Below the pieces are notes generated by a model. That model ran no database searches. It saw only the letters and a program-made list of their open reading frames with translations, and was not told the DNA's origin. From positions 963,047 to 1,027,046 of the forward strand of contig NPFB01000012.1 in NCBI GenBank assembly GCA_014084085.1: a DNA stretch of 64,000 nt, read 5' to 3'. Shown here in pieces: positions 1 through 64,000 of the stretch. The DNA is from Hondaea fermentalgiana (lineage: Eukaryota; Sar; Bigyra; Thraustochytrida; Thraustochytriidae). The translations under genes were made by a program, and so were the position numbers. The stretch's first letter is position 1, and each line of letters opens with the position of its first letter.

Positions 1-202
1 GGCTGCGTGCCGGCCTGCGCGGCTGCGTGCCTGGCAGCGAGCGAGCGAGGCGTTGGACGTGGCGAGGATTTGAATTGCGCTCGAGCGCCTTCTTCTTTCT
101 CGCCGGCGAGAGCGCACGCGCGAAGGGCGCCGGCGGGAGGCAGGGCGGGGAGGCTAGAGACGCAAGGCCGAGGCTGCGCGCGCAGGCGGCGAGAACCTCG
201 GG

Positions 203-2119
203 ATGATGACGCAGACGGAGGGCGCGCCGCCGCCCATGCCGCCGCGGACGCCGCTGACGCCGCAGACGAAGCCGCACAATGTCGTCGTCGACGATAGGGT
301 GACGCTGCAGGTGCGGCGCGAGGCGGACGAAGCGTGCGCGCGGATAAGCGGGATCCATGGCCACGACGCCAATGGGATGCTGCACGTCGGCCAGTTCGTC
401 GTCGGCGCATCACTAGGAAGCGCCAAGGTCTCGTTCATGAAGATGCCAGTCGCACTCGTGCAAAAGGAGCTGGCAAGACTCAAGTCCATTAGCAAGCCGT
501 ATTCTCTGCTCATTGCAGACTCTCTGGGCCAAGTCAACGCTCTCGCGGCGGCAGGAACTCCCGACACGTCGAGTGGCAACCCGTATCGTCGCAGAAGCGC
601 GAGCGGGGGCTATGCGGCGACGCCTACACCTGGCACGGTCAAGGCCAGGGCACACACAAACCCGCAAGAAGTGACGCCGCCGCCGTCGCATTTCGACACT
701 GAGGCTTCGCAGCACGCACGCTCCAATGGCCAGTTCCGCCTGGGAACACCCATGACGCCCGTGCAAGAAAACAGGGCCGCCTTTTCGACGCCCAAGTCGA
801 CGCCCGGTCGCGCTTCCGCGCCACCGCCAATGATGTTGACGCCTGCCACGCTTGCCTTTGCTTCGCCAGCGTCTCTTCCCGCTGGCCAGGACGGCGGCGA
901 GCGGCCGAGCACGAGTTCTGGAGTGATGCAGTCCGGCGACGTCGTTCGCATCCAAGCGTCTCTGGAGAAACTTCGGGCGCAACGCCTTGCATTTGAGCGT
1001 CTCAAGGCTGACAATGCCAAAAAGGACGCGCGTATTCGGGCGCTCACCCAGCAAAACCATCAGCTCCGCAACTCCTTGGCTGGCGCTCAGGAGACCATCG
1101 ACGCTCAAAGCAGATTATATGGCGATCTCGAGGTGGCCCTGGAGCGCGTGCAAGGCCTGGAAGCTCGGCTTGAGGAAAAGAACGCTGATGTTGACAAGAT
1201 TCGCGAAGCCGCACGATCGGCAGAAAATTTCTTGCTCGAGTCTTTGGATCAGGAAAAGAAGGCCCGCGAGGAAGAACGCGTCGCAGCTGTCAAGGAGGCA
1301 GAGTTGCTGCGCGAAGAGCTTCACAGCGAGCACGACCGAGCTCAAAGCGAAGAACTGCGTGTTCGGGAGCTGCAGAGCCAGGTCGCAACCCTCGATGGCC
1401 AGCTGGAAACTGCGCGCATTGCACTCGAGGACCTGCGTGCGTCAGAGGACGACAGGTATGCCTCTTCGCGTCGTGAACTCGAAACCATCAAGGCCGACCG
1501 CGATCACCAACGCCAACGCCTCGCCGAGCTTGAGGAAAGGAACGAGACGCAAGCCACCTCGCTTACCGACACGGTGTCTGCGCTCAGTGCTGCGGACCAG
1601 CGTGTCAATCTTTTGTCGAGCACGATCGAGGAGCTCGAAGAGAACACTGTGCTTTTGCGGAAGCAGCTTCACGAGTCGGAGCGCAAGCACGCCGGCGTGG
1701 TCAAGGATCTTTCGGAGCGTCTCAAGGATTCGGATCAGCGCCTCTTGCGCAAGCAGCGTGACCTCGACGAAGCGCGTACAAAGGTTTCTCAGCTTGAGCA
1801 AGTCCGCGAAGAGCGAACAGCAGACTCCTCAGACGTTCGTCAAGAGCTTGCGCGCAAGGAGCGGCAAGTGGCGAATCTCGAGGAGTCCCTGCAACGCGCC
1901 CGGGCACAGCACGAGGCCCACGAACGTCGTCTCGCAGAGTCGGCCAGCAAGCTTGAAACTCTCCACCAGCGTCTCCTCGCCGAGGTCGCGCGATCTGCCA
2001 ATTTGGCGCAAAGCCTCGAGGCCGAGCGCAGACTTTGCCGCGACTGGGCGTCGCAGCGCCTTGATCTGCTCGATCAATTCTGCAAGGAGGAAGAAGAGCT
2101 CTCACGCCTCACCAAGTGA
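203..2119 (+). CDS. Coiled-coil protein, function not recognised
   Basis: A single-exon ORF of 638 residues starting at tandem ATGs. Residues 1-25 are Pro/Thr rich. Residues 28-115 form a short, apparently globular segment with a conserved look that I cannot assign. Residues 120-250 are low-complexity Ser/Pro/Thr. From about residue 250 to the end the protein is a nearly continuous coiled coil with heptad-like Leu and many Glu/Arg/Lys. Such proteins often act as cytoskeletal, centrosomal or basal-body scaffolds, and the next gene is a ciliary gene, but that link is inference only. A (CAA)n tract lies just after the stop codon. Confidence is high for the coding call and low for function. Confidence 0.85.
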   Translation: MMTQTEGAPPPMPPRTPLTPQTKPHNVVVDDRVTLQVRREADEACARISGIHGHDANGMLHVGQFVVGASLGSAKVSFMKMPVALVQKELARLKSISKPYSLLIADSLGQVNALAAAGTPDTSSGNPYRRRSASGGYAATPTPGTVKARAHTNPQEVTPPPSHFDTEASQHARSNGQFRLGTPMTPVQENRAAFSTPKSTPGRASAPPPMMLTPATLAFASPASLPAGQDGGERPSTSSGVMQSGDVVRIQASLEKLRAQRLAFERLKADNAKKDARIRALTQQNHQLRNSLAGAQETIDAQSRLYGDLEVALERVQGLEARLEEKNADVDKIREAARSAENFLLESLDQEKKAREEERVAAVKEAELLREELHSEHDRAQSEELRVRELQSQVATLDGQLETARIALEDLRASEDDRYASSRRELETIKADRDHQRQRLAELEERNETQATSLTDTVSALSAADQRVNLLSSTIEELEENTVLLRKQLHESERKHAGVVKDLSERLKDSDQRLLRKQRDLDEARTKVSQLEQVREERTADSSDVRQELARKERQVANLEESLQRARAQHEAHERRLAESASKLETLHQRLLAEVARSANLAQSLEAERRLCRDWASQRLDLLDQFCKEEEELSRLTK

Positions 2120-2141
2120 AAAACATCAACCATACATATAT

Positions 2142-2142
2142 C

Positions 2143-2173
<31 letters not shown>
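2142..2173 (+). repeat. (CAA)n microsatellite in 3' flank
   Basis: About ten uninterrupted CAA/AAC units start some 20 bases after the stop codon of the coiled-coil gene, so they probably lie in its 3' UTR. Confidence 0.9.
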
Positions 2174-2558
2174 AGAGGACGTTCTTCGTCCTCTTTTCTT
2201 TCTACAATGACTTCGGCCAACACGGTCTGTCTATATGACGTCCTAGCGCGCACACACAAAAATAAATGCAAATAATTTTGTTCAAATTTTATTCGCGAGG
2301 GTGCACACCTATCCGGTACAAGTTTTTGGTCAATCTTTTTTTCGACTTTTTTCCCTCATGTTCTGGAGACGATAATAAGAACTTCTGCCGCGCGCGCACG
2401 CACGTGGCAGAGAGAAAGCTTGTCGGAGCGTGCAAGACACTGCGACCAGCAATCGAGAGTCAGGCAACGCAAAGGTACCGCGCTCGCGCTCGTGCGCGCG
2501 CGCGCAAAAGTGGAGAGGGTCCTCACGAACGCGACCGTGAGAGCGACTGTAAATCACC
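2174..2558. other. Intergenic region upstream of DRC2
   Basis: This contains the 3' end of the preceding gene (a possible AATAAA-type signal near 2262) and then the GC-rich 5' flank of the DRC2-like gene, with alternating CGCG runs near 2480-2505. I see no gene here. Confidence 0.6.
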
Positions 2559-4268
2559 ATGGCCGTCTTGGGCAAGGACGTCAAGGGCGGCAAGAAAAAG
2601 GGAGGCGGCAAGGGCGGCAAGGCTGAGCCCGAGCTGAGCGACGAGGACCGCGCCGAGGAGGAGAAGCGGCTGCGGCTTGCGGAAAATGACGTCCGAAAGG
2701 CGCGCGCCTTGCAGCTACGCGCGAGGCTAGAACGCGAAATGCAGCAAGAACTCCGCAACACACAAACGAACAAGCTCCGCGTGCAGCAACAGTGGCGCAA
2801 GATCCTGCGACTTGCCAAGGTTGAGTCTCTCCGCAACGACATTGAAATTCTCTCGCAGAATCACGAACGCGACGTCGACCGTAGCGACGCCATTATTCAG
2901 AGCCTCGACCGTGATGTCGAAGAGGCAGAGGAGCAGTATCAGACCGCGCTGCGTTCGCATCTGACCAACATCGACCGGCTCATCGACCAGCAGGACGCGC
3001 GTCTTTTGGCGCTGGAAAGCGAATTCGAGTCGGAAATGACCGAAATCGCGGCCGAGTTCAATGCCGAACGCGAGCAGATCATTCAGCAGCACAAGCTCGA
3101 AAAGCAAGAGCTCCTCGATATTGTTGCCGCGGTGGAATCCAAGGAGAGCGAGCGCGAGGCTGAAGCACGCCAAGAGCATGAGCAAACGCGCGAGGAGGTG
3201 CGCAACAAAAACCTCGAGGACGTGAACATTCTCCGCATCACGCTCGAGAGCACCATCGAGGAACTGGAGCGTTGTTTCGAGTCCGCGCATCTCAACTATC
3301 TGCAAAACACGGACCAGCGAACGCAGGACTTCAAGTTTCTTACCCGAAAAGACAATGAGCTCTCCAAGGAGATCGAGGCCAAGATTAAAAAGATTGAGCG
3401 CCTTCAGGCCTCCCTGAGCCACTGGCGCACAAAGATCTCGCAAAACGCCAAGGAATGCGATGAACGCAACGGCAGTCTGCGCGCTGAAAAGGACCAGATC
3501 AACAAACACTTTCTGGAGCTCAAGACACGAATGAACAAGTTCCGTGACTCTCAGTCAGCGCGTCTCATGGACCTAACCAAGGCAACGAGCTCTGCGCGGA
3601 AAAAGATTAGCGGAAACCTTGATCTTGCGGAGCGCATCTTAAAGCTTGCTGAGCTTGCGCGCAAGTACGAAACGCAAGAGGAGAAGATGCTCCCGTTTTA
3701 CGAGTCGACAGTCGCCGGAAAGGACGAAGGTCCGGACGCAGCTGAAGAGGAGGATACGACTGAAGATCATGAAAAAGTTGGCAGCACTTCGTGCCAAGAG
3801 GGAAAAGATCAAGTCGCCACCGGCGGTGAAGTCTCAGGAACGGAGGAAAAGGAAGACGAGGGCGCCAAGGCTGATCTTGGCGCCAAGATGAGGCTATTGC
3901 AGCACGACATCGAGTCGCCCGCAGAATTGATGGAGAAGGCGCGAGCGATTGGGCCCGATGGCAAACTTATCGACGAGTGGCAGGCTCTAGACGGCTTCTT
4001 TAAGCGGTACAACAAGGCGCTGCTTACCAAGTTGGCGGTGGACAAGGAGCGCGAGCGTCTCCAGAACGAGAATAATTTGCTCAAAGCTATGCTCAAGCAG
4101 TACTTGGACGGCGTTTCAGTGGTGCCGGAGACGCTCGATAACCCGAACCCGCTCTTGGTTGTCAACGGTCGCGTCAATCTTGCCCGAAGAGCGCCCATCG
4201 TGCACGAGGTGCCGCCCACGATTGTGGACGGAAACCTCAAGGTACGCTCCGCCCCAATTCGTCGCTGA
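2559..4268 (+). CDS. DRC2: Dynein regulatory complex subunit 2 (CCDC65/FAP250 family)
   Basis: A 569-residue protein with a Lys/Gly-rich N-terminus followed by long coiled coils (about 30-380 and 440-510). The order of segments matches the DRC2/CCDC65 family: an early helix with the QQWRKILR-type block, then LRNDIEILSQNHERDVDR, then the PNPLLVVNGRVN block near the C-terminus. DRC2 is a core subunit of the nexin-dynein regulatory complex, which links outer doublets of motile axonemes and coordinates dynein. Its presence implies a flagellated stage such as a zoospore. An acidic linker of about 60 residues (385-440) interrupts the coiled coils. The last codons overlap a GTACG motif, so a spliced alternative C-terminus is possible, but the uninterrupted ORF is the simplest reading. 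Confidence 0.88.
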   Translation: MAVLGKDVKGGKKKGGGKGGKAEPELSDEDRAEEEKRLRLAENDVRKARALQLRARLEREMQQELRNTQTNKLRVQQQWRKILRLAKVESLRNDIEILSQNHERDVDRSDAIIQSLDRDVEEAEEQYQTALRSHLTNIDRLIDQQDARLLALESEFESEMTEIAAEFNAEREQIIQQHKLEKQELLDIVAAVESKESEREAEARQEHEQTREEVRNKNLEDVNILRITLESTIEELERCFESAHLNYLQNTDQRTQDFKFLTRKDNELSKEIEAKIKKIERLQASLSHWRTKISQNAKECDERNGSLRAEKDQINKHFLELKTRMNKFRDSQSARLMDLTKATSSARKKISGNLDLAERILKLAELARKYETQEEKMLPFYESTVAGKDEGPDAAEEEDTTEDHEKVGSTSCQEGKDQVATGGEVSGTEEKEDEGAKADLGAKMRLLQHDIESPAELMEKARAIGPDGKLIDEWQALDGFFKRYNKALLTKLAVDKERERLQNENNLLKAMLKQYLDGVSVVPETLDNPNPLLVVNGRVNLARRAPIVHEVPPTIVDGNLKVRSAPIRR

Positions 4269-4567
4269 GTACGCCTCGATACTTTTTCTCTCTCTCATTC
4301 TCTTTCCTTTTCCCCAATTGTTTGTTTTGTGCTTTTACCAGTTCTCCGTTTCTTGACATGCTTTTTTTTTAAATCTAATGCCTGACATCAGCGTTCGTAC
4401 TCAAGCCTACAATCGAGGAGACAGTCCTCTCTTGGTCTTTCTCTCTAGTTTTCGCAATTTGATGCGCGTTGCTAATTTGCTTGATTCTTAATCTGCTTGC
4501 TTGCTTGTTTGACTGACTGACTGACTGACTGACTGACTGACTCATTCCGAGGAGTGCAACTCGCACC
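4269..4567. other. Convergent intergenic region with (CTGA)n repeat
   Basis: The 3' ends of DRC2 and the YccV-domain gene converge here. A pyrimidine-rich stretch follows the DRC2 stop. About eight units of GACT/CTGA lie at 4511-4543. No gene seen. Confidence 0.7.
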
Positions 4568-5287
4568 TCACCAGTCTTCCGGAAAAGCCCAGGCCATCTT
4601 TGCGCGAAGGACAAAATGACCAAACTCAAAGTCTGAAAAGAACTCTGGGATCTTGGGGTGATCAATCTCGGGTCCTTCCGGGTTGGGGAGATACTCGAGG
4701 TTCTCCTGCGCGGCAAGCGTCATGAATGGCTCCGGTCGGTCGTGAGTGTCTACGAGGGTGCGATAAAAAGGCTGGTCAGGTCCCTGCTCAAACGGACCCC
4801 ACTGCTCAATCCAGTCGGGTCCTGCAGGGCACTCTGTAAACCACTGCACGATGACGCCGCGAAAGCCGTGCTTGCGGTGCTGGAAGACATTGCCAATATC
4901 GAGGAGCACGTTGTCCGGTTTGGCAGGGACGTAGGTGCGGTTTTCGTAGACCTTGAGGCGACGCGAGACTGCGCGCAGGGCAGCAAATCCGGCCTCGGCT
5001 GAGGCCTCCATGGCCTCGTCCGTGGGGAAAGCGTCCTCGAAAAGATCCGTAATCGACACGAACGGAATGCTGCCGTACCCTTGGTCATCTGCTCGCTGGC
5101 GCTGGGCCTCGGAGCGTGGCAAGAATCTTCTAAACCTCTCTGTTTCGCGAATATCAAAGAGCTCGCTTCTGCGTGTCTTGAGCGTTGGCTTGACGCGCGT
5201 GCGCAGGTCGCGTATCCTCGTGTCCAGCTCTCGCGCGCCCTTGAACAGCTCGCGACGAAGCACGCCGCCCACGCTGGAGGCCGTCAT
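4568..5287 (-). CDS. YccV/HspQ-like (hemimethylated-DNA-binding fold) domain protein
   Basis: A 239-residue protein. Residues about 128-225 match the YccV-like domain: GNVFQHRKHGFRGVIVQW, then PFYRTLVDTHDRP, an ENLEYLPNP block, and a closing IDHP..FFSDFEFGHF. In bacteria the domain occurs in HspQ, a ClpS-like adaptor for Lon/Clp proteases that was first described as binding hemimethylated DNA. In eukaryotes it occurs in FBXO21 and the plastid Clp adaptor ClpF, so a proteolysis-adaptor role is the best inference. The first 45 residues contain a basic helix (GGVLRRELFKGARELD) that faintly recalls LYR-motif proteins; I treat this as weak. The N-terminus could also be a mitochondrial targeting region. 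Confidence 0.85.
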   Translation of the reverse strand: MTASSVGGVLRRELFKGARELDTRIRDLRTRVKPTLKTRRSELFDIRETERFRRFLPRSEAQRQRADDQGYGSIPFVSITDLFEDAFPTDEAMEASAEAGFAALRAVSRRLKVYENRTYVPAKPDNVLLDIGNVFQHRKHGFRGVIVQWFTECPAGPDWIEQWGPFEQGPDQPFYRTLVDTHDRPEPFMTLAAQENLEYLPNPEGPEIDHPKIPEFFSDFEFGHFVLRAKMAWAFPEDW

Positions 5288-6195
5288 GTTTCTGGTCGAA
5301 GGAGCGAGCTCTCGTTTGCACGAAGCTATCTTTTATTTCTGGCGACTCTGCCGCTGCAAGTTAGTGAGCGCGTGCGCGCTGCGCTCCTCGCTGTTGGCGG
5401 GCAGCAGTCCCCTTGTCGCGATCTCAAACTTGCCGCTGCAAGCTATCTGTCTGTCTGTTTGTCTGTCTTGGGCCTGACGATCTTGCTGTGAAGTCGCCTG
5501 CGGAATTTTATTCTTTATTCTTGCTGGCTTTTGGTTCGCTTGTCTTGCGTATGACATGTTAATTTCATATCGCTCTACGCGAAGGTCAAACCAGATTGAT
5601 CCAGAGGTATTAGGACGTGACCCAGCTGGCTGTGCATGGCTAAAAGGCTCTCTGCGTTCCTTGCTTTCTGTTTTCGTTCCTTTTCGCTAGAAAGCGCCCT
5701 TTTGCAATTTGATTATAGGCAAAAGGGCCTGTTTTGCAGTGGACGTCTGACCTCAACGGATCGCAAAGGGGGGATGATGGTGTTGGAGTGCCTTCACGTT
5801 TGCTTGTTGCAGGCACGAGATTGATACTTTGCTTGGCGTTGCGTTGCACTGCGTTACTTTACTATGCTTCGCTTTGCTGTGACTTGTTGTGCGTAGCGGA
5901 GAGGAGAGGCGCGTGCGAGAGTGTAGCGTGGTCGGAAATGTCAAGTCACAGAAAATAGTATAGTTAGTTTGGCATTGGAGTCGGGCCTTTGGAGAACAAT
6001 AGGGCTAAATCTTTGTTCCAGTCACTGGTAGTAGTTGGCCAAAGGTAACCGTGAACGTCTCGAGTCTGCTGCCGGCCCTAGAAAGTGTGCCAAAACGAGA
6101 GCAGACCCGTGACGCTTGAAGGCGCTAGTTTCCGTCACGGGGCGCGAGCACAGCGGGCAGCAGGTTGACCTCTTGTGCCGCCGTAGCAGTACTCC
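5288..6195. other. Divergent intergenic region (promoters of two genes)
   Basis: About 0.9 kb between the start codons of the YccV-domain gene (minus) and a coiled-coil gene (plus). It contains short CTGT runs (about 5446-5468) and a GCTTTG/GCGTTG-rich patch near 5830-5890. No ORF here has coding character. Confidence 0.6.
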
Positions 6196-7932
6196 ATGAT
6201 GGAGGACCTCGCGTGCATAGCGATGCCTGACCGAGAATGTGGAAAGGCTTTGATCCACACAAACGAGAAACAAGACGCTACTCTCTTGGGTGGCAATACC
6301 GCATTAGAAATTGACATGATGGAGACCAAGTCGGATGGCGGCAGTGAAGGAGAAGTCGAAGAAGAAGGACAGCAAAATAGCGGAAAAGACCCTTATTTGT
6401 TCGAAGAGAGCAAGACCCGAGCGCGCGAGACCAAGGAAAGCGCGGGGGCCGATCCTATGCTTTCTTTGGAGACTTTGGAGGGCTCGCAAAGCAGCTTTGC
6501 ATATGTGGAGAGCTTGCGCGCCATTTCTGCGAACGCGGAAGAGCCAGCATTCAACCTTCACCACTCAACAGCTGTTGCAATGCAAGGTGATAGATCAAGC
6601 GCGGGAAAAGCAGCCCATGTAGTGGAACTCCGTAGCTCGCGCGCCACAAAATCAGCGGAAGCACTCGACGAGGCGGACCAGACGGGGCATTTCGAGCAAG
6701 TAGATTTAGACGAGTCAAAGGGTCACGATTCAATTCAGGGCCTGAATACACGCATCGATGCCCCTCGTGAAGTCGAAGGCAACATTCATTTCACCCACAT
6801 AAACACCAAGTCTTTGGGCCAAGAAGCAAGGGTTTCGTCATTGTCTGACGTTGATGCCGTGCTCGAGGATCTTGATCGATGGGCCGCGGTGGACCGACGT
6901 CTGCTGGACGAGCTTGGCATTGCTGAAGCATCCCTGGAGCAGGATCGTCTTCGCTCCGACGAAAGCGAAACGATGATCCGACTGAGGTCTCAGTGTGACG
7001 AGTGGCGACTTCGCATGCTCGAAGCGGAAGGGCGTGCTGCCGTGGCGAGCGAAAAGCTAGCGCGTCTTGAAAGTGCGCAGACAAGCGTGGCGGAAGTGAG
7101 TGCGCTTTTCGCGTCGCATGAACGACGCATGGAGGCCGTGGTGCTTAGCAGTGTCGCGGCTGCCTTGGAAAGCGTCGGTGATGGCTTGCGTCAAGCGAAA
7201 TCGCCTGGAGATTCGTCGAAGAGCCCTGGCAAGAATAACGCTGCCGTGGGGCTGTCGAGCGCAAGCAAAGACAAAAGTAGCTCGCCATCTCGCGAAGACG
7301 ATTCGCAGTCAGCCGCCGCGCGCAAGGAGGCGAGTCTTCTGGACAAGATTAGGAGTTTGGAAAAAGAGCTCGCTGCAACAGGCAAGGAGCGCGACGAAGC
7401 TGTGCAAAGAGAATTTGCAGTGTCTGAGAAGCTCAAGGCTGCAGAGGTTGTGGGAAATAATGCTCGCGCTCAGTACGAGGAGGCAGTACATGATTTGCGC
7501 GAGGACATGAAGGCTCGTTTAATGGAGCGACAGTCTGCGGAAGCACGACGCATCAGCGGTCTGGAGCAAGAGGTGGAAAAGTTGACGACAAGTCTGGAAG
7601 CCAAAGACCATGCATTTTTAGACTTGCAGGATGAGCTTGCGCGCGTGAAGCAAGAAAGCGCTGCAAAGACACAGATTTTGGAGGACGACGTGGCGCGTTT
7701 GACGCGGGAGAACGGGAATTTGGAGTCGACGGTGCACGCGTCGCAGCTGGAGCTCGCGCGCATCAAGCACGATCTTGCAACGCGGCGTTCAGACGAGGAC
7801 GACCTGCTCGCGCGGCTCGCGGCCTTTCAAGCGTCTCAGATTGCCGCGGCTTCGCCGCCCTCGAGCCCGCGCGGCGCGCGTTCTTCCTCTACGGTGGCCG
7901 CCTCGCTTTCCTCGTGGTGGCAGAACGCCTAA
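6196..7932 (+). CDS. Coiled-coil protein, function not recognised
   Basis: A 578-residue single-exon ORF starting at tandem ATGs. Residues 1-215 are acidic and low complexity. A first heptad region runs at about 220-310 (DVDAVLEDLDRWAAVDRR onward), followed by a Ser/Lys-rich linker and a long coiled coil at about 370-545. The C-terminus is Ser/Pro rich and ends SSWWQNA. No catalytic motif is visible. It resembles cytoskeletal or trafficking scaffolds only in general build. A 19-bp tandem repeat array begins 17 bases after the stop. The start is uncertain because the N-terminal third is low complexity. Confidence 0.8.
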   Translation: MMEDLACIAMPDRECGKALIHTNEKQDATLLGGNTALEIDMMETKSDGGSEGEVEEEGQQNSGKDPYLFEESKTRARETKESAGADPMLSLETLEGSQSSFAYVESLRAISANAEEPAFNLHHSTAVAMQGDRSSAGKAAHVVELRSSRATKSAEALDEADQTGHFEQVDLDESKGHDSIQGLNTRIDAPREVEGNIHFTHINTKSLGQEARVSSLSDVDAVLEDLDRWAAVDRRLLDELGIAEASLEQDRLRSDESETMIRLRSQCDEWRLRMLEAEGRAAVASEKLARLESAQTSVAEVSALFASHERRMEAVVLSSVAAALESVGDGLRQAKSPGDSSKSPGKNNAAVGLSSASKDKSSSPSREDDSQSAAARKEASLLDKIRSLEKELAATGKERDEAVQREFAVSEKLKAAEVVGNNARAQYEEAVHDLREDMKARLMERQSAEARRISGLEQEVEKLTTSLEAKDHAFLDLQDELARVKQESAAKTQILEDDVARLTRENGNLESTVHASQLELARIKHDLATRRSDEDDLLARLAAFQASQIAAASPPSSPRGARSSSTVAASLSSWWQNA

Positions 7933-7948
7933 ACTGTATTGTCAAGCT

Positions 7949-8073
7949 GAGAGCGTTGGCCTCGGTCGAGAACTTTAGCCTCGTACGAGAGCTTTGGCCT
8001 CGGTCGAGAGCTTTGGCCTCGGTCGAGAGCTTTGGCCTCGGTCGAGAGCGTTGGCCTCGGTCGAGGGCTTGGC
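7949..8073 (+). repeat. 19-bp tandem repeat array
   Basis: Six consecutive 19-bp units (consensus GAGAGCTTTGGCCTCGGTC) starting at 7949, 7968, 7987, 8006, 8025 and 8044, followed by a partial unit. Three units are identical; the second is the most diverged. The array lies in the presumed 3' UTR of the preceding coiled-coil gene. Confidence 0.93.
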
Positions 8074-9387
8074 AGGGCAAGGCAAGGCGAGCAAGCTCAG
8101 GTCTTGTCGCGCCCTCAGGTCATCACTGTCGCTTTTTTATTTTTATGAAGGTGTGCGCTGGGCGCCCCGGCTCTTTTGGCGCAACACAATTTGCGCACAC
8201 CTGCCTGGCCGTCGTGTTGATCACCGATGCTGCGCGGCGCGCGTCCCGGCGGTGGCTGGCCGGGCGGGGCGGTCTGCGGAGTGGCGCGCGCTCAAATCGG
8301 GCGCTTTCTTTCTTTTTATTTTCTTTCGGTCGTTCGTGGTGGCTGGCCCAAGCGGCCTAGGCCGGCGTCCCCAGTCAAGAAGAATAATGACTAGGCCTAG
8401 ATGCGGCCGGGCTTGGATGTCGTAGCCGTGCCGCCACCCTCTAGCCTGCTCGCGCAGAAGTTTTGGCACCGACCGTCACCGACAGCGAGCAGCAACACAA
8501 CACAACAGGCAGGCAGGGGATGCCGCGTCGCTGGCCCGACGAAGATCGCCGCGGTATGGAGCAGAAGCCGCGCAGCGAGCCCGAGGATGCCGCCAGGCAC
8601 GGGACCCTAAAACAAGAAGTAAAAAAAAAATCGGCCTCACGCTCGGGAGGACACCCACCATGGCCAGTGCAACGCCAGTGCGTGCGCTGCGCGTGTGTGT
8701 ATACGAAGATTAACACCAACCATGGCAAGTGACTGAGCCTGCGAGCAAAAAGATCAACCTGGCAGGCCGACCGAGCCAAGCAAGCCAAGCAAGGCCGACG
8801 GGAGGGACAGGTCCCGCGCGTCCTGCACGCGCGGCTCAATCGCTGTGCACTCGAAAGAGGGCGCGAAACCGTAGTGTGAAAAAATTATGAAAAGCCAACC
8901 ACACAAGGCAAACAAGGCACGCATGGCAAGCATGGCAGGCATGGCAAGCATGGCAAGCGAGGCCTCGGACTTGGCCTCGTCCCGGCTTGATGTGAGTCCT
9001 GGTCTTCCCGACGGGGGTCCTCGGTCAAGGCCGTCGTCGCGGATTGTTTGCTTGCCGCAGCCAGCCAGGCGCTTTGGCCGGGCCGTGCATGGCTTGAGCG
9101 ATGCACCCCGAGCCAGCGGTGCACATTGGTGAAAAAACATGTGCAGCAGCCAACTGCAAGCAGAGCAGGCAAGCTGCAGCTAGCAGTGGCAGCTGTAGCT
9201 TGCGGTGCTCGGCTGCAGCAGCAGCTGCCTGCGCAGCGCACACCCAAGTTCTTGGCGGAGACGCAGCCAACTCGTCGAGCCTTGGCACGATCGTAGCGTC
9301 TCAGCCTGCCATGATGATGATCCCCTCGCGCCGTGGCCGCCGCCAGTGCAGTGGCATGGCCGTCCGTCATCATCCGTGGCCAATGCC

Positions 9388-9419
<32 letters not shown>

Positions 9420-9420
9420 A
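9388..9420. repeat. (CTG)n microsatellite
   Basis: About ten consecutive CTG units in the gene-poor region. Confidence 0.9.
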
Positions 9421-10401
9421 TGCGAGGGCGGTCCGCCCAGCGCTCTCACGTGCGGGCGCGGAGCCGCCCATGACGAGTCGAGTCGGAGGTCGATGGGATG
9501 AAACAAGAAAGCAGCGACACGACAATCTTCATGACAGGACCGCGCGTGCTGCGCAGGACGCGCAGCGCTGGACGCGGCCGCCGCCAGCCAGTCAGCCAGC
9601 ACTGCCATGCAGCTGCAGCCAGCTTGGGCTGCTGAGGCAGGAGGAAGCGCGAGGGATGCATGGGCCAGGGATGAACTAGGAGTTTCGGAAGTAGGAATGA
9701 ACGATTGATGATGTTTGTTTTCGTGATCAACAGTGAATGCCTTGACAACGAATGAGGCGGAGTGGCACCGCCGTACGTCCCCAAAGACTCCGACGGCACC
9801 GCTGCAGACCGAGCTCGCATCGCATCGCATCGCAAGACGTCGCAAGACGTCGCATAGAGGTCGCTGGCTCACGTGGTCGCTGGCCCACGTGGTCGCCGGC
9901 CCTCCCGGTCGCTGCAACCAGTGGCTGCGCAAGGTCCCCGGCACCGGCGGGCGCTGAGCGCGAGATGATCATTTTGAAGCAAGCAGCTGCAGCAGGAAGC
10001 GGCAGCCAAGGCGAACTTGGCCGCGGTAGTCGCTGGGAACGATGGACGACCAGCCAGCCACGCCCTCCTCCATCCAGCTGAGCTGCACTGGCTACGGTTG
10101 CTGCTGCAGCTGCAGCTGGCTGCAGCTGCAGCTGCGGCAGCACCGATACGGAGCAGACGCCGCGCAGGTCCTGCAGATCTCACGGCGCCTCTGAACCCTC
10201 CTCGACCAGGCGAGCGTGCAGGAGGGCGCGCTGCATGGCACAGCACAACCATCATCAGCTCATCCTGTCACCTCACACGGAGAGAGAGAGAGAACGGCCA
10301 CGATGACAGTGTGCTCGCGAGGGTGTGTACCGGGCTGAGAGCCAGCCGGCCCTCGCTCTCCTTCTCCTTCGCGCGTCCTCGACGCCGCGCGGGTCCTCGA
10401 G

Positions 10402-10430
10402 AAATGGATGGATGAATGGATGGATGGATG
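10402..10430. repeat. (ATGG)n microsatellite
   Basis: Seven ATGG/ATGA tetranucleotide units in a row. Confidence 0.88.
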
Positions 10431-10476
10431 GAGGCGGGAGCCCCCTGTTTTGCCGACTCACAGCGCAAGGCTTGCT

Positions 10477-10512
10477 CGCCTCGCCTCGCCTCGCCTCGCC
10501 TCGCCTCGCCTT
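10477..10512. repeat. (CTCGC)n microsatellite
   Basis: Six to seven pentanucleotide CTCGC units, degrading into CTTGC/CCTGC copies up to about 10530. Confidence 0.88.
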
Positions 10513-11236
10513 GCCCTGCCTTGCCCTGTCCTGCACGCGCTGTTTCTTTTTTTTTCTTCTTTTTTGATTTGTTTTTTCTGCCGGGGCCGCAGAAATCGAG
10601 CGAAAACCAGTTTCCGGAGACAGGCCGCGCCGCGTTCCCGCGCGTGCCGCGGCCGGCTGCTGGCTTGCGGCGGCCCACTGGCTGCAGGCCGCCGAGTCAG
10701 TGCGGCGGCTGCGGCGGCGGCCGGGGAGGGCGTGGCTGGCTGGAGAGCGGGCGAAGGGGAAGGGGGGGGGGGGGGAGAGAATTTGAAAAAGGGCCGGGGG
10801 GTTGGTCGATGTATGTTCTCCATGTCTCGTTCGGTTCCGAATGGATGAGTGAAAAGTTCTTTCTTTCTTTCGTTGTCTCTTTTATTTTTGTTTTCTTTAT
10901 CTTTTACTGTTTTTTTTTTGCAGGTCTCGACTTGTTTCATTCACCTCAACTCGCCGTGCGGGTGGTGTGGCTGGCTGGGCGCGCGGCGGTATCCTAATTT
11001 CTAGCTTCGAGTCGCCGTGGTCGGTCGATCGACCGATCGAAAGTGCAAGGAAGACCGGTTTGACACTCAAGAGCAAGCAAGCGGGCAGGCAGGCAAGCAG
11101 GCAGGCAAGCTGGCGAGAGCCAGGTGTTCTCCACGGCTGGCTGTGCTGGCAGTGCTGGCTGGCTGGCTGGCTGTGCTGGTTGCCGTGTCGCTTTCTTCCT
11201 TCTTTCCTTCCCCGAGTCCTCCCTTGCCAAGCCAGC

Positions 11237-11244
11237 TCTTTCTC

Positions 11245-11295
<51 letters not shown>

Positions 11296-11297
11296 TC
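11237..11297. repeat. (CTTT)n microsatellite at gap edge
   Basis: About 15 uninterrupted CTTT units run straight into the N block. The repeat is therefore the likely reason the assembly broke here. Confidence 0.95.
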
Positions 11298-11397
11298 NNN
11301 NNNNNNNNNNNNNNNNNNNNNNNNNNNNNNNNNNNNNNNNNNNNNNNNNNNNNNNNNNNNNNNNNNNNNNNNNNNNNNNNNNNNNNNNNNNNNNNNN
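11298..11397. other. Assembly gap (100 N)
   Basis: Exactly 100 N, the conventional placeholder for a gap of unknown size. It removes the 5' part of the gene that follows. Confidence 0.99.
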
Positions 11398-12723
11398 CTG
11401 CTCGGCGCCGCGGAAAACGTCGACGCCTCGTTCTTCGCCGGCCTCGCCGCCGAGGCGGACCAGACGCGCCGCCACCGCCGCAGGGCCGCGCGCGAGGGAA
11501 ACCACGCCATCCGCCTCGACGACGCTGACGCAGACGCTGACGCAGACATCCGAGAAGACGACGAAGACGCCGGCAACGACGCCGACGACGAGGCCCGCCT
11601 CGACACCGGCAACAACAACGGTACCGACCCCCGTCACCGCCGCCGAAGGTCCCTGTGCGCCACCACACAGCCAGGTCGCCGCAACCGCCGCACCCGGGCG
11701 CTCCAGCGCCACCAGTCTGCGCCGAGCGCCATGGGCCAGCGCGTGGCAGCGGCCGCTGAAGACGCCGACATGGACGTCGTCAAGCAGCTCCTTGGCCTGG
11801 GTGCGGACATCACTAAAGTCGCCCCTCTCGGCACCTCCACCGCCGCTGCTGCCGCCTCCACCATCACGGCGAATGCTGGCAACGTCAGCGGTGAATGTGT
11901 CGAGAGCATGGACCGAAAGAGTAGTACGAGCAGCATGATCAGTAAGAACAGCAAGACCGAGGACGACGACCTCGATGAAGAGAGAGCACCCGTGTATACA
12001 CTCGACCCCGAGGTCGAAAAACTCCTAGAGGAGAGCTTTCGCTCGCTGCAAAACGTCGCGACGGCCATGGTCGATTCCGGCCCCTCAGATGCCACCGCAG
12101 ACTCTCGCGAGACAAGGTCGTCCCGCGTGAGGGAGCGCCCCCCCGCAGGACTCTCTTCCAAGGCTGACGCTCCCTTGCGCAAGCGCAGACACAAGCACCG
12201 ACGCAGCGCCTCCATCCTCTTCAAGTCCGAGGAGTCCAAGAATCGCGAGGCACAGCTCTGTGCAACCTTGGCACGGGGTGGCAACATTTTTTCGACCCCC
12301 GATGAAGACCTTTTCGCAAGCCCCGCCTTTGTCGTTGATAATGTCGACGATCTTGGTCTCGGCGACACCACAACCACCACGACCAAGTCAAGCTTGGGCC
12401 ACGTCTCTCGGCGCACAAGCGATCATTGGCGCGAGGCTGGTGAAGCTTCGCAGCGCAGACGCCGCATCAAGGTGCAGCGGCGCATCGAAAGTGAACGCAT
12501 CACCGCTGGAAACGCAAACCCATCGCCGTCGCTCGCATCGCCCACTCTTTTGGACGACAACTTCATTGCAGCATTAGTCGCTGCGTCCAATGAGGAACTT
12601 AGCCAACTGAGCTCGGGCGATGATGAGTTTCACCAGTGGAGCTCGGGCGATGAAGGTGCGCGCCTTGCCACCATCCAGGAGTCCGATGACGACGAGGACG
12701 ATTACGAGATGAGCATGGAGTGA
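11398..12723 (+). CDS. 5'-truncated gene, unrecognised Ser/Asp-rich protein
   Basis: The frame is open from the gap edge to a TGA at 12721 (about 441 codons), so the start lies in or before the gap. The segment is mostly disordered: an Ala/Asp/Arg-rich start, an (AD)n stretch, Ser-rich blocks, basic KRRHKHRR runs and an acidic C-terminus ending in DDDEDDYEMSME. A helical segment at 11746-11815 (MGQRVAAAAEDADMDVVKQL) resembles a single ankyrin-like helix pair, but that is too little to classify it. No catalytic motif is seen. If coding begins inside the visible part, the ATG at 11731 is a candidate. A polyadenylation-like AATAAA follows at about 12763. Confidence 0.6.
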   Translation: MLGAAENVDASFFAGLAAEADQTRRHRRRAAREGNHAIRLDDADADADADIREDDEDAGNDADDEARLDTGNNNGTDPRHRRRRSLCATTQPGRRNRRTRALQRHQSAPSAMGQRVAAAAEDADMDVVKQLLGLGADITKVAPLGTSTAAAAASTITANAGNVSGECVESMDRKSSTSSMISKNSKTEDDDLDEERAPVYTLDPEVEKLLEESFRSLQNVATAMVDSGPSDATADSRETRSSRVRERPPAGLSSKADAPLRKRRHKHRRSASILFKSEESKNREAQLCATLARGGNIFSTPDEDLFASPAFVVDNVDDLGLGDTTTTTTKSSLGHVSRRTSDHWREAGEASQRRRRIKVQRRIESERITAGNANPSPSLASPTLLDDNFIAALVAASNEELSQLSSGDDEFHQWSSGDEGARLATIQESDDDEDDYEMSME

Positions 12724-13592
12724 CTGAGTGAGTGAATACGCGACGAGTGAAGTGCACAAGTGAATAAAATCCTGCTTGCCGCCAGCATCCACGAAAAGCA
12801 CCTGGGATCCCAGCGCAAGGCTCGCACTTTACATCACCCTATTGAACCACCATTGAACAATACGATTGTCTTGACAATAAATAGTTAGCTAGATTCATAC
12901 GTTTCTTTCAATTTCGAAGAGAATTTTTACAGGTCAAGTTCGCTGACTGTTTTTTTTCAAAAATTGCTGGCTCATTCGTTCTTTTCTGCAGGTCCGCCCC
13001 CCCCCCGCCGCCCCCCCCCGCGCGCCAACACTTACTTTACAACTACTTGGAGTGACCGAAAGGATTGACAACACACTAGGTGTGCAGTGTTCAGAACCAA
13101 CCTTTCTTTGCAACTCTTGTAAAAAGCCAACGAGCGTGAGAGCAAATCTAGTCCCTTTCCGTTTTTCGTGGATCTAGTCCTTTGTTGTTTCTAGCTAGTG
13201 CCCAGCAATAGGCCGAGCCGACAAAGAACAAAGAGAACTTGCCATTTGCACACAAAAGGCAAATCAGGTGAGAGTTTTGCCACATGAGAACAAATGAAAA
13301 AGCATAGGTTTCAACTGGGTATAGGCCTACGTGGGCCTAATGAATGGGTCGAATGATCAAAATTAAAAATTAACATGTTGGCACACACTCGAGTCTTGCG
13401 CCAGAGGTTTCTTGAGAGCCTTTCGAGTGCGCACGTATTGCGGCAGACGAAAGTTGCATTTCCTGACTTGCAAACCTCCGACACGGTCGCACTCGGACAT
13501 GCCCAATCAATGGAGTCCTGCGCCGGATTAAAAAGTCTCAAGAACTTCGCACGTCCGATGCGTGCGTCGAACCGAGCAAATCGACTATTCAG
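12724..13592. other. Convergent intergenic region with C-tracts
   Basis: This holds the 3' flank of the truncated gene, two C-tracts at about 12994-13019, a TAGGCCTA palindrome at 13322-13329, and degenerate copies of the 3' end of the neighbouring exonuclease gene (13391-13560, listed separately). No intact gene. Confidence 0.65.
13385..13560 (-). repeat. Degenerate tandem copies of the exonuclease gene 3' end
   Basis: The terminal part of the exonuclease gene (13632-13690) contains CAATCATTGGAGTCTTGCGCC followed by an AAGCTTTGCAC-like block. A second copy is visible at 13505-13555 (CAATCAATGGAGTCCTGCGCC, two differences over 21 bases) and a weaker third at 13389-13435. Spacing is about 121-127 bases. 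They carry no open reading frame of note and look like decayed partial duplications. Confidence 0.6.
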
Positions 13593-14381
13593 TCACTTGT
13601 AAATCCAAGGTGGCCCCACTTGAACATTGTCAATCATTGGAGTCTTGCGCCAAATTGGATGAGTTGCGGGAACTCTCGAAAGCTTTGCACGCGCGCGCAA
13701 AAGGTCCTCCTCTGGCGCATCTGCAAATCGCTGATAAATTCGAACTGAATATATGGCGTCCAGGGTCGGGTCATGAGCTCCTGCTTGCATGTCGACGCCA
13801 GCGCCCTTGAAACCTTCGAGGTGCAAAACCTCATGCCGCAACGAGAAATAACGGAAGCGACCTGGGCCTCGCTCCATGCGAAAAAGCTGACCAATATCAA
13901 ATGACGAAGCGAAGTGCGTACCTTCTTCGAGCCGAAGCCAATCCAGATCGTGTTGTATTGCTTGCCCGACAATGACTGCATTCTTTGGCAAAAGCTTGAT
14001 AAGCTCAGCACGCACTTCCTCGAGCGACGGTGCGTCGTCGAGCGAACCAGGTTCAAGTCCTGTCAGTGGAGTCAGGTACGAGACGATTTTCTCTTTGGGT
14101 CGAACAAGTGCGTCCATGAGCACGTTTTCATCGCCATCGACAAGCGCTACGCGAGCAACCGCACGGTCCGCGGATGTGCGACCCGTCGCGATGCACTCTA
14201 CGTCAATCGAACACAGCCATGGCTTCATATTTGCGTCACATGCAACGTCAGGAGCAAGCGTCTCGCCATGCCCTGGCATAGCTTCTGCATTCTGCGCATC
14301 GTTGCCAATATTTATCCACGACGGCGTAAACGCTGGTGCTTCAGCCTTGAGAGTGGACGAGGAACGCTGGGAGCCCTCCAT
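13593..14381 (-). CDS. DEDDh-type 3'-5' exonuclease (RNase H fold)
   Basis: A 262-residue protein. After about 50 unstructured residues comes an exonuclease domain with all three motifs: Exo I SIDVEC (D60, E62), Exo II GQAIQHDLDWL (D145) and Exo III AHDPTLDA (H203, D208), the DEDDh arrangement. This places it with the REXO/RNase T-type group that trims RNA or DNA 3' ends using two metal ions. The spacing resembles REX-type RNA exonucleases (RNA processing or turnover), but the substrate cannot be read from sequence. A ~40-residue tail follows the domain. Degenerate copies of its 3' end lie downstream. It is divergent from the seven-TM receptor-like gene. Confidence 0.85.
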   Translation of the reverse strand: MEGSQRSSSTLKAEAPAFTPSWINIGNDAQNAEAMPGHGETLAPDVACDANMKPWLCSIDVECIATGRTSADRAVARVALVDGDENVLMDALVRPKEKIVSYLTPLTGLEPGSLDDAPSLEEVRAELIKLLPKNAVIVGQAIQHDLDWLRLEEGTHFASSFDIGQLFRMERGPGRFRYFSLRHEVLHLEGFKGAGVDMQAGAHDPTLDAIYSVRIYQRFADAPEEDLLRARAKLSRVPATHPIWRKTPMIDNVQVGPPWIYK

Positions 14382-15018
14382 GATGCCGCAGACAACGAAC
14401 GACCCTCTGTAAAATAGAGACTAACACCAAACGCCTCGCCTGAGGCGAAAGCGGCAGAGTTCCCTTCAAGCGATAGCCACCTGCTTTGTGCGCGAGCCCC
14501 TACGCAATGTCTCGAGACCTGCTTTCTTGTCTGCCACGGGCTCTTATGCTTGGCAAGCCTAATTCGCTCGTTCGGAGGCCGTTCGTGGTCGGCCAATAAA
14601 TTGTACGCACGCGTCGTTACGGTTACGAAGCTGTTCGCAAACCGACATACATTTTGCGGTTTCAAAAGCACTACAGCAGCCGGCAGATGAAGGGGGCCAA
14701 CGGATACTTGTGACGGAGGAGAAAAAGAACATTTCTGTTTCGTCAAACGCGATAGCATGTTCCGCAAAAAGAAGGAAAGAGAAGATCAAATTAGCGAGCA
14801 ACCTTAAAAATCGAGACGTTGAAGCCGGCAGAAGCGGCAAGGTCCAGATCCCTATCCTCTTGGGCTAAACGTTCTTGGTGCTCCCGCTCCTGCTGCTGCT
14901 GCTGCCGCTGCCGATCTGCCTGCTTCTCTGCCTGCGCAGACGTGCGTGCGTGCCTGGCCTATCCAGCGCGACACAATCGTCCGAAGCTCGCAGCATTTGA
15001 AGTTGCAAATTAGGCAGC
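14382..15018. other. Divergent intergenic region
   Basis: About 640 bases between the start codons of the exonuclease (minus) and the GPR180-like gene (plus). It contains a CTG-rich patch at about 14890-14912. No separate gene seen. Confidence 0.6.
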
Positions 15019-17343
15019 ATGACCAAAGCCTCGTGGAGCCACAAAGCCACAGTCTTGCTCGCGCTTGTGATCGCGAGCGGTCTCCGGCATGCACGCGCTG
15101 GCATCGTTGAAGGCAGCTACCGCGGCAGCGAAACATGGATGTACCTGGACCGCTTCGTATTCAACCCCGCAAAGAGTGGCGGGGAACTCATGGGTCGCCT
15201 GCACATGACCCTTGACTATCCTTCGGACACAGCCACGACCCCGTCCATAATGCTCTTTTACAAGGGAGGCGACGAGGATGGTGTACAAAAGGAATTTGGT
15301 TATTGGGAACGCGCGTACAACAAAGGACTCAAGTGTCATGAAAAGGCTGCCATCGCCAGCATGAACGGAGGAACTTACATTCCTCTTCCGGGTGGGCGCA
15401 ACGTGACCACCTACAAGGACAACGATGGACGCGAATGGTCGTCTGTCACGCTTGAGACCTACATGAACACTCATAGGTCCCGCTGGATTTTCATCACCGT
15501 TGGCAACTGCAAAATGACTTGCACCACGCGATTCTGTGCAAACTCGCTTGATATCAAATATCGTCTCGTCTTAACCAACGGCGACGGAAACGACAAGTAC
15601 TTTAGCGCGGACAAGGCCTGGTTCTGGGAAACATCTGTCATCTTCTTCGCTCTCTATGTAGCTCTTGCTATTCTGGCATGGCGCACGCGCCTCGCACTTC
15701 TCAGCGAGCACAAGTACCATCACAGCGTTCGTCTGCTCGTTGCGTCGATCGCTGCTTCCTTTCTCAGTCTCCTCTTCCAAGTCGTTCTTTATTCCCAGTT
15801 TGCTAGCACGGGCATTGACAATCCCCGACTCGAGGGTCTCGCCGTCTTTTGTGGGCTCGTGGCCGAGTTTCTACTGCTTCTCATGACTATTCTCGTGGCC
15901 AAGGGCTGGACGATCGTGCGCCACAAGATTTCTGCGCTAGGTCGAGTCCGAATCGCCGCTTACATGACGCTCTATGTCGTCTCGAGCGCAGGCTGCTGGA
16001 TCTATTATGCCTACTTTGTCGACCCGGCAGATATCATCTACGTGTACAGCACCGTTCCAGGAGCAGTTTTTGTTTCCTTGCGAGGTGCGGCTTTTGCATG
16101 GTTCACTTATGCTATTGGTGTCACCTTGCGCAAATATCAGCAAAAGCGAGCCTTTTACAAAAAGTTTTGGGTTCTCGTTGGCTGCTGGATTCTCACGCTG
16201 CCTGCTCTTGTGCTCATCAACAGTCTCGTGGATATCTGGTTCCGGGCCAAGGTCGTCAATCTGCTTTCAATTCTGTCCACCTTTCTTTGCCAAGCCGTGC
16301 TCTGTTCCATGTACCATCCTACGCTCTGCGGACTGAACCGCAACTTTCCATTCCATGCCACTACATTTGCAGTACTGAAGAATAAAACGTCAAAGCCGGG
16401 AGAGAGTGACGACGCCAAGATACATGGCTCAAACACATTCGACGAGGCCCATCTCCTCCGCGCCTTTGAGCTCTCATCGCAAATGCGACACAGCGTCTCC
16501 ATGCTGCAAACCTACACGAGTGATCTGCATACCTTTCTTGATGACATTCGTCTCACCAACAAGGATAGTTCCTCGAACGGGAAACACGATATCGAGTCTG
16601 GAATTGCGGTACATCCTCAAATGCCGACGCAGCGAAAGGATAATCTTTCAAAGCCGATCGGCAATGATCTCAAGAAATCTGCAAGCACGGAAGGTGATCT
16701 TGAACGCGCTTTGGCAGCCGTGGTGGCGCCCAAGTCTGCGCAAAAAGCAAACCTTGAACAAAACCCGGTCGCGAGATTAAAACCGGCGACGACAAAGAAG
16801 GCCTCTTTCCGTGAACTACAGTCTGGCCTCGACCTCGAGGAGGCACGGGATGACCCCACTGTCTCATCAGCATCGAGCGCAACGGATTCTGCTCGGGAGA
16901 CAAATAGCGCAAGCGCTCGTACGTCGGACCGTCCCAGTATCAAGAAAAAGAATTCACAATCAGGTAGTAGTACCAGCGGCAGCCGCAGGAGTCGTCGCGA
17001 AAAGGAAAGTGCCATGGCCTCTGCAAACGAGGAAAAGAATGAGGCTCGCGCCGATTCTTCGCGCGAGCCGGGCCCACAGCGTCAAAGGAGCAAGGAAGCA
17101 AGCAGCAACGCAAGTGGCAGCGGCGATGAGCAGATTGCGCCGGCGCGAGAGCCTTTGCGCCGATCAAAGAGTGGCAGAAAGAAGCGGCGGTCCTCGGCAG
17201 CTGCCGCCAATGAAGATGCAAGTGTACTTGGAGGTATGCAAGAAGACGAAGGCGCAGCTGACACGCGTCGCCAAAGGCGAAGATCATCGTCGTCTCGTAG
17301 CAATGGAGCAGGACCACAAATCGTCGACGACGGTGATTTGTGA
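15019..17343 (+). CDS. GPR180/TMEM145-like seven-transmembrane protein
   Basis: A 774-residue protein. Residues 1-27 form a signal peptide (hydrophobic VLLALVIASG, likely cleaved after ARA). Residues 28-195 form a Cys-containing lumenal/extracellular domain of the GOST type. Residues about 205-450 contain seven hydrophobic segments with the Rhodopsin-like GPCR TM pattern of GPR180/TMEM145 (intimal thickness receptor-like), including WFWETSVIFFALYVALA and the closing LCSMYHPTLCGLNRNFPF. The ~320-residue tail is disordered, Ser-rich and basic. Family members are implicated in Golgi or secretory trafficking and signalling; the ligand is unknown. The long tail is larger than usual for the family. 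Confidence 0.85.
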   Translation: MTKASWSHKATVLLALVIASGLRHARAGIVEGSYRGSETWMYLDRFVFNPAKSGGELMGRLHMTLDYPSDTATTPSIMLFYKGGDEDGVQKEFGYWERAYNKGLKCHEKAAIASMNGGTYIPLPGGRNVTTYKDNDGREWSSVTLETYMNTHRSRWIFITVGNCKMTCTTRFCANSLDIKYRLVLTNGDGNDKYFSADKAWFWETSVIFFALYVALAILAWRTRLALLSEHKYHHSVRLLVASIAASFLSLLFQVVLYSQFASTGIDNPRLEGLAVFCGLVAEFLLLLMTILVAKGWTIVRHKISALGRVRIAAYMTLYVVSSAGCWIYYAYFVDPADIIYVYSTVPGAVFVSLRGAAFAWFTYAIGVTLRKYQQKRAFYKKFWVLVGCWILTLPALVLINSLVDIWFRAKVVNLLSILSTFLCQAVLCSMYHPTLCGLNRNFPFHATTFAVLKNKTSKPGESDDAKIHGSNTFDEAHLLRAFELSSQMRHSVSMLQTYTSDLHTFLDDIRLTNKDSSSNGKHDIESGIAVHPQMPTQRKDNLSKPIGNDLKKSASTEGDLERALAAVVAPKSAQKANLEQNPVARLKPATTKKASFRELQSGLDLEEARDDPTVSSASSATDSARETNSASARTSDRPSIKKKNSQSGSSTSGSRRSRREKESAMASANEEKNEARADSSREPGPQRQRSKEASSNASGSGDEQIAPAREPLRRSKSGRKKRRSSAAAANEDASVLGGMQEDEGAADTRRQRRRSSSSRSNGAGPQIVDDGDL

Positions 17344-17436
17344 GTCAAGAAAAGTGTTTCATGCGTTTTTTGTTTATTTGTTTGAATAATTCACCAAAAC
17401 ACCACAAGACGCAACGAGAATGACTCTCGAGGATCA

Positions 17437-17468
17437 GATTGAAAGAAGAAGAAGAAGAAGAAGAAAAT
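17437..17468. repeat. (GAA)n microsatellite
   Basis: About eight GAA/AGA units in the short convergent interval between the GPR180-like gene and CSL4. Confidence 0.85.
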
Positions 17469-17536
17469 AAGAGTACAAGTCACCAAACAGCTAACAAAAG
17501 TAGAGAGCTCACTCAGAAGCCATTTCGTTGACACTT

Positions 17537-18166
17537 TCATTTGTCAAGGGTTGCAAAGCTGTCCTGCTTGGCAACCTTGCGTTTTTCAATCACTCCTGTA
17601 ACTGGACATTTCATCTCCTCAAAGCTGATGGGAATGAGCGGTTCATTCGCCTCGCCCATTGCCGCAATAACACCAAGGTCCTTGTCGGCTGTGGAAAGCT
17701 CATACGAGCGTGCCGTACCGAGGGAGACAACCTTGGCACGAACAACATCGCCAGGTCGGAAGCTATTATGCATTTCCACGCGGTCAATTTCGAAGCTGCG
17801 CACGTTCTCCTTGCGTACCATGCCACGAAAGCCAGAGCCCGGCACGCTCTCCACGCCCACGCACACAATGTCAAGCAGCGCGAACCGCGGCGTCACCTTG
17901 GTCACGTTGCACGTCACGGTGCTACCAACGACAGGGACAACCTTGGGCTTCCTCGAGGCGGTCTGCACCGAGAAGATTTTCCGCGCGGGCTCTCCCTTGG
18001 GCTCGCTCACCACGAGCTTGCCCACCACGGACGCAAGCACCGCGCCACGGCCGTCCACGTACGCGCCGGCGCCAGCCTCGGCCTTGGCCACCTCTGTTTG
18101 GGCCGCAACGCAGAGGAGAGACCCGGGCACGACCACGTCGCCCACGCGGGCCACGGTCGCACTCAT
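17537..18166 (-). CDS. CSL4: RNA exosome cap subunit CSL4/EXOSC1
   Basis: A 209-residue protein from the ATG at 18166. The open frame continues upstream only through a non-ATG codon. Residues 8-50 are the N-terminal beta domain (DVVVPGSLLC and GAYVDGRGAVLASVVGKL), typical of Csl4. Residues about 78-160 are an S1 RNA-binding domain (VGSTVTCNVTKVTPRFALLDI, then FRPGDVVRAKVVSLG). The C-terminal ribbon carries MKCPVTGVIEKRKVAK, the eukaryotic form in which the archaeal zinc-binding cysteines are mostly lost. CSL4 sits on the cap of the nine-subunit exosome and helps recruit substrates and Rrp44/Rrp6 for 3'-5' RNA decay. Divergent from the next gene. Confidence 0.93.
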   Translation of the reverse strand: MSATVARVGDVVVPGSLLCVAAQTEVAKAEAGAGAYVDGRGAVLASVVGKLVVSEPKGEPARKIFSVQTASRKPKVVPVVGSTVTCNVTKVTPRFALLDIVCVGVESVPGSGFRGMVRKENVRSFEIDRVEMHNSFRPGDVVRAKVVSLGTARSYELSTADKDLGVIAAMGEANEPLIPISFEEMKCPVTGVIEKRKVAKQDSFATLDK

Positions 18167-18704
18167 CGTGCCGCTCGCACCCGTCCCGGGCTCGCACGCG
18201 CACGCAGAGCTTGAGCCAAGTCGGGCCGTGCCAGTCAAAGCCGAGTCGAGTTTGTGGATGGGTCCTCCGCCTCCTGCTGCCTGTCATTGTCCTTTCGAGG
18301 CGCGGAACCGATGCAGAACGAATTCAGAACATCCCTGTTTTGCCTCGCTTTATACTCTACTTTGACTGGCTGTCTGACTGGCTGCTTTCGTTTCCCTTTG
18401 ATGGGGTCTGGCTAGTTGTAGTAGACGCGCCAGGCTGATGAACTTGGCTTGGCTTTGTGATGCGTCGACCTCAACACAACGCAGAGCGAGCGCGTCTTCG
18501 TTCCTGGTTTCTTCCGGGGCTTCTCACGGTCGAAAATGGAAAAGAAAGGAAAAGAAAAGGAAAAGAAAGATAAGATGAGGGAGTGCACAAGAGAGAGCGC
18601 CACCAGCAAGCAAAAGGCACTTGAAGCCAAACAGCAAGAGCAAGGAGCCGCGGGGAGGTCGTCGGCTGCGGCCGGCAGGCGGGTCGCCGCCGGGCGGCGC
18701 CAAG
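18167..18704. other. Divergent intergenic region
   Basis: This contains the 5' flanks of CSL4 (minus) and an unrecognised gene (plus), including an A/G-rich AAAGGAAAAG repeat patch at about 18536-18575. No gene supported. Confidence 0.6.
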
Positions 18705-20087
18705 ATGCAGGACGCAGAAGAGACGTACCGGCCCGTGGCTCTCATCATGGTGCGGGAAGTGGCCAAGGTCAGTCAAGACGAGGAAGCGGAAAAAACGGGA
18801 ATCGAGGAGACTAGCTCTGCAGGCCCTGCAGCCGACGACCTCGCAGGCGCGGACGCTTTCGTGAAGCGACTCGCCGAAAAAAACCTGCTCATGAAGCCAC
18901 TTGTGGAGCTGCTGATCACTTGTGTCAAGAGTGTGCGCGATGCTAGTGTCGAAGTCGTGGAAAGCACGCTCCGACAGCGACTTGGTGCCTTGTGGGCGAC
19001 AGCACGCCTTGCAGCTGGGCGGAATCAGGATCGCTTGCTTGAGGTGAACGTGCCCGCGGATTCGGAACCGCAGCTGACACTTTCGCCCGATGTTTTGGCT
19101 GCGCTCGCTTTGCCAGACACCTCGCCTCAAGCTGTCGCCAGACTTCAAGAGAACGCGCTGCAGCAAATTGAGAGTGCTGCAATCGAGCATGTGCGCATCC
19201 CTGCTGCTGTAGAATACGACCGCGTTGTGGCGGATGTGCAAAAGCGCTGGCTCGCTGCGGCACGCAGTGGAACTCCCTTCCACTTTGCTTGTCTCGACGC
19301 CGACGAAGCCGTTCGCGCAATCGTATTTACGCCAGGCCACGCCGAGCAGGTCAAGCTGCGTACACTTCTTGCGCTGCCGAGTCCGGCAGCAGAGCCACCT
19401 ATTGCCGCATCTTCGAATGCAAAGGCCCCTTTAAGCCAGGTGACAGGCTTATTGTCAAATGGACAGGCGCTCCGTGCCACGCCTGCAGACGAAACCTCAG
19501 AGGCCAATGTTGACAACGCCTCGCAAGAACGCAGTGCAGAGGAGCACGCTGACGATGACGCCTGGTGGAAGATGGGCCGCCTTGATCCAGGAAATAAGGT
19601 CGTGCACGGACGCTATGCCATCAAGGAGGCCCTTTATAGGTACGGTCCCACGGTGAAACGCATGAATAAGGGCGATCGCACGCGGAAGCCAAAGATTTCT
19701 GAGCTCGTTTGGTCCAAAGTTGAGAAAGATGTCCCCGAGGAGGTCTTCAAAAAGCACTTTGACTATATTTATTCATCATGGCGGCGACGAGAGAAATCTT
19801 TGGACGAACAATCGAGCGAGCAGGAACCGAACCCCATCGAAATTCCGGGCAAACGCCAGCGAGTAGGAGACGCCGAGGAGACGTCTGCATCGCCAGCGTC
19901 TACGAAATTGGCAGGCGATTCGGGCTCAGGGATTGTGAGTAACGCGCAAAATACCGCTAAAAGTGGCAGCTTACAGCATGCCGGCGTCCTCGCGAGTGAG
20001 CCCACGTCCTCGTCACCAGCGCGCCCGGATCGTGCGTCTGTGAGTGCGTCAACTTCAGATGGCGTTCCGAACCGCAGTGCCTCTTAA
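18705..20087 (+). CDS. Unrecognised protein with conserved-looking C-terminal domain
   Basis: A 460-residue ORF from the ATG at 18705; the frame is open upstream only from a TTG. Residues 45-215 are largely helical with many Ala/Leu/Glu and few charged repeats. A low-complexity linker follows. Residues about 285-370 look globular and ordered (WWKMGRLDPGNKVVHGRYAI, then GPTVKRMNKGDRTRKPKISE and VFKKHFDYIYSSWRRREK), rich in Lys/Arg and aromatics, which suggests nucleic-acid or chromatin contact. The C-terminal 90 residues are disordered. I do not recognise the family. Confidence 0.75.
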   Translation: MQDAEETYRPVALIMVREVAKVSQDEEAEKTGIEETSSAGPAADDLAGADAFVKRLAEKNLLMKPLVELLITCVKSVRDASVEVVESTLRQRLGALWATARLAAGRNQDRLLEVNVPADSEPQLTLSPDVLAALALPDTSPQAVARLQENALQQIESAAIEHVRIPAAVEYDRVVADVQKRWLAAARSGTPFHFACLDADEAVRAIVFTPGHAEQVKLRTLLALPSPAAEPPIAASSNAKAPLSQVTGLLSNGQALRATPADETSEANVDNASQERSAEEHADDDAWWKMGRLDPGNKVVHGRYAIKEALYRYGPTVKRMNKGDRTRKPKISELVWSKVEKDVPEEVFKKHFDYIYSSWRRREKSLDEQSSEQEPNPIEIPGKRQRVGDAEETSASPASTKLAGDSGSGIVSNAQNTAKSGSLQHAGVLASEPTSSSPARPDRASVSASTSDGVPNRSAS

Positions 20088-20329
20088 CCCGGCGGTTGAA
20101 TTCTGCGCGTAATTAGCGAGCAACGAAAGGGTGCGCAGGAGAGCAAGCCAAGCAAATAATCGTTTTTCGTAGACCGCATGTGTTGCTGGTCTGTGCGCGC
20201 ATGTATGATTTGCGTTCGAGAACGTCAAACCCTATATCTATTTTACTGTTTCTGTTTTTGAAAGTCATGTCTTGTCACGAAACAAAGTTAATCTCTTTCA
20301 GGGATGGTAGTAAAGTGTCGCTTGTCGCA

Positions 20330-21064
20330 TCAATGAAAAGGTACGCCGTCATAAAACAGGCGTGTGCGTGCTTCCATGTGGGTCTCCTTGTTTGTCGAAC
20401 GACGAGTTTCCGAGATCTGCAAAAGCGGTAGCAGCGAACGCATTGCATTGTTGACAAAACAATACAAGAGCGAGTTGCATTCGGGACCATCGAAGCTCAT
20501 AAGAGCCAGTGGGGCTCGCGACCGTCGGCTCAGTTTCACTGCCTCAAGTGTAAAACCCGAGTGTGTACAGATGAAGCCAGCTTGCAAGCTCGGAAGCAAT
20601 GCCAAGCTTCCCTCGAGCTCTCGAACTGTGCTCACGGGGACTTTGGCCGTGCGATAGCTCTTGCACTGAACACCGACATGCAGCTGCGCAGGAGGGATGG
20701 CCTGTTGGGAGTGAAGAAGTTGTTGCTGATGTGTCCATCGTTGTCGTCCTTGATGGAGTTGCTGCTGCTGCTGCTGTTGCTGCTGCTTTGTGTGAATTTT
20801 TGCCAGAGCAGAAGCTGCGGCTGCCGCACGTGCATCGAGCGAAGGAACCTCGCGCGTATCTTCATCGCTGTCAAGACGAAGACGCTGCCCCGCATTGTCG
20901 CCGTCTGCACTTGCGTTGTTGTTCACGTGCGGGAGGACCCAGCGGCCCACAAGGTCGATGCCCCCGTCGTTAGCACCACCTTGGACACGCAACTGCATGC
21001 CGAGGCGCTGAAGGGCACTCTGACAGGCCGCCTCAAAGGCCGCGCCTTCCTTGACGCCTCGCAT
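20330..21064 (-). CDS. RRG7-like protein with PD-(D/E)XK nuclease-like fold
   Basis: 244 residues from the ATG at 21064. The frame is open further upstream, and an upstream exon joined at an AG near 21124 is possible. The family pattern of yeast Rrg7-type (DUF2034) proteins is visible: GAAFEAACQSALQRLGMQL, then NDGGIDLVGRW (D37) and VQCKSYR (Q133, K135), followed by VRELEGSLA. The D...QxK arrangement is a restriction-endonuclease-like active site. Rrg7 is mitochondrial and needed for respiratory growth in yeast; its activity is unproven. About 85 residues, including nine consecutive Gln, are inserted between the two halves of the active site. Confidence 0.7.
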   Translation of the reverse strand: MRGVKEGAAFEAACQSALQRLGMQLRVQGGANDGGIDLVGRWVLPHVNNNASADGDNAGQRLRLDSDEDTREVPSLDARAAAAASALAKIHTKQQQQQQQQQLHQGRQRWTHQQQLLHSQQAIPPAQLHVGVQCKSYRTAKVPVSTVRELEGSLALLPSLQAGFICTHSGFTLEAVKLSRRSRAPLALMSFDGPECNSLLYCFVNNAMRSLLPLLQISETRRSTNKETHMEARTRLFYDGVPFH

Positions 21065-21450
21065 GGGCGCGGCCTCGCACCTTCGCGCCAAAAGACACTG
21101 CGCGAGACCAACGCCCAGATTTTCTACAAGCTTTGCAGACGTATACGTAACAACGATGTTGAATCGAGGTGAAGAAGCAAACGCTGCGATCAACACTACT
21201 TCACAGGGCCAAGATCAAGAAGAGACGGGTCCCAGAAACTCACCGACGTTTTCAAGAGCTCGTGCCACGGCGAGCTCGCGGCCTTCGATCAAGCCGCATT
21301 TCCTCTGGCCGACTCTCGCCTTGGCTTTCCTGTCTTAGTGGCCAGTGTTCGAGCCTTGCGTCACCCAACTCGCACATGATAGAATAGATCGCAGAGCCCA
21401 AACTCGGCGCGGCGGCTGGCGCGGCGGCTGCTGCTCGCGAGCGCGGGACG

Positions 21451-22860
21451 ATGGAGCCCGAGCGCGGCCTCTCCGGCGTGGCGGCGGTGCTGGCTAGAGT
21501 CTCTGCGCGGCAGGCCCCGCGGGCGCGCAAGAGACCGCGCGAGGACGGCGGGATTGAGCATGAAAAGCCCGCCGCCGGCGCAGCCGGCTGCGAGAAGGCG
21601 CCAGCAGCAGGCGCAGCAGCAACGACGGCGACGGCAACGAGGAGGACGAAGGCGTCGGCGACGGGAGCGAGGAGGAAAAAGAGGACTGCGCGAGCGCTGA
21701 CGCTGGCAGAAACTGTGCGCGCAGAGGCTGCGACGAGCGGCGTCAGTTTCTGGAAAGGAGCGAGATATTCCCCTGACGGCTTGTGCGTGCTCACCGCGGG
21801 CGACGACGATGCTCTCCGCGTGTATGAGCAGTCCGCGCTCGAACTGCCTGTCGAGGCAACTCCGGCGCTCACGTGCAAAGAAGGTGACTGCATCTTTGAC
21901 TACGCGTGGTATCCGGGCATGGACAGCGCGGTCCCAGCGACGTGTTGCTTTGCAAGCACGGCGCGCAGCCAGCCGGTTCACCTTTGGGATGCCTATACAG
22001 GCAGTCTGCGCGCCTCGTACAAGTGCATCAACGCGCTCGACGAGGTGTCTACAGCGCTCTCTATCGGATTCGACAGCACTGGACAGCGCCTGTTTGCAGG
22101 CGTAGAGCGTGGCATTTACTGCTTTGACATCGGTCGCCCCGGCGCCCAGGCCCGATTTTCGGCCACCTCGCCCTCGCGCAAGTCGCCAATGGGCCAGCGC
22201 GGTATTCTCTCGTGCTTTGCGATGCACCCCACTGAGCCAGGGAAACTTGTCGTCGGCTCGTACGAAGGTACAATCGCAATGTACGCCGAGAATGACCAAA
22301 GCTCCAATCTGTACATGGTTCCTGCCCACAAGGGAGGTGTAACCCAGGTCCAGTTCGCGCGGTGCGGGACCAAGCTTCTGACGGGTGGCCGACGGGACTC
22401 GGAAATCCGACTGTGGGATCTGCGCAGGCTCGATGCGCCTGTGGGCTGGTTCAAACGGAGCGCGCGGACGAATCAGCGCATTGGCTTCGACCTCGACGCC
22501 GCGGACGATCTTCTGGTGACCGGCAGTACGAGTGGGTTTGCGCTCGTGTATCGCGTTGGAGATGCTGCTCCGCTTGGCGCGCCATCTCCGCTACCCTCTT
22601 GCAAGACGCCGCACCAAGGCACGGTCGTGAATGCTGCGACCTTTCGGCCCCGCTCTAGACAGGTGGTCATTGCGACGGGTGATCGGGCGCTTGCTCGCAA
22701 GCGCTCTCGTGCTGACGATAACAATGACGATGATTCGAGCGACACAAATTCAGAAGCTGACGGCGCATGGGCAGACGCCGACGACGAGGGCGAGGTTGGA
22801 ATTGTACGCTCGTTGCCGGCAACCACGGGCTGCCTGGCTCTCGTTGACATCGTCGCGTAG
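21451..22860 (+). CDS. WRAP53: Telomerase Cajal body protein 1 homologue (WRAP53/TCAB1), WD40
   Basis: A 469-residue protein. Residues 1-90 are basic and low complexity. The rest is a WD40 propeller with the diagnostic TCAB1 blocks: FWKGARYSPDGLCVLTAGDD, the DCIFDYAWYPGM...PATCCFAST block, PVHLWDAYTG, and MGQRGILSCFAMHP. In animals TCAB1 binds the CAB box of scaRNAs and telomerase RNA and delivers them to Cajal bodies. An equivalent role in H/ACA RNP or telomerase biology is the inference here. A ~30-residue acidic insert sits near residue 420. Divergent from the RRG7-like gene with about 390 bases between the start codons. Confidence 0.92.
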   Translation: MEPERGLSGVAAVLARVSARQAPRARKRPREDGGIEHEKPAAGAAGCEKAPAAGAAATTATATRRTKASATGARRKKRTARALTLAETVRAEAATSGVSFWKGARYSPDGLCVLTAGDDDALRVYEQSALELPVEATPALTCKEGDCIFDYAWYPGMDSAVPATCCFASTARSQPVHLWDAYTGSLRASYKCINALDEVSTALSIGFDSTGQRLFAGVERGIYCFDIGRPGAQARFSATSPSRKSPMGQRGILSCFAMHPTEPGKLVVGSYEGTIAMYAENDQSSNLYMVPAHKGGVTQVQFARCGTKLLTGGRRDSEIRLWDLRRLDAPVGWFKRSARTNQRIGFDLDAADDLLVTGSTSGFALVYRVGDAAPLGAPSPLPSCKTPHQGTVVNAATFRPRSRQVVIATGDRALARKRSRADDNNDDDSSDTNSEADGAWADADDEGEVGIVRSLPATTGCLALVDIVA

Positions 22861-23031
22861 CTGTGGACACTTTTTACTCTCTGTCCATAATGAGATCGAG
22901 CTTCGAGCGGCAAAGACCAAGCAAGTCGATCCCATCGACTTTTTGTCAAGAAACAAAAGGAGGACTGAGGGGCGAGGAGAAGTGGAGGAGAAAGGAGACA
23001 GAGAGATTTGGCAGGTATATCATAATTTTTT

Positions 23032-25083
23032 TTAGGAGTGCGAATGTCGCGCAAGAAGCGGCTGCAAGAGAAGTGCGCAGCTCACGCCGCCCATAAACGC
23101 AGCGATTCCCATGGCAATAGCGACGCGCGTGTTGGCGTCGTTGGCGTCGGCAGCCGCAACGGCAGCCACCGCGGCCACGGCCGCCGCAGAGGCCGATCCC
23201 TCCTGGCTTCCCGGCGTGTTAGCGTCATAGTCTGCAAAGCCATTGGCAGTATCCATGGCGAGCTTGTTGAGGTTTTGGCTGCTGCCAGCCTGGGTCATGA
23301 GCGTGGAAAGCTTGTTGGACAGCGTGCGTAGCTTCTTGCCGAGCTGTTGCGGCGTCGAGGTGTGCACCTCTTCCTCGAAGGTTGCCTTGGAAGGTTGCTC
23401 AGGAAGATCCGGGACCACACGTGTCCGGTGCATGGAGGACGACCGGTCGCGGGGTGGCAGTGGGTACGACGACGCAGCGAGCGAGAGGGCCTGCTGCAAG
23501 TCCTCGATCAAATCGTTAACGTCCTCGATGCCAATGGAGAGACGAATCAAGTCGTCCGGCAGTGTCCTGAGGTGCGCGGGAATGGATGCATGACTGAGCG
23601 TGGAGGGCATCTCGCAAAGCGAGTTGCAAGAGCCAAAGGACACTGTGAGCTTGAAGAGGCGCAGCGCGTCAATAATTCGTCGCGAGACGTCGACCGATCC
23701 CGTAGTAAACGACATGAGGCTGCCGCCGCCCTTGGCCTGACCCATGTGCACCTTGTAGTCGCGCGCTGCCTGCACATGCTTGCGCATCTGGTCCTGGCCA
23801 GGTTCCAAACCTGCATAGTAGATGTCCTTGACGAGGGGCTGCCGTCGCAGAAAGGCTGCAATGTGCTCAGCATTCTCTTGCGCGCGCTCCACGCGGATGG
23901 CCAGCGTCTTGATGCCGCGCAAAAAGAGCCAGCAGTCAAAAGGCCCGAGACCAGAACCTTCTGCATTTTGGAAAAAGGCAATCTTTTGCGCAAGCTCTTC
24001 GTTCGAAACGCAAACGATTCCGCCCATGGTGTCCGAATGGCCGCCAAAGAACTTGGTCATGCTGTGAACCACGATTTGCGCGCCATGGTTGATTGGCACC
24101 TGCAGATGGGGACTCATCATGGTGTTGTCGACAGAGAGAAGGACGTTGTGGCGGGCCAGCAAGTCCGAGAGAGCGCGGAGGTCGCTCACCTTCATAAGAG
24201 GGTTACTGGGCGTTTCGATATGGAGCATGCGTACATTTGACTCGGCTTCGAGCGCGCGCTCCACAGCCTGAAGATCCCACGTCTCCACGAAGCGGACCCG
24301 AACGTTGTAGAGGGAAGTGACGCGGCTCACGAGGCGATGAAAGCCGCCGTAAATGTCCGAGCCGACGAGAATGCAATCGCCGCTCTGCAGTAATCGAGTC
24401 ACGCAGTTGAGAGCCGCCATGCCGGTAGAGAACGCAAAGGCTGCGTGAGCGTGCTCAAGCATTGCAACTTGTTTCTCGAGCGCGGTTCGGGTCGGATTGC
24501 CGGACCGCGTGTAATCATAGGGGCCAAACTCGGTCGATTTTGGTTGCTCGTATGTTGAGGTCTGGTAAATAGGCACAGAGCAGGGCCGGTACGGGTTGTC
24601 AGGGCAGCCGTCGAACACCACGGGTCGACTAGCCGGTCGAAGCTGCTCGTGGTACTCCTTGTAGCTGGGCCGCAAAGGATACGTTGGCAGCTGATTATAA
24701 TCGTCCTCAGGGACTGCCGAAAATCGCTGGCGTTTCGGATCCAGGAGCATGCTCTCAATGACAAGATCGGAGCCGCTCTGGCGGTTCAGCACTGGGCTTG
24801 TGGTCAACGAGTTTGCGCTCTCGGCTGCGTCCGAGTCGTTTCGCGCCTTGCCTCTCGTGTTCGCGACAGAAGCGGCGGTCTCGTCCGAGGTCCATCCCAT
24901 CGCGCCTTCGTTGGTTTCTTCCCCGTTCATCTCCACTTGCGCAGGCGTCATCTGCTCCTGCTCCCGGCCCTTGTCCTCCTCTGGCTCTACGCTGGTCGCC
25001 TTGTCGTGCGCCACGTCTGCGCGGGCGTCCGCCCCTGTCGCTTCATGACGCCCTGCGTTCGTGGTCGCGCCGCCATCCCCCAT
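23032..25083 (-). CDS. Cys/Met-metabolism PLP enzyme (cystathionine beta-lyase/gamma-synthase type) with C-terminal membrane tail
   Basis: 683 residues from the ATG at 25083; the longer frame starts only at a GTG. Residues 1-135 are an acidic, disordered extension. Residues 150-580 are a fold-type I PLP enzyme of the trans-sulfuration group: YDYTRSGNPTR, an AFAFSTGMAA block, ETPSNPLMKVSD, SVDNTMMSP, and the PLP lysine in VVHSMTKFFGGHSD (K344). Substrate choice among cystathionine beta-lyase, gamma-lyase and gamma-synthase cannot be fixed; the domain looks most like beta-lyase. The last 30 residues hold one hydrophobic segment (AIAMGIAAFMGGVSCALLL) followed by a short basic tail, as in tail-anchored proteins. 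That is unusual for this soluble family. Confidence 0.85.
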   Translation of the reverse strand: MGDGGATTNAGRHEATGADARADVAHDKATSVEPEEDKGREQEQMTPAQVEMNGEETNEGAMGWTSDETAASVANTRGKARNDSDAAESANSLTTSPVLNRQSGSDLVIESMLLDPKRQRFSAVPEDDYNQLPTYPLRPSYKEYHEQLRPASRPVVFDGCPDNPYRPCSVPIYQTSTYEQPKSTEFGPYDYTRSGNPTRTALEKQVAMLEHAHAAFAFSTGMAALNCVTRLLQSGDCILVGSDIYGGFHRLVSRVTSLYNVRVRFVETWDLQAVERALEAESNVRMLHIETPSNPLMKVSDLRALSDLLARHNVLLSVDNTMMSPHLQVPINHGAQIVVHSMTKFFGGHSDTMGGIVCVSNEELAQKIAFFQNAEGSGLGPFDCWLFLRGIKTLAIRVERAQENAEHIAAFLRRQPLVKDIYYAGLEPGQDQMRKHVQAARDYKVHMGQAKGGGSLMSFTTGSVDVSRRIIDALRLFKLTVSFGSCNSLCEMPSTLSHASIPAHLRTLPDDLIRLSIGIEDVNDLIEDLQQALSLAASSYPLPPRDRSSSMHRTRVVPDLPEQPSKATFEEEVHTSTPQQLGKKLRTLSNKLSTLMTQAGSSQNLNKLAMDTANGFADYDANTPGSQEGSASAAAVAAVAAVAAADANDANTRVAIAMGIAAFMGGVSCALLLQPLLARHSHS

Positions 25084-26451
25084 CTCCGCGCTCGCGCGGG
25101 CGTCTGCCTGCCTGCCCGCCTGCCGCGCCCGGACGCCGCCGTCCGTCGCGCCGCCGCCGCCGCCGCCGCCGCGCGCCGGTCCTCCTCGCCCGCCGCCGTC
25201 TCGCGCGCCGCGCGCGTGCTCGTCGCTCTCGTCGCGTTGCGTGTATGCCTGTATCGTGTATCGTGTGGTCACCTTTGCACTCCTGCTCGCTGCTTTGCTT
25301 TCCTGCCTGCGAGTCGCCTGCCTGCTTGCGTGCGCGCGAGCTGGCTGGCTCGGCTTGGCCGCGCACGCGCCGCAGGGCTGCTCACGCCTGCGTGCCGGGG
25401 GGAGCGGCGGCAGCGAGCTGCAGGCACATGCCGAAAAGCGCTGCGACAGCTCTCTGATGATGGTAAACTCGCCAGCAGCCGCACGATGGAGGGGAGGTGA
25501 TGGAGGGAGATTGGCTGATGACGGCGGTGGTGACCGCGGCCTCCTTCCTCACGTGCACGCCGGGCGGCAGCGCAGCGACAATCTAAGACGGGGCGGGACT
25601 GGACTGGCAGAGCAAGGAGACAGGCGAAGAGGCCACGCAGGCAGAGCTCAGAGGCACGCGGCGAGGCGTCCACGCACGGTCACGAAGATTGGCTCACGAA
25701 GATTGGTTACGAACTGGACGATCGATGGCCGGTCGGTCATGTGTGACAACGGACCCACCATGTTCCGCGTCTCCTTTCGTCTCGTCTCATCTCATCTCAT
25801 CTCATCTCATTTCGTGGCGCATCTTGCATGTGCGCGCCGCCGCTGCCGGCGTTGAGGAGCAGCAGAGCAAAGACACCTTCCCCGCTTCTTGCCTTGTCTT
25901 GTCTTGTCTCGTTTTGCCTCGTAATGCGCTCGCGGCGGTCAAGTCTCGGCCTCGCCTCCTCCGCGCACAGGTCACAGGCAAGAAGACCCCAACCAGGACA
26001 GCTAGCTCGGCCTGCCGCGCCATCATGATCACGGACGTCTCTCTCGCCTCAAATGCGCGGCGGCCTGGCCCCTGACGTGCATGCCTGCGTGCGGGCGTGC
26101 GGGCGAGCGTGCGTGCGTGCGGCCCTGCGTGGCCAGGAAGCCGGGTTTTTGGACCCGGGAGCTAGCCTAGGCTTGCTAATGGGGCCGTCATGGCCAAAAC
26201 CCCGAGCGGAGCACCCGGCAGGTTTGCAAACGCCGAGCGACCTTTGCCGAGCGAGGAAAAGCAAATCGGAGACGCGCTCGTCGCCGAAGACACGGGCGCT
26301 GTTGGGGAGCAGCCCTGGCCGAGCGATAGAAAGGCGACCACTTGCGAGCGACGCGGCCGCAGAAGGTGGACGGACCCGCGGCCGCGACAGCGACCAACAT
26401 ACAGCTTGTGATATCGTAGTTCTGCGCGTGCAGAACAGACGCGACACGAGG
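25084..26451. other. Divergent intergenic region, GC-rich and repetitive
   Basis: About 1.37 kb between the PLP enzyme and the first TauE/SafE gene. It holds GCC-rich repeats (25140-25175), TCATC/TCTCATC units at 25785-25810, TGTCT units near 25893-25910, and GTGCGTGC-type repeats at 26090-26125. Open frames here are GC-driven and show no protein character. Confidence 0.6.
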
Positions 26452-27444
26452 ATGATGCTGTCAACGACCTCGAGACTAGCGTCGATGGCTCCGAGGAATG
26501 CAGCGCACGCATGCGTAGGTCGCCAAGGCAAGAATTTCATCAGCGTACGGGGACTCTCGCGCGAAGGCAGTGGCGCAAAAGGGAGCGCAGCAACGCGCAA
26601 GCTCTCGCAGCGATCCGCAGAAACAATTCATGGGGCCGAGGAGGTCGTCAAGGAGCCTAGCCGTGCGCTCATGGCTGCAATCGGGGCGATTGGTGGGACA
26701 GCCGGAAGCTTCATGGGTCTCGGTGGAGGCTTTGTGGTCGTCCCTCTGCTCACTGGTCTGGCCAAGGTTACGCAGCATAATGCGCATGCCATTAGTCTCG
26801 CCGCTGTCGCGGCGACCTCGCTGGGCAGCTCGATGAGCTATCTTCGCAACGGAGCGCTCGACTTTACCGCCGCCGGTTCAATGGCGCTCGGCGCGCTCGC
26901 CACTGTGCGCATTGGCGCGCGGTACACGCAGAATTTTGGCCCTTCAACCCTGCGAAGGGCGATGGGCGTGCTCATGCTGGCCGTGGCGCCAATCGTGTCG
27001 TTCAACAAGGAATTTATGGCCATGCTCGAAGAAGTCGGGGACGCTGAGGTCAAGGCCGACCAGCCAGAAAGCAAGGAAGAGAATCCCTTGGTGCGAGTGG
27101 GTGGATTGCTCGGCCTCGGAAGCGTCGTGGGCTTTGCTTCTGGATTTCTTGGTATTGGCGGCGGTATTCTCATGACAGCAGGGCTAACTGTCGCGACCTC
27201 GCTTGACCATCATTCGATCCTGGGAACGAGCTTGGCAGCCATGTGTCTGCCATCTCTCCTGGGCACTTGGGAACACTATCGCCTGGGCCATATTCAACCA
27301 AGACTTGCCGCGCCCGTTGTGATTGGCACCATTATTGGCAGTTTCATTGGTGGGGAGATTGCTATTGGTGTCTCCGAGGATCGCCTCAAGAAGGGTTTTG
27401 GCGTAGTGATTGGCTCACTTGGTTTGCGCGCACTGCTTTTGTAG
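26452..27444 (+). CDS. TauE/SafE-family membrane transporter, copy 1
   Basis: 330 residues from tandem ATGs at 26452; the frame is open further upstream but without protein-like content. Residues 1-75 are basic with Ser/Ala, compatible with an organelle targeting sequence. Two four-helix halves follow, each opening with a glycine-rich TauE signature: AGSFMGLGGGFVVVPLL and VGFASGFLGIGGGILMTAG. TauE/SafE proteins export sulfite, sulfoacetate or related small anions in bacteria; eukaryotic members are poorly characterised. An acidic loop (EVKADQPESKEEN) separates the halves. The C-terminal 60 residues are almost identical to those of the next gene, showing a tandem duplication. Confidence 0.88.
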   Translation: MMLSTTSRLASMAPRNAAHACVGRQGKNFISVRGLSREGSGAKGSAATRKLSQRSAETIHGAEEVVKEPSRALMAAIGAIGGTAGSFMGLGGGFVVVPLLTGLAKVTQHNAHAISLAAVAATSLGSSMSYLRNGALDFTAAGSMALGALATVRIGARYTQNFGPSTLRRAMGVLMLAVAPIVSFNKEFMAMLEEVGDAEVKADQPESKEENPLVRVGGLLGLGSVVGFASGFLGIGGGILMTAGLTVATSLDHHSILGTSLAAMCLPSLLGTWEHYRLGHIQPRLAAPVVIGTIIGSFIGGEIAIGVSEDRLKKGFGVVIGSLGLRALLL

Positions 27445-27896
27445 AAATGAGTCGGTGCCAGGGCCACGGAACTTTGTATACAGGTAAAAACGAAAAGCAA
27501 AAAGAAAAAAAAAGAAAAACAATCTTTTCATTCACACGAACGCATCCACAACAGCGCAAGAGGAGGAGGAGGATGTTTGGCGTAGGCCTATGCTTCGTTT
27601 GATACGTCAAGCGAAAGAAGGCTGCGAGCAGAAACACCATCGTGATATCAGAAAAGAAGAACAAAAAACTAGAACTTGCTATGGCCATGATGCTGTGAAA
27701 TCAACCGCGATGCCACCGACCGGCCCATTGACAATGCCAAGGAAAACTTTTGACCGAACCAGATCGGCGTTTGAGAGATAGGAGCTTGGCGAAGCGTCGG
27801 CCTGACCGCGTCAGAGACGCGCGGCAGGCATAGCGTCGCGGAGCTTGCGGTGTAGCAGACGTGCAAAACGAAAGAAGTGGAGCCGACGCATCGAAG
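27445..27896. other. Spacer between the tandem TauE/SafE genes
   Basis: 452 bases with an A-rich patch (27495-27520) and a TAGGCCTA palindrome at 27583-27590, 307 bases before the second ATG. No gene seen. Confidence 0.65.
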
Positions 27897-28898
27897 ATGA
27901 CGCTGCCGCTGCAGGTCGCCACACGAAGAGGCGGTCCGCTCCTTGCAGCGGGCCTGCTGCGAAGAGGGCGATCCCGAGCGCGCTTCCACGGCGCACGATG
28001 GCAGCAAGAGGCGCCCAAGGAATCACCTGCGACGTCTGCAAAGAAACCTGATCCCAAATGGGCGCTCATGGCAAGCATTGGGGGCCTCGGCGGCATGGCC
28101 GGCAGCTTCATGGGCATGGGCGGAGGCTTTGTGGTCATCCCCTTGTTGACAGGACTCGCCAAATTTACACAGCACAATGCCCATGCCACGAGTCTCGCTG
28201 CAGTGGCTGCTACATCGATCGGGAGTTCGCTAAGCTACTATCGAAATGACGCTCTCGACTTTGCATCGGCATTGCCAATGGCAGCGGGAGCCCTTTTCAC
28301 GGTGCGCTTTGGCGCTCGCTACACGAAAAACTTTAGTTCCGGCGCTCTAAAAAGAACCCAGGGAGCTTTGATGTTGCTGGCGGCCCCAATGGTCGCGTTC
28401 CAGGCTGACATTCTCCGTTATTTGCGTTCCCTTCGCCAACCGGATGAAGCGGCGGTATCAGCAGTAGATGCACCAAAAGCAGACATTGTGGATGCAGAGG
28501 CAAGCGAGGAGAACGATAGGGACCAAGCCCATGTACATAGCCCAGCGATGCTCGGCGGTCTGCTCGGACTTGGAGGCATTGTAGGTTTCGCTTCAGGTTT
28601 CTTGGGAATCGGAGGTGGCGTGCTCATGACGGCTGGCCTGACGATGTCAACAACCTTTACGCATCACACCATTTTGGGCACGAGCCTGGCAGCAATGTGT
28701 CTCCCATCACTTTTGGGTACCGTTGAGCACTACCGCTTGGGCCATATTCAGCCCCGCCTCGCGCTGCCGGTAGTGGTGGGAACCGTGGTAGGAAGCTTTA
28801 TTGGGGGCGAGATTGCCATTGGGATTCCAGAAGATCAGCTGAAAAAGGGCTTTGGCGTCGTCATTGGCTCTCTCGGACTACGTGCCCTCCTGCTGTAG
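27897..28898 (+). CDS. TauE/SafE-family membrane transporter, copy 2
   Basis: 333 residues from the ATG at 27897. It has the same architecture as its upstream neighbour: a basic, Arg-rich N-terminus that could target an organelle, then AGSFMGMGGGFVVIPLL and VGFASGFLGIGGGVLMTAG marking the two repeated halves. The central acidic loop (about residues 190-220) is longer than in copy 1. Sequence identity is very high from GTSLAAMCLPSLLGT to the shared C-terminal end, GFGVVIGSLGLRALLL, and lower at the N-terminus and loop. The two genes are in the same orientation, 452 bases apart, so they arose by tandem duplication. Substrate unknown; small sulfur-containing anions are the family precedent. Confidence 0.88.
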   Translation: MTLPLQVATRRGGPLLAAGLLRRGRSRARFHGARWQQEAPKESPATSAKKPDPKWALMASIGGLGGMAGSFMGMGGGFVVIPLLTGLAKFTQHNAHATSLAAVAATSIGSSLSYYRNDALDFASALPMAAGALFTVRFGARYTKNFSSGALKRTQGALMLLAAPMVAFQADILRYLRSLRQPDEAAVSAVDAPKADIVDAEASEENDRDQAHVHSPAMLGGLLGLGGIVGFASGFLGIGGGVLMTAGLTMSTTFTHHTILGTSLAAMCLPSLLGTVEHYRLGHIQPRLALPVVVGTVVGSFIGGEIAIGIPEDQLKKGFGVVIGSLGLRALLL

Positions 28899-29070
28899 GC
28901 AAAAGGGCAATCGTTTCAAGAACATCTTTCCAATCATTCACCTCAATCCCCAATCACGGCGGTTGAATAGACACCAGAAAAATCAAGAATATACTTGTGA
29001 TTGGATGTAACGAAAGCCAAGAAAAGGTATGAAATAGATGGGCGTGTACACGAACGAGCTTACTAGTTTC

Positions 29071-29892
29071 TTAGGTCATGGTGTCAATGAGCGATGCACG
29101 AATGTCAGCAGAAACAGAGCCTTGCGTCTTGGACTGACCCGCAGAGGATGGTCCCGCCGAGGTCGCGGCCGAAGCACCGACAGCTGCGCCCGGCCTTGAT
29201 GGACCACCCATGGTGCCGTCGAGCTTGTAAATGGACTCAATCACAGAGAGTTCGGTAGAGGTGGTATCAGCACCGCAGAAAGCAGACCAGTCGTTGGCGA
29301 TGAGTCCCGCGCCGAGGACATCCGAACCGCGGTTCACAGTGCCTGCGACGAGAGGGACCTGGAGAAGCGAGGAAAGCTCCTCGAGGTCCTCCGTGGTCGT
29401 CTTGGGGTGAACCATGCCGCCCTGGTTGGTAAAGACGCAGTAGCTTCCGACGAGAGCATTACCGGCAATGGTCTGCCGAAAGACCTCGACGCCGAGGACG
29501 TCGGCAATAATGTCCTCCGTCTCGCGATCGAGATCAGTGTGGACAAGCGCGACATGATCATTCGTGGCGATGCAGTTTCCGAGTGCGGATAATCGCTCCT
29601 CTACGCGCTGCACAACAACGCGGTCGGGAAGGGCGTTGCGGATGTGCTGCAGCTCACGATCGGAGCAGCTGTTCGGGAGAAGAAGACCATTGCGGTTGCC
29701 GACGCAGACGCGGCCAAGAAACCTACATCCTGCCACAGAAGCGTGGATGACCGGGATCTGGTCCGCGAGTTCGGACTCAAAGACCGAGTAAAAGCCCTCG
29801 GAGCTTCCTTGGCACACGAGGGCGTACGAGTTGGTCAGACGCGCGAAGACGCCTACCTCGTTGTTGTTCTCAAACTGCACGCGGTTTGCCAT
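29071..29892 (-). CDS. EIF6: Translation initiation factor eIF6
   Basis: A 273-residue protein with the eIF6/Tif6 pentein fold throughout: it starts [20 protein letters not shown], continues with [19 protein letters not shown], then a GNRNGLLLP block, the [13 protein letters not shown] block, [10 protein letters not shown] and a final [19 protein letters not shown]. eIF6 binds the 60S subunit, is needed for its biogenesis and blocks premature joining to 40S until released by SBDS and EFL1. The family is about 245 residues; here a ~40-residue Ala/Ser/Gly-rich tail is added after the core. The ATG is unambiguous because the conserved N-terminus begins there. Confidence 0.97.
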
Positions 29893-30555
29893 TGTGACGA
29901 GTTGTTTTTCTCTTGGCCGCGGCGGACGTTGCCTCCTTGTCGAAGCGGCGCGCGCGCACGGGCGAGCGCGTTTGCTGCAGGCTCTCGGGGCTCGTCAGAA
30001 ATGTCGCCGCCTTCTGGCTGCCTGCCCGGCTGCCGCGTCTGTCTCTGTGCGAGCGCGCGCGGGCGAGGGAGGGACAAGACGCGCGCGGGGTCGGAGCACG
30101 CGAGCTGGGGCTGCTCGTGCGCGAGCGCGAACTCGGTCTGCGTCGAGAGCGGCCTGCCTGCGGTCGCTCGATCGGTTCTGCGCCTCCAGTCGCTTTGGTC
30201 GGCGGGCGGGAATCATCGGTGGTCGGCAGAATCCAGAACCGGAGCAGCACGTTCTCGGAATGTTTGTAAAACGTTCCGTAGTGTTTCTGCTGGTTAGTCG
30301 ACAAATCAAACGAACGCGCATCGATCGCATGACGCATCGGATGCAAGACGAAAGTACGCCATGGCTGCAGGCGGCAGAGGCCGGCCGGGGAGCCGGGGCA
30401 GCGAGTAGGCCAAGTGGAGGCAGAGACACATTTAGAAACGTAGTATGATAGTATTTTTCATTTAATACGAACAAGGGAGGCAGTCCAGCTGACACAGTCG
30501 CCAGTGTAGAGCCAGCGGCAACAAGAAGAAGACTTGCCCACATCCAAGACGATTT
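29893..30555. other. Intergenic region upstream of eIF6
   Basis: About 660 bases between the eIF6 start and the 3' end of the first S1 protease. GC-rich with CGCG runs (29950-30130), then AT-richer near the protease 3' end. No gene supported. Confidence 0.6.
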
Positions 30556-31848
30556 CTAAGATCGAGAGGCGAGGAGAAAAGTGATGACAGCAAACGATGT
30601 TACAGCGCCCCGATGTCGTCCTGACGCCTCTGAAGGCGTCGCTTCGGCATTTGTTTCTCCGCCGGGCACAGCACCGGCGTCTGTAGGCGCTGCTGTGGAA
30701 TGTGTCTCATCGCTTGCGCTCGGATCCCTCGTTGGCGCAGAAGTTTGCTCCTCCGACACGGCGGGCGTGTTACCTGCACTCGAAGGAGTGGGGGCAGGCG
30801 TGCTGATTTCTACCAATGTAGGCGCAGGTGTATCATTTGTGCTCGAAGGAGTGGGGGCAGGCGTGCTACTAACCGGAATCAGTGCTCCGGCCTCGCCATC
30901 CATCGCATACGTGCCGTCACGCCCAGAAAGAAATTGCGCTTGTGGGAAAATATTCAAAATGAAATCGCGGTAGCCAGATATCCGCGTGTTGACACCAGGG
31001 TGGTTGGCACGAGCGCAACCCGTACCAAACGAAACAATTCCCACTTGAATGGGGGTCCCATCTTGCGTGAGGTAGACGGGCCCGCCCGAGTCACCTTGGC
31101 AGCTGTCTTTGCCAGGCGCAGCCGTGCAGAGGTGCGCGTCATCCTGAATCTCGTACACTGTGTTGTTCGCCGCACACGTTTCGTTGCTGACAACTTCAAG
31201 CGTCGTTGTACGAAGTGGTAAGCTCGATGACGAACTGCCGCCCTCCGCGTCAACACCATAGCCCGCAACGACCACGTCCGTTGCGGTCGCTAGCGTCGAA
31301 CCTGGCTCGCTGAGCGACACCGGGTCTGGCAATTCCTCCGCCGCATCAATATCGTCATGGAACCGAAGGATGGCAATATCGTTGGTGTGCGTTTGCGTGT
31401 AGACATCCTCATTGTAAGCCCCGTGAATGAAGATGTCTTGGTCAGGATCCATCTCGCTGAGAACGATGACGTCTTCGTTGGAGCTTAACACGACGTCCCA
31501 ATTCATGTACGCTCTGACAGAGACGAGGCTTGCTGCTGCGAGGCAATGCGCAGCCGTGATAAAGAAGTGCTCGCCTTCATCGGACGAGCCGATGTAGCTC
31601 GCTCCGCAGAGAGAGGTGGCGGAGCCCTTGTTGATGAGCAGTCCTGCGATGAAGGGCACCTCGAGCGGCGAGGTCACTTCACCGCCCACGACCTTGACGA
31701 CGCTCGACGCTGTCGTCTCCACTTGCGTCTCCGCCACCGCGGGGCCCGCGAGGCTTGCAAGGAAAACGCCCAGCGAGAGCCCCAGCAGCAGCAGCAGCTT
31801 GGGCCGAGGCCCCGCGCGCCATCTGCCCGGCTCCCTCCGCCTCGACAT
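30556..31848 (-). CDS. Secreted trypsin-like serine protease (S1), copy A
   Basis: 430 residues from the ATG at 31848; the frame is open upstream but only this start gives a signal peptide (LLLLLGLSLGVFLASLAG, cleavage after AVA at about 39). The mature enzyme would begin at VVGG (53-56). The triad is complete: H101 in TAAHC, D157 in TNDIAIL and S254 in GDSGGP. D248 at the base of the S1 pocket predicts cleavage after Lys/Arg. After the domain comes GRDGTYAMDG, a linker with Thr-Pro-Ala-Pro-Thr repeats (about 310-400) likely to be O-glycosylated, and a hydrophobic C-terminus compatible with a GPI signal. Most divergent member of the six-gene cluster. Confidence 0.88.
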   Translation of the reverse strand: MSRRREPGRWRAGPRPKLLLLLGLSLGVFLASLAGPAVAETQVETTASSVVKVVGGEVTSPLEVPFIAGLLINKGSATSLCGASYIGSSDEGEHFFITAAHCLAAASLVSVRAYMNWDVVLSSNEDVIVLSEMDPDQDIFIHGAYNEDVYTQTHTNDIAILRFHDDIDAAEELPDPVSLSEPGSTLATATDVVVAGYGVDAEGGSSSSSLPLRTTTLEVVSNETCAANNTVYEIQDDAHLCTAAPGKDSCQGDSGGPVYLTQDGTPIQVGIVSFGTGCARANHPGVNTRISGYRDFILNIFPQAQFLSGRDGTYAMDGEAGALIPVSSTPAPTPSSTNDTPAPTLVEISTPAPTPSSAGNTPAVSEEQTSAPTRDPSASDETHSTAAPTDAGAVPGGETNAEATPSEASGRHRGAVTSFAVITFLLASRS

Positions 31849-32677
31849 CGTCCGGCCCGCGGCAAGGTCTGCGCTGCGCCCGGCCGGGCGCGGGGCGTGC
31901 GGCGCCATGGCCGCGCGGGCGGCCGCGATCGGGGTCTGCAGCGGCGCCGCGGGCTCGGCGGGGCCGGCGCCAGGGCTTGGTGCGTCGAGGGCTTGCTTGG
32001 CTGCTGCCACTGCTGGCCCGTGAATGGACTCCTTGGAACCCCGTCCCACAGTAGGAATGTACCCACAACTTGCACTGAAGGGGACGGTCCCTGGTTCTGG
32101 GCCTTGAAGTTGCGAGACGAAAGGTGCGCGCGCGTGCCGCCTATTTGCACGCGCCGGCGCGCGACGCCCGGGAGAGCGTGCGTCGTCGGCGCGGAGAGAG
32201 GGGGCGAGGTACGCGAAGCGAGGTACGCGAAGCGCGGCCTGGCGCGGCGGAGCGACGGAGCGGCGGAGCGGCGCACGCCCAGGTTGCACGGGCCGCGCAC
32301 GCGACGAATGGCACGGCGTCGGAGTGGCGGCGGCGGCAGCGGCCGACGTCTCACTGCTAGCTCGCTCGTGGGAGAAGCGCAAGGTCGGAGATGTGCACGC
32401 AGCGTGCTTGCTTGCTTCCGGAAGCAAGCTGCCATCGAAGTGCGGCGGCGGCGGGCTGGGAGACATCAAGAAAAACAGCATTGGGTATACGCCTACGTAC
32501 GTAGGCCTAATGCCAGTTTCTGACGACGACTGCCAGTGGCCGGGCCGAGTCAACTCAAGCAAGGTTAGCTAGGCGATCGATCGATTGGTTGTTGATTACC
32601 TACGCATTTCTTTTCATACACAACAGTCATGAAGATTTATCATGGAGAAGAAGAAGAACAGGCCTCCCGGAAAGCTC
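31849..32677. other. Intergenic region upstream of protease A
   Basis: GC-rich 5' flank, with a GCGAGGTACGCGAA duplication near 32206-32233 and TAGGCCTA at 32502-32509. No gene supported. Confidence 0.6.
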
Positions 32678-33742
32678 TTATTGGGTCTGATAGACCGCTG
32701 CAAGGGCCACAAATGAAGTGAACAAGACGCCCATACCAGACAAATGAGATGGGGCGGAGCTTGGGGCGATGTCATCCATGGTATACTCCCCATCGGTACC
32801 GTTGCCCGCAATGTAGTTCACGAGACCACTGCCAACAACCGAGTCAATCCAGGATTTGTAGCTTGAAACGCGTGTGTAGACTCCCGGGTACCCGCTTCGC
32901 GCACAGCCTACGCCATAGGAGACGACGCCGACTTGAACATCTTCACCGCCCTGTGTCAGAAAGAGGGGTCCGCCCGAGTCGCCTTGGCAACTGTCCTTGC
33001 CGGAAGCCGACGCGCAAATATTCATGTCTTCAGTGACGGCGCCGTAGACCCTCTGGCAGCTTCCCGTACTGACAACGTTCACATAAACGCTTCGCAACTC
33101 GTAATCCAAATTCTCCTCGTCTTCATATGTTGCGCCATAACCGATCACTTGAACCGCTGTACCCACCGCCAATGTGGAGTTATCAAGGGCAAGGGAAATG
33201 GGTTCGGGCATTGTGCGGGGGATTGTTTTGGCAAACTTGATGATGGCGATATCATTGTACAGGCCATAATCATTGCTCGTGTACGAGGGGTGCAGAGTGA
33301 TCATGTCGCCCGAGGCCGAGTAAGCCTGTGACATATAAAAGGAGTCGTCGTCATCTTCATTCAAGTCGTCCCTCAAGAAGAACACATAGACCGTATTGAG
33401 GCTGTCCTCTTCGGAAGGCGAAGGAACGCAGTGACCTGCAGTTAGAAAGTAATGAGAGCTCGTCGTTGAACCCAGGTAAGAGCCTCCGCAAAGAGACTGT
33501 CCGTTCGTCCACTCAAAGATCAGGCTCACCATCCATGGATTGACGGTGGGGCTAATTGTGGTTCCTCCGACAATACGAGAATTGATCAGCGATGCGCCTT
33601 TGACGACGGAACTATTGGTGCGCGGCACGATCGTCATGTTCGTGGCGGCGTCCGCAGTCCCCAGTATCACCATGAATACCACCATGATGGTCGCGAACGC
33701 AGTCTTGAGAAGTCGAGCATCCCATTGCGTGAACGACATCAT
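32678..33742 (-). CDS. Secreted trypsin-like serine protease (S1), copy B
   Basis: 354 residues from tandem ATGs at 33742. Residues 12-32 are a hydrophobic signal segment. The propeptide ends at SR|IVGG (57-60), a tryptic activation site. The triad is intact: H104 in TAGHC, D164 in YNDIAII and S256 in GDSGGP; D250 marks Lys/Arg specificity. Between His and Asp there is a strongly acidic insert (LRDDLNEDDDDSF), as in its neighbours, which could bind calcium. After the domain comes GTDGEYTMDD and a hydrophobic tail (GMGVLFTSFVALAAVY) that resembles a GPI attachment signal. Same strand as copies A and C. Confidence 0.9.
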   Translation of the reverse strand: MMSFTQWDARLLKTAFATIMVVFMVILGTADAATNMTIVPRTNSSVVKGASLINSRIVGGTTISPTVNPWMVSLIFEWTNGQSLCGGSYLGSTTSSHYFLTAGHCVPSPSEEDSLNTVYVFFLRDDLNEDDDDSFYMSQAYSASGDMITLHPSYTSNDYGLYNDIAIIKFAKTIPRTMPEPISLALDNSTLAVGTAVQVIGYGATYEDEENLDYELRSVYVNVVSTGSCQRVYGAVTEDMNICASASGKDSCQGDSGGPLFLTQGGEDVQVGVVSYGVGCARSGYPGVYTRVSSYKSWIDSVVGSGLVNYIAGNGTDGEYTMDDIAPSSAPSHLSGMGVLFTSFVALAAVYQTQ

Positions 33743-34330
33743 CGTCTCCTGCTCCTCTCGCTTTCGGCAAGCACGTCGCGCTGCAAGTTGCCTGCGCACA
33801 CAGAGCTCGATGCCAACTCCGACCGCTTCGCGGCGTGAGTCGACGAAAGTCCGCGACCGCGAAGATGCCGCGCGACCCGGCGATGTGACCTTGCGAGCTT
33901 GCAAGCAGCTCCGCACACGAGTATGCTGCCGCTGGGCAGCGCGTGAGCACGGCTGACGCGGACGCGGACCCGCACGCTCGCTCGCTCGCACACGCGCAAG
34001 CGCGACGTGAACAAGCAAGGCTGCCAAGCGATGTGTGTATGCGGAGGTGAATGAACGACTGTCAAGCAAATGGACTTCTCTAGGGCTTATTAGCACTTTC
34101 TTAGGCCCTACTTACATTTTTCAGCAGTCCTTGTCGGGCACGTGCAGGCGGACCGCGCCGGCTCGCGGCTGGCCTAATGAAGAACAGTAAACATTTTCAT
34201 GGATGTGAGGCGGAGGACACACGCAGAATTGGAAAAGCTTGAGAGCAAGCAGCAGAGAACCATTTTCACGAGCGCTCGACTTGCCCGCGTTGAAGCAGGC
34301 AGCTCGGAGTGAGCCATCGGGTACTTAATG
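33743..34330. other. Intergenic region upstream of protease B
   Basis: About 590 bases of 5' flank of copy B and 3' flank of copy C. GC-rich with CGCACGCTCGC runs near 33970. No gene supported. Confidence 0.6.
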
Positions 34331-35443
34331 TTACTGCAGGTGTGGCACCATGATGGCGAAAAGAGAGGTGAGGACAAGTAGAACCATGTCGAGGCCATGT
34401 TTTACGGCTGGGCTAGTGGTCTGAATGTACTCGCCATCCGCTCCGCTGCCCTCGACATAGCTCACGATGGCTGAGCCCACGACGGAATCAATCCAGTCGC
34501 TGTAGCCTGCTACGCGGGTGTTGACACCGGGGTAGCCCTCTCGCGCGCAGCCGTTACCGTAGGATACGATACCGAGCTGAACGTCGACCTCTCCAGATTG
34601 CGTCACAAAGACAGGACCTCCAGAGTCTCCTTGGCAACTGTCTTTGCCAGACTGAGACGTGCAAATGTTTTGCTCCTCGGTGATATACGACGTGTAGCCA
34701 TAGGTTGTGGCGCAGGTCGACGAGTCGACGGTCTCCAAATGCACGCTTCGCAGCTTCGTGTTGCTAGTGTCGCCCTCGTACGTTGCGCCATAGCCAATCA
34801 CTTGCACGCTCGTGCCGTCTAATAGCTCAGATTCGTCTGTGCCAAGTGACACTGGGGAGGGCATATCTGAAAGAGCGAGCTCTGCTCGAGTTTCGATGAT
34901 GGCAATGTCATTCAGCAAATAGCCCTGGCCAGCAACCTCATAATCTGGATGAACGTTGAGCAGCGTATCGTCGCTGTAATATGGTTGACTGAAGTAAAAG
35001 GCGTCGTCATCACTGCTGGCGTACTCCGCATCAAAGTCGTCGACAAGAAAGTACACCTCGTAACCTAGGAAGTCTGCACGTTCGTCGACGCTGGGAACGC
35101 AGTGAGCTGCAGTGAGAAAGAAATGTGAGGAAGTATTGGCAGACCCGATGTATGAACCTCCGCAAAGGGTTTGGTAGGTTGCTGAGGAGGTCTGGTAAAA
35201 GGCAAGAATGGCTACCATCCACGAGTTCTTGGTCGGGCTGATCGCAGATCCGCCCACAATGCGTGCAAGACCTCCGTTCCGTGAAGCACTTGCCTCCTTT
35301 GAAAATGACCAGCTGCTAGTGGCCCGGGCAGTCCGCGTGCGCGCCCTCAGCCACCCTTCCGCAGGCAGGAGCGCAGCAACTTGCACAATGTTCACACACG
35401 CAACCAGCAACGCCGCGAGCGCAACCCTGTGTACGGCCTTCAT
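34331..35443 (-). CDS. Secreted trypsin-like serine protease (S1), copy C
   Basis: 370 residues from the ATG at 35443. Signal peptide at 1-24 (VALAALLVACVNIVQVAA). The prosegment of about 37 residues is Arg/Ser rich and ends at AR|IVGG (62-65). The triad is complete: H114 in TAAHC, D179 in LNDIAII and S274 in GDSGGP; D268 predicts trypsin-like specificity. The acidic insert between His and Asp is present (LVDDFDAEYASSDDDAF). The C-terminus repeats the cluster pattern: GADGEY, then a short linker and a hydrophobic tail (MVLLVLTSLFAIMV) consistent with GPI anchoring. Likely an extracellular digestive enzyme of an osmotrophic protist; that role is inference. Confidence 0.9.
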   Translation of the reverse strand: MKAVHRVALAALLVACVNIVQVAALLPAEGWLRARTRTARATSSWSFSKEASASRNGGLARIVGGSAISPTKNSWMVAILAFYQTSSATYQTLCGGSYIGSANTSSHFFLTAAHCVPSVDERADFLGYEVYFLVDDFDAEYASSDDDAFYFSQPYYSDDTLLNVHPDYEVAGQGYLLNDIAIIETRAELALSDMPSPVSLGTDESELLDGTSVQVIGYGATYEGDTSNTKLRSVHLETVDSSTCATTYGYTSYITEEQNICTSQSGKDSCQGDSGGPVFVTQSGEVDVQLGIVSYGNGCAREGYPGVNTRVAGYSDWIDSVVGSAIVSYVEGSGADGEYIQTTSPAVKHGLDMVLLVLTSLFAIMVPHLQ

Positions 35444-36888
35444 TCTGCAGAATTCCCCTTCTCGCCGGCTATGTATGGGCCTAGCCACTCACTCTTTGCA
35501 GAGCAGCTGGTTCCTTTGCCCAGTTTGGTGTTTGCTGACCTGCCTGCTCATTCATCCCAGAGAGGCCTCAGTCGAAAGAGAACAAGCAAGACACTCGACG
35601 ATCATCCTAATGACTGCGAGTGAAACCTGAGCCAACCAACTTGAACCAACTGGCGGCCTCGGCCCGTTTCCCTCGCTCGCGCGAAAGTATTTACCAACAA
35701 GCTGCGAAAACGGCGCGTGGCACGTGCAGTGCGCCCTCGCTGTACGAGTGCTGCAGTGTATAGTACAGTATGTATACTTCTAGCCTATAGGCCTATACCT
35801 CGTCCTGCCTATCCACGCCAGCTGCGGGCTGGCCCTTCGCCGCGCGCGCCCGCAAAGCGTGCCAGCGCGCGCAAAGTACTGCGTGGATACGCACAGCACC
35901 ATGGTATACAAAGGCGCCCACGGCGCTCGCGCAGGCTGCGGCAGGTCGCGAGTCGGGGGTGCGGCAGGTCGGGCTCCGTCGGGCTCCTGCTCGAACTCGA
36001 AGACCACGTCGCGGCGACGCCGCGCGGCCCGGAGCGCACCTGGCACGGCGGCACGGCGAGCTTGCGCTCGTCTCGGCCGGCCGCAGGCTGGAGGCGCGGA
36101 CGGGAGTCTCCGAAGAAAGTGAGAGCGGAGTACGGAAAGTGAGCGCGTGTCTCCAGCGAGGGAGGGAAGTTGAACTGGAACAAGTCGTGTCGATCCCGCG
36201 GTTCACGAAAGAGCAAAGACAACGGCGGTTGCGTTCTACGCGATGAACGAATGGGCTCTGACGAAGCTTGTTCGTACACGGTATCACACCAGCCTTGCAG
36301 GGAAATGTCCTGATCCTACACAGCGGCTGTCAAAGAGCTTGGACTCCCTGTTGCGCATATTGCTTCGGGTGCCAGCGTCGACGTTAACCCCATAGCGAAG
36401 CAACGCGAGGAAAGTTGGCTGGAAAAAAAAGCTCGTCCATTCGAACATTAGTTGCTTCGGTCGCCAGAGTCGCTGCGCGAAGTGATGTGTGGCATATCAT
36501 CGTCTGTGATGAGTGGATGATCCGATTCTTTGCGTGGTACGTACACAAAGCGCGAATGATTGCCTGCGAAAGACGACCCAATCTTGAGACTCAATGCGCT
36601 CTCAATGGAATTCTCCCTGGTGCCCTCCCCATACGAAAGAGACTTTTGCGTGTCGGTGCATGGGTCGTAAGAGCTGGAGAGAGTCAACGAGAAATGGGTT
36701 ATTGTAAAGAAAGGCGCCATTGGAGCACAAAAGTTGCAGCTGCAAATGACAACGCAGAACGCTGACATTTAACACAGAACGTCAACAAGCACAATGCTTG
36801 AGGTCGCGCAAACCGGAGCAGACGACTTGATCGGGAGTAAATGTGTAAAAAGCTAAGGCTTACTCTTAAAGTGAATTTGCAAAAGTGT
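35444..36888. other. Intergenic region between proteases C and D
   Basis: About 1.45 kb. A TAGGCCTA palindrome at 35788-35795 lies 345 bases before the copy C start. The segment 35700-36180 is GC-rich. Open frames on both strands (for example 36415-36765) have no recognisable content. No gene supported. Confidence 0.6.
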
Positions 36889-37944
36889 TTAAAGCAAGAA
36901 GATCGCAGTTGCAAGTAACAGCACAAAAGCGAAATCGAAAGCACGCAGAGAAGCGGAGCTCGAAGATACATCCATGACATATTCGCCGTTGCTTCCGCTG
37001 CCTTGAATATAGTTCACGAGCCCGCTGCCAACAGTAGAGTCGACCCAACCGGTGTGAGTCGATACCCTCGTGTAGACACCGGGGTATCCTTCTCGCGCAC
37101 AGCCATACCCAAATGAAGTGATCCCAAGCTGCACGTCTTGAGAGGCCTGAGTGAGGAACAGCGGGCCTCCGCCGTCGCCTTGACAAGTGTCTTTGCCCGG
37201 AGCCGCAGCGCATATGTACTGGTCGAAGAAAATCTCGTCTGAAGTTGCCTCGTATGCGCTGGCGCAGGTATCTGAATTGACAACGTTCAGGTAGGCGCTG
37301 CGCAGTGCAGTGTTCGATGTGTCGTTCTCATAGGTATGACCATATCCAATCGCCTGCACCGAAGTTTCGTCTAAGAGCGAGGATCCAGCAACCGCAAGTG
37401 ATACAGGGGAGGGTAAAGAGGAGAGACTGACGTATGCCGTCGTTTCAACGATGGCAATATCATTGAGCAAATTGTCGTCCAAAGAAGAGTACGACGGATG
37501 GACGTGGAGCAAAGAAGCTTCATAGGGTTGCGAAAAATAAAGATGCTCCTCATCATAAAAGTCGTCAAGATCGTACAGATGAAAATTCACGAAGTAACCG
37601 TCGAGATCCGATCGATCAGAGGGAATGCACTGGGCTGCCGTGAGAAAGTAGTGAGACCTGTAGTTTGCAGAACCAATGTATGTTCCTCCACACATTGTTA
37701 CGACGTCAGAGAAGACCATCTCAATTTGAACCATCCATGGGTTCTGGTATGGGCTAATCAACGTTCCCCCGACAATACGAGGACCGACACCTCTCGTAAA
37801 GATAGGCTCGGTGAAATTGACTTCGAAGTCCAGCGTTACATTCAGAGGTTCGTGGCCGAGGCGGGCTGCGGCTGAGCTCGTCATCATTGCGAGAAGCGTC
37901 GCAAGGAGCATGCAGCGAGCAAACATGCTTGCGGCAGCCTTCAT
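36889..37944 (-). CDS. Catalytically dead S1 protease homologue (pseudoenzyme), copy D
   Basis: 351 residues from the ATG at 37944, with a signal peptide (ARCMLLATLLAMMTSSAAA). The trypsin fold is complete with all expected Cys, but the active site is not. The His is Gln (Q105 in TAAQC) and the nucleophile Ser is Gly (G258 in GDGGGP). The Asp (D162 in LNDIAIV) and the S1-pocket Asp (D252) remain, as does the activation site PR|IVGG. The ORF has no stop or frameshift, so this is a candidate pseudoenzyme rather than a decayed gene. It keeps the acidic insert, GSNGEYVMD and a hydrophobic GPI-like tail. Nearly identical at the N-terminus to active copy F. Confidence 0.9.
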   Translation of the reverse strand: MKAAASMFARCMLLATLLAMMTSSAAARLGHEPLNVTLDFEVNFTEPIFTRGVGPRIVGGTLISPYQNPWMVQIEMVFSDVVTMCGGTYIGSANYRSHYFLTAAQCIPSDRSDLDGYFVNFHLYDLDDFYDEEHLYFSQPYEASLLHVHPSYSSLDDNLLNDIAIVETTAYVSLSSLPSPVSLAVAGSSLLDETSVQAIGYGHTYENDTSNTALRSAYLNVVNSDTCASAYEATSDEIFFDQYICAAAPGKDTCQGDGGGPLFLTQASQDVQLGITSFGYGCAREGYPGVYTRVSTHTGWVDSTVGSGLVNYIQGSGSNGEYVMDVSSSSASLRAFDFAFVLLLATAIFLL

Positions 37945-40458
37945 CTTCTTTGTGCAAGCTACGTGCTTTCTTCTTGGTTCTGGGTTTGTTAGCTTTTCTG
38001 TTTTGGATTTGCTGAGCCAGCATCCTCGGGGAGAAAATGGCTTGGCCACCATGGTAAAAGAGCGCAGCACAGTTATCTCTTGTTCGAAACGCCACCTAAA
38101 ATCGCTAAGACGGTAGAGCATTACACCTAGCAGCCGAAGCTTGAGACGGTCTGTCTCCTTCGCGAAAGGGCCCTCGACTTTTAGTTTTTAAAGGGTCACC
38201 TCACTGTGCAGCCCGTTCAGGACTGGCGGCGCGCGTCCCTTTCGGGCTCATTCTGTCCTTCTCTCTGTACTGCAGGCCTCTCTTCCCCCCTCTTCCCCCC
38301 CTCTCTGCCGCCCATCTGCAGCTGACTGCAGCACTGCTCGGACACTCTCGCTCTCGCGCGCGCGCAAGTAGGACCGGTGCACGTCATCGCCCGCGCTCTC
38401 CTCGTTGCAGCCACTCTCCTTCCACTGACACTGGCAGTGGCACTGGTGGCAGTGGCACCAGACTCCAGACTGTGTGCGCGTGGCGGAGGGGCTGGGACAA
38501 GACTGGCAACTGTGGGGTGGTCTGTTCGCTCATAATCTCTTCAGGAAACGAGCAGCTGCGCTCGCCCCTCCTTCGCCGCCAAGAGGCGTCGAGGGGCGTC
38601 AGCGCGCTGTAGCTGTAGCTGCAGCTGCAGCTGCATGCGATGGCTGCTGCTCCTGCTGCGTTTGCAGCCTGGATCTCTGCACACGGCCAAGGAACCCTCG
38701 GACCAGTACCGCTGAGTGGTTGTCCGAGGTGTCCTGGCCTGCGGTGCACTGGATCCTGGCTCCGCTAGGGCGTGCATGTGCAAGCAAAAACCAGATTGAT
38801 GGCATGTGGCAAGCGCAGTAGGCACGTAGCTGTAAGCTCGGCCGGAGTAAGAGTATAACTGGGTTCTCTGACTGAATTCTCAGGAGTGGGGGGGTGCACG
38901 CTACGGCGTTCGTGCGCCCGGGTGTACGATTTTAGGTGATTCTCGGGCCTGACAGCGAGCTCGATTCCGGGTCTGATCGTGCGGGCCGTGGACTGGTGAC
39001 CGGCCAGGGCCAGCGGCCTGGCGGCTGGAAAGGACAAGGCGAGAAATGAGGTGTCAGTCAACCAGCGTCAGCAAAAAGCTGCGCAGCTGCTCAGCTGCAG
39101 CTAGCAGCCTGCTTGATTTGCTTTTCCCTTCCGCTAGTCATAAGAAGGCGGCGAAAAATGCATGTTGCGCGCCCGGATCTCTGTTAGCGAGCGAGGGACC
39201 AAGCCAAGGTCGAGGTAAAAGATCCAGAAGCCACGGAGCTAAGCTCTGTGCGCAAGGGAGAAGGAGCATGACGGGGGGGCGCATGGACATTCCAAATTGG
39301 TCACCTAACTGGCCCCAAATTGGAGCTAAGATGTTCGACGTCATTTTCATTTCTCATTATCCTTTTCTTTCTTGCTCTGTATTGAGGACCAATACGAAGA
39401 AGTGCACCTTCTCAGAGTTGAATGTCGAGAGTTGACTTGCTCTGAGAGTGTATATATCGATTGGACCCGCCAGTGAAATTGCCCGTGCAACCGAAGCTTG
39501 CTGCACACATTGATGCTAGCCGTACACATGAAATCTTGCCGTACACCCGGAGCTAGCTGCACACAAGAGCGTTAGCCGTAGACATTGGACATTACCAATG
39601 CGCAAGGAACCATTGCATGATGACGCCTCGAGTCCGGGCCCAAACTAGGTCTACCTTACATACCTAACAAAGAAAGTACGAATGTAATTACTGAAGATGG
39701 AGCAGATCTTCGACCATTACCACTGAGCCGAGCAAACCAGGCCACGTCGAGAAGTTGACGCCGGAGATCGGCAAACCCGAAGTACCCCGACTACCAAGCA
39801 AGCTCTCTGAGCGCGAGAAGCTTGCAACTTACTTTGCCGCTCTCATGCTTGCCTCGGAGAGGAAACTTTCTGTCGTTTGGCTAAGCTATCTTCTTCTTCG
39901 CATTTGATCTCAGTTTTCCCGTCAAATTCACTGCAAGGTCATCTTATGGATCAGCACATTCAGCTTCTTCAAACTGGCAGATTCGTTCTTTCACTGCAAG
40001 CCGCCGCGTCTTGCAATTGACGCGATAAACGATTGCCTGGCTCTTGTATAGAATATTGCGTAATGGAACGGATCTTGAGAGAACGTAGACTACGAGCTGG
40101 TGAGACTCTCTCCCGACACAACTTGCGAGCTCAAGATAAACTATACTTGCGTGAGGCTGCTTGCTTCTTGACTGGAACCTGCGAAACACACCTTTCGAAA
40201 GAGACGATTGGTGAGGACAGAACAAGAGTTAGACCAGACCGTCCTCAGCGGGTTTCGGTTTCCACAGAGTTGCCTATGCAAAGCCGTTGCTACAAGGAGA
40301 ATCTAACTGTTGTGAAGAGACGCAACATCTAAGATTGAGTGAGACTCGCCTTGTTCAGTCCGCTTCTGCGCGTAAAACAAAAAGAAGATTGATTGAAATG
40401 AAAAACCATGTCGCATTATGTAAAGCAATAAATGCGCAGCACATCACAGGCGGAGCGC
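37945..40458. other. Large intergenic region carrying a diverged copy of the 41.8-43.05 kb region
   Basis: About 2.5 kb without an intact gene. The stretch 38460-39380 aligns in the same orientation with 41825-43050, the divergent promoter region between copies E and F: shared GTGCGGGCCGTGGACTGGTGAC near 38980 and 42715, the CGCGCGCCCG block, and the GAGCGAG...CCAAGCCAA block near 39190 and 42900. Where copy F begins there is no counterpart ORF. The segment 40180-40350 matches, inverted, the 3' flank of copy F at 44590-44770. Microsatellite-like C-tracts occur at 38286-38303. Confidence 0.65.
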
Positions 40459-41505
40459 TCAAAGCACAAAGATCGCAGCTGCAATTGACAGCACAAAAGC
40501 GATATTGAAGATGCGCAAAGAAGCAGGACTCGAAGATGTACTCATGACATATTCGCCGTCGCTTCCGCTGCCTTCAACATAGCTCACGAGCCCGCTGCCA
40601 ACAACAGAGTCAATCCAGTCTGTGTGAAACGCAACCCTCGTGTAGATACCGGGGTACCCTTCACGCGCACAGCCATATCCAAATGAAGTGATCCCAAGCT
40701 GAACGTCCTGAGAGCCCTGAGTAAGGAAAAGTGGGCCTCCAGCATCGCCTTGGCAAGTATCTTTGCCCGGAGCCGCAGCGCATATGTACTGATCAAAGTC
40801 AACCTCGTCTGAAGTGACCTCGTACGCGCTGGCACAGGTACCTGAGTTGACAACGTTCAGGTAGGCGCTGCGCAGTTCATTGTCCAATTCTCCGTACTCA
40901 GATGTCGTGCCATAACCAAGCACTTGTACAGACGTTCCATCTTTGAGCAAGGATGCGGCTGTTGCGAGCGATACGGGGGAGGGCAAAGTTGAAGGACTCG
41001 CATATGCATTGGTTTCGACTATGGCAATATCGTTGGTGTCCGTGGTATTGAACAATGGATGAACGTGGAGCAACGCAGCGTAATAGGGTTGCGAAAAGTA
41101 GAAACCATCCTCATCATAAGCGTCATCAAGATCGTCACGAAGAAAGGACACATAGTAACTCGCGAGATTCGATCGATCAGTTGGGATGCATTGGGCTACC
41201 GTGAGAAAGTAATGAGACGTGGAGCTTGCAGAGCCAATGTATGTTCCTCCACACAGAGTGCTGTAACCAGGGAAGTTCATACTGATATGAACCATCCATG
41301 GGTTCTCTAGCGGACTTATGGTCGTTCCACCAACAATGCGAGGACCGACACCTCTCGTGAACAAGGGCTCGGTGACGCTGACTTCGAAGTCCAGTGTCAC
41401 GTTCAGAGGTCCGTGGCCGGACGGAGCTGCGACTGAGTTCGACATCGATGCGAAAAATGTAGTCAGGAGCATCCAGGGAGCAAACATGCTAGCGGCAGCC
41501 CTCAT
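40459..41505 (-). CDS. Catalytically dead S1 protease homologue (pseudoenzyme), copy E
   Basis: 348 residues from the ATG at 41505, signal peptide within residues 1-27. The chymotrypsin fold is preserved with activation site PR|IVGG (57-60), but the catalytic His is Gln (Q105 in TVAQC) and the Ser is Ala (A255 in GDAGGP). Asp (D159 in TNDIAIV) and the pocket Asp (D249) are kept. As in copy D the reading frame is intact, and the loss of His by the same substitution suggests inheritance from a common dead ancestor. The acidic loop (LRDDLDDAYDEDGF), GSDGEYVMS and a hydrophobic tail (FVLSIAAAIFVL) are retained, so it is probably secreted and GPI-anchored. Confidence 0.9.
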   Translation of the reverse strand: MRAAASMFAPWMLLTTFFASMSNSVAAPSGHGPLNVTLDFEVSVTEPLFTRGVGPRIVGGTTISPLENPWMVHISMNFPGYSTLCGGTYIGSASSTSHYFLTVAQCIPTDRSNLASYYVSFLRDDLDDAYDEDGFYFSQPYYAALLHVHPLFNTTDTNDIAIVETNAYASPSTLPSPVSLATAASLLKDGTSVQVLGYGTTSEYGELDNELRSAYLNVVNSGTCASAYEVTSDEVDFDQYICAAAPGKDTCQGDAGGPLFLTQGSQDVQLGITSFGYGCAREGYPGIYTRVAFHTDWIDSVVGSGLVSYVEGSGSDGEYVMSTSSSPASLRIFNIAFVLSIAAAIFVL

Positions 41506-43297
41506 TTTCTTTGTGCAAGCCCAGCGCTTTCTTCTTCAGTTCGTCAAAGTAGTTCGAGGTTGCTTGCCTTTTCGGTTTTGGATTTGCTACACCAGCTTTG
41601 TCTTCCTCAGGGGAGAAAGTGGCTTGACGAAGTATGGACAAAAGAGCGCAGAGTTAAACTATGATTGGCGCGCCGCCTGTCATTGCAAAGCATAAGCATT
41701 GGGCCTAACAGCCGACTCGGAAGCGTGAGGCGGCCTGCACCCTTTGCAAAAGGATATGCAAAGGTCTCCCGCTCTGTGACCGGAGGCGTGCGCCCCGTTT
41801 GCACCGCTCTCTCTCTTGCACAGAGGCACCAGACAGTGTGCGGCGGACAGGAGTAGCGTTGACAACTGGCGTGAACTGTGGGGCGGCCTTGGGTGCTTTG
41901 TTCACGGATGCAGGTGTCAGAGACAAGCAACCGCGCTCGCCCTCGCTCGCCAGCGAAAGCCCTCGGCGCGCGCGGTTGCTGCATGCAGCGGCTGGTCCTC
42001 CTCCTCCTTTTGCAGCCCGGATCGCTGTGCAAACGGGCAAGAACCCCCCGGAGCGTCACCTCCGGGTCCGAGATGGGGCGGCCCGCTGAAAAGCGTACCG
42101 CTGGCGCTGGACCGCTCGCGCTGGACCGGCCACTGGACCGCTGGATCCGCGCACGCCCACGATTTTACGAGTAGCCTTGACATTGTGGTGCGCCCGAAAC
42201 ACACGCGCGGGGCGTGCATGCGTATATGCAAGAAGCTTGTTTGCAGGGGCAGACACGTGCGCTTGACTGTAACAGCTAAGCCCAGCTGCTGCAGCTGCAA
42301 CTCCTCCTTTTGCAGCCCCAATCGCTGTGTGCATGGGCAAGAAGCCCCGGATCGTCACCTCCGGGTGCGTGTCCGAGATGGGACGGCCCGCAAAAAAACG
42401 TACCGCTGGCGCTGGACCGCTGGATCCGCGCGCGCCCACGATTCGAAAAGCAGCCTTACACTGTATGGGTTTCTGTTAGGGCGCGCCCGAAACACACGCG
42501 CGAGTGTGCAAGTGTAAAAGCATAGAGCTTGCTTGCAGGCACAGACACGCGCTGCGCTGTAAGCTAGGGCCGAATGAGAGCCTGTACTTGGGTTCCCGAC
42601 ATGCATTTCTCGGGCGCGCGCACGAAACGGCGTATGTGCACGATTCTACTACCAGTGGCGACACCAAATCCAGCGTAGATCGCGGGCCCGAGCTCGGTCT
42701 TGGGCCAGGTCTTGCGGGCCGTGGACTGGTGACCGACCCCTGCCATTGGCCATCTGGACAGCGCAAAGGAAGGAATGAGGTGTTAACCAGCCATAGCTAG
42801 CAGCTGCCCATCTGCACAGCTTGCTCAATTTGCATTTCCTTCGAACGGTCATGAGGAGGCGACGTGTATTGCATGCCGCGCGCCCGAATCTTCGTCAGCG
42901 AGCGAGAAAGCAAGCCAAAGTCGAGGGAAAAGATCCCGAAGTCACGAAGCTGGCGGACGTTCCGGGTCTGTCACCTGACCGGCCCCGACCTGGACCTGTG
43001 GTATTCGGCGTCATTTTCTTTTTTGTTTCCCTCTTTCTTGCTTGCCCTGCAAAGTCATTTTCAAAACTAACCTTATTAAGCTTCCGCCGAATCTTCCATG
43101 GCGCAGTGCAGTTTCAACCGGAACGCAAAGGGAAGATTGAAAGCAAAATGGGCTTGGCCAGCGCAGATGCAAAGGTCCAGATCAAATATTCCGAGAGAGA
43201 AGCAAATGAAATATCAGGCCGATCTGATGGAGCAAAAACAAAACCAGAACCCCAGAAGGCCACCAAGACTGCAAAGAAGGAAAAGGAGAAGAAGTAC
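41506..43297. other. Divergent promoter region between copies E and F
   Basis: About 1.8 kb between the start codons of copies E (minus) and F (plus). It holds a two-copy tandem duplication of about 297 bases (listed separately) and the sequence shared with 38460-39380. The frame of copy F is open upstream to 42821, but residues there are not protein-like and no signal peptide would result. Confidence 0.65.
41990..42560. repeat. Two diverged tandem copies of a ~297-bp unit
   Basis: CTCCTCCTTTTGCAGCCC occurs at about 42003 and again at about 42300. Each copy is followed by CGTCACCTCCGGG, GTACCGCTGGCGCTGGACCG, CGCTGGATCCGCGC and GCGCCCGAAACACACGCGCG in the same order. The copies have small indels relative to each other. 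Confidence 0.8.
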
Positions 43298-44440
43298 ATG
43301 AAGATGAAGGCTGCCGCAAGCATGTTTGCTCGCTGCATGCTCCTTGCGACGTTTCTCGCATTGATGTCCAGCTCAGCCGCAGCTCTCCTCGGCCATGAAC
43401 CTCTGAGCGTGACGTTGAATTTGGAACATGACTTTAACGCGTCCACCGTCATCAAGGGGGTGAGCCCTCGCATTGTCGGTGGCACAACCATCGGCGCCGC
43501 ATCGCATCCGTGGATGGCCTTTGTCTATTTCGTCTTCAGCGATGGGTCAGCAACGATGTGCGGAGGATCGTACATTGGTTCTTCAAGCTCCACCTCCCAT
43601 TACTTTCTTACTGCAGCGCATTGCGTTCCGAATGATCAATCAAATCTCGATGGCTATTACGTGGGCCTTCTTATTGACGATCTTGGCGCCTCTTCCGACT
43701 CTGATTCAATTCTTTTTTCGCAGCCTTACTCCAGTGATTTGCTCAATCCTCATCCGTCGTACTCTGTCATGACGAGCGGCGCTTTGGACGATGACATTGC
43801 CATCATCAAAACCACGGGAGCTATCAATCCTTCAGCTCTCCCCTCCCCCGTCTCTCTTGCAGTTACTGGATCCTCGCTCTATGATGGAACGTCAGTGCAG
43901 GTGATTGGATACGGCGCGACCTACGAAGGCGACACATCGAACACTGTGCGCCGAAGTGTCTACCTGAATGTTGCTAATCGAAACACCTGCGCCAATACGT
44001 ACGGCCTCACGTACAATCTCGATCAGTATGTATGCGCTGCGGCTTCGGGCAAGGATAGCTGCCAGGGCGACTCTGGTGGTCCTCTTTTCCTCACGCAGAG
44101 CTCCGTGGACATTCAGCTCGGAATCGTCTCCTTCGGGAATGGCTGCGCGCGCGATGGATACCCTGGTGTCTACACGAACGTTGCTGTCTACAGCAGCTGG
44201 ATCGATTCTGTTGTTGGCAGCGGGCTCGTGACGTATGTTGCTGGGGCGGGGAGTAATGGACAGTACGTCATGGAATCTTCAAGCACTCCGAGTCCAACAC
44301 TGAGTCCAACACCGAGTCCAACACCATCTCAAACCACCTTGCCGCCAACCAACGATCTTGATTTCCCGACTTCTGCTGCCATGCGGGTTCTGGATGTCGG
44401 CCTCGTGATGTCCCTCGTAGCTGGGCTTGCTCTGATGTGA
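43298..44440 (+). CDS. Secreted trypsin-like serine protease (S1), copy F
   Basis: 380 residues from the ATG at 43298 (a second ATG follows two codons later). Signal peptide FARCMLLATFLALMSSSAAA, almost the same as in dead copy D. Activation site PR|IVGG (59-62). The triad is complete: H108 in TAAHC, D166 in LDDDIAI and S259 in GDSGGP; D253 predicts cleavage after Lys/Arg. The acidic insert (LIDDLGASSDSDSI) and GSNGQYVMES are present. A Ser-Pro-Thr repeat linker (SPTPSPTPS) precedes a hydrophobic GPI-like tail. It is the only cluster member on the plus strand and is divergent from dead copy E. Confidence 0.92.
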   Translation: MKMKAAASMFARCMLLATFLALMSSSAAALLGHEPLSVTLNLEHDFNASTVIKGVSPRIVGGTTIGAASHPWMAFVYFVFSDGSATMCGGSYIGSSSSTSHYFLTAAHCVPNDQSNLDGYYVGLLIDDLGASSDSDSILFSQPYSSDLLNPHPSYSVMTSGALDDDIAIIKTTGAINPSALPSPVSLAVTGSSLYDGTSVQVIGYGATYEGDTSNTVRRSVYLNVANRNTCANTYGLTYNLDQYVCAAASGKDSCQGDSGGPLFLTQSSVDIQLGIVSFGNGCARDGYPGVYTNVAVYSSWIDSVVGSGLVTYVAGAGSNGQYVMESSSTPSPTLSPTPSPTPSQTTLPPTNDLDFPTSAAMRVLDVGLVMSLVAGLALM

Positions 44441-45288
44441 GCGCTCCCTCAATGCAACGCTCCGAATTCATCATTTTTAACATGATTCTAAACATGATTC
44501 TACAGGCCTTGGGTTTACATAGTTTTGCCTGCCAATACATTCAGTCTTCTTTCTTCGTTTTACGTGCAGAAGTGATTTTTTTTTTAAACTAGGCGAGTCT
44601 TGCTTAATCTCAGATGTTGCGTCTCTTCAAAACAGCCGTATTCTCTCTTTGGCAACGTCTTTGCATTGGTATCTCTGTGAGACCCGAGACACCTTGAAGA
44701 TGATTTGTCCTCTCTCCTAATCTGTATTCATCATTCATCATGCTGTTCGAAAGGTGCGTTTCACAAATTCCAATCAGGTCCCAATTAGGAAGCAGGCAGC
44801 GTACCACAAGTATAGTCTGTCTTGAGCTCGCAAGTTGTTTTGGGAGAGAGAATGGACGCGGTGAAATAAGGCTGACACTCGTACTCACCAGCTTGCTTCG
44901 ATTTCCATGGTTCTTGCCAAAAGCCTGCTGACCACGACAACATCGTCTGTCTCGCACAAGGTTCCATTGCGCGTACACGCATACTATAATCCCAAACTTG
45001 GGGTTGAAGTCACAATACTTCTTCTTTAAAAGCGGAAAATAAGTAAAAGTCTGCTACTTGAGCTAGAGTATGCATCAATAGAGAAACGGGACTTTCGTCT
45101 TTGGGAACAGATAGACCGATATTTTCAAGCACATTTTCCAGGGCCCTACCTTGCCAGACCTGTGTGTCACACGCGGGTTCAGAACATAGAAGAACGAACC
45201 ACGACACTTGTGCAATCTCAAACCAAAGCATACGCTTGCTAGCCTTTATCTTCAAAACATCTTCGGTAACGATGATTGTGGACTCCGC
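44441..45288. other. Convergent intergenic region
   Basis: The 3' flanks of protease F (plus) and the WD40 gene (minus). Residual similarity of 44590-44770, inverted, to 40180-40350 (TCAGATGTTGCGTCTCTTCA block) shows that a 3' flank was duplicated along with the protease. No gene supported. Confidence 0.65.
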
Positions 45289-46851
45289 TCACTTGTACAC
45301 ACCAATACGTCCTGCGCGACAGCCAAAGACGACAAGATCTTGAGGGGAAACTGGGTCAACGTGAATTACTTCGACGGCGCAAATGCAATTCGGGTTTTCC
45401 CAAGTGGCAAGACATGCGCCTGTCCGAATATCGACCATATGAATGACATTGTCTGTGGAAACCGAAACGACAAGGGTGTCGTTGACGACACGCACAAATT
45501 GTACTCCACGCTTGTGCTGATATTTAGCGATGATCCGGCCAGAAAGGTCGAAGAGAATCCAGCTTCGATCCCATGAAGAGGAAAGAATGTGGCCATCCCG
45601 CGTACAAGAGACTGAAACAACAACGCCTCGATGCCCGCGGCACACGCCTACTTCCAGACCGTGCCGTACGTCCCAAAGACGTACAGACGTGTCGCGCGAG
45701 CCAGAGACGAGGATTTCATGACGCGAGTCTGGGAGACGCATGGTCGCAAGCGTCTGGACAGGGCCAGCGTGCCCACGAAGAACACCCCGTCCTCGCATCT
45801 GGCCAGGGCCGACGCGACAACGCCACATACGAATAGTACAGTCCGTGGAGGCGCTTGCCAAATCGGCGCCATTCCTGCCTTGACGCAGGGCACAAAGAGC
45901 AGTCACAGGTCCTTGATGGCCTTTGCAAGAACCAATACATTCACCCGTGCTTGCATCCCAAAGACGCACAATGCCATCCGACCAGCCCGTGGCCAAAACA
46001 AGGCTGTTTGCGTGTCTATCGACCCGCGTCATGCACGTGACGCGTGCTGAGCCGGAGATCTCGGGATGGTCATCTGTGAGAACCACGACGCGCTCCTCGC
46101 CAGGCAAAAGGTCCCCTGTTCTGACGAGTGCCAAAGAAGATTTCCATGCGCAGGCAACGCGCCAAGGTGAAAGCGCAAAGACCTTGACAAGGGGTTCGCC
46201 AGCCGGGGCAACTGGTTCCCGGAGAATGAGTCTGCCTGAGTCTAAGTCATTTAATTGCAGAATGCCTTCTCTTGACCCGCTCGCAATGATGCTTGCAGAT
46301 GCGCTCATGCATGTCATCTCGCCATGCTCAAAGTACGCTTTGGGGTCGAGCATTTCGCTCCATTGGGCGTGCAGCCCAGGACGGCGGTGCCGAGCCACGT
46401 CAAGACGCTGAACAAAGTCGTCCCTTTCGCCGAGAGTCGGCACGAGCTGTACGTACAAGTGCTCTTCCAGAAATGGTAGAGAGCTCTCTCCCCGATGCCC
46501 AATTCGCTGAAATGCTTTCGCCAAGCCAGGTCTGTGAATTGTGGACTTATCGATGAGATCTCCAAGCGTTTGCAGCTGGCCGGCTTCGGCAATCGCTCGG
46601 ACCCACTCTACTTGCGCAGCGAGGAGCGCGACTGCTTCGGCAAGCGCGAGACGATGCATTGTGCCGTCGCATGAAGCTTCATTCTCATGGTCCACGAATG
46701 AGTTCTCCATGAGGTTGACTGCTGCGAACGCATGTGCAAGGTCCTCGGGCGTCAAAAACTCTGCAATGCAGGCCACGAGCGCCGGGTCGCCGAGGCGCAG
46801 GTACGCGCCAAGTCGCGACTCTCGAGGTTTTTGCAGTTCTTGCTCTTGCAT
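45289..46851 (-). CDS. WD40-repeat protein with possible N-terminal F-box-like helix
   Basis: 520 residues from the ATG at 46851; the open frame extends 39 residues upstream but is Arg-rich and probably leader. Residues 15-45 (LGDPALVACIAEFLTPEDLA) resemble an F-box (Leu-Pro-type start replaced by Leu-Gly-Asp), which I treat as tentative. Residues about 170-520 form WD40 repeats with recognisable units such as TGWSDGIVRLWDASTGECIG, SASTDCTIRMWRC and SGSRDTSVRLWDVRHG. If the F-box is real, the protein would recruit substrates to an SCF ubiquitin ligase. Otherwise it is a generic scaffold. Specific orthology not recognised. Confidence 0.85.
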   Translation of the reverse strand: MQEQELQKPRESRLGAYLRLGDPALVACIAEFLTPEDLAHAFAAVNLMENSFVDHENEASCDGTMHRLALAEAVALLAAQVEWVRAIAEAGQLQTLGDLIDKSTIHRPGLAKAFQRIGHRGESSLPFLEEHLYVQLVPTLGERDDFVQRLDVARHRRPGLHAQWSEMLDPKAYFEHGEMTCMSASASIIASGSREGILQLNDLDSGRLILREPVAPAGEPLVKVFALSPWRVACAWKSSLALVRTGDLLPGEERVVVLTDDHPEISGSARVTCMTRVDRHANSLVLATGWSDGIVRLWDASTGECIGSCKGHQGPVTALCALRQGRNGADLASASTDCTIRMWRCRVGPGQMRGRGVLRGHAGPVQTLATMRLPDSRHEILVSGSRDTSVRLWDVRHGLEVGVCRGHRGVVVSVSCTRDGHILSSSWDRSWILFDLSGRIIAKYQHKRGVQFVRVVNDTLVVSVSTDNVIHMVDIRTGACLATWENPNCICAVEVIHVDPVSPQDLVVFGCRAGRIGVYK

Positions 46852-47149
46852 CGTGTTTTCGCGAGCGAGTCGCTCTGGTCTCGCCGCCTCGCCGCTCTTC
46901 TCCTTGCCCTTGCGCCGAGAACGCGTGCGGGACAAGCCGAGCGCTCGCTCGCTGGCCCGCTCGTGCAAACCTCACACGCGAGTCCACCGGCCACGGCTGG
47001 CGGTTCTCCGTCTAGAAAAGCACTCCCGGATGCTGCGGTCGCGCGCAGCCTTTCGCCGCGGTCCTTCGCTGCGTCCTGCCTCGCCCACCCGATGCAGCTC
47101 TGCTCTGCTCTGCTCTGCTCTGCTCTGCTCTGCTCTGCTCTGCTCTGCT
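46852..47149. other. Intergenic region running into gap 2
   Basis: This is the 5' flank of the WD40 gene, ending in a (CTCTG)n pentanucleotide repeat of about ten units at 47098-47149 that abuts the assembly gap. Confidence 0.8.
47098..47149. repeat. (CTCTG)n microsatellite at gap edge
   Basis: About ten uninterrupted pentanucleotide units ending exactly at the N block. Confidence 0.95.
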
Positions 47150-47249
47150 NNNNNNNNNNNNNNNNNNNNNNNNNNNNNNNNNNNNNNNNNNNNNNNNNNN
47201 NNNNNNNNNNNNNNNNNNNNNNNNNNNNNNNNNNNNNNNNNNNNNNNNN
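47150..47249. other. Assembly gap (100 N)
   Basis: Exactly 100 N, so the true size is unknown. It separates the 5' flanks of two divergent genes. Confidence 0.99.
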
Positions 47250-47614
47250 CCCCCCCCGCCTCGGCAAGCAATCAACTCCGCGGTCCGCGGCGAACCTTCG
47301 CTGTTCGCGGCCGAGCCCCGGCCGGGTTTCCTCGTTCCCTCGTTCGGCTCTGGCGGCTTCCTGTCGATCCGCGCGCAGCTGCAGCTGCAGCAGGCTGGTC
47401 GCGCATCTCGCGACGCGCTTGTGCCGCAGGCAGCAGCAGCAGCAGCAAACCGCGATCTCCGCGACGCATTCCCGCGAGCTTTCTTCGCTGCCCGGGACGA
47501 CGAGACAGAGAGACAGACGGCAGACAGAGATTGAGACGGACCCTCGCCAAGAAGAACGAGAACAGGAGCGAGCGACTCGGACTCGGAGCGCGAGGGGCAC
47601 AACTGATTCCCTTC

Positions 47615-48829
47615 ATGCGCGCGGCGCTGGCACGACTCGGGCCCGTGCGACAGCTGCTTGTCCGGGAGCAGCGGACGCGCGCGCTTGCCTCGGCGACAGC
47701 GGCGGTGGACCTGCGGCCGCCCCGGAGGAGGTGCGGCAGCATCATGGGCGGCTCTGTCTCGCAGGAGCGCCTTAACAACGTGCAGGACGAAGTCCTCGCG
47801 CGCATCGCAGGCCACACCCGCGACGTCGACGGCGTCCCGGTAGCCTTTGAGCGCGTGCGTACCGTGGTCGGCGAAGATGAAGGAGGAGCAGAGGTGGTGC
47901 ACTCCATTGAGTGCCATCGTGTAGACAGCAAGGCGACCTCCAATGCCATGACGGCAACGACGAACAACAAGCCCATCGTCATGTTGCATGGCTACGGCGC
48001 AGGAAGCCTGCTGTTTGCAAACAACATGGCAAGGATTGCCCAGCGTACAGGGCGCCCCGTGATCGCTGTCGATTGGCTCGGCTGCGCAGGCTCGGGTCGC
48101 CCGCCATGGATTGCCAAGAACGAAAACGAAGCGATCGACTGGTTCATTGAGCCTCTCGAGCGCTGGCGCGAACAACGCGGCATCGAAAAGTTCGACGTTG
48201 TTGGTCACAGTCTCGGTGCCTACCTTGCGGCGCACTATGCTCTGCGAGGGGGTAAAAATCATATCGACAAACTGGTACTTGCCAGTCCTTTTGGCCTGCC
48301 AGCGCGTCCAGAGGACATCAATGCTCAACCCCGCTCTTTCTTTTTCCGAACCATCCTTTGGCTCTGGGAGCAAGGCGCAAATCCGCACCATCTCATTCGT
48401 GGCTCTGGGTTCTACGGACGTAGGCTCGTGGAAGGATTCTTCCAGAATCGATTTGGCTCGCGTACGCTCGGCTTTAAAGGTCTTGACGAAAACGACGAGG
48501 CCACCAACGGTCTCCTCGTCGACTACATGTACCAAATCAGTGCTGCCCCGGCAAGTGGCGAGCATGCACTTTCCACGATTATGCATCCCATGGCGTACGC
48601 AAAGCGCCCTCTCGTCGACGATTTGCCCAAAATCACCGGCATGGACGTTATGGTCGTCTTTGGCAGCCGTGACTGGATGGCGCGCGATCTTGGATCCGCG
48701 GAGCATGCGCTTTCGCAGATGAACTCGCCTCGCAACGCCCTTCGCGTCATTCCTGGAACCCATCACGTCTATCTCAACGAGGTTTTTGATGACGATGTGA
48801 CTGCCTTTTTCGATGGCGCGAAGCGATAG
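47615..48829 (+). CDS. Alpha/beta hydrolase of the ABHD4/ABHD5 (CGI-58) family
   Basis: 404 residues from the ATG at 47615; a second ATG at 47744 would give 361 residues beginning MGGSVSQ, a good N-myristoylation motif. The hydrolase core shows the oxyanion-hole loop MLHGYGAG, DWLGCAGSGRP, the nucleophile elbow GHSLGAY (S199), the acid in FGSRDWM (D353) and the base in GTHHVYLNE (H384). The intact Ser sets it apart from animal ABHD5, where it is Asn, and fits an ABHD4-type lysophospholipase or N-acyl-phospholipid lipase. ABHD5 relatives govern lipid-droplet lipolysis, relevant in an oil-rich protist, but that is inference. The frame also runs back through the gap, which I do not use. Confidence 0.88.
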   Translation: MRAALARLGPVRQLLVREQRTRALASATAAVDLRPPRRRCGSIMGGSVSQERLNNVQDEVLARIAGHTRDVDGVPVAFERVRTVVGEDEGGAEVVHSIECHRVDSKATSNAMTATTNNKPIVMLHGYGAGSLLFANNMARIAQRTGRPVIAVDWLGCAGSGRPPWIAKNENEAIDWFIEPLERWREQRGIEKFDVVGHSLGAYLAAHYALRGGKNHIDKLVLASPFGLPARPEDINAQPRSFFFRTILWLWEQGANPHHLIRGSGFYGRRLVEGFFQNRFGSRTLGFKGLDENDEATNGLLVDYMYQISAAPASGEHALSTIMHPMAYAKRPLVDDLPKITGMDVMVVFGSRDWMARDLGSAEHALSQMNSPRNALRVIPGTHHVYLNEVFDDDVTAFFDGAKR

Positions 48830-49151
48830 AATCAACGTTTAGACCCGGCAGCTCTCATTCCTTCCTGCCTTCTTTGCTGCCTTCTTTTTTGTTCAATAAG
48901 ATAATTCAATCCGTATACGTCTGCCTGTTTTTATGGCTGACTGTCACTCACTTCACAACATATTCTTCTCTTTTTGGAATGATTTGCAACAAGGCGTCCT
49001 TGTTCCTCTCCAGCTTCTCTTCGCAAGCATGCCATGTCATCAGAGATGACACGGGATATCAAAAAATTAATATTGCATAGGCCTTCTCGTCTTTAGCCCT
49101 GATCAGGTCCCAAGGGCAAGCTAGGGCTGATTCCTGCAACGTTGCGTAGTA
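48830..49151. other. Convergent intergenic region
   Basis: 3' flanks of the hydrolase and lipid-kinase genes; AT-rich (48890-49080). No gene seen. Confidence 0.65.
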
Positions 49152-50537
49152 TTAGGTCACCGGAAGTGAAGGATTGCGAAGGTATTGAACGGCCTTGGGG
49201 AGGATTTTCACATTGATGCTCTTCACATTCTTGACAATGGAGCCTGTCGTGTCCACCGGGAGTGGAGTTGATGGCAAAATTTTCATCTCGCGAACGCGAT
49301 ACATTTGGACCAAGGGCAATTTGCCCGCATCGCCCTTTTCGAAGGCCATGGCAGCGCGCATCATTTGCCAGCGAGAGTTGTTGGCATTCATGGCCACGAC
49401 GGTAGCCTGTCCGTCGCCAAAGCCAGTCTCGGGCGCAAAGCACGAGTCGTTTGCAATCCAGGAGAGCGTCGTCCAGGTGATCAAGACGAATGGACCAGGG
49501 ATCTCGAGCCAACCAGGGTGGCCTGCTGCTTCGGAGAGCTCTGCAGTGTCATTGTACCCATGTTTGGTGGCAAGTTCAAGCCGCTGCTCCTTGGAGAGCT
49601 CGCACGGGCGAACGAGCAAACGGGCTTTCACCACTCTGCGCAGAGCAAACAGGGTCAAGAGGGCCAAGGTTTCCTTGAGCGTCTTGCCGAGAAAGCGCCA
49701 GCGGTACTCGGTAAGGTCGTTGTAGTCGCATACGAAGCCGACAGACGTGCACATGACGTCGTAGATGCGGCGCTTCGTGGACGTTTGCTCCTTGCTGCCT
49801 TCAGCGAATTCGAGGTCGACAGCAGCCAGGTCAAGATGACTAGTATTGTTGCCTTCGCCGTCACCAGCAATGAGCTGCGAAATGGCCTCGTATGCAGTTG
49901 CGCATTCGGTAGTACGTGCAATGCCGTTCGAGGTTCCCACCGGGATGTGTGCAATGCGCAAGGTCTCAAGAACCTTGCGTGCGCCGTCCTTGTCCAGATC
50001 CATCGAGCCGCCGGTGAGACCGCTGATGATACCATTGATAACCTCGAAAAAGGTCCCGTCTCCGCCCATGACAAGAACGCCTCCATCGGGAAAGGCATCC
50101 TTGTCACCGTCCTTGTACGCCTTGCCCATGCTTTCGCCGAGCTCAGTTACATGTTCGGTGCTCTTGGTCATGACCATGTCAACGGTTGCCCCCGCACTTC
50201 GAAGCAGAGGAAAGGCAACCTTGGCGTACTGCCATTTCCCATTCTTGTTGCCGCTCGTAGGGTTCACGATGCAAAACACCTTGCGGCCCTGAACGGCAGA
50301 CTTTTCGGGCGCCTTGTACAGTCTGACAAGGCGCTCATCGACCTTTTCAATGATGCGAAAGGGGTCCGTCAAGAAGAAGAGCACAAATGTAAACAGTCCA
50401 AGGAGCAACAGATCCGCAAGCTGGCTGTCAATTTCTACCACGGACCCTCCCAGCCACTCTGGCAGCTCGACTTCGTACGTCTTGGCGGCTGCAGCGGCGG
50501 CCACGATGCCATCATCCACTTGGTCGCCGGAGCTCAT
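49152..50537 (-). CDS. Sphingosine/diacylglycerol-type lipid kinase
   Basis: A 461-residue protein with one N-terminal hydrophobic segment (about 40-57, LADLLLLGLFTFVLFFL) that probably anchors it in a membrane. The DAGK catalytic domain follows: VFCIVNPTSGNKNG (about 87-100), the nucleotide-binding VMGGDGTFFEVING (157-169) and HIPVGTSNGIART. The C-terminal half carries the sphingosine-kinase-like substrate region, with DLAAVDLEFA and a GFGDGQATVVAMNANN block. Family members phosphorylate sphingoid bases, ceramide or diacylglycerol. The order of motifs resembles sphingosine kinase, but the lipid cannot be fixed from sequence. A TAGGCCTA palindrome lies 193 bases before the start. Confidence 0.88.
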   Translation of the reverse strand: MSSGDQVDDGIVAAAAAAKTYEVELPEWLGGSVVEIDSQLADLLLLGLFTFVLFFLTDPFRIIEKVDERLVRLYKAPEKSAVQGRKVFCIVNPTSGNKNGKWQYAKVAFPLLRSAGATVDMVMTKSTEHVTELGESMGKAYKDGDKDAFPDGGVLVMGGDGTFFEVINGIISGLTGGSMDLDKDGARKVLETLRIAHIPVGTSNGIARTTECATAYEAISQLIAGDGEGNNTSHLDLAAVDLEFAEGSKEQTSTKRRIYDVMCTSVGFVCDYNDLTEYRWRFLGKTLKETLALLTLFALRRVVKARLLVRPCELSKEQRLELATKHGYNDTAELSEAAGHPGWLEIPGPFVLITWTTLSWIANDSCFAPETGFGDGQATVVAMNANNSRWQMMRAAMAFEKGDAGKLPLVQMYRVREMKILPSTPLPVDTTGSIVKNVKSINVKILPKAVQYLRNPSLPVT

Positions 50538-50780
50538 CTCTTCGCGGTCGCAAGCGAGGTGCTTGTATTCTCGATCGCCAGCCAGTCAGCCAGTCAGTCA
50601 GCCAGCTTTGCAAGCTTCTCCTCCCGCTTAAGCTGTCGCCAGGGGCGGCAGCACAAGCTTGCCTCTCGCGCTGCGTCCAGCTGCAGAGCTCGCGGTTCGG
50701 GCTTTGCAGGGCTGATGCCGTGGCGCATCTAGGCCTATCTCGTAGTAGGAGTGACGAGAGACGGGTAGTAGGTAAGAATT
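50538..50780. other. 5' flank of the lipid kinase gene
   Basis: It contains CAGTCAGC-type short repeats (50581-50605) and a TAGGCCTA palindrome at 50730-50737. No gene seen. Confidence 0.6.
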
Positions 50781-50903
50781 TACCGTACATCTCAATGGTA
50801 CGTAATTGTAATACCGTACATTTCTGATACGGTATTGCTAACTTTGTTTCAATAACGTACCGCTGAGGTACGTTATGATAACTTACTTACAGTTACTAAC
50901 TTA
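50781..50903 (+). repeat. Left part of a ~41-bp palindromic minisatellite
   Basis: Three degenerate units. Each has a palindrome of the form ACGTACC-N5-GGTACGT or TACCGTA...TACGGTA, followed by a TTATTGCTAACTTACTTA-like spacer; the clearest unit starts at 50855. The units have the same orientation as those on the right at 52868-53026, so the mobile element between them appears to have inserted into one array. The last three bases are the left TTA target-site copy. Confidence 0.8.
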
Positions 50904-50950
50904 GGGCAATTGCAATAAGCCGCTTTTTGGCGCCACAAGCCAAAAATTTG
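50904..50950 (+). repeat. Left terminal inverted repeat
   Basis: Pairs with 52813-52859. The core GCCGCTTTTTGGCGC is identical in both ends; flanking bases have small indels. Confidence 0.85.
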
Positions 50951-51246
50951 GCTTCTTGAAAGATGACTCTTGAAAAGGTTTTTACCGACAGAGCCATGCT
51001 GGCCAGCATGGCTCAGATTATAAGAATTTCTTTCAATTTTCTTTTGTAGAGACGTGAGAATCTGTGGTATATGCACCTTTCGTTCTCATGAGAACCCTAG
51101 CATTTTCTAGCCTAACGACAAGAGAAACGATGATCCTTCTTTACTGTTAGTGCACTGGATTGCAACGCTGCGCTCCAAATCGATCGACAAAGCAGATACT
51201 TCGGGCTGTGCGCGCGGTCGGTGGCGTCATCGTAGTTGTCGCGACA

Positions 51247-52548
51247 ATGGCAAGCAGCTACGACGTAGAGGATTGCGACGGGGCCGCGACCTGCAATGAG
51301 GTTGCGACTAGTCTAGTCCAGGACCTATCTTGTGGTGAGCCGAACGCGCGCAGAGAGAGAGGTGAGCGAGAGGGTGAGCTTGGTGAGCGTGGCGGCAACG
51401 AGAGAGCGGAAGCGAGCGATCGCTCTGGTGCCTATCCTCCATGCATGGACATCGGAAACGATCACGATCCTTCCCACAAGCCTCGCGGCAGCGACACCCC
51501 TCGAAGCACCTCCCGTGGCGGCAGGGGCTTCTCGTACGCGAAGGCTGAAGATGAATGTCTCATCTCTGCATACGTAAATGTCTCAGAGGACAGTATCCGT
51601 GGAACGAACCAAAAGGCGGAGGAATTCTGGAACTCCGTGCAGGCCAAGATGCTGGAGCTCATGGCGCGAAAAAATGTGGCGTCCCGTTCCCCAGTTGTCC
51701 GCACGTCGATTGCACTTAGAAATCGCGTGCGGACTATCGAGCGGGAGTGCAAGCGATACATATTCTGCAACTTGCAGGCTCGCAAAACGACGAGGAGCAG
51801 CGGCTGGTCTGAATCAGACTATGTTGAGCGAGCCGAGAAGCTGTACTTTGAGGAGGGCCTTGCCAAAACTGGTAAGGACGCAAACTCCCTGAGCGCAAAA
51901 GAATCTGCTGCCCTGAAATTTAAGTTCGCCCACGTCATTGACATTATTCAGCAGATGGAGTCACTCTCCCGCATCGCGGCGTCGACCGAACTGTCCGAGC
52001 CCAGCCATGTCGTGCCTGGAAGCGACGACGACCACAGCGACGACGACCACAGCGACGTCTCTCACTCGGACGAAGAGGAAGACAGTCCTACCATCTTGCG
52101 TTCAACATCAACATCTTCTAGTTCTGATTGCTTCAGCCAAACCTCCGAAAGCTCCTCGATCTCGAGCACGGAGTCAGCATGGGGATATATGAAGAAGAGG
52201 CGTGCGCGCTTGCAGGCTTCAAAACGGGCATTTGGCAACAAAAAAGTGACCCTTCGAGCGAATCAAGCGAAGAAAGCTCGGATTAGAGAAAACATGCACG
52301 CAGCTGCTGCACTGGAGGTGCTCGAAAGCGAGAAGCGTTTGTCCGGGCTCATTATGACTGTTTTGAGAGAGCACAAAGACTTTCAGTTGTCGATCTCGCA
52401 GATCAATAGCAAGCGCAGTGCGTTACAGCTCAGGTTTTTCCGCGGTGTCATCACCGACGAAGAATTCAGCACGGAACTGGACAAAATTGAAGCCGAACGG
52501 TCAATGTTGAGGATGGATCAAGCCGACGCAACAGGGTGTGCGGAATGA
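51247..52548 (+). CDS. Myb/SANT-like DNA-binding protein of PIF/Harbinger ORF2 type
   Basis: 433 residues from the ATG at 51247; the frame is open upstream to 51160 only from a TTG. Residues 1-95 are acidic and disordered. Residues about 97-200 carry the trihelix/Myb-like domain seen in Harbinger accessory proteins and plant NAM-associated proteins: GFSYAKAEDECLISAYVNVS, then GTNQKAEEFWNSVQAKM, a LRNRVRTIERECKRY helix and the block GWSESDYVERAEKLYFEE. An Asp/Ser-rich linker follows, then a basic region and a C-terminal coiled coil (about 370-425). In autonomous elements this protein works with the transposase by binding DNA and aiding its nuclear import. The ORF is intact, which suggests recent activity or a retained role. 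Confidence 0.82.
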   Translation: MASSYDVEDCDGAATCNEVATSLVQDLSCGEPNARRERGEREGELGERGGNERAEASDRSGAYPPCMDIGNDHDPSHKPRGSDTPRSTSRGGRGFSYAKAEDECLISAYVNVSEDSIRGTNQKAEEFWNSVQAKMLELMARKNVASRSPVVRTSIALRNRVRTIERECKRYIFCNLQARKTTRSSGWSESDYVERAEKLYFEEGLAKTGKDANSLSAKESAALKFKFAHVIDIIQQMESLSRIAASTELSEPSHVVPGSDDDHSDDDHSDVSHSDEEEDSPTILRSTSTSSSSDCFSQTSESSSISSTESAWGYMKKRRARLQASKRAFGNKKVTLRANQAKKARIRENMHAAAALEVLESEKRLSGLIMTVLREHKDFQLSISQINSKRSALQLRFFRGVITDEEFSTELDKIEAERSMLRMDQADATGCAE

Positions 52549-52812
52549 TTGTGCTCGTGCCTGTACTGCGCACCTCAACCGCAGTGTCGAGTTCATTTGT
52601 GCGATTGCAGAGTCGTCGCTTGTGCTGCTCGATTCTTCACTGGCACTGGCAGCCTGAGTGGTCGTTAAAGTAGGAAAAATTTAGTCATCGCTACCGTACG
52701 TCTTATCGTATGCAAGGAGGGAGACTGTGACGTTGAGTCCCCAAAAGAATGCCCGATTTTCCCGCTCGTAAACAATCGTCTAATTTATCGCGTGCTTTTA
52801 CGCTCTACTTTT

Positions 52813-52859
52813 GAAATCTTTGGCTTTGTGCGCCAAAAAGCGGCTTATTTATTAGGCTC
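52813..52859 (-). repeat. Right terminal inverted repeat
   Basis: Reverse complement of the left end as described for 50904-50950; immediately followed by the right TTA target-site copy (52860-52862). Confidence 0.85.
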
Positions 52860-52867
52860 TTATGTTT

Positions 52868-53026
52868 ACGTACTACCGCGTAGATACGTTATTGCTAACT
52901 TACTTATAATTACGTACCGCGTAGGTACGTTATTGCTAACTTACTTATGATTACGTACCGCGGAGGTACGTTATTGCTAACTTACTTATGATTGCGTACC
53001 GCGAAGGTACGTTATCGCTACCCTGG
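52868..53026 (+). repeat. Right part of a ~41-bp palindromic minisatellite
   Basis: Units start at 52868 (44 bp), 52912 (41 bp), 52953 (41 bp) and 52994 (partial). Each contains the palindrome ACGTACCGCG(N)2-3GGTACGT followed by TATTGCTAACTTACTTAT. A related palindrome, TACCGTACAGTCACGGTACG, lies at about 53033-53053. The array ends about 150-180 bases before the DHODH start codon, so it lies in that gene's promoter or 5' UTR. Confidence 0.9.
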
Positions 53027-53209
53027 CCTCCGCTACCGTACAGTCACGGTACGCAATTGGCATGTGGCGGGCGCGGGCGGGCGGGCAAGCAGCAACAGCC
53101 GTGCAGACAGACAGACCCCAAGCGAGGAGGGCTGGGACCCGGTGGCTGCGCGCGGCAGACAGGGCGAGAGCGACCGGACGAAGGGGCTGGAGACAAAGAG
53201 GCTGCGAGA

Positions 53210-54391
53210 ATGGCCGGCACGATGAGGTTCGCGCGGAACGCGCTGCTAGGCGGCTGGGCGGGCATCGGGTGCGCCGTCGGCTACGGCTACTGGACCCAGG
53301 ACGAGCGCGTCTTCAACCAGGTCATCATGCCCATGGTGCACACGTTCACGGACGGAGAGCAGGCGCACCGACTGGGCGTATTGGCCGCCAAGTACAAGCT
53401 GATTCCGCGACCCACCAAGAATGAGGGCCTCGACCTGGCGCTCAAGCAATCGTTGTGGGATCTTGAGTTTGCTAATCCAGTGGGCTTGGCAGCAGGCTTT
53501 GACAAGAACGCAGAAGGCGTCGAAGGCATGGCTCGCACTGGATTTGGCTTTGTCGAAATCGGCAGCGTGACTCCAGAGCCACAGCCAGGAAATCCGAAAC
53601 CGCGCGTCTTTCGCTTGCCGCAGGACCAGGCTGTCATCAATCGCTACGGCTTTAACAGCGACGGACACGCTGCCGTCAAGGCCAACCTTGAGGCGTACTT
53701 GTCTGACGCATCGCGCACGCCCTGCGTGCTGGGCATCAATCTGGGCAAGAACAAGACCTCCCCGAGCGCCATTGAGGACTACGGCAAGGGTGTGCGCGAG
53801 TTTGCCACCATGGCAGACTATCTCGTTGTGAACATCTCAAGCCCCAACACGCCCGGCCTGCGTAACCTGCAGGCCAAGCGTGAGCTCGACGAACTCATTA
53901 GCAATGTGGTGCAGACCCGTGATGAGGTCTGCGCCGGCCGCCGCCGCACCCCTGTTGTGCTCAAGATCGCGCCCGATCTCAGCGAGGACGACAAGCAGGA
54001 CATTGCCGATGTTGTCACTTCGCGAGGTGTGGATGGTCTCATCGTATCCAACACCACAATTGCCAGGCCAGAGACTCTCGTGAGCGACGCGCGTGGCGAA
54101 GTTGGAGGCCTGAGTGGAATGCCCGTCAAGGACAAGTCCACCGCAGTTATTCGCGACATGTACCGCCTCACGCAGGGCAAGGTTCCCATCATTGGCGTTG
54201 GCGGTATCAGCACAGGCATTGACGCTTACGAAAAGCTAAAGGCCGGCGCCTCGCTGGTTCAGTTGTACACTGCGCTCACATATCAGGGTTTCCCGCTCGT
54301 GAATCGTCTCAACCGCGAACTCAAGGTTCTCATGGAGCGCGACGGCTATCATACGATTGCGGAAGTTGTGGGCAAGGACCACGAAAAGTGA
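53210..54391 (+). CDS. DHODH: Mitochondrial dihydroorotate dehydrogenase (quinone, class 2)
   Basis: 393 residues from the ATG at 53210; the frame is open upstream through the minisatellite but is not protein-like. Residues 1-25 hold a basic start and a hydrophobic segment (LLGGWAGIGCAVGYGYW), the usual bipartite signal that anchors DHODH in the inner mitochondrial membrane. The FMN barrel follows: NPVGLAAGFDKNAEGVEG, GSVTPEPQPGNPKPRVFRL, INRYGFNSDG, the catalytic Ser in NISSPNTPGLRNLQ (S211), KIAPDLSEDD, SNTT and GVGGIST. It oxidises dihydroorotate to orotate in pyrimidine synthesis and passes electrons to ubiquinone. Length and motif order are typical. Confidence 0.97.
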   Translation: MAGTMRFARNALLGGWAGIGCAVGYGYWTQDERVFNQVIMPMVHTFTDGEQAHRLGVLAAKYKLIPRPTKNEGLDLALKQSLWDLEFANPVGLAAGFDKNAEGVEGMARTGFGFVEIGSVTPEPQPGNPKPRVFRLPQDQAVINRYGFNSDGHAAVKANLEAYLSDASRTPCVLGINLGKNKTSPSAIEDYGKGVREFATMADYLVVNISSPNTPGLRNLQAKRELDELISNVVQTRDEVCAGRRRTPVVLKIAPDLSEDDKQDIADVVTSRGVDGLIVSNTTIARPETLVSDARGEVGGLSGMPVKDKSTAVIRDMYRLTQGKVPIIGVGGISTGIDAYEKLKAGASLVQLYTALTYQGFPLVNRLNRELKVLMERDGYHTIAEVVGKDHEK

Positions 54392-54781
54392 GCCTTTACT
54401 TTTATAAAACAGCACCTTTTCTATGATCAAAGACAACGGAATTGAATAGATTCCTTTGGATTTCTTGTTGAGTAACTTACAGCATCGTGTCATCGGCGAT
54501 TAAAAAAAAAACAACAGCCATTGCAACACCGCAAAATAAAGAATCCTATAAAACGCTTCGTCTTGACTTTCGCAGATTTTTCAAAAACAGATTAGTGCCT
54601 CTCAGTGTGCGGCAAATCTCTCTCTACCTAGTCGGCCACGCCTCGCGCCTGATCTCGTAGTCATCAACATCGCTGGATTTTTTCTTCTTTTCGCTGGCTT
54701 TTCGTTACTTTTGAAGGCCCACCACTCTCTCTCTGTGGCCCAGCCGCAAGTTGATGCGCAGCGCACAGAACTTGAATTATC
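54392..54781. other. Intergenic region
   Basis: 390 bases between DHODH and the RsfS-like gene, both on the plus strand. AT-rich with an A-tract at about 54502-54511. No gene seen. Confidence 0.65.
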
Positions 54782-55983
54782 ATGCTTCTTCGTGCAGGCC
54801 TGCGCGCGGTGGCGCGGCAGGGCCGTGGCAGCAGGCTCGCGGCCGCTTCGCAGACGCCCTGGAATCTCGCAGCAGGATCGCGAGTGGCGCCGGCGGCGGC
54901 CGCGAGTGCGTGGACGCCTCATGCACCAAGGCGCTGGCTGGCCACAGACGACAAGGCTGCGCCGCGCGCGGGGGACGAAGAGCAGCAGCAAAGCGTTGCT
55001 GTCGGTGCTCGTGCTCGTGCTACTGGTGCTGCTTCCGCTGAGAATGACGATGTGAAAATGAAGGAGGAACAGGATGGTGATGATGAAGAGGATTGGGAGT
55101 GGGTCCCACCCAGCAAGAATCGCGCCTCGTCCGAGGACGAAAACCCTTCCGAGGACGGCGAGGACGCCAACGCCGAGCTTGAGGACCGCGATGTCCTAAA
55201 TATTAAAGTCGACGAGGCCATGGACGCTGCGGTCTGGATGACGCAGAGTGAGGATAATGCCGAGGAAGACTATGCCCGACACCGACGTAAGCGTGAGGCA
55301 TCGTGGACGTGGGAGTCAGGCCTTGTTGAGCGAGAGTCCAAGCTGATTCGCGCCATTCCCGGAGAGCTCCTTACACTCGAGGAAGTAAAGGCGTGCCTCG
55401 AAGCCAATGGCGGGGAGAACATTGTGTCCGTCACTGGCGAGGAATCAGGAATGCGCGAGGACTCTGTGATTGTGACGGGTCGTTCTTCGCAGCACATTCT
55501 TCGTCTCGCCAAGATTTTGCACAAGTCCATGCGCAAGCGCGGCCTCCGCTCTTCGCACGAAAACAAGGTACGTTTTTCCTCCATGCCTCCTCTTTCTTAA
55601 AAGTTGTTTTTCTCTTTCCTCTTTTGGAATCGATTGACAAGGTGCATGATGAACTGGACTGACTGACTGACTGACTGACTGACTGACAATTACATTACGT
55701 GTGTGGTGTTATGTTTGTGCATGTATGTGTTGCGCGGACATAGCCTTATGATGCCGACGAGAATTGGGTCGTCCTCGACGCCGGCAGTATTCTAGTCCAT
55801 GTGTTCACTCAAGAGGGGCGAGACTTCATGAAGCTCGACGATAAGCTCCTTCCTGACCGTCGCGACGAGCAGATGGAAGAACATAAGCAAGACATGTTTG
55901 AACGAAACACGGAAGATCGTGCGAAACGACGCAGGCGCTCAAAACGCAAGCGCATGCCTTATGACGAGGAGGACGCCATGTGA
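54782..55983 (+). CDS. RsfS/MALSU1-like ribosomal silencing factor, two exons
   Basis: Exon 1 is 54782-55567 and exon 2 is 55744-55983, joined in phase 0 (AAG|GTACGT at the donor, CATAG|CCT at the acceptor), giving 341 residues. The first 53 residues are Arg/Ala rich with few acids, a mitochondrial targeting sequence. An acidic linker follows. The RsfS (DUF143) domain spans the intron: EDSVIVTGRSSQHILRLAKI in exon 1 and NWVVLDAGSILVHVF, then EGRDFMKLD, in exon 2. RsfS binds uL14 on the large subunit and prevents joining; MALSU1 also aids mitoribosome large-subunit assembly. Reading through without splicing stops at 55600 and loses the second half of the domain, so the intron is well supported. 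Confidence 0.88.
55568..55743 (+). other. Spliceosomal intron of the RsfS-like gene
   Basis: 176 bases with GT-AG ends. It contains a run of about seven CTGA units at 55658-55687; CTGAC matches a branch-point consensus, so the run offers several potential branch sites about 60-80 bases before the acceptor. Confidence 0.85.
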
Positions 55984-56090
55984 GACGACACGGCGTCTGC
56001 AAGGCCCAGTCGGAACTGATATCACTGCAGCTTTGCGAGTCACTCACCATCGAGCGTGCACTCGCTCGTGGCCATTTTCGGTCGACCAGG

Positions 56091-56713
56091 CTACTTGTCG
56101 CTAACATCATCGTAGTTGACAACGAAGAGCTCAGGCTTGCTGTAGTGTGTTACGATGGCCTGCGCCTTTTCTGCGGAAATCCCAAGCGACTCGAGCGTTC
56201 GCTGCGTCTCCTGCGCATTCGCCGCATTGTCAAAGGCGGCCTGGAGCTGCGATGGCGAAATGCGTTTCCGCTCCTCAGCCGTACGCTGCCGCGTTTTGAT
56301 GGCGTTGCTATGCGCAGCAAAAGAGACATGTCACACGAGTAGAACAAAGTTTGACCGTCAGTAATGATAGATTTTCCACTTTCTCTTGCCGGGTCTTCTC
56401 TGTCAACGTACCTGAAGTCGATGGCGGCGCTGCCGTCGCCGAACTGGGTCGGGAGACGCTGCTCCTTGACGTCGATCCAGTCGGCCATTTGCGAAAACGA
56501 GCTGATCATCTCCTTGTTCTCCGCCTTGATGCGCTCCTCCTGCTCAATGGCGGCCTGCCGCTCAGCCTCGCGCCGGCGCTGCTGCTCCTGCCGCCTGCGC
56601 TCCGCCTCGGCGTCCTCGCTGAGCGCGCGACGCCATGTCGCGTTGGCCATCTCGGCGCCGCATCCGCGCCATGCGCCCACGGCGCGCCGCGAGAGCGCCA
56701 CGGACAGCAGCAT
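56091..56713 (-). CDS. Unrecognised small helical protein, two exons
   Basis: Exon 1 is 56412-56713 and exon 2 is 56091-56307, joined across GTACGT...CATAG to give 172 residues (IDF joined to SNAIKTRQRTAEERKR). Without splicing the frame runs into unrelated sequence. The N-terminus (LLSVALSRRAVGAWRG) could be a mitochondrial targeting peptide. Residues 30-70 are a Glu/Arg/Gln-rich helix. The C-terminal part (SQLQAAFDNAANAQETQRTL and AEKAQAIVTHYSKPELFVVN) looks ordered. I do not recognise the family. It is divergent from COA5, with about 400 bases between the starts, so the two may share a promoter; a mitochondrial role is possible but unproven. Confidence 0.7.
56308..56411 (-). other. Spliceosomal intron of the unrecognised small gene
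   Basis: 104 bases with GT-AG ends on the minus strand. Removing it restores an open frame whose C-terminus (NYDDVSDK) is protein-like. Confidence 0.75.
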
Positions 56714-56752
56714 TTCGCAAGGCGGGCAGATCTCCCGCGCTCCGCGCAGCAG

Positions 56753-56820
56753 CGACAGCGGCAGCGGCAGCGGCAGCAGCAGCAGCGGCGGCAGCAGCGG
56801 CAGCAGCAGCAGCAACGCAG
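56753..56820. repeat. (CAG/CGG)n repeat patch
   Basis: Interspersed GCAGCGGCAGCAG triplet repeats in the bidirectional promoter between the two divergent genes; a run of CTGT units (56881-56907) follows. Read on the minus strand the patch yields a Leu/Pro-only stretch that I do not count as coding. Confidence 0.85.
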
Positions 56821-57116
56821 CGGTGCCGCTCGAGCGAGTTGCGGATTTGAAATCGGATTTGAAATCGGATTTGAAACCGAGGTCTGTCTGTCTGTCTGTC
56901 TGTCTGCAGCGCCGCCAGGAACGAACGAAGTGGCCGCGACCAGATCGCTAAAGCCCGGAGACCGTCCGCCGCTCGCGCGAGGCCGCTCCGCGCGCAGGCG
57001 AAGTGCCGGAGGAGGGAAAGCCTGGCGCGCGTCCCCGGAGGCACGCCGACGGCGACGAGGACTCTTCCTTCGCGCAGAAGAGCAAGAGAAGCGAGCGAGC
57101 GAGCGAGAAGGACGAG

Positions 57117-57326
57117 ATGGGCGGAGCGTCGCGGAGCTGCCAGGACGCCGCGGACTCGCTGAAGCGGTGCCTTCGCGAGAGCGACTGCGTGAAGAAGGAA
57201 GGGAAGAGCATGAAGGAGTGCGTGAAGCACGTGCAAGAGTGCGAGTCGCTCAAGAATGCCTACGTGGTCTGCAAGGCGAATCAACTCAACATGCGCTCTC
57301 GGATTCAAGGCCTCAAGGCATCATGA
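57117..57326 (+). CDS. COA5: Cytochrome c oxidase assembly factor COA5 (PET191)
   Basis: 69 residues from the ATG at 57117; the frame is open upstream, but the family length is about 70 residues and the conserved part starts just after this ATG. Six cysteines form the Pet191 pattern: C8 and C18 (Cx9C), C24 and C35, C42 and C52 (Cx9C), within SCQDAADSLKRCLRESDCV and CVKHVQECESLKNAYVVC. The C-terminal NMRSRIQGLKAS matches the basic family ending. The protein is imported into the intermembrane space through the Mia40 disulfide relay and is required for complex IV assembly. Divergent from the unrecognised two-exon gene. Confidence 0.92.
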   Translation: MGGASRSCQDAADSLKRCLRESDCVKKEGKSMKECVKHVQECESLKNAYVVCKANQLNMRSRIQGLKAS

Positions 57327-58054
57327 GGTGTCGAAAGCGGGCGCTCTTTTCCGTACGGATCGTGATATACATACTTGGAATCATCCAGCCCGCACCCCTT
57401 TTCCTTGGGGAATGCGACTTCTTTGCGTCAGATATTGTAGTGTCGCAGCATTGGGGCAATCGATCTAAATCATCGGTCTACATCATCGGCTCGCACCTGA
57501 TTGCAATCGGGACTCGTCGGGAAACACTAGGCTTTTCGTTGATGTTCCTTTTATAATTTAAACGAAAACAGAGATGCACGTTTCTCTTGCTCGATAACTT
57601 CTGCTTTGACTTTTCAGGACACACCATCACGACGACCATGCGAACTTTTCGAAGTCGTCAAATTCAATCATCTCTCGCACATGAGCAACTTCGTTTTGGG
57701 TGACGTACCATAGGCAGCAATCAATTTCTCCTCTGTCTTATTTCTGCCTCTCCACGCACGCCCCAAGCATCTTTTTGTCTGCTCTAACTGACTCGGACTT
57801 GACCGCGGAACGAGCCTTGATCGCGCAGTGGAATAGCAGCGTCCTTCTTCGAAGTTCAACTTGCGCGCACAGCAAACAAAAAAAAAAAGAAAAAGAGGAG
57901 AAAGAAGCTCGAGAGGGCCGGGCGCGCGCCGCGGTCTCCGCGCCCGGCGCCAGGACGAGTTCTGCACATCTGCCAGCCGCCCTGATCGAGCTGGGCTGGC
58001 CAAGTTGTCCGTCTCTTTGTCTCGTTTGTCAGGCAGGCAGAACGCTGTGCAATT
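57327..58054. other. Intergenic region
   Basis: About 730 bases between COA5 and the MscS gene, both on the plus strand. An A-tract lies at about 57887-57896, followed by a CG-rich stretch. No gene seen. Confidence 0.6.
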
Positions 58055-59692
58055 ATGAGCACGAGCGACTGCGGCGACACATGGACAAATAACGCAGCTT
58101 ATTGCTGCTCAGCGCAGCCGAGCAAGAACTGCCAGTTCTGGGGCGTTGCGTACCAATGGCTCATTGTGACAGCATGTCTATGGGTCTTGGCAATGCTGGC
58201 AGACTACATTGTGAACTTGCTCATTGCGCTGCTGAGCTTAATCCTCACGAGATACAAACGGCGATCGTGGCTCCGTCCGCTGAAGCGCCATGTAGCTTCT
58301 TGGATGTCGCAATTGCTGCGCTGGGGTCTCGTATGGGCAGGCTTCGTGACTTTGCACATGCCGGACAGAGTGTACAGCATCTTTCGCTATTTTTTGTCCA
58401 TTCCATTTTTCATCATCCTGCTACTCTTCATCAATGCCGCCTTTGCTGCGCTGTCCAAAATTGTGCGACTCGAGGCAGAGCGCGGCAACAGATCAGCCAG
58501 CAAAGCCAACGCCGAGGCGGACAAGGATGCCAAACGAGCCGCTTTCTCGAATACCACTGTTACCGCAGTGGACGATCCGCTGGCGCCCATGCTGTACGTT
58601 GACGACGAGGGCGTCGATCATGAAGCAGAGGGCAGTAACTCGCAGCAACGGGGTACTGATGGTGGGAACGAGCCATCGCTACGCCATGCAATCGAAGAGG
58701 GCCTTCGTGTGGTAAAGTACGTCATCTTTTTGCTCATCATCGTGCTCGGCCTGCAGAGCAACGACGTTCCGGTCGTGTCGTTTTTCCAGAGCGCCACGAT
58801 TTTTACGCTAAGTATAGTCTTTGCAGCGCAGCCCTGGATTCGAAATCTCATCGGGGGTCTCATGGTTCTTTTCGACGACAAATTTGCAGAGGGAAATTAC
58901 GTCCGCGTCGTTGGAGTTGAAGGCACAGTGCTGGACATTACGCTACGGACGACAAAGCTGCAGCGGCCGGACAAGTCTATAATCTACGTTCCTAACTCGC
59001 GCGTGCTCGAGCAGCCTGTTACAAACTTCTCGCGCGGGTCCACTCGCTTGCTCGAGGTGCGCATGAAACTAAGCCCGGAGACACCTGGTGCAAAAATTCG
59101 CAAGCTCTTGTCCGAATTGGAGCACACCCTACAGACTTTGCATCCAGCCCTCACCTCGCATCCAGCGAATGCAAAGCACGGCAAGCTCGGCGATGCGACC
59201 GAGTTCTTTGTCGTGCTCGACCAAATGTTCGAGGTGCTCATTTGGACGCACACCAGTGGCTTGGACACGGAGGATAAACGACACGCGGACATTCAGTCGG
59301 AAATCATGCTCGCAGTCACCGACACAATGAGCAGTCTTGGCATCGAAAGCGAGGCACAATATCTTGCCCGCCCTCTCCGTGGTGTCAGACGGCGAGATCG
59401 GAGTCGTACGGATAGCAGCAGTCGTGATGATCTCGACAACAATGACGACGACAGCACAAACAGTGGCGGAAGAGGGGGTGATTCAAGTCGACCTACATTT
59501 CGACGAGGATACAGACACGATGACGACAACGATGATGATACCGCCGGGGACGATCCTCCTGAACGTTATTCACGCCGGCCTTTGATTCGTGAGCGGGGTG
59601 CGGGCCCAAGCTTTTCGCAAGACGAGTACAATAACGACGACCTTGACCTCGGCATGGCCGGTTACCAACTTCTCGCAGACGCTGCGACCTAA
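58055..59692 (+). CDS. MscS-family mechanosensitive channel
   Basis: A 545-residue protein. Hydrophobic segments lie at about 30-65, 84-102 and 112-136 with a cytosolic loop to about 215, then two further segments (VVKYVIFLLIIVLGL and ATIFTLSIVFAAQPWI), the second acting as the pore helix. The MscS beta domain follows: NLIGGLMVLFDDKFAEGNYV, EGTVLDITLRTTKLQRPDKS and IYVPNSRVLEQPVTNFSR, the family signature. An alpha/beta C-terminal domain extends to about 440, then a Ser/Asp/Arg-rich disordered tail. MscS channels gate on membrane tension and protect against osmotic shock. The N-terminus has a small Cys cluster (YCCSAQPSKNC). Plasma membrane versus organelle location is not predictable here. 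Confidence 0.9.
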   Translation: MSTSDCGDTWTNNAAYCCSAQPSKNCQFWGVAYQWLIVTACLWVLAMLADYIVNLLIALLSLILTRYKRRSWLRPLKRHVASWMSQLLRWGLVWAGFVTLHMPDRVYSIFRYFLSIPFFIILLLFINAAFAALSKIVRLEAERGNRSASKANAEADKDAKRAAFSNTTVTAVDDPLAPMLYVDDEGVDHEAEGSNSQQRGTDGGNEPSLRHAIEEGLRVVKYVIFLLIIVLGLQSNDVPVVSFFQSATIFTLSIVFAAQPWIRNLIGGLMVLFDDKFAEGNYVRVVGVEGTVLDITLRTTKLQRPDKSIIYVPNSRVLEQPVTNFSRGSTRLLEVRMKLSPETPGAKIRKLLSELEHTLQTLHPALTSHPANAKHGKLGDATEFFVVLDQMFEVLIWTHTSGLDTEDKRHADIQSEIMLAVTDTMSSLGIESEAQYLARPLRGVRRRDRSRTDSSSRDDLDNNDDDSTNSGGRGGDSSRPTFRRGYRHDDDNDDDTAGDDPPERYSRRPLIRERGAGPSFSQDEYNNDDLDLGMAGYQLLADAAT

Positions 59693-59985
59693 AAAGAAAA
59701 GAAAAGAAAAGAGAAGAAAAGAAAGGAAAGAATGCGTTGCTGCTTGTTTCGTGCGTAGCGTACTTTGCACCAATCAAGATGTTGAGCAAGCAAGCAAGAA
59801 CAAGCAAGCAATGTCGCCTGTCACTCACGACCTTTATAAATTTAACCCTAGTCTCGTTTTCGGTGATTCATAAAATAAGGCGTCGGCGCTAACGAGGGGC
59901 CTCAAGCTTTTGGAAACAATCTCCTTTTCCCCATGACAAACGAACAATTTTCACCCAAAAAAAAAAACAGAAAAAATGGACCAGA
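59693..59985. other. Convergent intergenic region
   Basis: 293 bases with AAAGA repeats (59692-59730) and AAGCAAGC units (59785-59810). No gene seen. Confidence 0.65.
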
Positions 59986-61137
59986 TTAGATATCTGAAGC
60001 CATGATACGGCCACTCTTGCCGCGCTCATCGCCATCTCTGTAGTACCTCTCGGGGTGCCTTTCGTCAACACTAATCAGAGACGTAATGTTGAAAGGCCCA
60101 TCAAAGTGCTTGCGACCGCGATTAATGCGCGCAACGACCTCCACAACAACCGCCAAGGTCGCAAAGGCAGCAGTGGAAGAAAACACATAGCGGAAGATCT
60201 CGCTCTCGAAGCCGAGTGATCCAAGAAAGAGTGTGGCATTTACGCTCGAAGAGATCTTGACAGGAGAAATGCGCAAGATGAAGGCATGCAGAGCCGAGAT
60301 AACGCGAATCTCGAGCCAGTCGTGGAGCCCGAGTATGGCTGCAAGCAGAGGAAGGAGCAGCGAGGTAATCACGTAGTACATGGCCTTTTCTGGATGATAG
60401 ACGGCATTGTACTCAATGTTCCACAACGTATAAGCAACGATAAAGAGGGGCGAAAGGTTAGCACGAATCTCGCGCGTCGTCTCGTCGTAGCGTTCCATGA
60501 CCGAGAAACCATAGCGCTTGGCGTACATGACCACCATGATGGTCAAGACGACCCCATTGCACCCGTTGATGATGTTGTACGGCTTCTTTTGCAGCAAAAA
60601 CAGCTCCCAAACGAACTCTTCCACCATGTTGACCATGAAAACGCCGTGTCCCAGTACGCTGTACAAAACATTCATGCGGGTCTCGCCAAGAATGGGGAGC
60701 TGCACAATGCGGTTGGGGGGTGGGAAGACGTGTTTGATGAGCAGAAAGATGGTCGATGCGCCAATCAAAGACAGAATCTTCATCCACACAAAGGCGTCGC
60801 GGCCCACAAGCACAGTCGAGGCTACGATTCCCATGGGCAGCAGGACGCCTAAAAGAAGATTGCCTAGAAAGTCAGATCGTACGCCAAAGACGCGGAAAAA
60901 CACCGTAGTATGCACGAGCGCAATGGGCTGCAGAATCCACGAGCCGATAAAGATGGTCAACATGAGTGCGCCGGCGGGACTGCTCGCGCCTGCGGCCGCA
61001 AAGAGCATATCGGACAACGATCCGTCGATCGGGCTCTCAAACGTTCCATGAGTCGTGTTGATGATGAAGCCATCCGCCTCGCTGGTTACCGCCAGCATCC
61101 TGCCCATCGCCGCGGCGCTCGCCGCGTCGTCGCCCAT
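59986..61137 (-). CDS. Multi-pass membrane protein, family not recognised
   Basis: 383 residues from the ATG at 61137; the frame extends five codons upstream only from a non-ATG codon. About eight to nine hydrophobic segments cover residues 55-350, for example ALMLTIFIGSWILQPIALVH and FLGNLLLGVLLPMGIVASTV. Conserved-looking polar motifs lie between them: MVNMVEEFVWELFLLQKKPY, AYTLWNIEYNAVYHPEKAMY and LHDWLEIRVISALHAF. The acidic/Trp-rich loops and the WNIEYN motif faintly recall a bacterial family of uncharacterised membrane proteins (DUF5692), which I offer only as a search hint. The charged C-terminus (ERYYRDGDERGKSGR) is probably cytosolic. Transporter or enzyme activity cannot be assigned. 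Confidence 0.8.
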   Translation of the reverse strand: MGDDAASAAAMGRMLAVTSEADGFIINTTHGTFESPIDGSLSDMLFAAAGASSPAGALMLTIFIGSWILQPIALVHTTVFFRVFGVRSDFLGNLLLGVLLPMGIVASTVLVGRDAFVWMKILSLIGASTIFLLIKHVFPPPNRIVQLPILGETRMNVLYSVLGHGVFMVNMVEEFVWELFLLQKKPYNIINGCNGVVLTIMVVMYAKRYGFSVMERYDETTREIRANLSPLFIVAYTLWNIEYNAVYHPEKAMYYVITSLLLPLLAAILGLHDWLEIRVISALHAFILRISPVKISSSVNATLFLGSLGFESEIFRYVFSSTAAFATLAVVVEVVARINRGRKHFDGPFNITSLISVDERHPERYYRDGDERGKSGRIMASDI

Positions 61138-62052
61138 TGTTGAAGGCCCCAACGAGCGACTGATTGACTGACTTTACTGCACGTGCCGCCGCACACCTCG
61201 TTGACGGCCCAGTCACGCTCTGAAGGAAGTAAAGGAAGCGGCCGTGGCGCGAGCGCGCGGCTACTTGGTGGCCGGCGCCTCGCGAGAGCTCGCGCACGGA
61301 CCTCGCGGCCCCAAGTCGGCCGGCCGGGCGGTCCACGTCAAGAGCGAGCTTGACGTTCTGCTTGGGCCCGGCGCGACGGCGTCGGGGTCCGTTCGGGTAA
61401 ACATTTAAGAGAGCTTTGCCGAATTTCCTCAATGACCCTCCTAATCCCTTATTGCTAGGTCGTATGTCCCGCGAGGCGAGGGAAAACACACACCTTTTTA
61501 ATTTTTCCGATGTTGTTTTTATGGCTCAAGCTTTTGCGAGATGGAGCTTTACTACACCCCTACCATACGGGCTCACTCTCTGCACTACTGGGTTGAAATA
61601 AAAATTGCCGGCGAAGGGGGTGTTCTGCATTGGCAGACAAAAAAGGAATGAGGGGATCTGTCCTTTCTGGTTGAGAAACTATTTCTGGGGCGAAAGATTG
61701 AAAAGGTTTGCACTCTTTCATCTTCGCCTCACTAGGAGTACATCGATAGATATGTCAGAGACATGGAACCAAACCGTCAGTGCAGCCATCTGCAGGTGTA
61801 AGTGGTTGTTGTAAAAATGTAAGGATGGCTAGAGCCTTGGTTCAATTATTAACATGTAGTTCTAGGCCCCAGACAAACTCTTTGTGTTTTGGGTATACTT
61901 ACGAATTTAAGTGGATGCGATTCCTCTGTTGTCTGATTAGGATCCTTTCGCCCACTCCAAAATGCTCACTTCTGAGCTTGCAGACAAGCTTAATTTGTAA
62001 TCGGGTATAAAAAAGAGTTGTGAAATTCATTTGATGTATGTATACGTGCTGC
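61138..62052. other. Intergenic region, AT-richer than its surroundings
   Basis: About 900 bases. 61200-61390 is GC-rich 5' flank of the membrane-protein gene. 61440-62040 is noticeably AT-richer, without ORFs of protein character, and includes the 3' flank of the zinc-finger gene. Nothing identified. Confidence 0.55.
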
Positions 62053-62694
62053 TTACTCTGCTGCTGGTGCAGCAGCCTCACCCTCCTGGGCAGCGGGCGC
62101 CTCTGCGCCATTTTCATAGGTAGCCTCGGCTGCTTCTGCGCCTGCTGCGTCCGCTGCGTCCGTAGCCTCCGAAGCCTTGGACTTTGCGGCTTCCTGGTCG
62201 CGCTTGAGCTGCTCCTTCATCTTGGCGCGGTCCTCCTTCCACTTGGAAGAGGATCCAGGACGACTACCTGAGCCACTGGCCTTGGAATCGGCAGCCGCAA
62301 GGTCAGAAGAGGAATCGCCGGCATTGGCGTCCGCTGCAGACTTTTTGGTGTCGCCCTTGCACACGGAAACGTGTTTTTCAATACGATCCGGGTTAAACTT
62401 GCGGTTACATTTGGGGCACGGCTCGCGCTCATCAGGGCCATCGTCCTCGTCGTCCTCCGCTGGAGGGGCCTCGATAGTCTTGAGAACCTCTTCGAGATGT
62501 ACACCATCTTCGATTGTATTCTTGAGCAGGGCGCGAAGACGGTCAACCTCAGCCTTTGCAGTGACGCCACGCGGCGTGTCAAACTCGCGCGTGTCTTTGT
62601 TGGCCTCCAACTTGATAGCATCGAGCTTGGCGCGCAGTGCTTCCGCCGTGGGCTGTGCCACCGGCGCACCGGTCACGGACGCTCCGTTACCCAT
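62053..62694 (-). CDS. C2HC zinc-finger protein of the ZC2HC1 (FAM164) type
   Basis: 213 residues from the ATG at 62694; the frame is open 15 codons upstream but only to a non-ATG codon. The start MGNGASVTG is a strong N-myristoylation motif. Residues 15-70 are helical (LRAKLDAIKLEANKDT). One zinc finger of the ZC2HC1 kind follows: CPKCNRKFNPDRIEKHVSVC (C93, C96, H108, C112). The rest is Lys/Ser and then Ala/Glu-rich low complexity. ZC2HC1 proteins are poorly characterised; some are found in sperm or ciliary datasets, which would fit the ciliary gene at the left of the window, but this is a loose association. Confidence 0.82.
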   Translation of the reverse strand: MGNGASVTGAPVAQPTAEALRAKLDAIKLEANKDTREFDTPRGVTAKAEVDRLRALLKNTIEDGVHLEEVLKTIEAPPAEDDEDDGPDEREPCPKCNRKFNPDRIEKHVSVCKGDTKKSAADANAGDSSSDLAAADSKASGSGSRPGSSSKWKEDRAKMKEQLKRDQEAAKSKASEATDAADAAGAEAAEATYENGAEAPAAQEGEAAAPAAE

Positions 62695-64000
62695 GATATC
62701 TCTCGAGCGCGCTTTCACGACGTCGAGACTAGATGCCAAAGGTCAATACAATTACGAAGAAATCAAATGGAGAGCAGCGGGCTGCGACGCGAGGGAAGGC
62801 GACGCGGTCGGTCGCGTTGGGGGGTTCGGCGTAAGTGTCGTATGCGATTGAGTCTGCTTCGGCGGCGCGCCCTGCTGCTGCCGCTACCGCTGCTGCTGAT
62901 GCTACTGGCCACGTGCGTTGAAGATCTGTTTTCCAACTTTGCCACTTGCTTGCTTGCTTGCTTGCTTGCTTGTAGCTTGCGTGCTTGCTTGCCGGCTTGT
63001 CTGTCTGTCTGCTGGTCAACCTAATTTGGCAGTGCCCGCCGGACTAGACGTTGAGCTGTCGCTCTTCTCTTCCAAGTTTTGCCCTATTGGTGTTGTGCAC
63101 GCGCAGCATCCGATAGCCGTTGCCGTTTGGTCAACTCGATAGCCACTGTCCACTTGGTCACCTCCCGACTGACTCGCGAGTCGACAAATTCTTCCCAAGG
63201 AGCTGGTCCGTTTTCTGTGCGATTGAAAACGATTCTATGCCAGCAAACTTGACCTTGCGTGCGGCCCTTTCACCTGCGGTCTTTGATCCGATCCGTTGGC
63301 ACGCGCGCCAACGCTCTCGAACGTACATAAGATATGTGGAAAGCAGACTCGATTTTTTCTTATAGGCCGGGATTTGTGGAGCTTGGCCCCGTGCATTTGG
63401 GTCTAGGATCGAGGCACGGGTTTGGGGAAGGCGAGGGGGGAGGGGGAGGAGGATGAAGGAGGGAAGGGGGATTGGGCAAGGGCGTTGCGGATCGACACCA
63501 AGACGACAAGACCAGGTTTGAGACTGGGTCGAGACGGATCGAAGTCTCCGCAGCCGCTTCATTCGTTATCCGAGTTACGATGCGCCTCGCCAGAACCGGT
63601 CGAGACTGGCTCGCCGACGAACTGATTGACTGACAGAGTGCGCCTCGACACCCAAATGAACTCCAGCATCTCTCATCAAGCCACTACACCTATCCGTTGA
63701 CACGAAGCCAGCCCTTTGTCCCTTCATCCCTGTACCACCAGGGCCCTTTCGCATCTTTTCCCCCCGCCTCCACAAAGAGGTCTAAAGCTCGATCGTCCAG
63801 CTCCGATAGACCCATTACTGCTCCGCGCTCAAAGACTGCATTCCGATCCTCTAACTCGCCCCGTAACCCTCCTCCAGCCCCAGCTTTTCGAGACGTAAGC
63901 AAGGAGGGGTAGACTGAAGGGGGCACAGAGGAAGAGTACGCGACACAGGATATGAAATCCGAAATTCCTTCGAGCCCATACTGCGCGCCTCGCCGCGATC
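62695..64000. other. Right-end region without a supported gene
   Basis: It contains (CTTG)n at 62946-62971, CTGT units at 63001-63012, a G-rich stretch at about 63429-63470 and a Ser/Pro/Arg-coding open frame at 63634-63912 on the plus strand. That frame meets a GTAAGC donor-like site at 63895 and could be an exon of a gene running off the window, but I cannot confirm it. The same segment is also open on the minus strand (63690-63926). Confidence 0.5.
62946..62971. repeat. (CTTG)n microsatellite
   Basis: Six consecutive CTTG units in the 5' flank of the zinc-finger gene. Confidence 0.9.

Follow-up and report, generated by a model that had tools for sequence, protein, structure and literature searches.

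A PIF/Harbinger-like insert of the thraustochytrid Hondaea fermentalgiana that may encode a Myb/SANT-like accessory protein alone

Can a DNA transposon keep the gene for its accessory DNA-binding protein while the transposase is made elsewhere? This question is raised by a discrete insert in the genome of the marine thraustochytrid protist Hondaea fermentalgiana, which occupies positions 50901-52862, counting its TTA flanks, of the window (the whole stretch of 64,000 nucleotides analysed here). The reading moderately favoured by the evidence below is that of a non-autonomous PIF/Harbinger-type DNA transposon with a Myb/SANT-like accessory protein as its sole gene content. In PIF/Harbinger systems such as Ping/Pong of rice and Harbinger of fish, a Myb/SANT-like accessory protein is required beside the DDE transposase and the target duplication is 3 bp, as described in three papers (PMC9921582, PMC9179366, PMC9710019). 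Two of them state that both proteins are needed in rice and zebrafish, that in zebrafish a subterminal motif of 9 bp is the binding site of the Myb-like protein, which enters the nucleus with the transposase, and that duplications of the superfamily are typically 3 bp (PMC9921582, PMC9710019). The insert resembles these systems in its likely Myb/SANT-like product and its presumed 3-bp duplication, and differs from them in the lack of a transposase ORF, in presumed termini that are unpaired, and in a protein that scores below the Pfam cut-off. Literature searches, subscription papers aside, listed no title or abstract opening that names a Myb-only Harbinger element or one in thraustochytrids. 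An element of this kind would mean that catalysis need not sit on the element that provides end recognition, and could serve to test why an adaptor gene stays intact. The insert and its coding part are as follows.

50904..52859, plus strand: insert, 1956 bp, with presumed ends 5'-GGGC... and ...GCTC-3'
51247..52548, plus strand: ORF for P0001, a likely Myb/SANT-like protein of 433 aa
51523..51801, plus strand: likely Myb/SANT-like (trihelix) domain, residues 93-185, Pfam PF13837
52177..52542, plus strand: predicted long C-terminal helices, residues 311-432, from a structure model with generic fold matches

The original prediction had described a single intact ORF, and this is borne out by 433 codons (51247-52548) with no internal stop. 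The stop-free stretch spans 465 codons, a length that none of 500 Markov sequences of the same composition as the ORF reaches (longest, 417). The GC content at third positions is 0.62 in the ORF, whose two neighbours have values of 0.71 and 0.67. The open frame continues upstream of the ORF start without an ATG, and 17 of the 22 residues preceding the ATG match the N-terminal part of P0003, the only independent relative found in the protein searches (word-based; two of them scored about 8,000 candidates). The ORF may start at a non-ATG codon, or its 5' end may have been lost. P0003 is a protein of 481 aa encoded on a contig of 2,111 bp, and 254 of the 433 residues of P0001 are identical in it overall; identity is 129/157 over residues 89-245 and 18/73 at the C terminus.

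The ORF product likely contains a Myb/SANT-like domain, as had been predicted. In a profile search, Pfam Myb_DNA-bind_4 (PF13837) matched the cut-out domain of P0001 below the family cut-off, with E values that varied with the cut between 0.0085 and 0.003, and that of P0003 with an E value of 4.3e-5 (24.3 bits, the family cut-off being 27); it matched none of eight shuffled sequences. Whole-protein Pfam scans of P0001 and P0003 reported no Myb family. As for the NAM-associated profile PF14303, it met P0003 at an E value of 0.01, below the cut-off, and left P0001 unmatched. SR-25, the best whole-protein match of P0001 (E 0.0018), was set aside as a below-cut-off match to a low-complexity part, and the NCBIfam search returned nothing for P0001. 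Two AlphaFold models (two sequences each) reached pLDDT values of 57.6 and 67.8, and the matches listed by Foldseek and VIA were generic helical proteins with no convincing Myb/SANT match among them; one SANT-containing chain, 1ofc (ISWI), ranked 48th with an E value of 5.2, which is chance level. Since the models are of low-to-middling confidence and the fold comparisons did not bring out a Myb fold, the assignment to Myb rests on sequence. Searches of solved structures and of phages gave no match to the protein, and 313 pattern matches in viral contigs contained no relatives.

The non-coding DNA of the insert amounts to 343 bp on the 5' side of the ORF and 311 bp on the 3' side, and a genome search with DDE_Tnp_4 (E<=0.001) found no match inside the insert, in agreement with the earlier statement that the element holds no transposase. 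Hence, if still mobile, the insert probably moved by means of a transposase made elsewhere. The same search located three loci in the genome: C14:1076524 (L013), which lies on the same contig as the insert, 61 kb downstream, C173:436804 (L014), and C221:355907 (L015); PF04827 re-finds L013 and L014. The matched part of L015 has one in-frame TGA, those of L013 and L014 are free of stops, and both L014 and L015 hold long runs of N, with the transposase frame of L014 entering a long N gap. At the three loci, the inverted repeats among the best ten pairs scored no higher than a chance-like 11-13, and no ends paired at 12 of 16 positions lay beside a 3-, 8- or 9-bp duplication (eight words for the 3-bp class), in a scan that would also miss the insert with its TTA boundary. 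Moreover, the repeat core of the insert does not occur near any of them. The three loci are possible trans sources, although none could be tied to the ends of the insert.

Some further features of these loci deserve mention in their own right. At two of them (L013:2683-8202, equal to C14:1074682-1080201, and L014:about 4900-8892, on C173), a convergent ORF of about 900 codons lies beside the DDE_Tnp_4 transposase. The two ORFs share 39% identity and have no clear family match (Pfam on the C-terminal third, NCBIfam on the whole), and hhalign found no relation between them and the Myb-like pair. The arrangement looks like an element of two genes whose partner protein is uncharacterised, and this different neighbour ORF counts against the favoured reading of the insert. 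Within the transposase frame of L013, at about 2950-3620, four similar repeats of some 60 residues (SARECYDNIDKFWRSCGSFHACGFADTR...) precede the catalytic domain. At L015:4822-6900, a coiled-coil-like ORF lies beside the DDE_Tnp_4 match and adjoins an N run.

The original prediction had looked to full-length relatives or other ORF2-only copies, and the genome search with both repeats and the protein found none. In the assembly (36.0 Mb in 238 contigs, with gaps and perhaps incomplete), this locus is the only one matched by the DNA of the whole insert, by the 433-aa protein (E<=0.01) or by its 156-aa domain (E<=10). The repeat core, with three mismatches or fewer, occurs in at least five places, of which two are the insert's own ends, two have two mismatches and one (L008) has three (one place in the reversed control), and a 15-mer of the core, with at most one mismatch, in at least 18, again including two of its own (eight in the control). 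Two places with a 2-mismatch core (L016 and L017) have no paired arm at the core among the best ten pairs of each. Absence of both other copies of the terminal repeats and a related Harbinger transposase had been named as evidence against the reading; the search turned up no further copy of these repeats, in line with half of that condition, whereas the three DDE_Tnp_4 loci go against the other half, though none could be tied to the insert's ends. As regards other Myb-like places, two of the three weak PF13837 places (L040 and L041) resemble classical MYB genes with several repeats and were rejected, and the third (L042) has no such ORF of at least 200 aa in the stretch inspected. PF12776 gave no match, its control likewise matching nowhere. 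Elsewhere in the genome, PF14303 has two weak places.

The insert could also be what is left of a PIF/Harbinger element that once held two genes and from which an internal deletion removed the transposase half, the ORF being an undecayed remnant with no present function. This alternative is unlikely, although it survives better than the others: it would account for the lack of a second copy and of a transposase with the insert's ends in the searches, and the upstream frame, which aligns to P0003 at 17 of 22 residues yet has no ATG, looks as if the 5' part had been damaged. On the other side, the ORF is intact over its 433 codons, and the contig of P0003 leaves about 665 bp beyond an ORF of 481 codons (about 1,446 bp), similar to the 654 bp that the insert has outside its ORF and too small for a transposase frame of the size of that at L010 (406 codons). 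That contig may be a second accessory-only element, and the short layout may be shared and not a one-off, or the contig could simply end early. It is a still more tentative suggestion, and a rather doubtful one, that there is a lineage of short Harbinger elements without transposase, the P0003 contig included, in which the Myb-like adaptor is kept under selection. If true, such an accessory-only lineage would bring its own end-recognition protein and borrow the catalyst alone.

For a non-autonomous PIF/Harbinger-type element with a Myb/SANT-like gene, the ends of the insert and its target are the next evidence to consider.

50901..50903, no strand: left TTA, presumed target-site duplication, its boundary symmetric with the right one, 10 bp beyond the inverted-repeat core
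52860..52862, no strand: right TTA, presumed target-site duplication, from sequence and boundary comparison
50914..50949, plus strand: left inverted-repeat arm, 36 bp, with full identity to the right arm over its first 20 bp
52814..52849, minus strand: right inverted-repeat arm, which pairs with the left arm
50926..50952, no strand: three copies of TTTGGC/GCCAAA (50926, 50939, 50947), candidate binding sites
50991..51014, no strand: perfect 24-bp palindrome GAGCCATGCTGGCCAGCATGGCTC
50817..50889, plus strand: left flank, target DNA with diverged units of the 41-bp tandem array
52874..53020, plus strand: right flank, with the rest of the units of this 41-bp array

The arms are complementary at 32 of 36 bp, and the best 30-bp pairing between the outer 150 bases of the two ends reaches 27/30, compared with 16-19 in 20 Markov shuffles. 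The inverted repeats with an identical core that had been predicted are therefore present, the identical run, AATAAGCCGCTTTTTGGCGC, extending over 20 bp and thus beyond the 15 bp first given. However, when the outer 10 bp of the presumed ends are compared (5'-GGGCAATTGC with 5'-GAGCCTAATA), only three of the ten positions match, a point that had gone unremarked, so that the paired part stops short of the presumed termini and begins 10 bp inside. Such a mismatch is unlike typical termini. Both presumed termini conform to GRGC, and the PIF/Harbinger superfamily is characterized by a preference for TTA and by G-rich termini. Apart from the three TTTGGC/GCCAAA copies at the left end, two further ones lie near the other end, at 52819 and 52832, and five of the eight copies in the insert fall within 60 bp of one end or the other; as four of these five are wholly inside the paired arms, the presence of the motif at both ends partly follows from the pairing.

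The TTA on both sides, which had been predicted, is found at symmetric offsets. Among 160 boundary pairs tried, ten have identical flanks of 3 or 4 bp, including two of the 32 symmetric pairs (TTA and TAC). CTTA, an asymmetric flank one base off the TTA boundary, also fits. Furthermore, a scan for paired 16-mers with a duplication placed TA and AT boundaries, inside the core and paired at 16/16, at the top, and the TTA boundary was absent from its list; TA and AT are palindromic and, thus, indistinguishable from a longer inverted repeat. With ten of the 160 boundary pairs matching and the TA and AT boundaries pairing better, the TTA duplication alone is weak evidence. In statistical terms, a duplication of 3 bp is weak, and it is not unique; the TTA boundary is plausible and by itself not compelling, and the exact boundaries of the insert are presumptive.

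The target array gives some support to the TTA boundary. When the flanks are joined over a single TTA, the alignment to the 41-bp array is unbroken at the junction (between ACTTA and TG), with gaps of 20, 3, 4 and 3 bases away from it. In a ranking of 1680 flank joins by similarity to the array, the TTA join came 894th, since that scan rewarded joins deeper in the array; in addition, cheap-gap local alignments extended into the insert from both sides and did not locate the edge of the array. The right flank, which holds most of the array, has no other match in the assembly. The array itself (window 50781-50900 and 52863-53060) is palindrome-rich and separates two divergent genes, one diacylglycerol-kinase-like and the other for dihydroorotate dehydrogenase.

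These boundaries also bear on an improbable alternative, a transposon of another superfamily, for instance with a TA duplication at the repeat core, that captured a Myb-like gene. Perfect core pairing does start at 50914 and run inwards, where the first-ranked TA and AT boundaries with their 16/16 pairing would place the ends of such an element. Nevertheless, about 12 bp would then be left on each side between the TTA boundary and the element, the TTA join scored higher than the TA join (43.5 and 34.0) in one fixed comparison with the array, and a Myb-like partner ORF is a known PIF/Harbinger hallmark (PMC9921582, PMC9179366, PMC9710019).

Membership of the insert in PIF/Harbinger is, thus, probable. 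The paired ends, the TTA flanks, the single ORF, the likely Myb domain and the absence of a transposase inside all agree with the predicted PIF/Harbinger reading, whereas no transposase or second copy with the insert's ends was found that would bear out membership by descent. By analogy with the known systems, we infer binding, recruitment and mobility of the following kind. At each end of the insert, the arm with its TTTGGC/GCCAAA copies would serve as a binding site for the 433-aa protein, and this protein would recruit a DDE transposase supplied in trans from another locus, which would cut at the GRGC termini and insert at TTA. Such an insertion would have landed in the 41-bp tandem array, between the divergent genes.

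Comparison with other elements and genes related to this superfamily helps to place the insert. Miniature inverted-repeat elements (MITEs) are short, non-coding and multicopy. Like MITEs such as mPing, the insert is non-autonomous and would depend on a transposase made elsewhere; unlike them, it was found once and codes for an accessory protein, and a MITE is ruled out by the 433-codon ORF and by the lack of a second copy in the search. Spy-type Harbinger-like transposons also have a single ORF and are the reverse of the insert, as the transposase is kept and the Myb-like ORF is absent (PMC9179366). In NAIF1, ALP2, HDP2 and DPM7, a PIF/Harbinger-derived Myb-like gene is likewise kept in the genome; however, these domesticated genes accompany a domesticated transposase and are recognised by their lost transposon ends (PMC9710019), whereas the insert keeps its ends and no partner was found for it. 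That the Myb-like gene was domesticated for the host and the repeats are leftovers, a host role that the original prediction had also entertained, is the least probable explanation and a very improbable one: a single intact copy and the 129 of 157 residues (89-245) conserved with P0003 would suit it, whereas an insert that still has its inverted repeats and TTA runs counter to the domestication criteria in use (TIR/TSD loss and conserved synteny across species; PMC9710019), and the protein searches (word-based, about 8,000 candidates in two) show the P0003 contig and the window's own record alone, so that no conserved synteny is visible.

The insert also flags a public gene model that joins the transposon ORF to dihydroorotate dehydrogenase. 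P0002, the Hondaea fermentalgiana dihydroorotate dehydrogenase record, matches 49% of the ORF product with 100% identity, starting at ORF residue 67 and continuing, after residue 280, in the dihydroorotate dehydrogenase gene; its first 214 residues are, thus, those of the transposon ORF, spliced over the right end of the insert. This fusion is probably an artefact of gene prediction and not a real one. On a reading of the DNA, the splice would run from window position 52085 to 53249 with GT...AG borders, and it would skip the ATG of the dihydroorotate dehydrogenase gene itself, at 53210.
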